DNA from: an uncultured bacterium
GTDB taxonomy: Bacteria; Verrucomicrobiota; Kiritimatiellia; PWTM01
Assembly (NCBI GenBank): GCA_900661335.1
Contig: CAACVY010000025.1
Coordinates: forward strand, 1-37,970
Direction: 5' to 3'
Length of the DNA: 37,970 bases
The notes below the pieces were generated by a model. That model ran no database searches. It was given only the letters and a program-made list of their open reading frames with translations, and had not been told where the DNA came from. How positions within the stretch are numbered: the stretch's first letter is position 1; every line of letters begins with the position of its first letter. Both the position numbers and the translations under genes were made by a program. This document shows, piece by piece, positions 1-37,970 of the stretch.

Positions 1-176
1 GCGAGTTGACCGAGCGTTCCAGCGGAACGTCGAATGCGGCGGGCTTCTTCCCGTAGCTCTTGCAGTTCCTGTGCCAGACGATGAGTTTCATGGCGATACG
101 GCCACGATCCCAGGATCATGCCCACCAGCAATAGCGGTGCCCAATACCCGAGCGAGTGCAGGATGCCCTGTCTCAC
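1..176 (-). CDS. Membrane-anchored coiled-coil protein, 5' part only
   Basis: An open frame on the minus strand starts with GTG at 176-174 and runs off the left edge (58 codons visible). A stop codon lies in frame just upstream (TAG, three codons before the GTG), which fixes the start region. The visible protein has a short N-terminus, one hydrophobic segment at about residues 11-25 (YWAPLLLVGMILGSW), then a highly charged stretch rich in Glu, Arg and Leu (about residues 29-50) that looks like a coiled coil. This gives a single-pass anchor with a helical domain outside or inside the membrane. I do not recognise the family. It is transcribed divergently from the glycosidase at 559. The coding call rests on the clear membrane segment plus heptad-like pattern; the start is less certain because only a GTG is available. 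Confidence 0.6.
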   Translation of the reverse strand, partial: MRQGILHSLGYWAPLLLVGMILGSWPYRHETHRLAQELQELREEARRIRRSAGTLGQL

Positions 177-558
177 GACCGCCTAGTTTGCAACCGCTTG
201 CGATGAAGTTCAAACCGACAAGTTTCTACGTCGGCCCTTTGCGCGACCCCAATGCTTTGCTCTGGTGCTCGAAGGCCGGACGCCCTGAGCGTAAGTCCAT
301 GGCCTTCGACTGGCGCCCGGTTCGGGTTTAGGCTCTGCGCCCTTCCGCGGCGCAGGCAAGATGCGACGATCTTGATGCGGGTGCAGTTCTCGGACTGCGG
401 TTGTTTCGGACCCGCCGTTCTCTGCAATCGATCCCTGAGGCGATCGATCCGCGCATAATTCCTGCTTTGCCGTCATGGAGTCAGCACCCACGAACACTCA
501 TCAAATGAGCGATCCGGATCTTGCATGGTAAGATGAGCGCGGGTAGGAAAAGGACCGC
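177..558. other. Divergent intergenic region
   Basis: This 382-base stretch separates the minus-strand coiled-coil gene from the GH5-like gene. No convincing coding frame was found; short frames here have no family features. A purine-rich ribosome binding site (aggaaaagg) precedes the ATG at 559, and TAAGAT at 529-534 could be a -10 box, but no good -35 is present. Confidence 0.5.
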
Positions 559-1734
559 ATGAAACGGCGAGAGGCGCTCGGGTACATTCTGGGAACTGGA
601 TGGGCGTGGGCGGCGGCGCGGTGCATTGCGGACAATGCGCGAACCACCGCAATGCTCAAGATCACGCCTTCGGGCGAATTGCATCGCGATGGTAAGCCCT
701 TCCGCGCGTTGGGAGTGAACTATTTCGACTGTTTTCTGAGACTTTTGAAAAACCCAGATCCCACCAGCGTGGAACGAGGGTTCGAAGTTCTGTCGCGCCA
801 CGGGATCGCGTTCGTGCGCTTTTGCGCCACGGGATTCTGGCCGGTGGACATGGAGCTGTATGGTAAGGACCGGGACGAATACTTCCGTCGCTTCGACCGA
901 GTGGTCCGCTTGGCCGAAGAGCACCACCTGGGATTGGTGCCGTCGCTGTTTTGGGCGACGTTCACTGTGCCGGACCTCGTGGACGAACCCGTGCGTGCCT
1001 GGGGCGACCCGAAGAGCCGAACGCATCGTTGGATGCGCGAGTACGTGAAAGAGGTCGTTTCGCGGTATGCGAACTCTCCAGCAATCTGGCTGTGGGAGTT
1101 CGGCAACCAGTATAACTTGTGCGTGGATCTGCCCAACGCAGCGGATGTACGGCCGCCTGTCGCGCCGTGGTGGGGCACTCCAATGCGGCGAAGCGCCGCA
1201 GACGATCTGACCACGGCGCACCTGCAGACGGCGTTAGCCGAATTCGTTCGAGCCATACGCGCACATGACCCCCATCGTCCGATCAGCTCGGGGCATTCTA
1301 TCCCTCGCCCGACGGCGTGGCACCAGTGGCGGTTCGGTCGGTGGACCCGCGATCGCCGCGAAGAGTTCGAGGAGATCGTAGAGGCCCACCATCCTCCTGG
1401 CGTAAATGTGATCAGCGCACATTTGTACGCCGAGGCGAATTGGGAGCGATTGCCATGGCTGGACGAGGTGTCGCGCAAACTGGGCCGGGCGTTGTTCATC
1501 GGCGAGTTCGGCATCTCGCCCTCGGAACTGCGCGATGAGCGAACGCAGTTTGCAGTCCAGTTGGAACGCTTGCGCAACTCGCGGGTTTCGTTGGCGGCGG
1601 TATGGGTGTTCGACTACGCGCGACATGAGGCCACCCATAACATCAACCCTGGCGGGCCACGAGCTTGGATGCTGGATATGCTCAAGGAAGAGTCGAGGCG
1701 TTGGGCAGAGCTGTCCCAACGTCCACTCAGTTGA
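559..1734 (+). CDS. GH5-like (clan A) glycoside hydrolase, acid/base Glu replaced by Gln
   Basis: 391 residues. The N-terminus (MKRREALGYIL followed by an Ala/Trp-rich hydrophobic run to about residue 24) looks like a twin-arginine-type export signal. The rest is a single TIM-barrel resembling cellulase/mannanase-like GH5 proteins: an N-terminal strand (about residues 35-55, 'DGKPFRALGVNYFD'), the region around the acid/base (residues 177-187, IWLWEFGNQYN), and the nucleophile strand (FIGEFG, Glu316). In clan A enzymes the acid/base is the Glu of an Asn-Glu pair; here the pair reads Asn183-Gln184 (codon cag at 1108-1110). The nucleophile Glu316 is kept. The protein may therefore be a crippled hydrolase, a binding protein, or an enzyme using another proton donor. 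The ATG at 559 has a good ribosome binding site (aggaaaagg). Substrate cannot be told from sequence; a beta-mannan or beta-glucan is a guess. Confidence 0.8.
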   Translation: MKRREALGYILGTGWAWAAARCIADNARTTAMLKITPSGELHRDGKPFRALGVNYFDCFLRLLKNPDPTSVERGFEVLSRHGIAFVRFCATGFWPVDMELYGKDRDEYFRRFDRVVRLAEEHHLGLVPSLFWATFTVPDLVDEPVRAWGDPKSRTHRWMREYVKEVVSRYANSPAIWLWEFGNQYNLCVDLPNAADVRPPVAPWWGTPMRRSAADDLTTAHLQTALAEFVRAIRAHDPHRPISSGHSIPRPTAWHQWRFGRWTRDRREEFEEIVEAHHPPGVNVISAHLYAEANWERLPWLDEVSRKLGRALFIGEFGISPSELRDERTQFAVQLERLRNSRVSLAAVWVFDYARHEATHNINPGGPRAWMLDMLKEESRRWAELSQRPLS

Positions 1735-3087
1735 ACCGCTCAGTCTGGCTGAATAGCCGCGTTGGTTGGGTTTCGACCTAGGGGTTTGACTGCGGTTGAA
1801 CCTGAGGGGCGTTTTTCGAGGCGAGGGCGTAGATTCCGGCATCGGCGAGCACGGGGGTCCAAGTGCCGGGTTAAGGTGCCAGACACTATCGAAAATCTCG
1901 TGTAATCGATTGAGGCACAACAAGTTAGGCGGAATCCCGAATGCGCGGGTTTGAGAGTTTGGCTCGGACAGGCCATTTCTCCCCTCAGTTATCCGTTGGA
2001 CCATTTGCCGCGGAAATTTTGTTGGCCCGTTCCTGGGGATAGGTGGGGATAGGAGATCACAGCTAAGCTATGAGATACCGTAACCCGCAGTTGCTTCGAC
2101 GGCGAACGGTTAAAAGCTTTACGAAAAAGTGGCGGTGGGATTTTACTTGCTGCCACGGCAAAGGCTCGCTGCTAAGGAATTATATGCGCGCCTGCGCTCT
2201 TGGATTCTTGGACTTGTGGGGGCAACGCCGCGTGTGTGGCCGAGTTGCGGCCTTAAGTGGGTAGTTTTCGATGCGATGCGAAGAAGAAGGGGTGCTCGAT
2301 CCGTACGGCTTTCCGCGAACATTCAAGTGCCTATGTGCAGGCGTGGCAGCGCCATCAGGGGCTCATAATAAGGGCCAAATGCTTTCCGTCGTGACTCGAT
2401 GGCGAAGTGAGCGCGGCGAGCTTTTGAAAGAGCGCCCTGCGGACTCCAATGAACCAGAGAAGCCGAGGAACCAACCCGAAGTTATGGGGGCCTCGCCGTC
2501 TCGCGGTAGCTTTGGCGATGTCCGAGTTCTACCCCTCCCCGCCACGCTCCTGGGCGGGAAGCCCATGCATTGGGTGGCCCGACGCTGGCGCGCGGTTTCA
2601 AGGCGAGAGCGCGAAGGACCGCCGTGTCATTGCTCGTTTTCGCGCATTCGCGCAGGCTGTGCCATTCATGTCGATCATGTGACTCCGTTGGGGCGACCCC
2701 ATGGCTCGGCGGGCGCCAGGTATCGTGGAGAACTGCATCACACGATTTTCCGAGGGGGTTAGACATAATGTCCGCACGTCTTTGAGGTGGATCAGCGTGG
2801 GCTGATGCCAGACCGGCCGTGTGGGACTACCGCGTACTTCCACTCAGACCCAAGCCAGACCAGAGCAGGGAGTCGGGGTTTTCCTATCTCCTCAGATAGA
2901 TCTTTTGCGAAGCCACAAACCGCGACGTACTGAGCCTTACAGGAGCGTGATTCACACTCGGCTCCGTGGGTGTTATGCGAACGGGGCCGATCGCTCCTGA
3001 CCGTTCTTAATGCCAAGTGCGTTGGTGTCGGGCCACCAACGAGAGAGAACGACGGGCCCGCCTGCGGGGCGATGCGGCGCGAAGAGT
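1735..3087. other. 1.35-kb stretch without a recognisable gene
   Basis: All six frames were read. Several short open frames exist (for example plus-strand 2129-2368, 2271-2762 and 2449-2682) but none has a signal peptide, domain motif or consistent coding character, and they overlap one another in different frames. The stretch may be a long-decayed gene. A 16-base string GGTGCCAGACACTATC at 1875-1890 resembles sequence often seen near REP-associated transposases, but no transposase is present. No clear terminator follows the GH5-like gene. Confidence 0.5.
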
Positions 3088-4173
3088 TTAGTCGATCAGC
3101 GGGCTCGGCCGCCGAGCGAAGGGAAGCAGCTCCTCGAATGGACGAAGTCGGCGTGCATCCACGAGCGCGGCCATGGGGCGCAGCGAAAACGGGATGCCTG
3201 TTTCTCGCATGACGGCCATCACATTCAAGCCACCAAGCACGACCAAGCCGGCCCGGCCATCGGTGACTGGAATGTCTAACAGGGGGCGGCCCGGTTGCCC
3301 GACGGCGAGGACAGCGCGAATCGCATAAGTTTCCAAACGCCGCAGGATCACACGGAGCGTGTCGACCGAGGATGCCGGGACCTCTCGAAAACTGGCGCAC
3401 ACTGTTCCGCGACCGGTACGGAGGACATCCCGTGTTCGAGTTAGTCCCGCTTCAATGAACAGAGCTAGTGGGTCGCGAGTGGTGCCGCTGTACTCGATCA
3501 ATTCCAGAAACCGCGTGGGGCGGCCATGGACGATTTCGAGCAATCCACCATAGCGAGACGTGACGGGGATCCCGGCTTTCAGCAGAATCCCATTGAGCGT
3601 GATGCTACACATCGAGCCGAGGACGACGGTGTCTTCAGGTACCACATAGTCTTCGATGGATTCCTTTGGCCGCGCCAACAGGAAGCGGCCCGAGATCGAA
3701 AGGTCGGCTCGAGCGACTGGCGGAAGAAGTTCGACGGCGCGAGCTAGATCGCGCTCGGACAGTTCGGCCGTATTCACGATGACGGTGCCCTGGTGCTGGG
3801 TGGGATCGTAGCTCATCCGGTAGCTCAGTTCGTCGATCCGGCTCAAGACGAATCCCACCTTTTCGGGTAGTTCGATCGAGCGAAGCAATTCACGTCCGAG
3901 TTCCGTGAGCACGCGTCCTTGGCGGCGGTTCCAGAGCCGAGTCCACCCCGCCGAGTCCATCCGGCCCAGATGATAGCGGATAGCACGTGGGGTCAGATCG
4001 AAGCCATGTCGAAGAAGCTCCTCGGCGAGCTGGGCGGAGCCCACTGGGGCGTGGCTTTTTCCGATTGCGCGCAGCAAAATTTTTTCGACCAAAGAGGTCT
4101 TCAATCTTTCGTGGGACCGAGTTTTTGCAGCACTCCTGGCGAGCATTTCTGCGTTCTTCGTGTCCGTATGCAT
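3088..4173 (-). CDS. nrpR: NrpR-type transcriptional repressor of nitrogen assimilation
   Basis: 361 residues. Residues about 25-95 form a winged helix of the ribonuclease R-type/NrpR N-terminal family (LVEKILLRAIGKSHAPVG..., then 'LTPRAIRYHLGRMDSAGW'). Residues about 105-345 match one NrpR regulatory (DUF128) domain, with 'VPEDTVVLGSMCSITLNGILL', GIPVTSRYGGLLEI and a C-terminal 'VLGGLNVMAVMRETGIP' block. In methanogenic archaea NrpR senses 2-oxoglutarate and represses nitrogen assimilation genes; some archaeal forms carry two such domains, this one a single domain. The gene is divergent from gdhA with 137 bases between them, which fits control of glutamate dehydrogenase and of itself. The chosen ATG (4171-4173) lies inside a 14-bp palindrome and lacks a clear ribosome binding site. 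TAAATT about 6 bases upstream (complement of 4180-4185) would give a nearly leaderless transcript. A second in-frame ATG nine codons downstream is possible. Confidence 0.87.
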   Translation of the reverse strand: MHTDTKNAEMLARSAAKTRSHERLKTSLVEKILLRAIGKSHAPVGSAQLAEELLRHGFDLTPRAIRYHLGRMDSAGWTRLWNRRQGRVLTELGRELLRSIELPEKVGFVLSRIDELSYRMSYDPTQHQGTVIVNTAELSERDLARAVELLPPVARADLSISGRFLLARPKESIEDYVVPEDTVVLGSMCSITLNGILLKAGIPVTSRYGGLLEIVHGRPTRFLELIEYSGTTRDPLALFIEAGLTRTRDVLRTGRGTVCASFREVPASSVDTLRVILRRLETYAIRAVLAVGQPGRPLLDIPVTDGRAGLVVLGGLNVMAVMRETGIPFSLRPMAALVDARRLRPFEELLPFARRPSPLID

Positions 4174-4177
4174 ACGG
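4164..4177. promoter_or_regulatory. 14-bp perfect palindrome over the nrpR start codon (putative operator)
   Basis: CCGTATGCATACGG is its own reverse complement. It covers the nrpR start codon and, if TAAATT at 4180-4185 (minus strand) is the -10 box, the transcription start as well. That is a usual place for an autoregulatory operator. The bound protein is unknown; NrpR itself is the obvious candidate. Confidence 0.45.
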
Positions 4178-4213
4178 CAAATTTACCAGATAATTTCTAG
4201 TCTATCGACTTGT

Positions 4214-4227
4214 TCCCGTGGCAGGGA
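4214..4227. promoter_or_regulatory. Dyad TCCC-N6-GGGA in the nrpR-gdhA intergenic region
   Basis: A short inverted repeat (TCCC at 4214-4217, GGGA at 4224-4227) with a six-base spacer. The archaeal NrpR operator is GGAA-N6-TTCC; this site has the same spacing but not the same half-sites. It may be chance. Confidence 0.25.
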
Positions 4228-4235
4228 TCCCGCAG

Positions 4236-4248
4236 AATTGCGGCAATT
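4236..4248. promoter_or_regulatory. Dyad AATTGC-G-GCAATT upstream of gdhA
   Basis: A perfect 6-bp inverted repeat around one central base, 63 bases before the gdhA ATG. It is AT-rich against a GC-rich background and sits where a promoter or operator for gdhA would be expected. Confidence 0.35.
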
Positions 4249-4298
4249 GTTTTCCGACCTAGGCGTGGCAAAGGGTCACGATTCAGTCGGAGAGGTGA

Positions 4299-5651
<1,353 letters not shown>

Positions 5652-5676
5652 ATAAGCGTCCGAACTCAGAACCTCT

Positions 5677-5718
5677 GCGGCGCGGTGAACTCAGTGTTCG
5701 CCGCGCCGCTTTGCTTTT
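5677..5718 (+). terminator. Rho-independent terminator of gdhA
   Basis: A 14-bp stem (5677-5690 with 5696-5709, one T-G pair) closes a five-base loop (TCAGT) and is followed by a T-rich tract (TTTGCTTTT, 5710-5718). It starts 25 bases after the gdhA stop. Confidence 0.9.
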
Positions 5719-6229
5719 GGGAAGGTTGCACTGTGGCCACTTTGGAGGCCGATGGACGGGTAGTTGTGGACTGCCGATGCGAAATTGCCAAACGTGTCTG
5801 GCGGCTGTTGGGGCGCGGTTCTGGCCCACCGTTGCATTGTGGCTCCGCTGCTTCGTTCGTTGTCGGTCTCGCAATGGATTTGGAACTCCATGGTGGATGA
5901 GAGTTCATCGAATGTCCCTGCGCAACGTCCAAGTAGCACCCCGGCGACGCTTTAGATCGGATCGGTCGCCCAAGCTCATGCTGGAACGCACGGAGGAAGC
6001 CAACGAATCAGGCGACTCATTGTGGCTCGCGCGATGTTCTTTTCGGCTGCGCACGCTGCGTACAGCTCAAGACCTGAACTTTGCCGCGACGCGCCGCGGT
6101 GAATTTCAGTTAACGACTACAACGTTGGGATGGCTTTGGTTTCACCTGCGTGGGCACTCCCCAAACGCGCGACTACCTGCGAGCTCCCCAGGATCACGGC
6201 GGCTTTTCCATGCCACGCGAAGAGGGCTC
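5719..6229. other. Gene-poor stretch before the GH30 pseudogene
   Basis: No intact gene. A plus-strand frame that begins inside gdhA stays open to 6295, but its first part is only the shadow of gdhA. The last 20 or so residues before 6295 (FEKVFGDSGLRVGLKWGS) fit the start of the GH30-like remnant, so the decayed gene may reach left into this region. Confidence 0.45.
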
Positions 6230-7429
6230 TCACCAGATTTTGAAAAGGTATTCGGCGACAGTGGGCTCCGGGTGGGCCTGAAATGGGGATCCTGAAAAAT
6301 GTTTCTCGGTCCTTGGCACCAGCGAGAATCCCAAGGCCGCTACGGCCCCGAAACCACGACCCGCTGGCGCGGTACTTCGCGCGCGAAGGATCAAAAACGC
6401 ACGAGCGAACGGGCATGGACTTGTGATTCTCACCCCGTGGTACGGTCCGCTGGCGTACGTGACCCGACAGAAGACCATTTGGGGGCAGGACCTGCACTGG
6501 CAGCACACGCCACCATGAGAACTTGGCTGTTCGATTCGTGTCGCTGTACCGTAAGAGGGAGGAGTGGAGACGTTGGGCTCGTGACGGGTAGACCGACTTC
6601 GACGGGGTGATGACTACAACCTATATTGGCCAACGGAGCAGGGGGCAGAATTCATGACACCGGTGGCTTCGGCCTTGCGCGAAACCGGCTTGACGGAGGT
6701 CCGCGTAACGCCCGACGCGACCACCAATTGGCATCGGTTTAGTACGTGGAGGACGCGGAGGCGTTAGCGAACGATCCGGCCGCATGGTCTGCGCTGGGGT
6801 TGATCCTATCGCATGGGTTTTCTTTGGCATGTTTGGACGGTGGCTTAGGGCGCACACAAGCGTGGGAGTTGGTCATTCGCGCGCGACGAGCCGGTGTACG
6901 AGCTGGAGTGACGTCCATAAGCTGAGGCCGGATGGACGCGCGAAGCGTCCTAGAGCACCACGGCAACATTTACTGCGCCAAGGTCAACGCCATCGTGCCG
7001 TGGGCGGGGATTCAGCGTCCTGCTCAATGGGTGCGGGGCGACCCGAATCCAGGTTCGGCGTTCTTGGTGCGCGAGGACGGAACCTGGGAAGTTCGGCGGG
7101 GCTATTGGATGTACCGACAAGTCAGCCGGGTAGGGCAACCGGGCATGGCAGTGGCGCGAACTATGGCAATGGATTCGGAGATTGCGCTGATTGCATTTGC
7201 GGCCAATGGTACGAGCCATCCTGATGCGTTCGTTTTAATAAACATCGGCGCGCAACGACGAGTTCACGTTACGGTTCGGGGCTCTCGCGCGATCGCGTTT
7301 CGGGCGTTTCGCACGAACGACGATGAACGCGATCTGGGTAGAGAAATCGGCCGGTTTGCCCTAACGGACGGGACCATCCTCTACGAAGCCCCGGCGTGTT
7401 CCGTCACTACGTTTGTTGCAGATCATTGA
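6230..7429 (+). pseudogene. Decayed GH30-type glycoside hydrolase (O-glycosyl hydrolase)
   Basis: Pieces of one protein can be followed through three frames. In order: FEKVFGDSGLRVGLKWGS (about 6240-6290); DPLARYFAREGSK (about 6350-6400); LTPWYGPLAYV with 'DLHWQHTPP' (about 6428-6515), ended by a TGA; a mangled acid/base region reading VGLVTGRPTSTG where a QNEP-type motif would be expected; DDYNLYWPTEQGAEFM (from about 6609); then after a frameshift near 6741 'VEDAEALANDPAAWSAL'; then a TGA at about 6917-6919 where family members have Trp (TSIS-stop-GRMDAR); then 165 codons to 7429 ending in the C-terminal beta-sandwich (SRVGQPGMAVA, 'HPDAFVLINI'). At least two frameshifts and two nonsense codons make it non-functional. 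GH30/XynC-type family is inferred from the order of motifs; the substrate would be a xylan- or galactan-like glycan. The left end is uncertain. Confidence 0.8.
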
Positions 7430-7882
7430 CATCGTCTGCGCGGACCGGCACGCAGGATCGCCCAAGAGGAGGTACTCCTAATAATAGAGAACCGCCCGCA
7501 AGTCACCCGGGGGGAGCCGATTGTGCGGCAGAGCCGGGACGGGCTCGAAGGCCGGAGGCAGAGGCAAGGGAGCGCGCGAGCAGGAAAGGCGCCCGGCCCA
7601 GTTTCGGCCGCTGGAGGGGCGCGTTCCACCGCGTCCCCCGCATTCGACCGCGTCCGGATCGGGTCGGGGTGGAACCCGACCCTCCATGCCGTTCCGATTT
7701 GCGGCGCAACGCCCTCTGGCGTCCAGATGCGGGTGGTCGAAGCAATGCATTGTTGGGGATCGGACGGATCGAGGGTGAGAAAATCGGCGGTTGTACCTGG
7801 AGCGTTGGGGTAAGCCCGTTTCGGAACGCAGGCCTTGCCCGCTGCTGAAGCCCTCATCCTGAACAGCACGATCGGCTCGGGC
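7430..7882. other. Non-coding stretch upstream of promoter copy A
   Basis: No credible gene. It contains the imperfect inverted repeat at 7613-7685 and a small AGGAG-GTA-CTCCT dyad near 7466-7478. The region is very GC-rich and open frames on both strands are low-complexity shadows. Confidence 0.5.
7613..7685. repeat. Imperfect inverted repeat, 18-bp arms
   Basis: The left arm (7613-7630, GGAGGGGCGCGTTCCACC) and the right arm (7668-7685) are inverted copies with two mismatches in 18, separated by 37 bases. It looks like an intergenic REP-type or palindromic element rather than a terminator, since no T-tract follows. Copy number in the genome is unknown. Confidence 0.6.
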
Positions 7883-7960
7883 TTGACACATGATGTTTCC
7901 GTGGTAGCATTAAAGGCAGTGATATGGTCCGCTTCGGGCGGACCGTCCTCGGTTGGATAC
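7881..7960 (+). promoter_or_regulatory. Promoter/leader unit, copy A
   Basis: A sigma-70-like promoter: TTGACA at 7883-7888, 16-base spacer, TAGCAT at 7905-7910. Fifteen bases later comes a 7-bp stem (GGTCCGC 7926-7932, loop TTCGG, GCGGACC 7938-7944) and then the box CGGTTGGATAC at 7950-7960. The arrangement is the same as in copy B, 175 bases downstream. No large gene follows copy A directly: a possible 29-codon frame begins with ATG at 8001, after GGGAGCAGGAG, and ends inside copy B. Copy A may be an orphaned duplicate or a second promoter of the PEP-CTERM gene. Confidence 0.7.
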
Positions 7961-8055
7961 GGAAATGAGTGCATGGTCGAACAGTCGAAGGGAGCAGGAG
8001 ATGAAGCAGGCAACTTGGCGGCTCGTGTGGGCTCGGGACCCAAGTTCTCAGGGGG

Positions 8056-8130
8056 GCTTGACACGCTCGATTTCGATGGTAGCATACTAGATAGCGGTTC
8101 GTTTTAGGCGAACCATCGTCGGTTGGAGAC
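8056..8130 (+). promoter_or_regulatory. Promoter/leader unit, copy B
   Basis: TTGACA at 8058-8063, 16-base spacer, TAGCAT at 8080-8085. Ten bases later a 7-bp stem (GGTTCGT 8096-8102, loop TTTAG, GCGAACC 8108-8114, one G-T pair), then CGGTTGGAGAC at 8120-8130. Compared with copy A one stem pair has changed from C-G to T-A on both sides, so pairing is kept. The hairpin would be at the very 5' end of the mRNA of the giant PEP-CTERM gene, about 205 bases before its start codon. Confidence 0.75.
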
Positions 8131-8335
8131 AAAAAGGATGAAAGAGCGAAAGCCCGCAAGGACGTTGAGTGGCGGAGGCAGTTTCGCCTCTGCGCTGGTT
8201 CCGAATCGGAGTACGGATGAGGGGTCTGGCCTTGAAGAAGTCGAGACGTATCATCAGGGCGGCCGGTCTGTTCGGAGCGCTGCGGTTGGCGAGCGACGAA
8301 TGAGGGCGAAAACAGTGACGAGTACGGAGGTCGAA

Positions 8336-11300
8336 ATGAAGACGAATGCTGAAATGAAGCATGTGAATTCGCGCATGGTTGCTGTTCTGTTTGCGGTGGC
8401 GACCGTAGTGGGGGCCGTCTCCGCGAGCGGTCAAGTCACTGGCATCTGGGCCACCACGTGGGGCGGCGAATGGAACGTCGCCGTGCGCTGGAGCAACAAC
8501 GTCATCCCCAACGCCGTGGGCGACTGGGCCTGGCTCACCGGCAACAATAACCTCGGCACTGGACTCGGTGGTACGCCGGTGTTCACCCAGAACGTGGATG
8601 TCACGCTGGGCTTTCTGATCTTCGGCGACACCGATCGCGGAACCCCCGCCGGCATCGATTCAATCGGCGTCAGTTCGACGTGGCTCACCTTCAACACTGG
8701 CGATGGACGCCGTGCGCTGCTCTCGCACGGTTCCGGCGACCTGCACATGCCCGGCGTGCCCGGTTGGCACTACAACATCGGGAATCCGGGTGACTGGATC
8801 AACGTCGGTATCCGCGTCGCGGACCCGGAGGGGCTGTACATCGACAATTTCTACGATCTGACTTTGCGCGGCGGCATCACCAATAGCCGCGTGTTGGATG
8901 CGCAGGGGCGTGACATTGTCAAAGCGGAAGGTGGAGCGTTGATAATTCAACGGGTGGTGACAAACCTTTCGACCCTCTACCTCCGCGATGGACGCATCCA
9001 CATCAATTTGGAGGGCAATGTGGGGGCTCATCCTCAATACGCCGTGCGGCCGGACATCACCAACATTGTCATCGGCGTCGCGCCGGGCGTGCGGGATTTG
9101 GGCGAATGGCACCCGATCCAGACCCAGACGAACGTCGGAGAGAACACCGCGCTCAACCGAATCCAGTTTCCATATTTTCAAATCACCGGCGACAACAACA
9201 CCAACGCGGCGGGGGTCTATGTCCATCCCTACAACGTCACGCTCAACCGCGGCGCATTCCGGACATTTTCCCGCGCTCTGGAAACGGTTACCTTGCGGCC
9301 CAACTGGACCAATCACCAGGCGCGGTTCACCGGTACGTGGACGCTCAATGGCAGCCCATACGAAGTTCTGATCTGGAACGAGGCGCAGGATTCGGGCAGT
9401 CTGACCAGCAACGTGCGTCAGCACGTCTGGTCGGGCACACTGACCGGCCCGGGCGGCTTCACGAAGCTTGGCTCTTCCGAGATGACTCTGCTAGGGACCA
9501 ACGACTTTCCGGGTCCGATCTTCGTGATTCGTGAGTTCGACCGTGGCCGCGGCCGCTACGGAGCCATCGCTTTGCGTGAAGGTGGTATTCTGACCGATGC
9601 GGAGGGCATCAAGTTCCTGAGGGCTGGAAGTCTTTATCTCGACAACAGTTTTGTGAACATTAACAACCGGCTGCCGGACGACTTCTGGATCGTCAACCGG
9701 CAGTGGGGACGATTCGAAATCCTGGGCAACGCGGCAGTACCGACCACCGAAACGATTGGTTCAGTGACCAATCTCGGCGGCACGCTGCACCTGGTGTTCG
9801 ACCTGAACGATGCCGCCAACCAGGCGATGACGCTGAACTTGGACCGGCTGGTCCGAGCACCGGGTTCAATCGTTCAGTTGCATGTGAAAGACGTCCGCGA
9901 AGGCGCATTGTCCACCAACGCGGGTCCGGCGGTGACGGTGAACCTTGCCGACGGCGGGGCTTCATTAACGCAGCTCGGCGGCGACGGATCGCTCGGCTAC
10001 AACCGCAAGGTCGTCGTGGGCGTCTTCGGGGGAGATGCGTCCGACATCGCCTACCATACGAACCCTACTGTCAACGATCCGGTCGGTTTTAACCCCACTC
10101 GAGCCGATCAGTTCATGACGGTGGAAAGTGGGCGGCTTCGCACGTTGCGGGACGACGAGATGGTTCACTTGGGCGGGCGTGCGACCAACTTCCTGACGAT
10201 TAGCCAGGCCGACGCGCCGACTGACGCGAACGTGAATATCGCGTTCCGCGCGACGCAGGTCCGGCTCGATCGGGCCACCGACGGTCCCATGGGTTCGCTG
10301 AACCTGATCAAGAACCGGATCGTGGGCGACGTCACATGGAACTCTCTGCGCACCGGTATCGCGACCAACCAGGGCGGAGCGACTTGGGCGGGTGGGTCGA
10401 TCCTTTTGGATCACGGCCGGCGGCTGACGTTGGAATCCGGCATGTTGCTGGCCGGCCGCGATACCCGCAGCTCCAACGGCGACGACTCGGCAGGCGCGGA
10501 TGTATTGTTCTGGCGAGGGACGATTGACCTCGATGGTACCGCCAACGACCGTGAGGCGATTGTCCAGGTGGCCAACGGCCACGCTCTTTACATCGGCAGT
10601 ACCATCGAGGCGCGTAACGGCCTGACCAAAGGCGGGGAGAATACGTTAGTGCTATTCAACGCCAACGCGATCAGCGGCACGGTGTATGTTGCTAGGGGCC
10701 TATTGCAACTTCGGAATCCGGCGGCGCTTGGCGGCGCTACGCAACTCGTGCTCTCAGCCGATGCCGTGGTGGGATTGCAATTCGGCGGCTCGTACAATCC
10801 TGCGGACCTTGTCGTCGAAGCTGTGCCGTGGGGGGCGTGGCCGTTCAGAAGCTATTTTCAACACAACCAGTGGAATGGACGCCTGATTATCAGGAACGTG
10901 GACGAAGTCGGCGTCGTGCATCACGACATTTCCGTGGTCGCCGGCCACAACAGCCAGAACGCGACCCTGACCTTGGCCGGCGACATCGCCGCGGAGGGGG
11001 CGACAGCGAATGCGGATGTTGTGTTGTTCGATTCCATACGGCTGACCACCGGGACGTCGGGTGGGATCATCAACATGAAAGGGCTCGTTGGTGACCGGTT
11101 CGTGGGTGGGGTCGCCATGCCGCTGGACGCGCCGGGGGCTACGTTCAACCGGTTCGGTGGGGGCGATATCACCAATCGGACTTCGTACGAGAATCAGGCG
11201 CTGCGATTCCGAATTGATGGTCCGGCGCTAGGCTCGTGGGGGGATGAGTTGGCCGTCCATATCTATCGGCCATGGCGCGCCGTCGGTCGGATTTCCGCCG

Positions 11301-14300
11301 AGCAAGGTACGATCCGGTTCCTCGGCGATCCCGCTGCGGGTGAGGGCGAGTTTTGGTGGGCGCCTGCGCTGACCAACTCGGACTTCGCCAACGGCATTAG
11401 TGGTTTCCAGCTTGGCGGCCCGGGCACGGACGCCGGCGGCAGTGCCACGTTCCTGCTCACCCGTCATGGGCAGGTCTTCAACGCGGAGCGTTGGACCGTC
11501 GCAACGGACGTTACCAACAACACGCTGACCATCGGTTTGGAACATTTTGGTCCCCAGAACGCGACGGTGACTATTGGGAACACATACAATGACGAAAGCC
11601 CGGACGGGGCCGACAACCGGATCACCTTTGACCGGCCGTTCAGGGTGCTCGCCCAAAACGGATACGATTCCTCGGCAGGTACGGCCAGCGTCGGACGAGT
11701 CAATATCGTCCAAACACTCAGGGGCAACGCGGCATCGCGGCTGGTCAAGGTCGGCTCGGGCCAAGTGTGGTTGCAGGGACCGGATAATGCCAGCTATTCG
11801 GAAGCCAATAGCGTTTTCGGGTTCGTGCTGCTCGGCGGCGAGCTGGTGTTGGACCGAAGCCCAGGGTCTTCTGCGAGTCTGAGCCAGCGGCGCACCCGAG
11901 ACGATGGGGCTCAGCTCGTCCTGGCGGGTGGCGATCTGACATTCTACGGCTCGGCGAATGGGAGCTTTGCCACCGAACTGTTGAACAGCAACCTGTTGGT
12001 CATGGCTGGAGATTCGATTCTGCGGGCGCGGCCGGCCGGACCGACACAATCGAACCTGCTTCATGTCGCTAACTTCACTGGCGCGACGGTCACCCGCCAA
12101 GTGGGGGGCACGGTGCATTTCAATCTGGATGTGTCCGCTGGTGGCGGAGCGGGAATTTTATTTGGTCAGACGGTCAGTGCTCGTGTTGGCTCTTGGGCCG
12201 TATTCAGCAGCAACGATTTCCAAAACTTGAGCTGGGCTGCGACGGATGCCAACAAGTACATCACTCCATTCACGGGCTACGCGGTAGACACCTACGGGTC
12301 GGCGTCGTATCATACTGAAGTCCGGGATGGGAACCCGTCACTCTTGCCTGACGACGTGACTGGCTCGCTTCGGTTCGACACGAACCTGTTCCAAAACCTC
12401 GACCTCGGCGGCAGCGTGTTGAACATTGCCGACCGTGGGATTCTCGTCACTCGGGGTTCGTCCGATGGATGGGGCGGGCCACAGGGAATCGTTAACGGTG
12501 TGCTGACCAGTTCCGTCGGCGAACTAATCATCCACAATTATTCGCCGTACGGCTTCAACATTGCGGCAGCAATCAACGGGAACGTCGAGCTGACGCATTC
12601 GGGCATTTCGACCACGTGGCTGAGCTCGGCCAACGGGTTTACCGGCCGAGTGTTCCTGAACGGAGGTGTGCTGCCGGTTTCATCGCTGTCCCAGCTGGGC
12701 GCGGCCACAGCCGCTGGCACCAACACGCTGGGCTTGCGCGGTGGGGTGCTCCGGGTCACCAGCGATTTGAACTTCACGACCAACACCATCGAGCTGGGCG
12801 GCGACGGCGGAACCATCTGGGTGGACGCCAACCGAGCTGCGCGGTTCGAAGGCATCATCCGCTCGGAGACCAACATTTTCAGCACCAGCGCCGTGCTCAA
12901 AAACAATGGCCACGGCGACCTGATCAAAACCGGCCCCGGCGCGCTGGTCATCGGCGGTCATTCGAACGTGATCAACGCGATCCACGGGTTGATTGACATT
13001 CGCCAGGGATCGCTGGTGATTGACCGCGCAGCGATCTCCAATGACGTCCTCTTCGGGTTGAGTCACTCCTATTACGACGGCATCGTGATCCGCAGCGGCG
13101 CCTCGCTCGTGATCAGCAACATGCAGACGCGTGACACGGGGGGCGCCCTCCAAACCCCCACCGATATCCGCGACTGGTTGACCCTGGAGCAGGGATCGCG
13201 CGTCGAGGTGTGGGACCGAGATACAACGACTTACCAAGTGTGGAGATGGAACGCACCGGTCAATTTGCTTGGCGATGCGACGTTTTTCGTTGACCGGGAG
13301 GAGTTCGTGTTGAACGCAGACGCTGGCTATCTTGAAGGTCCGGGAAGTTTGGTCAAAGAGGGCAATGGCCGAATGGGCGTTCGCGACTTTAGTCCGGACT
13401 TTACCGGCGCAATTCGAGTGCAGGATGGCATCTTCGACATTTACACGCGCCATGTAAACCTGGTGCCCAACGCGTCGGAGTTCGTGATCGGGTTCCCGGC
13501 CAACACCAACCGAGGGGCGGTGGTGCTGTACGTCCGGCCAGAAGCCGACCAGGGCGCCTCGGAAACCGTCGTCGCGCAGAAAATTCGGGTGGTGGGTGAG
13601 TCGGATGACACCCGTCTGGGCGTATTCCGGACACATCACGGCGACGTCGTTCGGTTCACAGGCGATCTGGATCTGACTGGCTTCGACCAGTACGGTAACT
13701 TGCGCGAGCTTCGCTTGCACCGCGCGGACGACAACTTTGTGTTTTCGTCCTACGAAAGCGGCGATACGTTCGATCGGCGAGCGTTCGTTTGGCTCGAAGG
13801 CAGTATCATTGGCGCTAATAAACGGATCAGGTTGAGCACGGAGCAGAGCTATTCGCCGAATATGCCGAACACCCAGAACAACCCGACCAACAACAACCTG
13901 ATCACCATTTGGACGTTCACGGGGACCAACACCACCTGGACCGGCACGCTGGAGATTGGTAATCGCCAGAGCACGGACGTGGCTTGGGGTGGCCCGGACT
14001 ACAACAAGCAGCCAGTGGCCCGCTTCGGCCGGGACGACGGCCAGCCCACGCTGGCGATCTCGTCGAACGTCGTTGTGGTGCTACGGCATGACGCCCGCTT
14101 GCAGGCGTTCGGTAGCGAGGTGACGATCGGCACGCTGTTCACCGACGGTAAAGCTGATAACGTCACCATTGATTACTTCGGAAGTGACCTGACGACCAAC
14201 TCGTTCATCGAGAACGCCGGCACGCAGCCGGGCAGCTTCCGCATTGTGCAGCACACCAACGCGATCATCTCCGCGACGATCCGTGACGGTGTGGTGTGGT

Positions 14301-15022
14301 CGCCAGTCTTTGCGGATCAGCCAGCGGCGCCATTGAGCATTCTGAAGGATGGTCCTGCGACCATGACCCTGTTGGCCAGCAACAGCTTCAGCGGCATGGC
14401 TCGCGTGATGGCGGGCACGCTGGCGCTCTCGGGCACCGGCTCGATCCGAAATGCGCATACGATCCAGATTGACGCGGGGGCGACGCTGAATGTGACGCCG
14501 CGGTCGGACAGCACCTTGTGGCTAGCGCCGGGGCAGACCTTGCAGGGTCACGGCACATTGCAAGGCGGCCTGATCGCTGAGAGCGGGTCCTTCGTGAAGC
14601 CGGGTACGAGTCCGGGTGTGTTGACCGTGGTCGGAGATGTCACATTCAATTCTGGTAGCACGTTCGAGGTCGAAATCCTCGGGCCGCTCTCGGGCCAGTA
14701 CGACCAACTGCTGATGAACTCCCTCTACGAATTGACTCTAAGCGGGGCGACGCTGTCCGTGCTGGCGCCGAACCCGCTGACCGTGGGGACGGTCTTCCCG
14801 ATCATTAGCGGTTGGGGTTCGATTGATAGCTCTACGTTCTCGGGTCTGCCGGACGGCGCAAGCTTTACCGCTGGTGCGAACCAGTTCCAAATCAACTATG
14901 GAACGCTGCCCGGCTACGCGGACGACGTGACATTGACCGTAGTGCCGGAACCCGGAACGCTTGCGACAATGGCTTTGGCGCTGGCCGTCGGTGCGGTCTT
15001 GCGGCGCCGTCTGCGGCGATAA
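8336..15022 (+). CDS. Giant PEP-CTERM protein with autotransporter-type beta-strand repeats
   Basis: 2228 residues from the ATG at 8336, which has GGAGG five bases upstream and is followed by a good signal peptide (hydrophobic run MVAVLFAVATVVGAVSA, about residues 14-30, then SGQ). The body is a long right-handed beta-helix-like array: passenger repeats of the type 'LVKVGSGQVWLQGPDNASY', LIKTGPGALVIGGHS and ILKDGPATMTLLASNSFSG recur, as in autotransporter-associated beta-strand repeat proteins. It is rich in Gly, Asn and Thr. The C-terminus is a PEP-CTERM signal: VPEPGTLA, a hydrophobic segment, then RRRLRR, which marks it for cleavage by an exosortase and delivery to the surface or an extracellular matrix. 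No exosortase gene is in the window. The frame stays open upstream to 8123, so a longer form from 8138 cannot be excluded, but that would bury the signal peptide. Transcription probably starts at copy B (and perhaps A). A hairpin terminator follows at 15056. Confidence 0.93.
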   Translation: MKTNAEMKHVNSRMVAVLFAVATVVGAVSASGQVTGIWATTWGGEWNVAVRWSNNVIPNAVGDWAWLTGNNNLGTGLGGTPVFTQNVDVTLGFLIFGDTDRGTPAGIDSIGVSSTWLTFNTGDGRRALLSHGSGDLHMPGVPGWHYNIGNPGDWINVGIRVADPEGLYIDNFYDLTLRGGITNSRVLDAQGRDIVKAEGGALIIQRVVTNLSTLYLRDGRIHINLEGNVGAHPQYAVRPDITNIVIGVAPGVRDLGEWHPIQTQTNVGENTALNRIQFPYFQITGDNNTNAAGVYVHPYNVTLNRGAFRTFSRALETVTLRPNWTNHQARFTGTWTLNGSPYEVLIWNEAQDSGSLTSNVRQHVWSGTLTGPGGFTKLGSSEMTLLGTNDFPGPIFVIREFDRGRGRYGAIALREGGILTDAEGIKFLRAGSLYLDNSFVNINNRLPDDFWIVNRQWGRFEILGNAAVPTTETIGSVTNLGGTLHLVFDLNDAANQAMTLNLDRLVRAPGSIVQLHVKDVREGALSTNAGPAVTVNLADGGASLTQLGGDGSLGYNRKVVVGVFGGDASDIAYHTNPTVNDPVGFNPTRADQFMTVESGRLRTLRDDEMVHLGGRATNFLTISQADAPTDANVNIAFRATQVRLDRATDGPMGSLNLIKNRIVGDVTWNSLRTGIATNQGGATWAGGSILLDHGRRLTLESGMLLAGRDTRSSNGDDSAGADVLFWRGTIDLDGTANDREAIVQVANGHALYIGSTIEARNGLTKGGENTLVLFNANAISGTVYVARGLLQLRNPAALGGATQLVLSADAVVGLQFGGSYNPADLVVEAVPWGAWPFRSYFQHNQWNGRLIIRNVDEVGVVHHDISVVAGHNSQNATLTLAGDIAAEGATANADVVLFDSIRLTTGTSGGIINMKGLVGDRFVGGVAMPLDAPGATFNRFGGGDITNRTSYENQALRFRIDGPALGSWGDELAVHIYRPWRAVGRISAEQGTIRFLGDPAAGEGEFWWAPALTNSDFANGISGFQLGGPGTDAGGSATFLLTRHGQVFNAERWTVATDVTNNTLTIGLEHFGPQNATVTIGNTYNDESPDGADNRITFDRPFRVLAQNGYDSSAGTASVGRVNIVQTLRGNAASRLVKVGSGQVWLQGPDNASYSEANSVFGFVLLGGELVLDRSPGSSASLSQRRTRDDGAQLVLAGGDLTFYGSANGSFATELLNSNLLVMAGDSILRARPAGPTQSNLLHVANFTGATVTRQVGGTVHFNLDVSAGGGAGILFGQTVSARVGSWAVFSSNDFQNLSWAATDANKYITPFTGYAVDTYGSASYHTEVRDGNPSLLPDDVTGSLRFDTNLFQNLDLGGSVLNIADRGILVTRGSSDGWGGPQGIVNGVLTSSVGELIIHNYSPYGFNIAAAINGNVELTHSGISTTWLSSANGFTGRVFLNGGVLPVSSLSQLGAATAAGTNTLGLRGGVLRVTSDLNFTTNTIELGGDGGTIWVDANRAARFEGIIRSETNIFSTSAVLKNNGHGDLIKTGPGALVIGGHSNVINAIHGLIDIRQGSLVIDRAAISNDVLFGLSHSYYDGIVIRSGASLVISNMQTRDTGGALQTPTDIRDWLTLEQGSRVEVWDRDTTTYQVWRWNAPVNLLGDATFFVDREEFVLNADAGYLEGPGSLVKEGNGRMGVRDFSPDFTGAIRVQDGIFDIYTRHVNLVPNASEFVIGFPANTNRGAVVLYVRPEADQGASETVVAQKIRVVGESDDTRLGVFRTHHGDVVRFTGDLDLTGFDQYGNLRELRLHRADDNFVFSSYESGDTFDRRAFVWLEGSIIGANKRIRLSTEQSYSPNMPNTQNNPTNNNLITIWTFTGTNTTWTGTLEIGNRQSTDVAWGGPDYNKQPVARFGRDDGQPTLAISSNVVVVLRHDARLQAFGSEVTIGTLFTDGKADNVTIDYFGSDLTTNSFIENAGTQPGSFRIVQHTNAIISATIRDGVVWSPVFADQPAAPLSILKDGPATMTLLASNSFSGMARVMAGTLALSGTGSIRNAHTIQIDAGATLNVTPRSDSTLWLAPGQTLQGHGTLQGGLIAESGSFVKPGTSPGVLTVVGDVTFNSGSTFEVEILGPLSGQYDQLLMNSLYELTLSGATLSVLAPNPLTVGTVFPIISGWGSIDSSTFSGLPDGASFTAGANQFQINYGTLPGYADDVTLTVVPEPGTLATMALALAVGAVLRRRLRR

Positions 15023-15055
15023 CGCCCAACCTTGGGTGATGGCTGGAATTCGATT

Positions 15056-15088
15056 GGCCCGGTCCTCCAGGATCGGGCCGATCGTTTC
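15056..15088 (+). terminator. Probable rho-independent terminator of the PEP-CTERM gene
   Basis: Ten-base arms (15056-15065 and 15070-15079, one mismatched G-T pair) close a four-base loop; a modest T-rich stretch (gatcgtttctt) follows. Confidence 0.65.
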
Positions 15089-15397
15089 TTGACGGATACG
15101 ATGCGCTAGAGACCATTGCGGCGGTGCCGATATTCTGGTGTGGGTGCGACTGTGGGAGCGGGTGGATTTCGGGGAAGCTAGGCTGCACTGGAGGGTTTGC
15201 GTTGGAGCGATGCGCGCCGCAGTGGCCACCTGCGCCGCGGCCTGCCCTCCAACGGCGAAACGGTTGCGGGTTACGCCGACCGGCCAATTGGACCGTAGAC
15301 CGAGAATCGGCGGCCACGAAGCGCTGGACATGTGGGAGAGCAGAGGTATGTTCGTAAAGTCAGTGTAGAGTCAGGGTAGTCGGATGGCGCGGATACA
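15089..15397. other. Intergenic region upstream of msrB
   Basis: No recognised gene or clear promoter. One frame is open from 15138 to 15368 but has no family feature. I see nothing else definite. Confidence 0.4.
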
Positions 15398-16021
15398 ATG
15401 AGACAAAGAATCCATGCAATGGCCAGTCGCGTGAATCGGTGGGCCTGGGCTCTGGGGTGTGTGATCTGCGTCGGAGGTTTGGCGGCAATGGAAGCTCAAT
15501 GTGGTGGACCGCAACCCAGTGGCGAGGTGACGATTTTCGTAGTGGAATCCAACTCGCTGGTTCGGATGCCAAGGATCGTTCTCAGCGATGCCGAGTGGCG
15601 GCAGCGTTTGACGCCCGAGCAGTATCGCGTCACGCGTCAAGGAGGGACGGAGTGCGCCTTCACGGGTGAGTTCTACCGACACAAAGGCCGCGGGGTCTAT
15701 CAGTGCGTCTGTTGCGGCACGGATTTATTCTGCTCGGACGACAAGTTCGAGTCCGGAACTGGTTGGCCCAGCTTTTTCCGTCCTGTGCACCCGTCGAATC
15801 TGGTGGAGCGGATGGACTACAGCCACGGCATGACGCGGGTCGAAGTGCGTTGTGCGCGATGTGACGCCCACCTTGGCCACGTGTTTCCGGACGGTCCGCC
15901 GCCGACTGGACGCCGGTTTTGCATCAATTCCGCCGCGTTGAGGTTCGTGCCGACGCCGACGGGCCGCGGCGCGGCCGCCACCGGGGCAGCTTCATCGCGC
16001 TCGGCGAAAAAGTCCGAATAG
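15398..16021 (+). CDS. msrB: Exported peptide-methionine (R)-S-oxide reductase
   Basis: 207 residues. After an N-terminal hydrophobic signal (about residues 15-31, '[17 protein letters not shown]') comes a complete MsrB domain, about residues 60-185. It reduces methionine-R-sulfoxide in oxidised proteins. Two CxxC zinc pairs are seen (Cys103/Cys106 and Cys152/Cys155), and the catalytic cysteine is in RFCINSAAL (Cys175). The '[16 protein letters not shown]' and 'SGTGWPSFF' blocks are typical. The leader suggests action outside the cytoplasm, i.e. repair of periplasmic or surface proteins, for which the neighbouring exported giant protein is one possible client (inference). The ATG has no obvious ribosome binding site; another in-frame ATG lies seven codons later. 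No MsrA partner is nearby. Confidence 0.93.
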
Positions 16022-16190
16022 CCTAGGGGCACGCGCGCACGATGCCCCAACCTCTGGAAGCTGGCGCCCATTTGGCGTCTGGCATCGATGAGTCTTCTCC
16101 GAGCCGCTGCGGGGCTTGGGATCCCCCGGTGGTGGGGCGAACGGAGTACGCAGTCCGCGCTGCTGGAGTACGTGCAACGGCGCAATCGCC

Positions 16191-17453
16191 TCATGTTCCT
16201 GCCAGGCTCAACCCCGGGATGTAGGTGACGATGATCAGTAGGATCAGCAACCAAGCGATCCAAGGCAGCGAGGCTCGCGCCAAGCGAAGTAGAGGCTGTT
16301 GAAACCGCAGGGCGGCGATGAAGAGGTTCATGCCCACCGGCGGAGTGCTGTAGCCGATGGCGAGGTTGGTCAGCGTGATGACTCCCAGGTGGACTGGGTG
16401 AATTTCATAGGCCTGGCCGAGCGGGATCAACAGCGGCACCAGCACCACGATCGCCGTGTAGATATCCATCGCGCAGCCGACGGCCAGCAAAAACAAATTG
16501 AGGATGATCAAGAATCCCACCCGAGTGTGTACGCGGCCCTGGACCAGGGCGAGAAGGCGTTGAGGAATTTCTTGGTCCACCAGCCAGTTCGTGATGGCCA
16601 TTCCCATACCTAGGATGATCAGGACTCCGCCGACGAGGATCATGGCTTCGCGGACGATTCGGGCCAGATCGTTCCAACGAACTTCACGCAGGATCAGGGT
16701 TTCAACCACCCAAGCATAGGCGGCGGTCACCGCGGCGGCATCGCTGAGCACCAGGCGGCCGCTGTAGATGCCGGCCAGAAGCAGAATTGGCAGTGGCAAT
16801 TCCCAGCGTGCTTCCCACAAGGCGGCCCACAATTCCCTGGCGTCAAACTGGGCGCGCGGCACGGCGTGGCGGCGGGCGCGCAACGCGCTGAAGGTGAACA
16901 ACAGGAAGAGTCCCAACAGTGCGGGGCCGAGGGATGCGCGGATCAGCCGCTCGATCGTGACCTCGGAGCTGACCGGGCCGGCAATGATTCCGTACAAGAT
17001 GAGCGGGAGACTTGGCACGATGAGGACACCGAGGTTGCCGCCGGTGGTGATGGCACCGAGGCTGAAAGACTCGCCGTAACCTCCGCGTTGCAATGCCGGT
17101 AGGAGCAGGCCGCCCAGCGCGACGATCGTAACGCCCGAGGCACCAGTGAACGCGGTGAATAGCGTCGTGGCTGCGATTGCGACCATGGCCAAGCCACCGG
17201 GGAGCCAACCGAACGCGGCGCGAGTCACGCGAAGCAATCGTTCCGGCGCCCGGCTTTCTGCGAGGAGGTATCCGCCTAACGCGAACAACGGCATGGCGCG
17301 GAGCATGGGCAGGGTGGCCAGGCGGTTAAGCTCGTTGAGAATCAATGCGGGCGCCAGGCCATCCTGGGCATACACGTGCCACGCGAGGGCGGCAAACACT
17401 GCGAACATGGGTGCGCCAAGGACCGCAGCGACGAGAATGATCCCCAGCGTCAT
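16191..17453 (-). CDS. dctM: TRAP transporter large membrane permease
   Basis: 420 residues from the ATG at 17453, which overlaps the dctQ stop as ATGA. The protein is almost entirely hydrophobic with about a dozen membrane segments, as expected for the DctM subunit that forms the sodium-coupled transport channel. Family features include 'FTGASGVTIVALGGLLLPAL', 'SLGAITTGGNLGVLIVPSLPLI' and near the end 'GVITLTNLAIGYSTPPVGMN'. It is the last gene of the tatT-dctP-dctQ-dctM operon. A longer in-frame reading from 17522 lies inside dctQ and is rejected in favour of the coupled start. Substrate is unknown; TRAP systems usually take up organic acids such as C4-dicarboxylates, sialic acid or uronates. 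Confidence 0.95.
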   Translation of the reverse strand: MTLGIILVAAVLGAPMFAVFAALAWHVYAQDGLAPALILNELNRLATLPMLRAMPLFALGGYLLAESRAPERLLRVTRAAFGWLPGGLAMVAIAATTLFTAFTGASGVTIVALGGLLLPALQRGGYGESFSLGAITTGGNLGVLIVPSLPLILYGIIAGPVSSEVTIERLIRASLGPALLGLFLLFTFSALRARRHAVPRAQFDARELWAALWEARWELPLPILLLAGIYSGRLVLSDAAAVTAAYAWVVETLILREVRWNDLARIVREAMILVGGVLIILGMGMAITNWLVDQEIPQRLLALVQGRVHTRVGFLIILNLFLLAVGCAMDIYTAIVVLVPLLIPLGQAYEIHPVHLGVITLTNLAIGYSTPPVGMNLFIAALRFQQPLLRLARASLPWIAWLLILLIIVTYIPGLSLAGT

Positions 17454-17959
17454 GGACGAACTTCCTGGTTTGCTTTGACGGTCGTCGGGATCGCCATGCG
17501 GAACTCTTGCCAGGCGTTCCAAAGACTCCGCCAGGCCATGCCCACCATGGCCAAGGGAATCGCGTAGCTGTAGCCCCAGATCGGCACACCGAACAACCGT
17601 GCGGTTTCGGCGCTGCGTTGAAGCCGAATGAATTCGAGGCCGAACCAGGCCAACGCCAGCGTGACGATTGTGGTGAACAAGTGAATCCAGGGCCGTACGC
17701 GACGGTTCGCTGCAGGCGGCAGGAGGTGCGACACGAGGTCAATGCAAATATGTCGCTGCGCTCCCGTGGCGGCCCAGGCACCGGCCAGTGTCAGCCAGAG
17801 GAGGAGGATCCCGAGGAGCGGCTCGATCCAGGGAGGCGGGGTGTGGCCGAGCCAACGTGCTGCAATGGGAACGCACGACAGCACCACCAGTGCTGTCGCC
17901 AGCCCCGTCAGAATGGTTTGCTCGACGTGGGCGGCAAGCTTGGCTGAGTTAATCTTCAT
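17450..17959 (-). CDS. dctQ: TRAP transporter small membrane permease
   Basis: 169 residues from the ATG at 17959, overlapping the dctP stop as ATGA. Four hydrophobic segments (about residues 13-34, 43-64, 83-103 and 124-145) agree with the DctQ family. The loop 'GAQRHICIDLVSHLLPP' after the second segment is typical of the family. It pairs with DctM in the inner membrane. Its stop overlaps the dctM start. An alternative start ten codons upstream would run into dctP coding sequence and lacks support. Confidence 0.92.
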   Translation of the reverse strand: MKINSAKLAAHVEQTILTGLATALVVLSCVPIAARWLGHTPPPWIEPLLGILLLWLTLAGAWAATGAQRHICIDLVSHLLPPAANRRVRPWIHLFTTIVTLALAWFGLEFIRLQRSAETARLFGVPIWGYSYAIPLAMVGMAWRSLWNAWQEFRMAIPTTVKANQEVRP

Positions 17960-18987
17960 GGCATCGTGCGACGGGCCGAGGTGCGCCATCGGCGCAGGAA
18001 TGCTTCAACTTTTTCCATCGCATCGGCGGGCACGAGCTTGCCGACCAGGGATTGGCGAGTTCGGGTGCTGATCTCCCCGAAGCGCTTCACTTCGGCGTCG
18101 GGCACGGCGACAGTTCGAATCCCTTGCCGGGCCATCACTTGCAAGGCTTCCTCGTTGTCTTTGCGCACTCGCGCGGTGAGTTCGGCCACCCGTTGGGCGG
18201 CGAGCTGACGGATGCGCTGTTGGTGTGGCGGGGCAATTCTAGACCAAGAGGAACGCGATACGAACAGTCCGCCGAAACTGTAGGCGAGTCGCAAATCCGT
18301 TCGGTATCGCACTCGGCCCGTCCACTGCATCGTGATCGCGGCCAGGGGCGGCGCGTAGACCGTGTCGATCATGCCGGTCTGCAACGCCGTGAGCACATCC
18401 GCCACAGGCACGGGGATGGAGTGGACGCCGGCTTGGCGGAACAGTTCCAGCAGCATGGGCTCGTTGGGGATGCACCACACGCGGGCTTTACGGAAATCTT
18501 CCAGCGTGGCGATCTCGCGGGTGCTGAAGAGGTAACTGAAGCCGACCTCCGTCCAGCCCAACGCGATGTAGCCGTTGGCCGCGCAACGGTCTTCGAGATA
18601 GGGCGACAGCTCCCGCAGTGCCGCATCCACTTCCTCGAAGTTTTCGAACACCAGAGGAAGCATAAGCGCGTTGGCCTCAGGGCAGATCCGCGCGATCCCG
18701 TTGCCCAAGAAGCCCGCGCCATCCAACTGCCCGGCTTGAATCTTGACGAGGACATCTTTTTCCTCGCCCATGACGCCGCCCGGGTACAAGCGCAAACGAA
18801 CCTCGTTGCTCGTGGCCGCCGCGATGTCGGTTTTGAGGGCCTCCAACGTCCGCATCCAGGCGCTGCCTTCCGGCGCCAAGGTCGCGATCTTCAGCGTGAC
18901 GGCTGCTCCGGTCACCGTAGGGCCTACAAGAAGAAGGCCAAGTGTCAGACTCCATCCACACCATCCACAGCCAAACGCCGGTTTCAT
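17956..18987 (-). CDS. dctP: TRAP transporter substrate-binding protein
   Basis: 343 residues from the ATG at 18987, preceded by taaggatcc as ribosome binding site and ten bases after the tatT stop. Signal peptide: MKPAFGCGWCGW followed by a hydrophobic run to about residue 28. Mature DctP features: 'LKIATLAPEGSAWM' at the N-terminus, 'VRLRLYPGGVMGEEKDVLVK', 'LQTGMIDTVYAPPLAAI' in the middle and the long C-terminal helix region. The usual substrate-carboxylate-binding Arg cannot be assigned with certainty, so no ligand is proposed. It acts in the periplasm and delivers substrate to DctQM. Confidence 0.95.
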   Translation of the reverse strand: MKPAFGCGWCGWSLTLGLLLVGPTVTGAAVTLKIATLAPEGSAWMRTLEALKTDIAAATSNEVRLRLYPGGVMGEEKDVLVKIQAGQLDGAGFLGNGIARICPEANALMLPLVFENFEEVDAALRELSPYLEDRCAANGYIALGWTEVGFSYLFSTREIATLEDFRKARVWCIPNEPMLLELFRQAGVHSIPVPVADVLTALQTGMIDTVYAPPLAAITMQWTGRVRYRTDLRLAYSFGGLFVSRSSWSRIAPPHQQRIRQLAAQRVAELTARVRKDNEEALQVMARQGIRTVAVPDAEVKRFGEISTRTRQSLVGKLVPADAMEKVEAFLRRWRTSARRTMP

Positions 18988-18997
18988 GCGAGGATCC

Positions 18998-19873
18998 TTA
19001 TTCAAACCATTCGGCTGCCAGCTCGCGTAGCTTCGCGGCCCGCTGTCGTGCGATTGCATTGGTGAGTTCGCAGCCGGGTGCGTCGTGCCGGCTATCCAGA
19101 ACTTCCTGTAGCAAAGCATCGAACAAGCGGCGATCTTGCGCGTAGCGGGCGTAAAACTCCGCGAACAGCACTTTGGGCAACAACGAACCGGGGCCGGCCA
19201 GTCGAATTGCTTCCTCGAAATGCCGTCGTGCCGTCGCCAGGTCGCGGCCAGCGCCGGGCAATTGGACGGTGTAGTAGAGACCGAAAAAGAGATGAACTCC
19301 GCCGCGGTCGTAGCTCGGGTCGAGTTCGAGAATCCGTCGCATTAATACCAGGGGCCGCTCGAGCTGGGCCATGGCTTCGGGGGATCCTCCGGTGTTGAGA
19401 ATCCAGCCCATCCAGGCTTGGGCGGCGACATACATCGCTGGGACGTCTTGGATCCCCAGCCGCCGCACCTGGCGTTCAAACTCTGCGATGGGGGTTTCGA
19501 TTTGAGTCGCTACCCCGCGGGCGGCCAGCACCTGCAGCGCTTGGGCGCGAGCGCGGTCGTACATGGCACGGGCCCGGTCCTCTTGTTGGGTACGGTCGAA
19601 GCATCCCGCCGCGTATGCGACCCGGGCGCGCGCCGCCGCCAGCAGCAGGCCCGGGTCCGACGAACCTTCCGCCAGTCCGTCGAGCAATAGGATCAGGGCC
19701 GGACCGCCTTCACGAACTAGGTCCGGATCGCACTCGCGCTGCAGGGACTCGTTCAGTCGCTCGCCCAGCGGCCCTGCGAGGCTTCGCACGGCGGCGCGTT
19801 GAAAGGAAGCGCACCCGTGGAGAAGCACGGTCCACACTGTGAGGGCCAGGACTGCCATCCGGATCCGAAACAT
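18998..19873 (-). CDS. tatT: TatT-type TPR lipoprotein of a TRAP system
   Basis: 291 residues. The N-terminal signal ends in a lipobox (LLHG-Cys21), so the protein is a lipoprotein. The rest is alpha-helical with TPR-like repeats ('AMYVAAQAWMGWILNTGG', 'HLFFGLYYTVQLPGAGRDLATARRHFEEAIRLAGP', the latter the family signature). It matches the TRAP transporter TatT component family, first described in Treponema, where the TPR protein associates with the DctP partner. Position directly upstream of dctP (10-base gap) agrees with a TPR-associated TRAP transporter. It is the first gene of the operon. TTAAAG about 10 bases before the ATG could be a -10 box with TTGCTC 17 bases earlier, which would leave a very short leader. 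Confidence 0.9.
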   Translation of the reverse strand: MFRIRMAVLALTVWTVLLHGCASFQRAAVRSLAGPLGERLNESLQRECDPDLVREGGPALILLLDGLAEGSSDPGLLLAAARARVAYAAGCFDRTQQEDRARAMYDRARAQALQVLAARGVATQIETPIAEFERQVRRLGIQDVPAMYVAAQAWMGWILNTGGSPEAMAQLERPLVLMRRILELDPSYDRGGVHLFFGLYYTVQLPGAGRDLATARRHFEEAIRLAGPGSLLPKVLFAEFYARYAQDRRLFDALLQEVLDSRHDAPGCELTNAIARQRAAKLRELAAEWFE

Positions 19874-20171
19874 GCCAAAACTTTAATCCGGTGGGGGGCC
19901 TTTGAGCAACCGACTTAACGGGCCAGTTGGACGGTTGAGTGGGCTGGGCGGGGACCGAACCGGACGCTGAACTGGCAGAAGCAAATCGGAGTGGACGCCG
20001 AAGTCGGCGTTGGACTCGTAGGGCATCCGGGTTCATGGTCCAGTGGTTGGAGCATGAGCTGGAGTGGAGAACTTCGAGCGGACAATATTGCGCAGGCCGC
20101 TGCGTCATGTGAATGGGATCTGACCCTAGCTCGGGACGAGTCGAGAAAATTTCACGGCGGGAGCGAAGCCG
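19874..20171. other. Divergent region between tatT and the sulfatase gene
   Basis: About 300 bases carrying the promoters of both genes. A 6-bp hairpin (CGCCGA-AG-TCGGCG) near 19996-20009 is the only structure I see. A purine-rich tract (cggcgggagcg) precedes the sulfatase ATG. Confidence 0.45.
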
Positions 20172-21542
20172 ATGACGAAGTGGCGGGCAATGTTCGTGAT
20201 GGCGTGTGGGCTGAGCGCGGCGGCGGCAGAAGGACTCCGACGTCCGAATGTCTTACTGATCACGACTGACCAACAATGGGGTGGGGCGGTGAGCGCGTTG
20301 GATTGCCGGGAGGTGCGCACGCCGGCCTTGGACCGCTTGGTGTCGAATGGCGTGGCATTTACTCGGTCCTACGCATCGTACCCCTTGTGCAGTCCTAGCC
20401 GCGCGAGCTTGCACACGGGACGCATGCCGCATGAGATCGGTGTGGATCGCAACGGTCTGGCAATTGTGGAGGGCGTGCCAACCTCGGGCGATCTTCTCCG
20501 CGCGGTGGGATACCGGACGGCCTATGCGGGGAAGTGGCACTTGCCGGAGGTGTATCCCACCAATGGTATCCGCGGATTTGAGTCGTTGAACCGAGCTAGT
20601 CGAAAGGGGCGGCTGGCGGTGGAGGTGGACCAAGACACACTGACCGCGGCGCTGGAATTTTTGAAGACCGTGGGCGATACGCCCTTCTACCTCGTAGTAT
20701 CCTTCATCAACCCCCACGACATTTGTCTGCTCGCGTTGCGCGACACGCCGCTGTGGGAAGAGGTGGCCGCTCGCTACATGCCGAAAGATGCGCAGGGCCT
20801 TCCAGCGATTCCCAACGCAGCCGCGCCGTCGGGTCTGCCTTTGCTGGAGTTGGCCGGCCGTCGTGACTGGCCCACGGACGAGTGGCTGCGGTACCGCCAA
20901 GCATATTTCCGCCTAGTCGAGGAAGTCGACCGCCAGATCGGGCAGTTGTTGGATGCACTGGAGGATGTGGGCCTGGCGAGCCGTACGCTGGTCGTGTTCA
21001 CCAGTGATCACGGCGAAGGGATGGGCGCGCACGGCTGGACAGGCAAAAACATTTTCTACGAAGAATCGCTGCGCGTGCCGCTGATCGTGAGCATGCGCGG
21101 GGCGCCTTGGGCCGGACGAGTAGATCGCGACACTCTGGTCAGTACGGTCGATTACTTGCCCACGATTTGCGACTTTGTGGGTGTTCAAGTCCCTTCGGAC
21201 GTGCGCGGACAAAGCCTGCGGCCCGTGATCGAGGGGCGTGGACGACTCGAGCGACCCTACATCGTGTCCGAGATGGTGGCGAGTCCAACCCACCGCAGTT
21301 TTGCAGTGGTTTCCAAGCGGTACAAGTACGTGCAGTGGAGTTCGCGTTCGGTAAATTGCGAGCTGCTCTTCGATCTCGAGCGCGATCCTGGAGAAATGCG
21401 CAACCTGGCTCAGCAGTCGGGACTCGCGTCCGTGCTGGACCAACATCGTGCGTGGCTGCAGGAATGGCGGTCGGCGACTCGAGAAGAACGCTATCCGATT
21501 CAACGGCCTGAGAAATCTGGACGTGCTCCGCGACGTCGTTGA
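20172..21542 (+). CDS. Secreted sulfatase
   Basis: 456 residues with an N-terminal signal peptide (MTKWRAMFVMACGLSAAAAEG). It hydrolyses sulfate esters, probably on a glycan. The N-terminal metal site is NVLLITTDQQW (Asp33, Gln34). The active-site motif is CSPSR starting at Cys73, the residue converted to formylglycine by a sulfatase-modifying enzyme; none is present in the window. Further family motifs: YAGKWHLPE, the second metal site 'VVFTSDHGEGMGAHG', and 'GKNIFYEESLRVPLIVS'. Length is normal for short S1 sulfatases of the heparan/choline sulfatase type; the subfamily cannot be told by eye. It is intact, in contrast to the sulfatase remnant at 32760-34296. Confidence 0.95.
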   Translation: MTKWRAMFVMACGLSAAAAEGLRRPNVLLITTDQQWGGAVSALDCREVRTPALDRLVSNGVAFTRSYASYPLCSPSRASLHTGRMPHEIGVDRNGLAIVEGVPTSGDLLRAVGYRTAYAGKWHLPEVYPTNGIRGFESLNRASRKGRLAVEVDQDTLTAALEFLKTVGDTPFYLVVSFINPHDICLLALRDTPLWEEVAARYMPKDAQGLPAIPNAAAPSGLPLLELAGRRDWPTDEWLRYRQAYFRLVEEVDRQIGQLLDALEDVGLASRTLVVFTSDHGEGMGAHGWTGKNIFYEESLRVPLIVSMRGAPWAGRVDRDTLVSTVDYLPTICDFVGVQVPSDVRGQSLRPVIEGRGRLERPYIVSEMVASPTHRSFAVVSKRYKYVQWSSRSVNCELLFDLERDPGEMRNLAQQSGLASVLDQHRAWLQEWRSATREERYPIQRPEKSGRAPRRR

Positions 21543-21604
21543 CCTGCGCGGTCGGACTGGGCCTCATCCACGGGAGAGGCGCAGGCAGATTCGGCTGTTT
21601 TCAC

Positions 21605-21657
21605 AGCGCTGCGTCCAAAGCTTGGACGGCAACACGTCCAGTGGTTCCAACCCTTGG
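21605..21657. repeat. Cluster of small TCCAA/TTGGA hairpins between convergent genes
   Basis: The 7-bp stem CGTCCAA-AGC-TTGGACG lies at 21612-21628, and a second TCCAA-CCC-TTGGA stem follows near 21646-21658. They lie between the ends of the sulfatase gene and the PQQ-propeller gene and may act as a two-way terminator or be an intergenic repeat. No good T-tract is present. Confidence 0.4.
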
Positions 21658-21659
21658 AG

Positions 21660-22979
21660 CTACTTCGCTAGGTCGTAGCACAGCAGAAGGGACTGATCCC
21701 GCACTAGCATCTTTTGGCGCACGATGACGAGATGGGGCCAGGCCTTTTCGGAGCTTCGGTCGGGTTGCTCGAACCGGCCGCGCTCGGTGTAGGCCTCAGG
21801 CCGTGCCTCCACGAGTGCGATGGGGCCGTTCTCGCTGCGGACGTAGAGTTGCGAACCGGCGGCCACGACCGAACCTTTTCCGACCGAGGGATTGCGCCAG
21901 GCGATGCGTCCGGCCTGGAGTTCCACGCAGAAAAGTTCTTTCGCTCCGGTGCCGTACAAGAATCCATTGACCAGTACGACTCCGCCGTGGTGATTCTGGA
22001 AGTCTTTCAAGAACCACAGCGGCTGGACGCGCCATTGACCGTTGACGTAAGCGATTCGAGCTGCTCCGCCCCCGGTGTTGTAGGCGGAGGCTGCAAACAC
22101 CACGTCGCCGCGGACAATGGGCGTCATGCAGTTGGCGACGGGGCTGGCCGGCTCATCGTAGGCCCACAGCAATCGGCCATCTTTCGCCGAGACGCCGACC
22201 ACGCCACCATCGAGAAACTGGATGTACTGGCGCACACCGGCGATGGTGGCTGGGACGATCGAAGAATATGCCGCGGTGGAATAGGGCCGGCGCTTGCGCG
22301 TGGCGCCGGGCTCCGGTGGGCGGGCGCGATCCACGGCGCAGGTCCAGAGGACTGCCCCGTTGGTTGGGTTGAGTGCGACGATCGTGGCGCGCGAACCTCC
22401 GGGCGTGACGATCAGCCGTCCCTCGTCGATCAGCGGGGACTCCGCGTAGGCCCAGGGGCCGCACTGTCCGTCGAAGTCCTTCACCAGGTCGCGCGTCCAG
22501 ACGGCTTGACCTGTGTGTGTGTCGGCACAGAGGAGCTTGCCGTCGGAACTGATGACGTACAGGCGGCCGTCGTGCCAAGTGGGTGTCGAGCGGGGGCCCG
22601 GGTAGCCGCCCTGAGTTCGGCCGAACGGCAACGCCCACACCAGGCGGCCGTTCTCCCAGCTCAGGGCAATGAGCGACTCCGTGTCGCCTTCGCGCGCGCC
22701 CAACAGGTAGATGTGTGCGCCGACGACGGACGGAGTGGAGTAGCCGCGTCCGGCTTCAGTAGACCTCCAGAGCAGACGCGGGCCCTCGACAGGCCAGCTG
22801 GGCAACAATCCTTGGCCGGGCGCCACGCCGCTTCGGTCGGGTCCCCGCCAACCGGGCCAGTTCTCGGTCTCCGAGGCCAACAGGCTCCGACCGCACAGGC
22901 ATAGTACGAGGACCCTCGCGGCTGTGTATAAACTTCGGAACAACCTCGACTCACGCGATGTACGAAGTCCGGTGGTCAC
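21660..22979 (-). CDS. Exported PQQ-type beta-propeller protein
   Basis: 439 residues from a GTG at 22979-22977, chosen because AAGGAGG lies eight bases upstream. A longer frame to 23183 would overlap the divergent gene. N-terminus: charged region then a hydrophobic run (ARVLVLCLCGRSLLA), i.e. a signal peptide. The mature part opens with WPGWRGPDRSG, common in PQQ-like proteins of Verrucomicrobia and Planctomycetes, and has repeated blades with pattern 'LLCADTHTGQAVWTRDL', 'IVALNPTNGAVLWTCAV', 'VVGVSAKDGRLLWAYDE', 'LFCVELQAGRIAWRN'. Such blades fold as a beta-propeller; the protein may bind a partner or cofactor, but no dehydrogenase domain or other catalytic domain is seen. Divergent from the cyclase-like gene with a 59-base gap. 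Confidence 0.88.
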   Translation of the reverse strand: MTTGLRTSRESRLFRSLYTAARVLVLCLCGRSLLASETENWPGWRGPDRSGVAPGQGLLPSWPVEGPRLLWRSTEAGRGYSTPSVVGAHIYLLGAREGDTESLIALSWENGRLVWALPFGRTQGGYPGPRSTPTWHDGRLYVISSDGKLLCADTHTGQAVWTRDLVKDFDGQCGPWAYAESPLIDEGRLIVTPGGSRATIVALNPTNGAVLWTCAVDRARPPEPGATRKRRPYSTAAYSSIVPATIAGVRQYIQFLDGGVVGVSAKDGRLLWAYDEPASPVANCMTPIVRGDVVFAASAYNTGGGAARIAYVNGQWRVQPLWFLKDFQNHHGGVVLVNGFLYGTGAKELFCVELQAGRIAWRNPSVGKGSVVAAGSQLYVRSENGPIALVEARPEAYTERGRFEQPDRSSEKAWPHLVIVRQKMLVRDQSLLLCYDLAK

Positions 22980-23038
22980 AGGCAGATCCTCCTTGCGCCA
23001 TCCTTGCTCGGCCTTGATCGTGCCGACATCATATCGGC

Positions 23039-24832
23039 GTGGATCGCGGCGGTGACATTCTGTCGAACGCGCGGCGGCTTGCCAAGCGAGTGTTAGGCGC
23101 GGCCATGATGTCGCAGGAGCAGGGCGTGTGGAGGGGACGGCTATCGAGCAGTCCGCTTGCGACCGCCGTCGCGCTGGCGGCATTGGACCTGGCTGCTCCT
23201 GGGCGGTATCGCTCCGCGGTAGAACGCGCGCGAACTTGGCTCGAACGAGCGGCCAATCCAGACGGCGGGTATGGGGATGCCTCCGGAGCGCCTTCGAACG
23301 TCAGCGCTACCTTACTGGCGTGGGCGGCGCTACGGCGATGTGCGCCGAACTCGCCGGCTCGCGCCGCGGCAGAGCAATGGCTGCTCCGGCGCGGGCTGAA
23401 TCTGAGTCGGTCGGGATGGACGGATGAGGTGCTTGGCTACTATGGCGAGGACCGCACGTTTTCCGTGCCGATTCTGGTGTTGTGTGCCGCCTGTGCTCCC
23501 GCCGAAGATGCGGGCGAGATCTGGCGGCGGATTCCTCAGTTGCCGCACGAGCTTGGGTTGCTCGCGCATCGGTGGTTGGGCCGGTTGCACATTCCGGTCG
23601 TCAGCTACGCGCTGCCGGCGCTGGTGGCGATGGGTGTGGCGCGAGTGATGCACGCGGAGCCGACTTCCTTTCGCGCGGGGCTTGCCCGGAGGTGGGCGTC
23701 TCGGTGGACCCAACGCTTGGCCGAGCTTCAGCCTCGACACGGTGGTTACCTCGAGGCCGTCCCGCTGACGGCGTTTGTCACGGTGGCGCTGGTGGCCGCC
23801 GGCCTGAAAGGAAGTGAGGTGGTTGGGCGAGCCCTCCACTTTCTCGCCGAGACCCAGCGCGAGGACGGAAGTTGGCCGATCGATCGGGATCTCGCGGTGT
23901 GGATCACTGCGGGGATGTGGTCCGCAATCGCCGTGTTGGACCCAACTGGTGAATGGATGTCCCAGCCGGTGCGGGCCCGCGTAACCGAGTGGTTGCTCGC
24001 TCAACAGACGCAGGGGGTTCATCCATTTACGGGCTCGCCGCCTGGAGGATGGCCGTGGACCGACGCGGGCGGTGGCGTGCCGGATGCGGACGATACGTCG
24101 GCAGCGTTGCTTGCGCTGCACACATTGGCGGCCGACGACCCACGCGCGCAGCAATCCGCCGCACGTGGCATTGCGTGGTTGCTGCAACTCCAAAACCGTG
24201 ACGGAGGTATTCCGACGTTCTGTCGCGGGTGGGGCCGGTTGCCGTTCGATCGTAGTTGCCCCGACCTCACCGCTCATGCGCTGCGCGCGTTCCGCGCATG
24301 GGCGCCACGGCTCCACCCCGAACTACAGCGCAAGGTCTTGCGGGCGGTGCGACGTGCGGTGAGGTTTTTGCTTTGTAGCCAGCAACCCGATGGATCCTGG
24401 ATTCCGCTCTGGTTTGGAAATCCGCGTGCGTCCGACGAGACCAACCGAACGATTGGCACGGGACTGGTCCTCTCTGGGTTAGCTGCGTGGACCGAGATGG
24501 ATGTGGATGGAGTCTCGGTAGCGATCGAAAGAGGCCGCCGCTACTTGGAAGCTACCCAGCGCGAAGACGGTGGGTGGGGTGCGACAACGGGAACGCCGGC
24601 GACGGTGGAAGAAACTGCCGCCGCGGTTCAAGGTTTGGCGGCCGCCGGAATCTCCCAGGGCCCGGCTCTCGCGCGCGGACTGACTTGGTTGGCGGACCGG
24701 TGGACCGGCGGGGGGATCGAGCCTGCACCCATTGGACTGTACTTTGCTAGGCTCTGGTATTACGAAGACCTGTATCCGACGATGTTTACGCTACGCGCCC
24801 TGGCCGCCATCGCGGCTGCCCGCGAGCGCTGA
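23039..24832 (+). CDS. Squalene-hopene cyclase-like terpene cyclase
   Basis: 597 residues from a GTG at 23039; homologous N-termini with a helix before the QW-type 'WRGRLSSSPLATAVAL' block favour this over the ATG at 23105. The protein is an alpha/alpha-barrel of the squalene/oxidosqualene cyclase superfamily. QW-type repeats are visible (QREDGSWPI near 272, LQNRDGGIPTF near 385, QQPDGSWIPLW near 447, QREDGGWG near 507). The catalytic acid motif DxDDT is present as Asp349-Ala-Asp351-Asp352-Thr. It is a little shorter than typical bacterial squalene-hopene cyclases (about 630). A role in making hopanoid-like membrane triterpenes is likely, yet no other hopanoid gene (squalene synthase, hpnH) is here, so the substrate remains open. 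It is transcribed away from the PQQ-propeller gene. Confidence 0.87.
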   Translation: MDRGGDILSNARRLAKRVLGAAMMSQEQGVWRGRLSSSPLATAVALAALDLAAPGRYRSAVERARTWLERAANPDGGYGDASGAPSNVSATLLAWAALRRCAPNSPARAAAEQWLLRRGLNLSRSGWTDEVLGYYGEDRTFSVPILVLCAACAPAEDAGEIWRRIPQLPHELGLLAHRWLGRLHIPVVSYALPALVAMGVARVMHAEPTSFRAGLARRWASRWTQRLAELQPRHGGYLEAVPLTAFVTVALVAAGLKGSEVVGRALHFLAETQREDGSWPIDRDLAVWITAGMWSAIAVLDPTGEWMSQPVRARVTEWLLAQQTQGVHPFTGSPPGGWPWTDAGGGVPDADDTSAALLALHTLAADDPRAQQSAARGIAWLLQLQNRDGGIPTFCRGWGRLPFDRSCPDLTAHALRAFRAWAPRLHPELQRKVLRAVRRAVRFLLCSQQPDGSWIPLWFGNPRASDETNRTIGTGLVLSGLAAWTEMDVDGVSVAIERGRRYLEATQREDGGWGATTGTPATVEETAAAVQGLAAAGISQGPALARGLTWLADRWTGGGIEPAPIGLYFARLWYYEDLYPTMFTLRALAAIAAARER

Positions 24833-24850
24833 GGCTTCGGCGGACGGCGC

Positions 24851-25942
24851 TCAGGGGGATAAAATCCTGCGCGACTCGTCGAGAAAAATCCCGCGCAGAT
24901 TCATGCGAAGCGTTTCGGGGTTGTCTGCGTATTGGAGGGCGACCTCTTCGGTGATCTCGCCGGCTCGGACCAACGCGTGCAGCGCTTGGTTGAAGGTCTG
25001 CATGCCGTCCTCGCCGCCGGTTTCGATCGCGGAGCTCAGCTTATCCAAGCGGTTTTGCTCCAATAGCTTTCGGACGGTGGGAGTGTTGATCAGGATTTCC
25101 ACGGCTGGCCGCACGCTCCCATCCACGGCGGGGACGAGCCGTTGGCAGATGGCCGCTCGGAAGTTGTCCGCCAGGGCCATGCGGATCGAGTCGCGTTCGC
25201 TGGAGGGGAAGAAATCGAGGATGCGGTGCACGACCTGGGCGGCGGTACCGGTGTGCAGAGTCGTCAACACCAAATGTCCGGTTTGAGCCGCCGTCAGGGC
25301 GGCCTGGAAACTTTCGCCATCCCTCATTTCTCCGATCATGATCACGTCTGGGTCTTGGCGCAACACGTGGCGCAACGCGCTATGGAACGACCGGGTGTCC
25401 AACCCGACCTCGCGTTGGCTGATGATGGAATGTTTGGAGCTGAACACGTATTCGATGGGGTCCTCGATGGTGACGATCCGGCTTCGACTGTGCTGGTTGA
25501 TGTGTTCGATCATCGCGGCCAGCGTGGTGGATTTGCCGCAGCCGGTGGTACCGCACACGATCACAATGCCCCGGGGCAGGAGGGAGAGAGCGGTCAATTG
25601 AGGTGGCAAGTGAAGTTCTTCGAACGAGGGGACGTACGTGCGGACGTATCGCAGCGCGATGGCGTAGCGGCCGGTGGAACGGAACAGATTGACGCGGAAC
25701 CGTCCCACGCCGGGTTCTTCATGGGAGAAATCCGCTTCGAAATCCGTCTCGAAGGAGTGGCGCAGGTGGGCCGGCAAGAGTTGTTGGGCGATGGCCTCGA
25801 CCTGCTCGGGCGGCCATGCGGGCTCCTCGAGAGGGACCAATTCCCGTTGGATACGAAAGACCGGCGGCTGGCCGGCGACCAGGTGGACGTCCGATGCTCC
25901 GACTTCGACGGCGCGGCTTAGAAGTTCTCGCAGTAGGGACAT
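24851..25942 (-). CDS. pilT: PilT-type twitching motility ATPase
   Basis: 363 residues from the ATG at 25942; it overlaps the end of the upstream small gene by 25 bases, so the two are translationally coupled. A GTG nine codons earlier is less likely. N-terminal PAS-like domain with 'ASDVHLVAGQPPVFRI'; RecA-like core with Walker A GTTGCGKST (Lys137), Asp box 'VTIEDPIEYVF', Walker B 'DVIMIGEMRD' and His box 'TGHLVLTTLHT'. The Asp/His box wording agrees with PilT more than with PilU. PilT drives retraction of type IV pili. In bacteria lacking pili PilT-like ATPases also serve other secretion machines; no other pilus gene is in the window. A Cys replaces the common Ser in the Walker A loop (GCGKS), which is tolerated. 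Confidence 0.94.
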   Translation of the reverse strand: MSLLRELLSRAVEVGASDVHLVAGQPPVFRIQRELVPLEEPAWPPEQVEAIAQQLLPAHLRHSFETDFEADFSHEEPGVGRFRVNLFRSTGRYAIALRYVRTYVPSFEELHLPPQLTALSLLPRGIVIVCGTTGCGKSTTLAAMIEHINQHSRSRIVTIEDPIEYVFSSKHSIISQREVGLDTRSFHSALRHVLRQDPDVIMIGEMRDGESFQAALTAAQTGHLVLTTLHTGTAAQVVHRILDFFPSSERDSIRMALADNFRAAICQRLVPAVDGSVRPAVEILINTPTVRKLLEQNRLDKLSSAIETGGEDGMQTFNQALHALVRAGEITEEVALQYADNPETLRMNLRGIFLDESRRILSP

Positions 25943-26265
25943 TGCATCCGCGCCTGCTTCGAGGTGCACTTGAGTCGTTCGCGGAACTCCGGGTCGACGG
26001 AAGAAAACAGCACCCAGATGCGATACTCACCGCGACGTGGGTCGAAGACCGATTGCACCACTATTCCCTCGCAGCGTTCAGACCACTCCTGCCCAGTCGG
26101 CTCAGTCATCGAGAGCTGAAACATCAAGATTTTGAAGGGTTCCAGGTCGGTCTTGGAATAGAACTGAAGGCCGAGGGGGCAGCATCGGAACGTACTTTCC
26201 TCATGCGCGTGCTCGTGCCCGTTCACGCAGACTGTGATCGGAAAAACCATGTCGCGGGTACCCAT
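25918..26265 (-). CDS. Conserved small protein with C-terminal CxxC, coupled to pilT
   Basis: 115 residues. Not recognised with certainty. The N-terminus (MVFPITVCVNGHEH) and the middle ('GIVVQSVFDPRRGEYRIWVLFSSVDPEFRERLKC') have a beta-strand pattern reminiscent of PilZ-like beta-barrels, and the end is CPYCENF, a CxxC that could bind zinc or iron-sulfur. Five further cysteines include a CC pair (residues 28-29). The stop overlaps the pilT start by 25 bases, so it is probably translated with PilT and works with it. A PilZ-type regulatory role in pilus retraction is inference; the classical RxxxR c-di-GMP motif is not seen. Confidence 0.75.
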   Translation of the reverse strand: MGTRDMVFPITVCVNGHEHAHEESTFRCCPLGLQFYSKTDLEPFKILMFQLSMTEPTGQEWSERCEGIVVQSVFDPRRGEYRIWVLFSSVDPEFRERLKCTSKQARMQCPYCENF

Positions 26266-26926
26266 AGCTGACAGTTAACAATTACTTCACGAACCGCGCC
26301 CTGTCAAACGACAGTTTTGAACGATGTGGAGACGCGGGGAAGGCGGCGAGGCCCCGGAAGGCAGGCCATGGGGGGCGTTGCCGGAGGACGGTTCATCGGT
26401 CGGTCACGACGTCGTTCATGCGTTGCGCTATAGCTGCATGCTGGCGCCGCGAAACGGGCGTATGTTCTTCTGGGCCGACTCAACGGCAAGCGAGTGCGAC
26501 AGAGTGGCGGAGCCATCCCGGCAGTTTGGCTTGGATTGGGGACGTGATAGAACTCAGAAGACTGGTGCGGATCAACCCTGGTTTCGGTGTCCCAGCGCGA
26601 TTCGTGGCTCGAGCCACAAGCGAAGCGCATCACCCATAGGGTGCGAGCGATTCGTCGGCGCGGGCAGTTCCCTCCGGGATGTGACAAGTCGTTTGAGGTT
26701 ATGGCCGAACGAGGGAGCACATTGGTGGAGAGTCATCGCAGCGGCGTGTTGGAATTGGCGGCGGCGAGGGATTCCGATTCTCGATGCGACCGGGACGGCC
26801 GACTCCAGATCTGCACGTGGGCACTGTCCTCGCGAGTTCGGTTGAGAATGCGCACAGCTTGACTTTCAGCTCTCGGTAGGGGTAGTCTTTACCTCTCAAC
26901 GTGGAAAGTCCGGAGAACGACCAGCC
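26266..26926. other. 660-base region without a recognised gene
   Basis: Open frames on both strands (plus 26324-26845, minus 26304-26720) overlap and show no signal peptide, domain or family motif. The region may be decayed sequence. The last 60 bases presumably hold the promoter of the small basic protein gene. Confidence 0.45.
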
Positions 26927-27163
26927 ATGGCCAAGGGTTTGACTCAGCGGGAGTTGTACAACAAGAACCGGGCCCGGCCCAAGAAGTCGCCGGCTGAGCG
27001 GCGGAAACGCGAACGTGTACAGCGACGCCGTTTGGTCGCGCTCGGGGTGCCGGAACAGATCGTCCAGCAGCTGGATCCGGTGACGGTGCGGCGGCTGTTG
27101 CGCCATCCGAAAAAGATTCAGCAGCGACTTCGCGCGCAGGTGTCGGCCACGGCGGCGGGCTGA
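26927..27163 (+). CDS. Small basic protein of unknown function
   Basis: 78 residues, strongly basic (many Arg and Lys: 'RARPKKSPAERRKRERVQRRR'), with no membrane segment. The basic N-terminal half is followed by a short helical part ('LGVPEQIVQQLDPVTVRRLL'). A ribosome binding site (ccggag) lies upstream of the ATG. Size, charge and a consistent frame argue for a real gene; nucleic-acid or ribosome binding is possible from the composition but is not shown. Convergent with the DUF2062 gene. Confidence 0.65.
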   Translation: MAKGLTQRELYNKNRARPKKSPAERRKRERVQRRRLVALGVPEQIVQQLDPVTVRRLLRHPKKIQQRLRAQVSATAAG

Positions 27164-27204
27164 GCGTTCCACGGGCGTTCGATTTCAGGACAGGTTCGAC
27201 CAAG

Positions 27205-27732
27205 TCATTTTGAGCGAAGCCGGGCGGCCCGGCGCTCACGGATGCGTTGCGCGGCTGCGAGTGTGAGCGGGTAGGCGATCAGGGCGGCTAGAGTACTGAC
27301 GATCAAGCTGCCGACCCACATGGCCAGCCAAAGGTCCCATCCCAGGTGCGCGAGCTCTTTCCAGTGTTCGAGATAGGCGAAGAAGCCTCGCTGACTCGCG
27401 AGATTGTGAAGCTGCTGCCACCGGGCGTGGATACTGGCCTCGCGGATGCCGGGGGTGAGCCGCGCGCCGAGCGCGCATTCGAAGCCATAGATGGGACCGG
27501 CGGTGAGCGCATTGGTGATCAAAAGCGGCGGAAGAGCGGCGAGACGGTTGGCTCGGAAAAGTCCAGCCAAGGCCAAAGTCAGCAGCACCTGAACGCCGAG
27601 CGTGGGCGTGAAGGCAATCCAAACTCCGAGCGCAACACCACGTGCAATGCTCGGCGGGCTGTCGCGCTGAAGCAGAATCAGCCTTAGCCGTTCTTTCCAT
27701 GTTCGTCGCGGTTTCTTGGACCTGTTCGCCAC
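27205..27732 (-). CDS. DUF2062 membrane protein
   Basis: About 175 residues from a GTG at 27732; the frame is open further upstream to a TTG at 27807, so the start is uncertain. A TATATT box about ten bases before the GTG supports the shorter form. The DUF2062 domain spans most of the protein: 'DSPPSIARGVALGVWIAFTPTLGVQVLL', 'RANRLAALPPLLITNALTAGPIYGF' and a C-terminal membrane segment ('WLAMWVGSLIVSTLAALIAYPL'). The family is a small inner-membrane protein of unknown biochemical role, sometimes fused to glycosyltransferases. No such fusion here. Confidence 0.85.
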   Translation of the reverse strand: MANRSKKPRRTWKERLRLILLQRDSPPSIARGVALGVWIAFTPTLGVQVLLTLALAGLFRANRLAALPPLLITNALTAGPIYGFECALGARLTPGIREASIHARWQQLHNLASQRGFFAYLEHWKELAHLGWDLWLAMWVGSLIVSTLAALIAYPLTLAAAQRIRERRAARLRSK

Positions 27733-28157
27733 GGGCGAACAATATACCTTACCCAGTCCACTGACGTCACCTCGCTCCTGAATCTTGGAATCCAGTAACG
27801 CAGTCAAGTGAGCGAAGACTGCTACGTGCCGTGCTCCGAGGCGCGATTAGCGGAATGGTGCGTTGGCCATGGGGAAATGCGTACCGGCGGTTCAGGCACC
27901 GCCGGCGGGGAAAAGAGAGGGTGAGATCGGCGGGATACGGAGCGTTGGGAGGTCTTCAGAGAGGCCGTACAGCGCGCTTGGAGGGCGATCCAGGCTCGAA
28001 CTCGGATCCCATCACAATTGACTTGAAGACCATCAATGCGCGGCGGGGTGTGGGTGCGGTATGGGAGAATCGGGCCGAGCTACCTACGGACTGAGTCGGT
28101 CCAGTGGATGCCGTCGAAGCTTCGTTTTCGGTCCGGTTTGCTATAGTGTCGTTGGGT
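27733..28157. other. Divergent intergenic region with an 8-bp hairpin
   Basis: No gene seen. A perfect inverted repeat CCGGCGGT-(6)-ACCGCCGG lies at 27884-27905. TATAGT at 28142-28147 is a good -10 box for the rhomboid gene and would leave a leader of only a few bases. Confidence 0.5.
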
Positions 28158-28970
28158 ATGTCGTTAGCGGATCGAGTTTGGTATCGAGACTGGCGGCGTT
28201 CGACCCCAGCGCTCCCGTGGCTGTTAGGAGCGTCGCTGGGTGCGTTTGTGCTGCAGAAGCTCATCCTTTGGGCGGGCGGTCACCGTTGGTTGGTCGAGTG
28301 GTTGGCGTTGTCGGCCTCGGGAATCCGGCATGGCCGGTTTTGGCAGCTTCTGACCTATCAGTTTTTGCACGGGGACCTGGGCCACCTGTTTTTCAACATG
28401 CTCGGCTTGTACCTCATCGGCCGGGAGCTTGAGGAGGCGATCGGCCGTCGGCATTTTACGCTCTTGTACTTTTTGAGCGGTGTGTTGGGTGGTCTGGGAT
28501 TCATATGGTTGGAGCCACACGCGCCGTGCGTGGGGGCTTCGGGAGCGGTATTTGGAGTGTTGGCCGCGTTCGCGCTCCTGTTCCCGAAACGGGAAATGGT
28601 GTTGCTGGTTTTTCCATTCGTGCCGCTGCCGGCGTGGTTGCTGGTGTCGGCGTACGTACTTCTGGAGTGGCTGTACTTGGTGGGTAACCTCGGGGGTGGC
28701 ATTGCGCACTCGGCCCACCTCGGCGGCGCGATCGCCGGCGCAGTCTATGTCCGAGTTGTCTTCGGTTCGATGGAGTTCGGAAGCGTGCGCCGGTGGATGG
28801 GGCGGGTGAGCCGGTCTTGGAAAACACGAGGCGGCGAGGAGACGGTGGACCGCGAGGAAATTGACCGCATTTTGGACAAGATCGCCCGGCAAGGTTTGCA
28901 GTCATTGACCCCCGGCGAACGGCGCCGATTGGAGGAAGCTAGCCGCCGAGTACGAGGATGGGAACGATGA
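28158..28970 (+). CDS. Rhomboid family intramembrane serine protease
   Basis: 270 residues from the ATG at 28158; a GTG at 28104 is possible but would start upstream of the TATAGT box. Six membrane segments are visible. Rhomboid motifs: 'RFWQLLTYQFLHGDLGHLFFN' (H loop and first catalytic region), GASGAVFG with nucleophile Ser128, and AHSAHLGG with catalytic His187. The cytosolic C-terminal tail ends in a conserved helical motif ('VDREEIDRILDKIARQGLQ', then SLTPGERRRLEEAS) found in many rhomboids of this size. It cleaves membrane-embedded substrates; the substrate is unknown. Its TGA overlaps the era start, so both are probably one operon. Confidence 0.93.
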   Translation: MSLADRVWYRDWRRSTPALPWLLGASLGAFVLQKLILWAGGHRWLVEWLALSASGIRHGRFWQLLTYQFLHGDLGHLFFNMLGLYLIGRELEEAIGRRHFTLLYFLSGVLGGLGFIWLEPHAPCVGASGAVFGVLAAFALLFPKREMVLLVFPFVPLPAWLLVSAYVLLEWLYLVGNLGGGIAHSAHLGGAIAGAVYVRVVFGSMEFGSVRRWMGRVSRSWKTRGGEETVDREEIDRILDKIARQGLQSLTPGERRRLEEASRRVRGWER

Positions 28971-30010
28971 CGAACGAAGCCCACGATCACCCCGATGCGT
29001 CGGACCCTCGGCGTGAGCATTCCAGCTCGCCGCAGGCCGAACCTGCTCCCCCTTCAGCGCACCCAGGGGCGCCGGTGGCGGAGGGCCAACCCGCGGAGGT
29101 TTTGGGGCAACGTTCTGGAATTGTGGCGGTCGTCGGTCGCGCCAACGTCGGAAAATCGTCGCTCGTGAACGCCTTGGTAGGTGAGAAGATCAGCATTGTC
29201 AGTCCTGTCGCGCAGACCACTTGGCATCGAATCCGAGGGATTCGGAACGACCCGCGGGGTCAGCTAGTGCTGGTGGACACGCCTGGGGTCCTCAAGGCGG
29301 AGTCTGAACTGGGGCGATGGATCAACCGTTCCGCGCGACGTTCCGTAGAAGGTGCCGACGCCGTGATGCTGGTGCTCGACGTTGCCCAGCCGCCTCGCGA
29401 GGAGGACGTCGGCTGGATGGAACGTTTATCTCGGCTCTCGGCCGACCGCCCGCTGATCTTCGCGCTCAATAAATGCGATCTCGGGCGGACCCACGAGGCC
29501 GACCATCGGCAGGCGTGGGACGCGGCGATTCGCGATCGGCCTTCGCCGCCCACCCCGGAGTGGATTGCCTGTTCGGCGACCACGGGTGTGGGGTTGGACG
29601 TGCTGCTCGATGCGCTGTATGCGCGGTTACCAATGGGACCGCAGTTGTTCCCCCAAGATGTGCTCACCGATTTTCCGCAGAAGTTGTTCATCGCCGACGT
29701 GGTGCGCGAAAAATTATGTTTGCGCTTGAAGCAAGAACTGCCGCACCGCGTCGCCGTCGAGGTGGTCAAGGTGAACGACGCAGTGGATGGCGGCATGGAC
29801 GTGGACGCCAACATTTGGGTCGAGCGCAGCAGCCAGAAGGCCATCGTGATTGGAGAAAAAGGGCGAATGCTGCGCGCGATTCGCCGGGCGGCGGAGGCTG
29901 AACTGACCCAGATCTACGAGCGGCCGGTCCGGCTGCACCTGTACGTCGTCGTCAAAGAGAAATGGACGCGCAACTACTGGCAGCTCAAAGCGCTCGGCCT
30001 TGACTTGTAA
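28967..30010 (+). CDS. era: GTPase Era
   Basis: 347 residues from the ATG at 28967, which overlaps the rhomboid stop (ATGA); a GAGGATGGG ribosome binding site lies just upstream. Era binds the 3' end of 16S rRNA and helps small-subunit maturation. GTPase motifs: G1 GRANVGKS (57-64), G2 region AQTTWHR, G3 DTPG, G4 NKCD, G5 SATT. The KH domain follows with 'VIGEKGRMLRAIRRAAE' and the family end motif KEKWTRN. The N-terminus has an unusual Pro/Ala/His-rich extension of about 45 residues before the G domain ('HDHPDASDPRREHSSSPQ'), absent from most Era proteins; it looks disordered. The convergent neighbour is the Lcl-domain gene. Confidence 0.96.
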   Translation: MTNEAHDHPDASDPRREHSSSPQAEPAPPSAHPGAPVAEGQPAEVLGQRSGIVAVVGRANVGKSSLVNALVGEKISIVSPVAQTTWHRIRGIRNDPRGQLVLVDTPGVLKAESELGRWINRSARRSVEGADAVMLVLDVAQPPREEDVGWMERLSRLSADRPLIFALNKCDLGRTHEADHRQAWDAAIRDRPSPPTPEWIACSATTGVGLDVLLDALYARLPMGPQLFPQDVLTDFPQKLFIADVVREKLCLRLKQELPHRVAVEVVKVNDAVDGGMDVDANIWVERSSQKAIVIGEKGRMLRAIRRAAEAELTQIYERPVRLHLYVVVKEKWTRNYWQLKALGLDL

Positions 30011-30175
30011 GGATGCCCGCCGTCACCTCAGGCCGTACGTGCTCGGCGAATGTTTGAAGCCCGGGCCCCCGAGGCGGTCCGGTGGCCGACGCGTGAACGG
30101 GGTGGATGGAACTCAGAGTGGTGGGCATAGCCACGCGAAGGCTTTGTGGAGGATTGCGGATGCGACCGACGGCCG

Positions 30176-31597
30176 TCAACGGGCATGCGTGTCGCTGTGG
30201 GTCTGAGCGGACGTGGCGACGTTGGAGGTCTGGACCACCGTACGCACCATTCGCACAAAGTTACGGATGCGCACGGCATCGCCCTGGGGCCCGCGGCCGT
30301 ATGGGTACGCGGAAGGGTCACCCACTTTCGGATCGCTGCGTTGACAACCGGCGCCATGAACATCCGTGAACCGGGATGACACGCCCGGCCGGTCACGGAG
30401 CGGAGGACCCTCAGATCGCGCCCGCCCGCTAAGCCAACCAGCGCCCCGTCCAAAGGCAATGTAAACCGCGCTTCCTGCGCCATGTGTCGAGATATGCGTG
30501 GTGGATGTCCAGTAATACGGCCAATCGAGTTGCCCGGCCTCGTTGGTGATGGCGGTGCAACGAAATACGGGCGCGATTGCAGGGGAACCCGTGCGGTCCG
30601 GCGCACGCGTATAATCCACGATGCTTTGGAGTTCCTTGGCTGTGGGCAATCGCCAATCGCGATGGCCCAGGTGGCCGCGCCGGTTCTGTTCTTGTACCCA
30701 GGCCAGGGCCGTGGGCCAATCCATGCCCACCCCGCTGTCATCTCGTGTCCACATCCGGCCGGTGGCGCGATCCGTGATCGTGCCGTCGCCGTTGTCCACA
30801 AACTCGTTGCGACCATAGGCCGGGTTGCCGCGGACTGCGAGTACATAGTGGCGTGCCCACCGGCCAGGATAAGCCTTGATTCGACCATCGGCGAAATTGA
30901 CCCCGAACACTTTTTGGTCGGCGGTCGGGGCCACATAGGGCGTGGAAGACCAGTACTGGGCATCAATGATCCGCTCACCTTGGTCCACTGCGCCGTAGCG
31001 AAAGACGAAGAACCGCGTGTCTATGAACGGCCGGAGCCGGCTGGGATCCTGGTCTTCCACCCGCGGGTCTACGCCGCTGAACAAAATTAGCGAATAGAGT
31101 TCTTGAATGGAGGGTAGACGCCAATCGTTGTGCCCGCACCAGCGGGTTCGATTGAGGCGCTCGACCCACTGGAACGCTTCGGACCACGAGAGTTTGTCAC
31201 TCGGCTCAACTCGGCCATCGCCGTCGGTGTCGGCGGAGCGGGTCCATTCGAGCCCGGTGAGTCGGTCGCGGACCACTCGGCCGTCACAGACCAGTTCGTA
31301 CGAGGGCTCATCCTGTCGGGACTGTGCATCCTGTCCATAGTAGGGTTCGCCCGGTTTTGGTGGTGGGATCGCGCTGCGGTGATCAAAGCACTCGGTTTGC
31401 CCGGTCCCTACGATCGCGTACGGCCGCGGCGGTGAAGTTGCATCCCCCGCGACCCAAGTCGCGGAGAAAAGAAGGAGTGCGCCTCCGAGCCATGGGAGTG
31501 GGTCAATAGGCCGTTGAGAGGCTGGTCTTGAAGATGACGCGCGCAACGGTGCTGCAGTGGGACCTCGCGCATGGGTCAGTTTTCCGCGATCTATCAT
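30176..31597 (-). CDS. Exported protein with two Lcl (DUF1566) domains
   Basis: 473 residues from the ATG at 31597, chosen for its ribosome binding site (GGAGACGAGG); the frame is open 19 codons further. N-terminal signal: basic, then a hydrophobic run 'LPWLGGALLLFSATWVAGD' (about residues 34-52). Two Lcl/DUF1566 domains: the first about residues 105-250 ('VRDRLTGLEWTRSA' to 'HNDWRLPSIQELYSLI'), the second about residues 260-390 ('ITDRATGRMWTRDDSG' to 'HRDWRLPTAKELQSIV'). In the first domain DTDGDGRVEPSD has the spacing of an EF-hand calcium loop. Lcl is a collagen-like adhesin C-terminal fold; a surface role is likely. It lies 72 bases downstream of the GH43 remnant on the same strand, which may be an old operon. 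Confidence 0.9.
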   Translation of the reverse strand: MIDRGKLTHARGPTAAPLRASSSRPASQRPIDPLPWLGGALLLFSATWVAGDATSPPRPYAIVGTGQTECFDHRSAIPPPKPGEPYYGQDAQSRQDEPSYELVCDGRVVRDRLTGLEWTRSADTDGDGRVEPSDKLSWSEAFQWVERLNRTRWCGHNDWRLPSIQELYSLILFSGVDPRVEDQDPSRLRPFIDTRFFVFRYGAVDQGERIIDAQYWSSTPYVAPTADQKVFGVNFADGRIKAYPGRWARHYVLAVRGNPAYGRNEFVDNGDGTITDRATGRMWTRDDSGVGMDWPTALAWVQEQNRRGHLGHRDWRLPTAKELQSIVDYTRAPDRTGSPAIAPVFRCTAITNEAGQLDWPYYWTSTTHISTHGAGSAVYIAFGRGAGWLSGRARSEGPPLRDRPGVSSRFTDVHGAGCQRSDPKVGDPSAYPYGRGPQGDAVRIRNFVRMVRTVVQTSNVATSAQTHSDTHAR

Positions 31598-31669
31598 GAC
31601 CTCGTCTCCATTCAGCTGTGGCCCATAGTCGCGCATGGAACCTTGAGACACCATGAAGACCGCAAAGAA

Positions 31670-32760
31670 TCAAAGGCGTGGCGGCCGAAGGCGGGGTAGA
31701 TCGGCCTCATCCGGTCCGGGCGTTCCGTAGGCGGGGTCCTTAGCACAGACCCAGACGTCTCCGTCCGGTGTGCCTACGACTTCCAGAGGAACCGAGGTCG
31801 TGACGGGCGGATTGGTGGTGCTGGCTTGATCATGCAAGTCTTGGGCCTCAATGCCATCCGCAGGCCGAGGGGGTTTGTTAGCGTTGTAAGATGCAGTACA
31901 CCACCGGCGGCTTTCGCGGTCTTGAAACGGCCTACCGTGTCCCAAGAACCGGCCAACGAAACGGCGCTCGGTATACGGCCCTGCGATGTTCGTGGTGGTG
32001 CATGCGTAGAGGTTGTAGCTTCCGTGCCGCAGGGTGGCCGTGGACCACCCCGCGCCGAACGGCACACAGCGGCCAAGGATTTTTCGAATCGTGCAGCCTT
32101 CGTGCCCGATGACTGCGGGTTCGCCGGATGGGTGAATGGTGATCGGATCCGAGCGGAACCGTGACCAGTCCGCCCCGATGGGCGCGATTTTGGTCGTTCC
32201 CCAAATCCACCACTACGTGCCGTCGTCGTGGCGGAACCGGGAGGGATCGTGCCGGCGCCCGATTGCCTCGCCCATAGGGTGGTTCGTTGGACCTCGGCGG
32301 TCGCGGGAGCTGCTGAGAGCAAGATTGGCGCCAGGCACCAGTGCCGGGGAAGTGTGAACAATGGTCCAGCGGTAGCCGACCTAGTGCAGTCCGGGTGCCC
32401 AAAGGCGCCATTCGTCCGTCGGTGTGCGCAAGAACTCTGCGCGATGTTGGACGTACCACATACCGTCGGTGAGTGTGAGCGGCTGAGCTATGTATTCCCA
32501 GCGTACGAGGTCCCTGCTCCGCTACACACGCATGTGCCAGCCCACGGTCGAATTCGGGTCGAGCCAACGATTGAACGGCGCGGGAAGTTCCCGTGGGTCT
32601 CCGGGTGGCCGTCGTGCCCGTGAGGTAGTAAGGGTCATCCGCCCCAGCACGATGAACGGATCGCGCATCCGTGCATCATAAATGCGGATCGCTCGATCGT
32701 GGGCACGGAGCGCGGCCTCGGGCTCGTCGGGGGCCGGCAATGGCGGGAAGCGTTAGCTCC
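31670..32760 (-). pseudogene. Ruined GH43-type glycoside hydrolase
   Basis: A single minus-strand frame from about 32740 to 31670 reads as a five-bladed family-43-like glycosidase ('DPNSTVGWHMRV', RSRDLVRWEYIAQPL, 'HDPSRFRHDDGT', WWIWGTTKIAPIGADW, 'FGAGWSTATLRHGSYNLY', 'RFVGRFLGHGRPFQD', 'YGTPGPDEADL'). It is broken by three TAG codons in the same frame (32522-32524, 32381-32383, 32213-32215), each at or next to a place where relatives have Trp. Near 32,600 the frame is also lost for about 20 codons: YYLTGTT appears in a neighbouring frame, so two compensating indels are present. The gene cannot be translated as it stands. Active-site residues cannot be assigned reliably. Followed directly by the Lcl gene and preceded by the sulfatase remnant. 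Confidence 0.85.
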
Positions 32761-34296
32761 ATGCGCTCGGCGGAGAATGGGCCCGCTGTCCTTCACGAAC
32801 GCCACCCGGACGCACCGGATCAGGATTGGCGACCAAACGGCGGGACAACTGCGCCAACACGTCCGTGGCCTTGTCGGCCAAGTTCAGAGTTTCCTGCGCA
32901 CCGTTCTTCGGGTCATCGAGGTCCCATTGCGGCGGCGCCGAGGTGTTCGCCAGCTGGCGCCACTCGACGAGTCAGTAGCGCTCCGTTCGGATGGCCCGAC
33001 CGAGCCATTTAGGTGCGTGGGTACATGTGGGCGCGGACTCGCGCGATGGGATCGCGTAGAACCGGCACCGAACTCATCTCGCCTACGGGGGGGCGGCTCC
33101 CGGGGAGAGGAAAGGCCTGCCAACTCACACAAGATGGGGAACAAATTTACGGTGCTCGCAAGTTGACGGGTCCGGCTACCCAGCGGCGTGACGCCAGCCA
33201 CAACGATGATCAACGGTACCCGCATGGCCGACTTGCAGTTCGCATGTTTGGTCCAATGCCGTGATCACCAAGGTGAAATCCGTTGTCGCCCCACAGAACT
33301 ACGACCGTACTTGCCAGTGCATCCGAGCGTTCCAGCGCGTCGAGGACTTTTTCCGATTTGCGCGTCCACATCGCTGACCGCCGCGTAGTAGCCGTGAATT
33401 AAGCGGCGGGTCAGTTGCAAATCGAGCTTGCCGTCCAGGGGGATGGGTTCGTCGGCGGCGAGCTCGCCGCCCTTTTTGCCGGGCACGCGCGGAGCGCTGG
33501 GCGGCAATTGCGACGTGGTTGGCATCGGCAACTGGCTTGGGTCGTAGAGCTCCCAGTAGCGTTTGGAAACCGCGAAGGGATGGTAGGGGCGAACGAACCC
33601 AGCCAAGAGCAGGGTGGGGCGGCGTTTTTGTTGCCGCATTTAAGCGATGTGGAGTCGGCGATGACTTCTTTCTCCTGCGATGCGACCATCCGCGTTTGCG
33701 TTGTCGGGGACATCCTCGCACTCCAATGCAAGGCCACGAGGGAGCGAGACATTTCGGTTCAGCATCACATTGCTGAATAGGGTTTTCCGCGGCACATCAT
33801 GAATCCGGCCGGTGGTTTCCACGCGACGTACTCGATGACTTTATCTACATGACGCGAGCAGCTGAACGAGGCCGGATCCGCCGAGTTGCCGTGGCCGGGG
33901 TGGAACACTTTACCGACTGACTCGGCCCCGGTACCCACCGTATCGCGCGAATTGCTGAGGAGTGTCACAGCGTCGGGTATGCGTGCCCGACGATCGTCGC
34001 CTAACTCGTACAGGCCCGTTGTAGTCGAGTGAGCCCCAATCTCAAGTGATACCGAGATGGCGAACAAACAGTTTGATTGCAATAGGCCAGCTCGAAGAAG
34101 ATCCCGGGCGATGCCAACTGGTCCATGTGCGGCGTGTGGGCGACCGGACCGCCGTGCAACCCAGGGCTGGCCTTAAGTCGTCTACGATGATCACCAAAGT
34201 GTTGAGCGAGAGATGCGGACATTCGGCGGGGCTACTATTCGACAGCAGACTCGCGCCAAAAATGATCATCCGTTCCACTGGTTCGTCCACGTGCAC
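32760..34296 (-). pseudogene. Ruined iduronate-2-sulfatase-type sulfatase
   Basis: Pieces of one sulfatase read across several minus-strand frames, in order: signal-like start and 'NTLVIIVDDLRPALGC' (34296 to about 34140); AYCNQTVCSPSRY, the active-site CxPSR motif (about 34060); TTTGLYELGDD and 'AESVGKVFHPGH' (about 34020-33890); EYVAWKPPAG; 'PTLLLAGFVRPYHPFAVSKRYWELYDPSQLPMP' (about 33615-33520, shown here only as its family marker); 'LIHGYYAAVSDVDAQIGK'; VPLIIVVAGVTPLGSRTRQ; LGEHLGAA; and a final 'LNLADKATDVLAQLSRRL' (about 32880-32820). Relatives in Verrucomicrobia have the same order without breaks. Several frameshifts separate the pieces. The catalytic Cys codon itself is still present. 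Confidence 0.85.
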
Positions 34297-35010
34297 ATGT
34301 CAAACTTCCTTGGTTTTGTGCCCTCACGCTTTTCAAATTGCGTACCACAGACATAGGCCATTTCCAGTCAGGCGCCCGCTCAATCTGCTGGCCAAGGTGG
34401 ACATTTCTTAAGCGGTGAAGGTCAGCATTTGACTCAGCTGAGTTTAGTCTCGGCCCGTAGACAATGCTACCGGGGGTGCATGCCTACTGCTGGCGATGGA
34501 AGGTTAAGTCTGCTGAGCGGAAGAGAGTCGTGACAGCGAATCTTTGGGCAACCGCAGGGCACGAACCCTGGACCGCGCATTCTATCTATATATGCACATG
34601 CATGGTTCCCAAGTGGGGCCCCCAAGGTGCCAGGGCGCGAATTCACTAGGAAGAGTCGAACAGCATCGATGAATCAGGCTAGTGACCAACGAAGCCGACT
34701 CGTGGCATGTGCGCAAAGCAGATTGCATTCCCGCTGAGTGCGACCAGGGATGAATAGCAACGAGCTCAACACCTGACCCGCAACGCTTCACAAATTCCTG
34801 GCTGTGCATGGTTACGCACGTCTCGCGAGTTGTCCTAAGGGATTAGCGCCCATAGGTCTATGACGTTAACGGTTCTGGGCAACGCAATTCATGCGCGGGA
34901 TCGCTCTGGGCTGGTGGAGCTTCCCACTGTGAACCCATGCGAAATCGTTTGGCCCGTACCAGTGGAATTGGTATTAGTTACGCGGTGGGGGCTTCCAACC
35001 AGGAGCGTGC
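34297..35010. other. Gene-free stretch, less GC-rich than the rest
   Basis: About 710 bases without a coding frame that I trust. Base composition is visibly closer to even than the flanking genes. There is a GGGGCCCC dyad near 34617. The tsaD ribosome binding site is at the right end. No RNA gene was recognised. Confidence 0.5.
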
Positions 35011-36099
35011 TTGCGTGAAACAGGTAGCTTGACCAATCTAAAAGGCACCGTGCGTATCTTGGGAATTGAAACATCGTGCGATGAAACCGCGGTTGCGCTG
35101 GTGGAGGCGCCCGACCGCATCCTGGCCAACCTAGTGGACAGCCAGATCGCTCACCACGCGCCCTTTGGGGGTGTCGTGCCGGAAGTGGCGGCTCGGTTGC
35201 ACGTCGAGCGAGTGCCCGATCTGTTGGCGACAGCTCTTCGGACCGCGGGGGTGGACTGGGCCGATCTCGACACGATTGCGGTCACCGCCGGTCCCGGATT
35301 GGCGACCTCGCTTTTGGTTGGCGCGAGCGCGGCCAAAGCACTTGCGATTCGCCTGAACCGTCCCCTGTGGGCCGTACACCATCTCGAGGGGCATGTGCGC
35401 TCGGTATTCTTTGGAACTGGTCGGCACTGGCTTGAGAGCGGCTCTGCTGGGCTGGTACTGGTGGTGTCCGGCGGACACACCATTCTGGTGCAAGTTGGGC
35501 CAGAAGGTCGCCGCCTCGTGGGCATGACGCTTGACGATGCAGCGGGTGAGGCGTTGGACAAGGGAGCCCGGTTGCTTGGCCTGGAGTATCCTGGAGGCCC
35601 TGCACTGGAGCGAGAAGCCGAGCAAGGGGATCCTTGGGCTGTGAAGTTCCCTTCTGGCCAGGTGTCGGATCGCTTCAACCATTGGCCGGAGACGGTTCGA
35701 CCTGAACTATGTTTCAGCTTCAGCGGACTGAAAACCGCACTGCTGTACTACTTGCGAGATCATCCCGACGCGAACCGCGCGGATGTGGCGGCGTCGTACC
35801 TACACGCCGTGGTCGAGGCGATCGCCGCACGGATCGAACGAGGGATCGAGCTGCTTCGGCCCGCCTACATCGGCTGTGGGGGCGGAGTGGCCAGAAACCG
35901 GAGGTTGCGCGAGCGGTTGGGGCGTGTGGCGTCGTCCTATGGCTTGCCGTTGTTGCTCGCTGCGCCAGAGCTTTGCACGGATAACGCGGCGATGATCGTC
36001 GCCGCGGCAGCTGACGGGTGGGCCGAGCAATTTCGACTTCCAGAACGCATGCCGATTCGCCCCTCCTGGGCGTTCGGCACTCCCCTGGACGGGGGATGA
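35011..36099 (+). CDS. tsaD: tRNA N6-threonylcarbamoyladenosine synthase subunit TsaD
   Basis: 362 residues from a TTG at 35011 with AGGAG five bases upstream; an alternative GTG at 35050 would start right at the conserved 'VRILGIETSCDET' and has a weaker ribosome binding site. TsaD transfers threonylcarbamoyl to A37 of ANN-decoding tRNAs, with TsaB, TsaC and TsaE (not in the window). Family motifs: GIETSCDET, metal ligands His124 and His128 (HHLEGH), VSGGHT, 'FSFSGLKTALLYYL', GCGGGVARN and CTDNAAM with Asp324. Length is normal. It sits 66 bases before proB on the same strand, a common but non-functional linkage. Confidence 0.95.
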   Translation: MRETGSLTNLKGTVRILGIETSCDETAVALVEAPDRILANLVDSQIAHHAPFGGVVPEVAARLHVERVPDLLATALRTAGVDWADLDTIAVTAGPGLATSLLVGASAAKALAIRLNRPLWAVHHLEGHVRSVFFGTGRHWLESGSAGLVLVVSGGHTILVQVGPEGRRLVGMTLDDAAGEALDKGARLLGLEYPGGPALEREAEQGDPWAVKFPSGQVSDRFNHWPETVRPELCFSFSGLKTALLYYLRDHPDANRADVAASYLHAVVEAIAARIERGIELLRPAYIGCGGGVARNRRLRERLGRVASSYGLPLLLAAPELCTDNAAMIVAAAADGWAEQFRLPERMPIRPSWAFGTPLDGG

Positions 36100-36165
36100 T
36101 CTCTGCGAAGCCGGCCGTGGGGACTGGTTCGGTTCACCCAGGGGAGTGTGGTATTCTTGAGGCTC

Positions 36166-37341
36166 ATGGATATCGAGGTTCCAGACCGTTCCCCCCTTGC
36201 GAACTCTCGGCGGCTGGTGGTGAAGATCGGCAGCCGCGTGCTCGTTCGTTCCGACGGGCGTCCCGAGCTTTCGCGGTTGCGGGCGCTGGTTCGCGACATC
36301 GTCGCGGCACGTCGCCAGGGGCGGGAGGTCGTGGTGGTGACGTCCGGGGCGATTGGCACGGGAATGGAGGTGTTGGGTTGGAAACGCCGGCCGCGGAGCA
36401 TGCCCGACCTGCAGGCGGCGGCGGCGGTGGGCCAGCTGAAGCTCATGGCCCTCTATGACCGTGCATTTCAGGCGTACCGATGCCGGATCGGGCAGGTGCT
36501 TCTCACGCATGACGCCCTAACGCAGCGAGAGCGTCACCTCAACGCTCGGAACACGCTCCTGCGGCTGCTCGAACACGGGGTGATCCCGATCATCAACGAA
36601 AACGACGCAGTGGCGACGGAAGAGATCCGGTTCGGCGACAATGATCTTCTGTCTTCCTTGGTGGCCATGCTATTGGACGCCGACCTTTTGGTGTTGTTGA
36701 CCACGGTGGACGGACTCCGAGCGCCGGCGGCTGGTGGGCGCACGCGCCGGGTTCGTTGGCTGCCGTCGGTCACGCCGGCGGCGCTGAGAATGGTCTTCGG
36801 TTCGGCCAACGAGATCTCGACCGGAGGGATGGCTTCCAAGCTCCAATCGGCGCAGAACGTGGCGCGTGTGGGGATTCCCGTGGTGATTGCGGACGGGCGG
36901 CGGCCGGGCGTTCTTACGCGGGTGTTAACAGGGGAGGACGTCGGAACACTGATCGGGCAGCCGCAGAAGCAGTTGCGATGGGACGCTCGGGAGCGCTGGA
37001 TCGGGTTTTTCCATCGTCCTAAAGGGGCGGTGGTGGTGGACGAAGGCGCAGTTCGGGCTATTGTACAGGAAGGGCGAAGTTTGTTGCCCATCGGCGTCCG
37101 CGCCGTGGTCGGCCGTTTTGTGGGTGGCGATGTTGTGGACGTGAAGGACGGTTCGGGACGACTGATTGCCCGCGGGTTGGTGTCGTACAGCTCCAAAGAC
37201 TTGGAACGCATCCGTGGACGCCGCACGTCGGAGATCGCGGGCGTCTTGGGGTCGTGCCCCTATGAAGAGGTAATTCATCGCGACAACATGGTGGTACTGC
37301 TTCAACCAGCAGGAGGTCCAGATGGTCATGAATCTGCATGA
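36166..37341 (+). CDS. proB: Glutamate 5-kinase
   Basis: 391 residues from the ATG at 36166 (TTGAGGCTC just upstream); a GTG at 36148 is the alternative. First step of proline synthesis: phosphorylates glutamate. The N-terminal amino acid kinase domain shows 'LVVKIGSRVLV', 'VVVTSGAIGTGMEVLG', 'PIINENDAVATEEIRFGDND' and 'GSANEISTGGMASKL'. A C-terminal PUA domain (about residues 280-370, 'KGAVVVDEGAVRAI', 'RLIARGLVSYSSKD') is present, as in the long form of the enzyme, where it takes part in proline feedback. The end overlaps the proA start by 20 bases, so proB and proA are coupled. Confidence 0.95.
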   Translation: MDIEVPDRSPLANSRRLVVKIGSRVLVRSDGRPELSRLRALVRDIVAARRQGREVVVVTSGAIGTGMEVLGWKRRPRSMPDLQAAAAVGQLKLMALYDRAFQAYRCRIGQVLLTHDALTQRERHLNARNTLLRLLEHGVIPIINENDAVATEEIRFGDNDLLSSLVAMLLDADLLVLLTTVDGLRAPAAGGRTRRVRWLPSVTPAALRMVFGSANEISTGGMASKLQSAQNVARVGIPVVIADGRRPGVLTRVLTGEDVGTLIGQPQKQLRWDARERWIGFFHRPKGAVVVDEGAVRAIVQEGRSLLPIGVRAVVGRFVGGDVVDVKDGSGRLIARGLVSYSSKDLERIRGRRTSEIAGVLGSCPYEEVIHRDNMVVLLQPAGGPDGHESA

Positions 37342-37970
37342 CGAGATCGTACGCATGGGCGACCAGGCCGTTCGAGCGGCCCGTGAACTGGCCCGGCTCA
37401 GCACGCGGCGAAAAAACGCGATCCTCGAGGCGATGGCCGAGGAGCTCGAGTCACGGCGCGCAACGATCCGGGAGATCAACCAGGCCGAGGTCCAGGCGGC
37501 ACGCGAGGCGGGCTTGCCACCGGCAATGTGTGACCGGCTGGAGCTGACCGACAAGCGGATGGATTCGATGATCCGCGGCCTCCGCAACGTGATCGCGTTG
37601 AAAGATCCGATCGGCACCCGAATCAGCCGCTGGATCCGGCCTAATGGCTTGGTGATTCAGAAAGTGCGCGTACCGATCGGTGTGATTGCGATCATCTACG
37701 AGTCCCGTCCGAACGTCACGGCCGACACAGCCGTCCTATGTGTGAAGACTTCCAACGCAGTGATCTTGCGAGGGGGGAGGGAGGCGCTGAAGACCAACCG
37801 CGCGATCGTGGACGCCATGGTGGCAGGTGGGCGTCGGCGCGGCTTGCCGGAGCATGCCATTCAATTCATTGATACGCCAGACCGGGAGGCGATTCGAGAG
37901 TTGGTCCAACTGGTCGGGCGAGTGGACCTGGTGATCCCGCGCGGTGGGGAAGGCCTCATCCGCAGTGTGG
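37322..37970 (+). CDS. proA: Glutamate-5-semialdehyde dehydrogenase, 5' part
   Basis: Open frame from the ATG at 37322 (AGGAGG five bases upstream) to the right edge, 216 codons, no stop. Second step of proline synthesis: NADPH reduction of gamma-glutamyl phosphate. Family motifs: 'LSTRRKNAILEAMAEELE', 'PIGVIAIIYESRPNVTADTA', 'KTSNAVILRGGREAL' and VIPRGGEGL. The protein is cut by the window end at about half its usual length of about 420 residues; the catalytic cysteine lies beyond it. The start overlaps proB in another frame. Another ATG two codons later is possible. Confidence 0.93.
   Translation, partial: MVMNLHDEIVRMGDQAVRAARELARLSTRRKNAILEAMAEELESRRATIREINQAEVQAAREAGLPPAMCDRLELTDKRMDSMIRGLRNVIALKDPIGTRISRWIRPNGLVIQKVRVPIGVIAIIYESRPNVTADTAVLCVKTSNAVILRGGREALKTNRAIVDAMVAGGRRRGLPEHAIQFIDTPDREAIRELVQLVGRVDLVIPRGGEGLIRSV

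Follow-up and report, generated by a model that had tools for sequence, protein, structure and literature searches.

A duplicated promoter and putative 5' hairpin leader ahead of the gene for a giant PEP-CTERM surface protein of an uncultured Lentisphaerae-like bacterium

The window, the whole stretch of 37,970 nucleotides analysed here, carries two homologous copies of a module composed of the promoter TTGACA-N16-TAGCAT, a 7-bp hairpin and the box TCGGTTGGA, both located upstream of a gene encoding a 2,228-residue PATR/PEP-CTERM protein. The promoters match the sigma-70 type, the hairpins are outliers within their own genome, the same layout precedes two orthologues of the gene, and the arrangement was found before no other gene in the genomes searched. 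Taken together, these observations are best explained, with a probability of about one half, by an old event that duplicated the promoter and leader of a single gene in tandem, and in each copy a 5'-terminal hairpin would stabilise the mRNA of the giant gene, by analogy with ompA.

All elements of the two modules lie on the forward strand. Promoter A occupies positions 7883-7910 (TTGACA at 7883-7888, a 16-nt spacer and TAGCAT at 7905-7910), agrees with the consensus at 10 of 12 positions and has a TG ahead of the -10 hexamer. Hairpin A follows at 7926-7944 (GGTCCGC-TTCGG-GCGGACC), with a stem lengthened outward by A-U and U-G pairs, and the sequence CGGTTGGA at 7950-7957 forms a probable ribosome-binding-site region, behind which a frame of 41 codons starts with the ATG at 7965 and ends at promoter B. 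Promoter B, located 175 bp downstream of promoter A at 8058-8085, repeats both hexamers (8058-8063 and 8080-8085) and the 16-nt spacer, while hairpin B (8096-8114; GGTTCGT-TTTAG-GCGAACC) lies 170 bp from its counterpart and is succeeded by CGGTTGGA at 8120-8127, then GAC and an in-frame ATG at 8138. Both hairpins have a 5-nt loop, the two promoters are the top sigma-70-type sites of the region, and the window contains CGGTTGGANAC at exactly two places. The twofold occurrence of promoter, 7-bp hairpin and box, with the promoters 175 bp apart, had been described in an earlier sequence-only reading of this DNA and is present as described.

The surface-protein gene is assigned to positions 8336-15022 (forward strand), with GGAGG at 8326-8330, a signal peptide and a C-terminal VPEPG...RRR signature; public records matched by its protein belong to uncultured-bacterium and Lentisphaerae MAGs. 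Its open frame extends back to 8123/8138, and the start that agrees with the orthologues and has the GGAGG Shine-Dalgarno sequence is 8336, approximately 220 nt downstream of hairpin B, unlike the situation in the orthologues. An N-terminal extension from the ATG at 8138 would be uninterrupted in frame, yet its codon composition differs from that of the gene: the G+C content by codon position is 0.62/0.58/0.59 in 8138-8335 compared with 0.59/0.47/0.76 in the gene, and the stretch is therefore probably non-coding.

Homology between the two copies is supported by a Smith-Waterman score of 38, compared with a mean of 14.5 and a maximum of 27 among 2,000 dinucleotide-shuffled pairs. The similarity is restricted to copy A, which begins with GGGCTTGACAC at 7879 and fades at about 7968, and copy B, which spans 8054 to roughly 8138; the DNA between the copies and past copy B is unrelated. 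Since the similarity stops at the module edges, it is the modules that have been kept and not the whole 175-bp unit, and within them TCGGTTGGA has been retained as well as the -35 and -10 hexamers while the flanks have diverged. Between A and B the stem shows one compensated pair (C-G to T-A) and one change of C-G to U-G. With two changed sites in the 5' arm, the single change in the 3' arm would fit a partner with a probability of 2/7 x 1/3, or about 0.1 by our own estimate; the two copies alone thus provide no proof of selection on RNA, and the sequence-only reading, which took the paired changes to demonstrate it, overstated what two copies can carry.

To place the hairpins against a genomic background, stretches totalling approximately 1.25 Mb of the own genome, whose assembly is 68% complete, were scanned for TTGAC-N16-18-TAnnnT, and the matches were ranked by the best stem beginning 3-18 nt behind the -10 box. 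Among the 45 promoter-like matches, many of which precede genes, hairpins A and B rank first and second (scores of 23 and 17, the next being 15.5). A terminator reading of the stems was ruled out, as a T run behind them is absent. No Rfam family matches the window above its gathering score, and when E-values as high as 1 were admitted, the sole match was to a CRISPR repeat, at 18.6 bits against a cut-off of 35, and was attributed to chance.

The leaders of orthologous genes provide further evidence for the stem. Three congeneric genomes contain an orthologue of the giant gene, as does one other genome from the same family. In the sister species G001, whose protein is 73% identical, the leader consists of TTGACA-N16-TAGGAT, 11 nt, GGTTCGC-N8-GCGAACC, and then GGGTGGAGAGCGTCCG and ATG; its arms are those of hairpin B, one U-G pair in B aside, while loop, spacer and flanks differ. 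Because GGTYCG-N3-12-CGRACC occurs 18 times in the 1.25 Mb of the own genome, the chance of meeting it in the G001 leader slot is about 2e-4, and this recurrence of the same stem at the same offset lends support to the stem. In a second sister species, G002, where the gene is split over two contigs with an exact 141-bp overlap and is hence the same gene, a 6-bp stem with unrelated letters, TGTGGG-N6-CCCACA, occupies the equivalent position. The dinucleotide-shuffle p-values, based on a small number of sequences, are 0.004 for A, 0.021 for B, 0.023 for G001, 0.036 for G002 and 0.38 for the weak hairpin of G003, and in G006 no clear leader hairpin was found. The earlier suggestion of a hairpin at the start of the predicted message, as more than a fortuitous pairing, is supported by the G001 stem in its slot and by the different stem of G002. 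As a separate observation, the G003 orthologue (L045 on contig C72) is interrupted early by a stop codon and continues in other frames, which may reflect a pseudogene or assembly errors.

A promoter, a 5' hairpin, GGA(G) and ATG follow one another in A, B, G001 and G002, in which the stems begin 15, 10, 11 and 6 nt behind the -10 box, respectively (the 5' ends themselves being predicted only), enclose loops of 5, 5, 8 and 6 nt and end 16-23 nt before ATG. The differing loop lengths, together with the differing letters among A, B and G002, fit a structural constraint and not one on the letters, although the agreement of B and G001 in their stem letters could mean that the letters themselves matter. 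The shared layout also bears on CGGTTGGA, whose place in the orthologues is taken by GGGTGGAGA and CGGGAG immediately ahead of the start codon. We infer that CGGTTGGA represents the ribosome-binding region of an ancestral leader and no separate box, and its interpretation as a ligand- or protein-binding site is not upheld.

It had also been proposed that the element might be a leader common to a family of PEP-CTERM genes. A covariance model built from copies A and B only recovered no third copy in the 68%-complete own genome, and its sole match in 57 other genomes (L021) proved on reading to have no leader of this kind. As the model gives no score to the G001 leader, which differs in loop and spacing, the absence of matches is weak evidence, and a pattern search (TTGAC, 30-45 nt, GGTYCG stem) of nine family genomes was therefore added. 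It returned seven matches. When these were read, a -10 box was present only in A, in B and before the G001 orthologue, and thus promoter and stem in this combination precede no other gene in these nine genomes. The detected promoters of other PEP-CTERM genes in four congeneric genomes likewise lack such a leader; they are of the sigma-70 type (TTGACA and TAnnnT) with mostly short leaders. Several further candidates were discarded: L003, L004, L017 and L018 are promoter-only matches without hairpin and box, and a 79% match to the hairpin A region (C10:28748, E 0.004) falls within a stretch that codes for the residues GKGNDQVRFE, which resemble argininosuccinate synthase, and was taken as coincidence. 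The sequence-only reading had itself named a lack of additional genomic copies as grounds for rejection, and by that rule the idea of a family element fails, while the orthologues rescue the stem; the leader is most likely specific to the giant gene. Cobalamin riboswitches (68-71 bits against a cut-off of 31.5) precede PEP-CTERM genes in G001 (L087, C17), G002 (L102, C3) and G003 (L106, C91), and in G000, TTCCGTCAGAATCGAA is tandemly repeated behind another PEP-CTERM promoter (L074/L046, C105), possibly a second leader duplication.

Directly upstream of copy A, a dispersed repeat occupies positions 7514-7878 and ends where promoter A begins. Members of this repeat measure approximately 365-560 bp and have 13-bp terminal inverted repeats GAGCCGATTGTGC / GCACGATCGGCTC, also given as GAGCCGATTGYGC / GCRCRATCGGCTC; the palindrome GGGTCGGGGTGGAACCCGACCC in their interior is REP-like. 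Other copies in G000 are located at C14:18546-18895, C107:2453-2723, C22:47086-47336, C59:16782-17037, C120:2300-2491 and C5:3573-3791. All seven genome copies share one orientation, towards a gene, and six end about 100 bp or less from a gene start, the seventh ending at promoter A. The repeat looks like a non-autonomous, lineage-specific mobile element that inserts beside promoters, or else a promoter-linked element. The leader does not require this repeat, given that copy B and the orthologues do without it. Elsewhere in the window, an NrpR-type nitrogen regulator gene (3088-4173, reverse strand) is divergent from a glutamate dehydrogenase gene (4311-5651, forward strand), with the perfect 14-bp palindrome CCGTATGCATACGG at 4164-4177 between them as a candidate operator.

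The abutting repeat lends some weight to the view that the region is a by-product of rearrangement, in which a promoter was duplicated, the hairpins are incidental and only one promoter is functional. The single hairpins reach p-values of just 0.004-0.04, one pair alone is compensated and G003 lacks a good hairpin; against this, promoter, stem and box persist in both copies while spacers and flanks have diverged past recognition, and the stem is found again before the G001 orthologue, which makes such an origin unlikely. Slightly less probable still is that the inverted repeat acts as DNA, each promoter being paired with its own operator at about +5 to +25, to which a dimeric repressor or activator would bind. 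Perfect inverted repeats just past a start site are typical of operators, and the GGTTCG/CGAACC letters agree between copy B and the G001 orthologue. However, the fixed half-site letters and spacing expected of a dimeric regulator's site are not seen: the distance from GGTYCG to CGRACC is 7 in A, 7 in B and 10 in G001, and the letters differ between A and B within one cell and entirely in G002. Moreover, no more copies stand before other genes in the own-genome model search or the nine-genome pattern search, and the palindrome between the window's nrpR-like gene and the glutamate dehydrogenase gene differs from the repeat, which speaks against an NrpR operator.

Two further possibilities place the function in the RNA. 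A regulatory RNA, whose stem and CGGTTGGA would bind a protein, a small RNA or a ligand and control translation or stability of this gene, could account for the retention of TCGGTTGGA between A and B to the same degree as the promoter hexamers despite diverged flanks; in G001 and G002, however, the box is conserved no further than GGA(G), the hairpin is too small for a ligand pocket, and no instance was found by Rfam or, elsewhere, by the model or pattern searches, so that this explanation appears improbable. Even more doubtful is a new gene-specific leader whose GGTYCG stem, in RNA from both starts, would be recognised by a sequence-specific factor that switches the giant exosortase-sorted surface protein on or off.

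According to the preferred explanation, that of a stabilising hairpin, the unit was duplicated in this lineage, and each copy would comprise a sigma-70-type promoter from which an RNA begins a few nucleotides before the 7-bp hairpin, with a ribosome-binding-site region next in line. The hairpin would guard the mRNA of approximately 7 kb against 5'-end-dependent decay of the RNA pyrophosphohydrolase/RNase E type, such that the long surface-protein message survives long enough for translation, and the second promoter copy would increase or diversify message synthesis. That both promoters are transcribed, that the hairpins stabilise and that two copies are of benefit is what we infer from the arrangement. 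Several observations weigh against this explanation: from its predicted start, transcript A would have about 6-9 unpaired nt ahead of the stem, which is above the ideal for 5'-end protection; the gene start is some 220 nt from hairpin B; G003 has a weak hairpin and G006 no clear one; and the stem letters of B and G001 agree. Five genomes were tested for decay enzymes: all gave RNase E/G matches over the cut-off, and four did so for RNase Y, the incomplete own genome giving a sub-threshold match.

Stabilisation of mRNA by structured 5' ends is established in Escherichia coli and Bacillus subtilis, with stem-loops of this kind known from E. coli ompA and papA, B. subtilis aprE, Helicobacter pylori vacA and Acinetobacter baumannii recA (PMC3997798; PMC7509114). 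The hairpins described here resemble the ompA type in being small, close to the predicted 5' end, upstream of a probable ribosome-binding region and on an abundant or surface-protein message; they differ in that the promoter-leader unit is duplicated, the gene start lies ~220 nt away, the host belongs to an uncultured Lentisphaerae-like lineage, and stabilisation is proposed by analogy. Surface-layer genes such as Lactobacillus slpA have tandem-promoter leaders, and slpA likewise combines two promoters and a structured leader with a large surface-protein gene, whereas here each promoter has its own hairpin. Among PEP-CTERM genes, pepA of Aquincola tertiaricarbonis is under RpoN-dependent control (PMC9850573), in contrast to the sigma-70-type promoters of the present control region.

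The twin leaders reveal no new regulatory family. If the proposed mechanism is true, the range of message stabilisation by 5' hairpins would come to include a giant, autotransporter-like surface gene of a Lentisphaerae-related lineage that is uncultured, and the two diverged copies together with the two orthologues of one leader would constitute a compact natural test of it.
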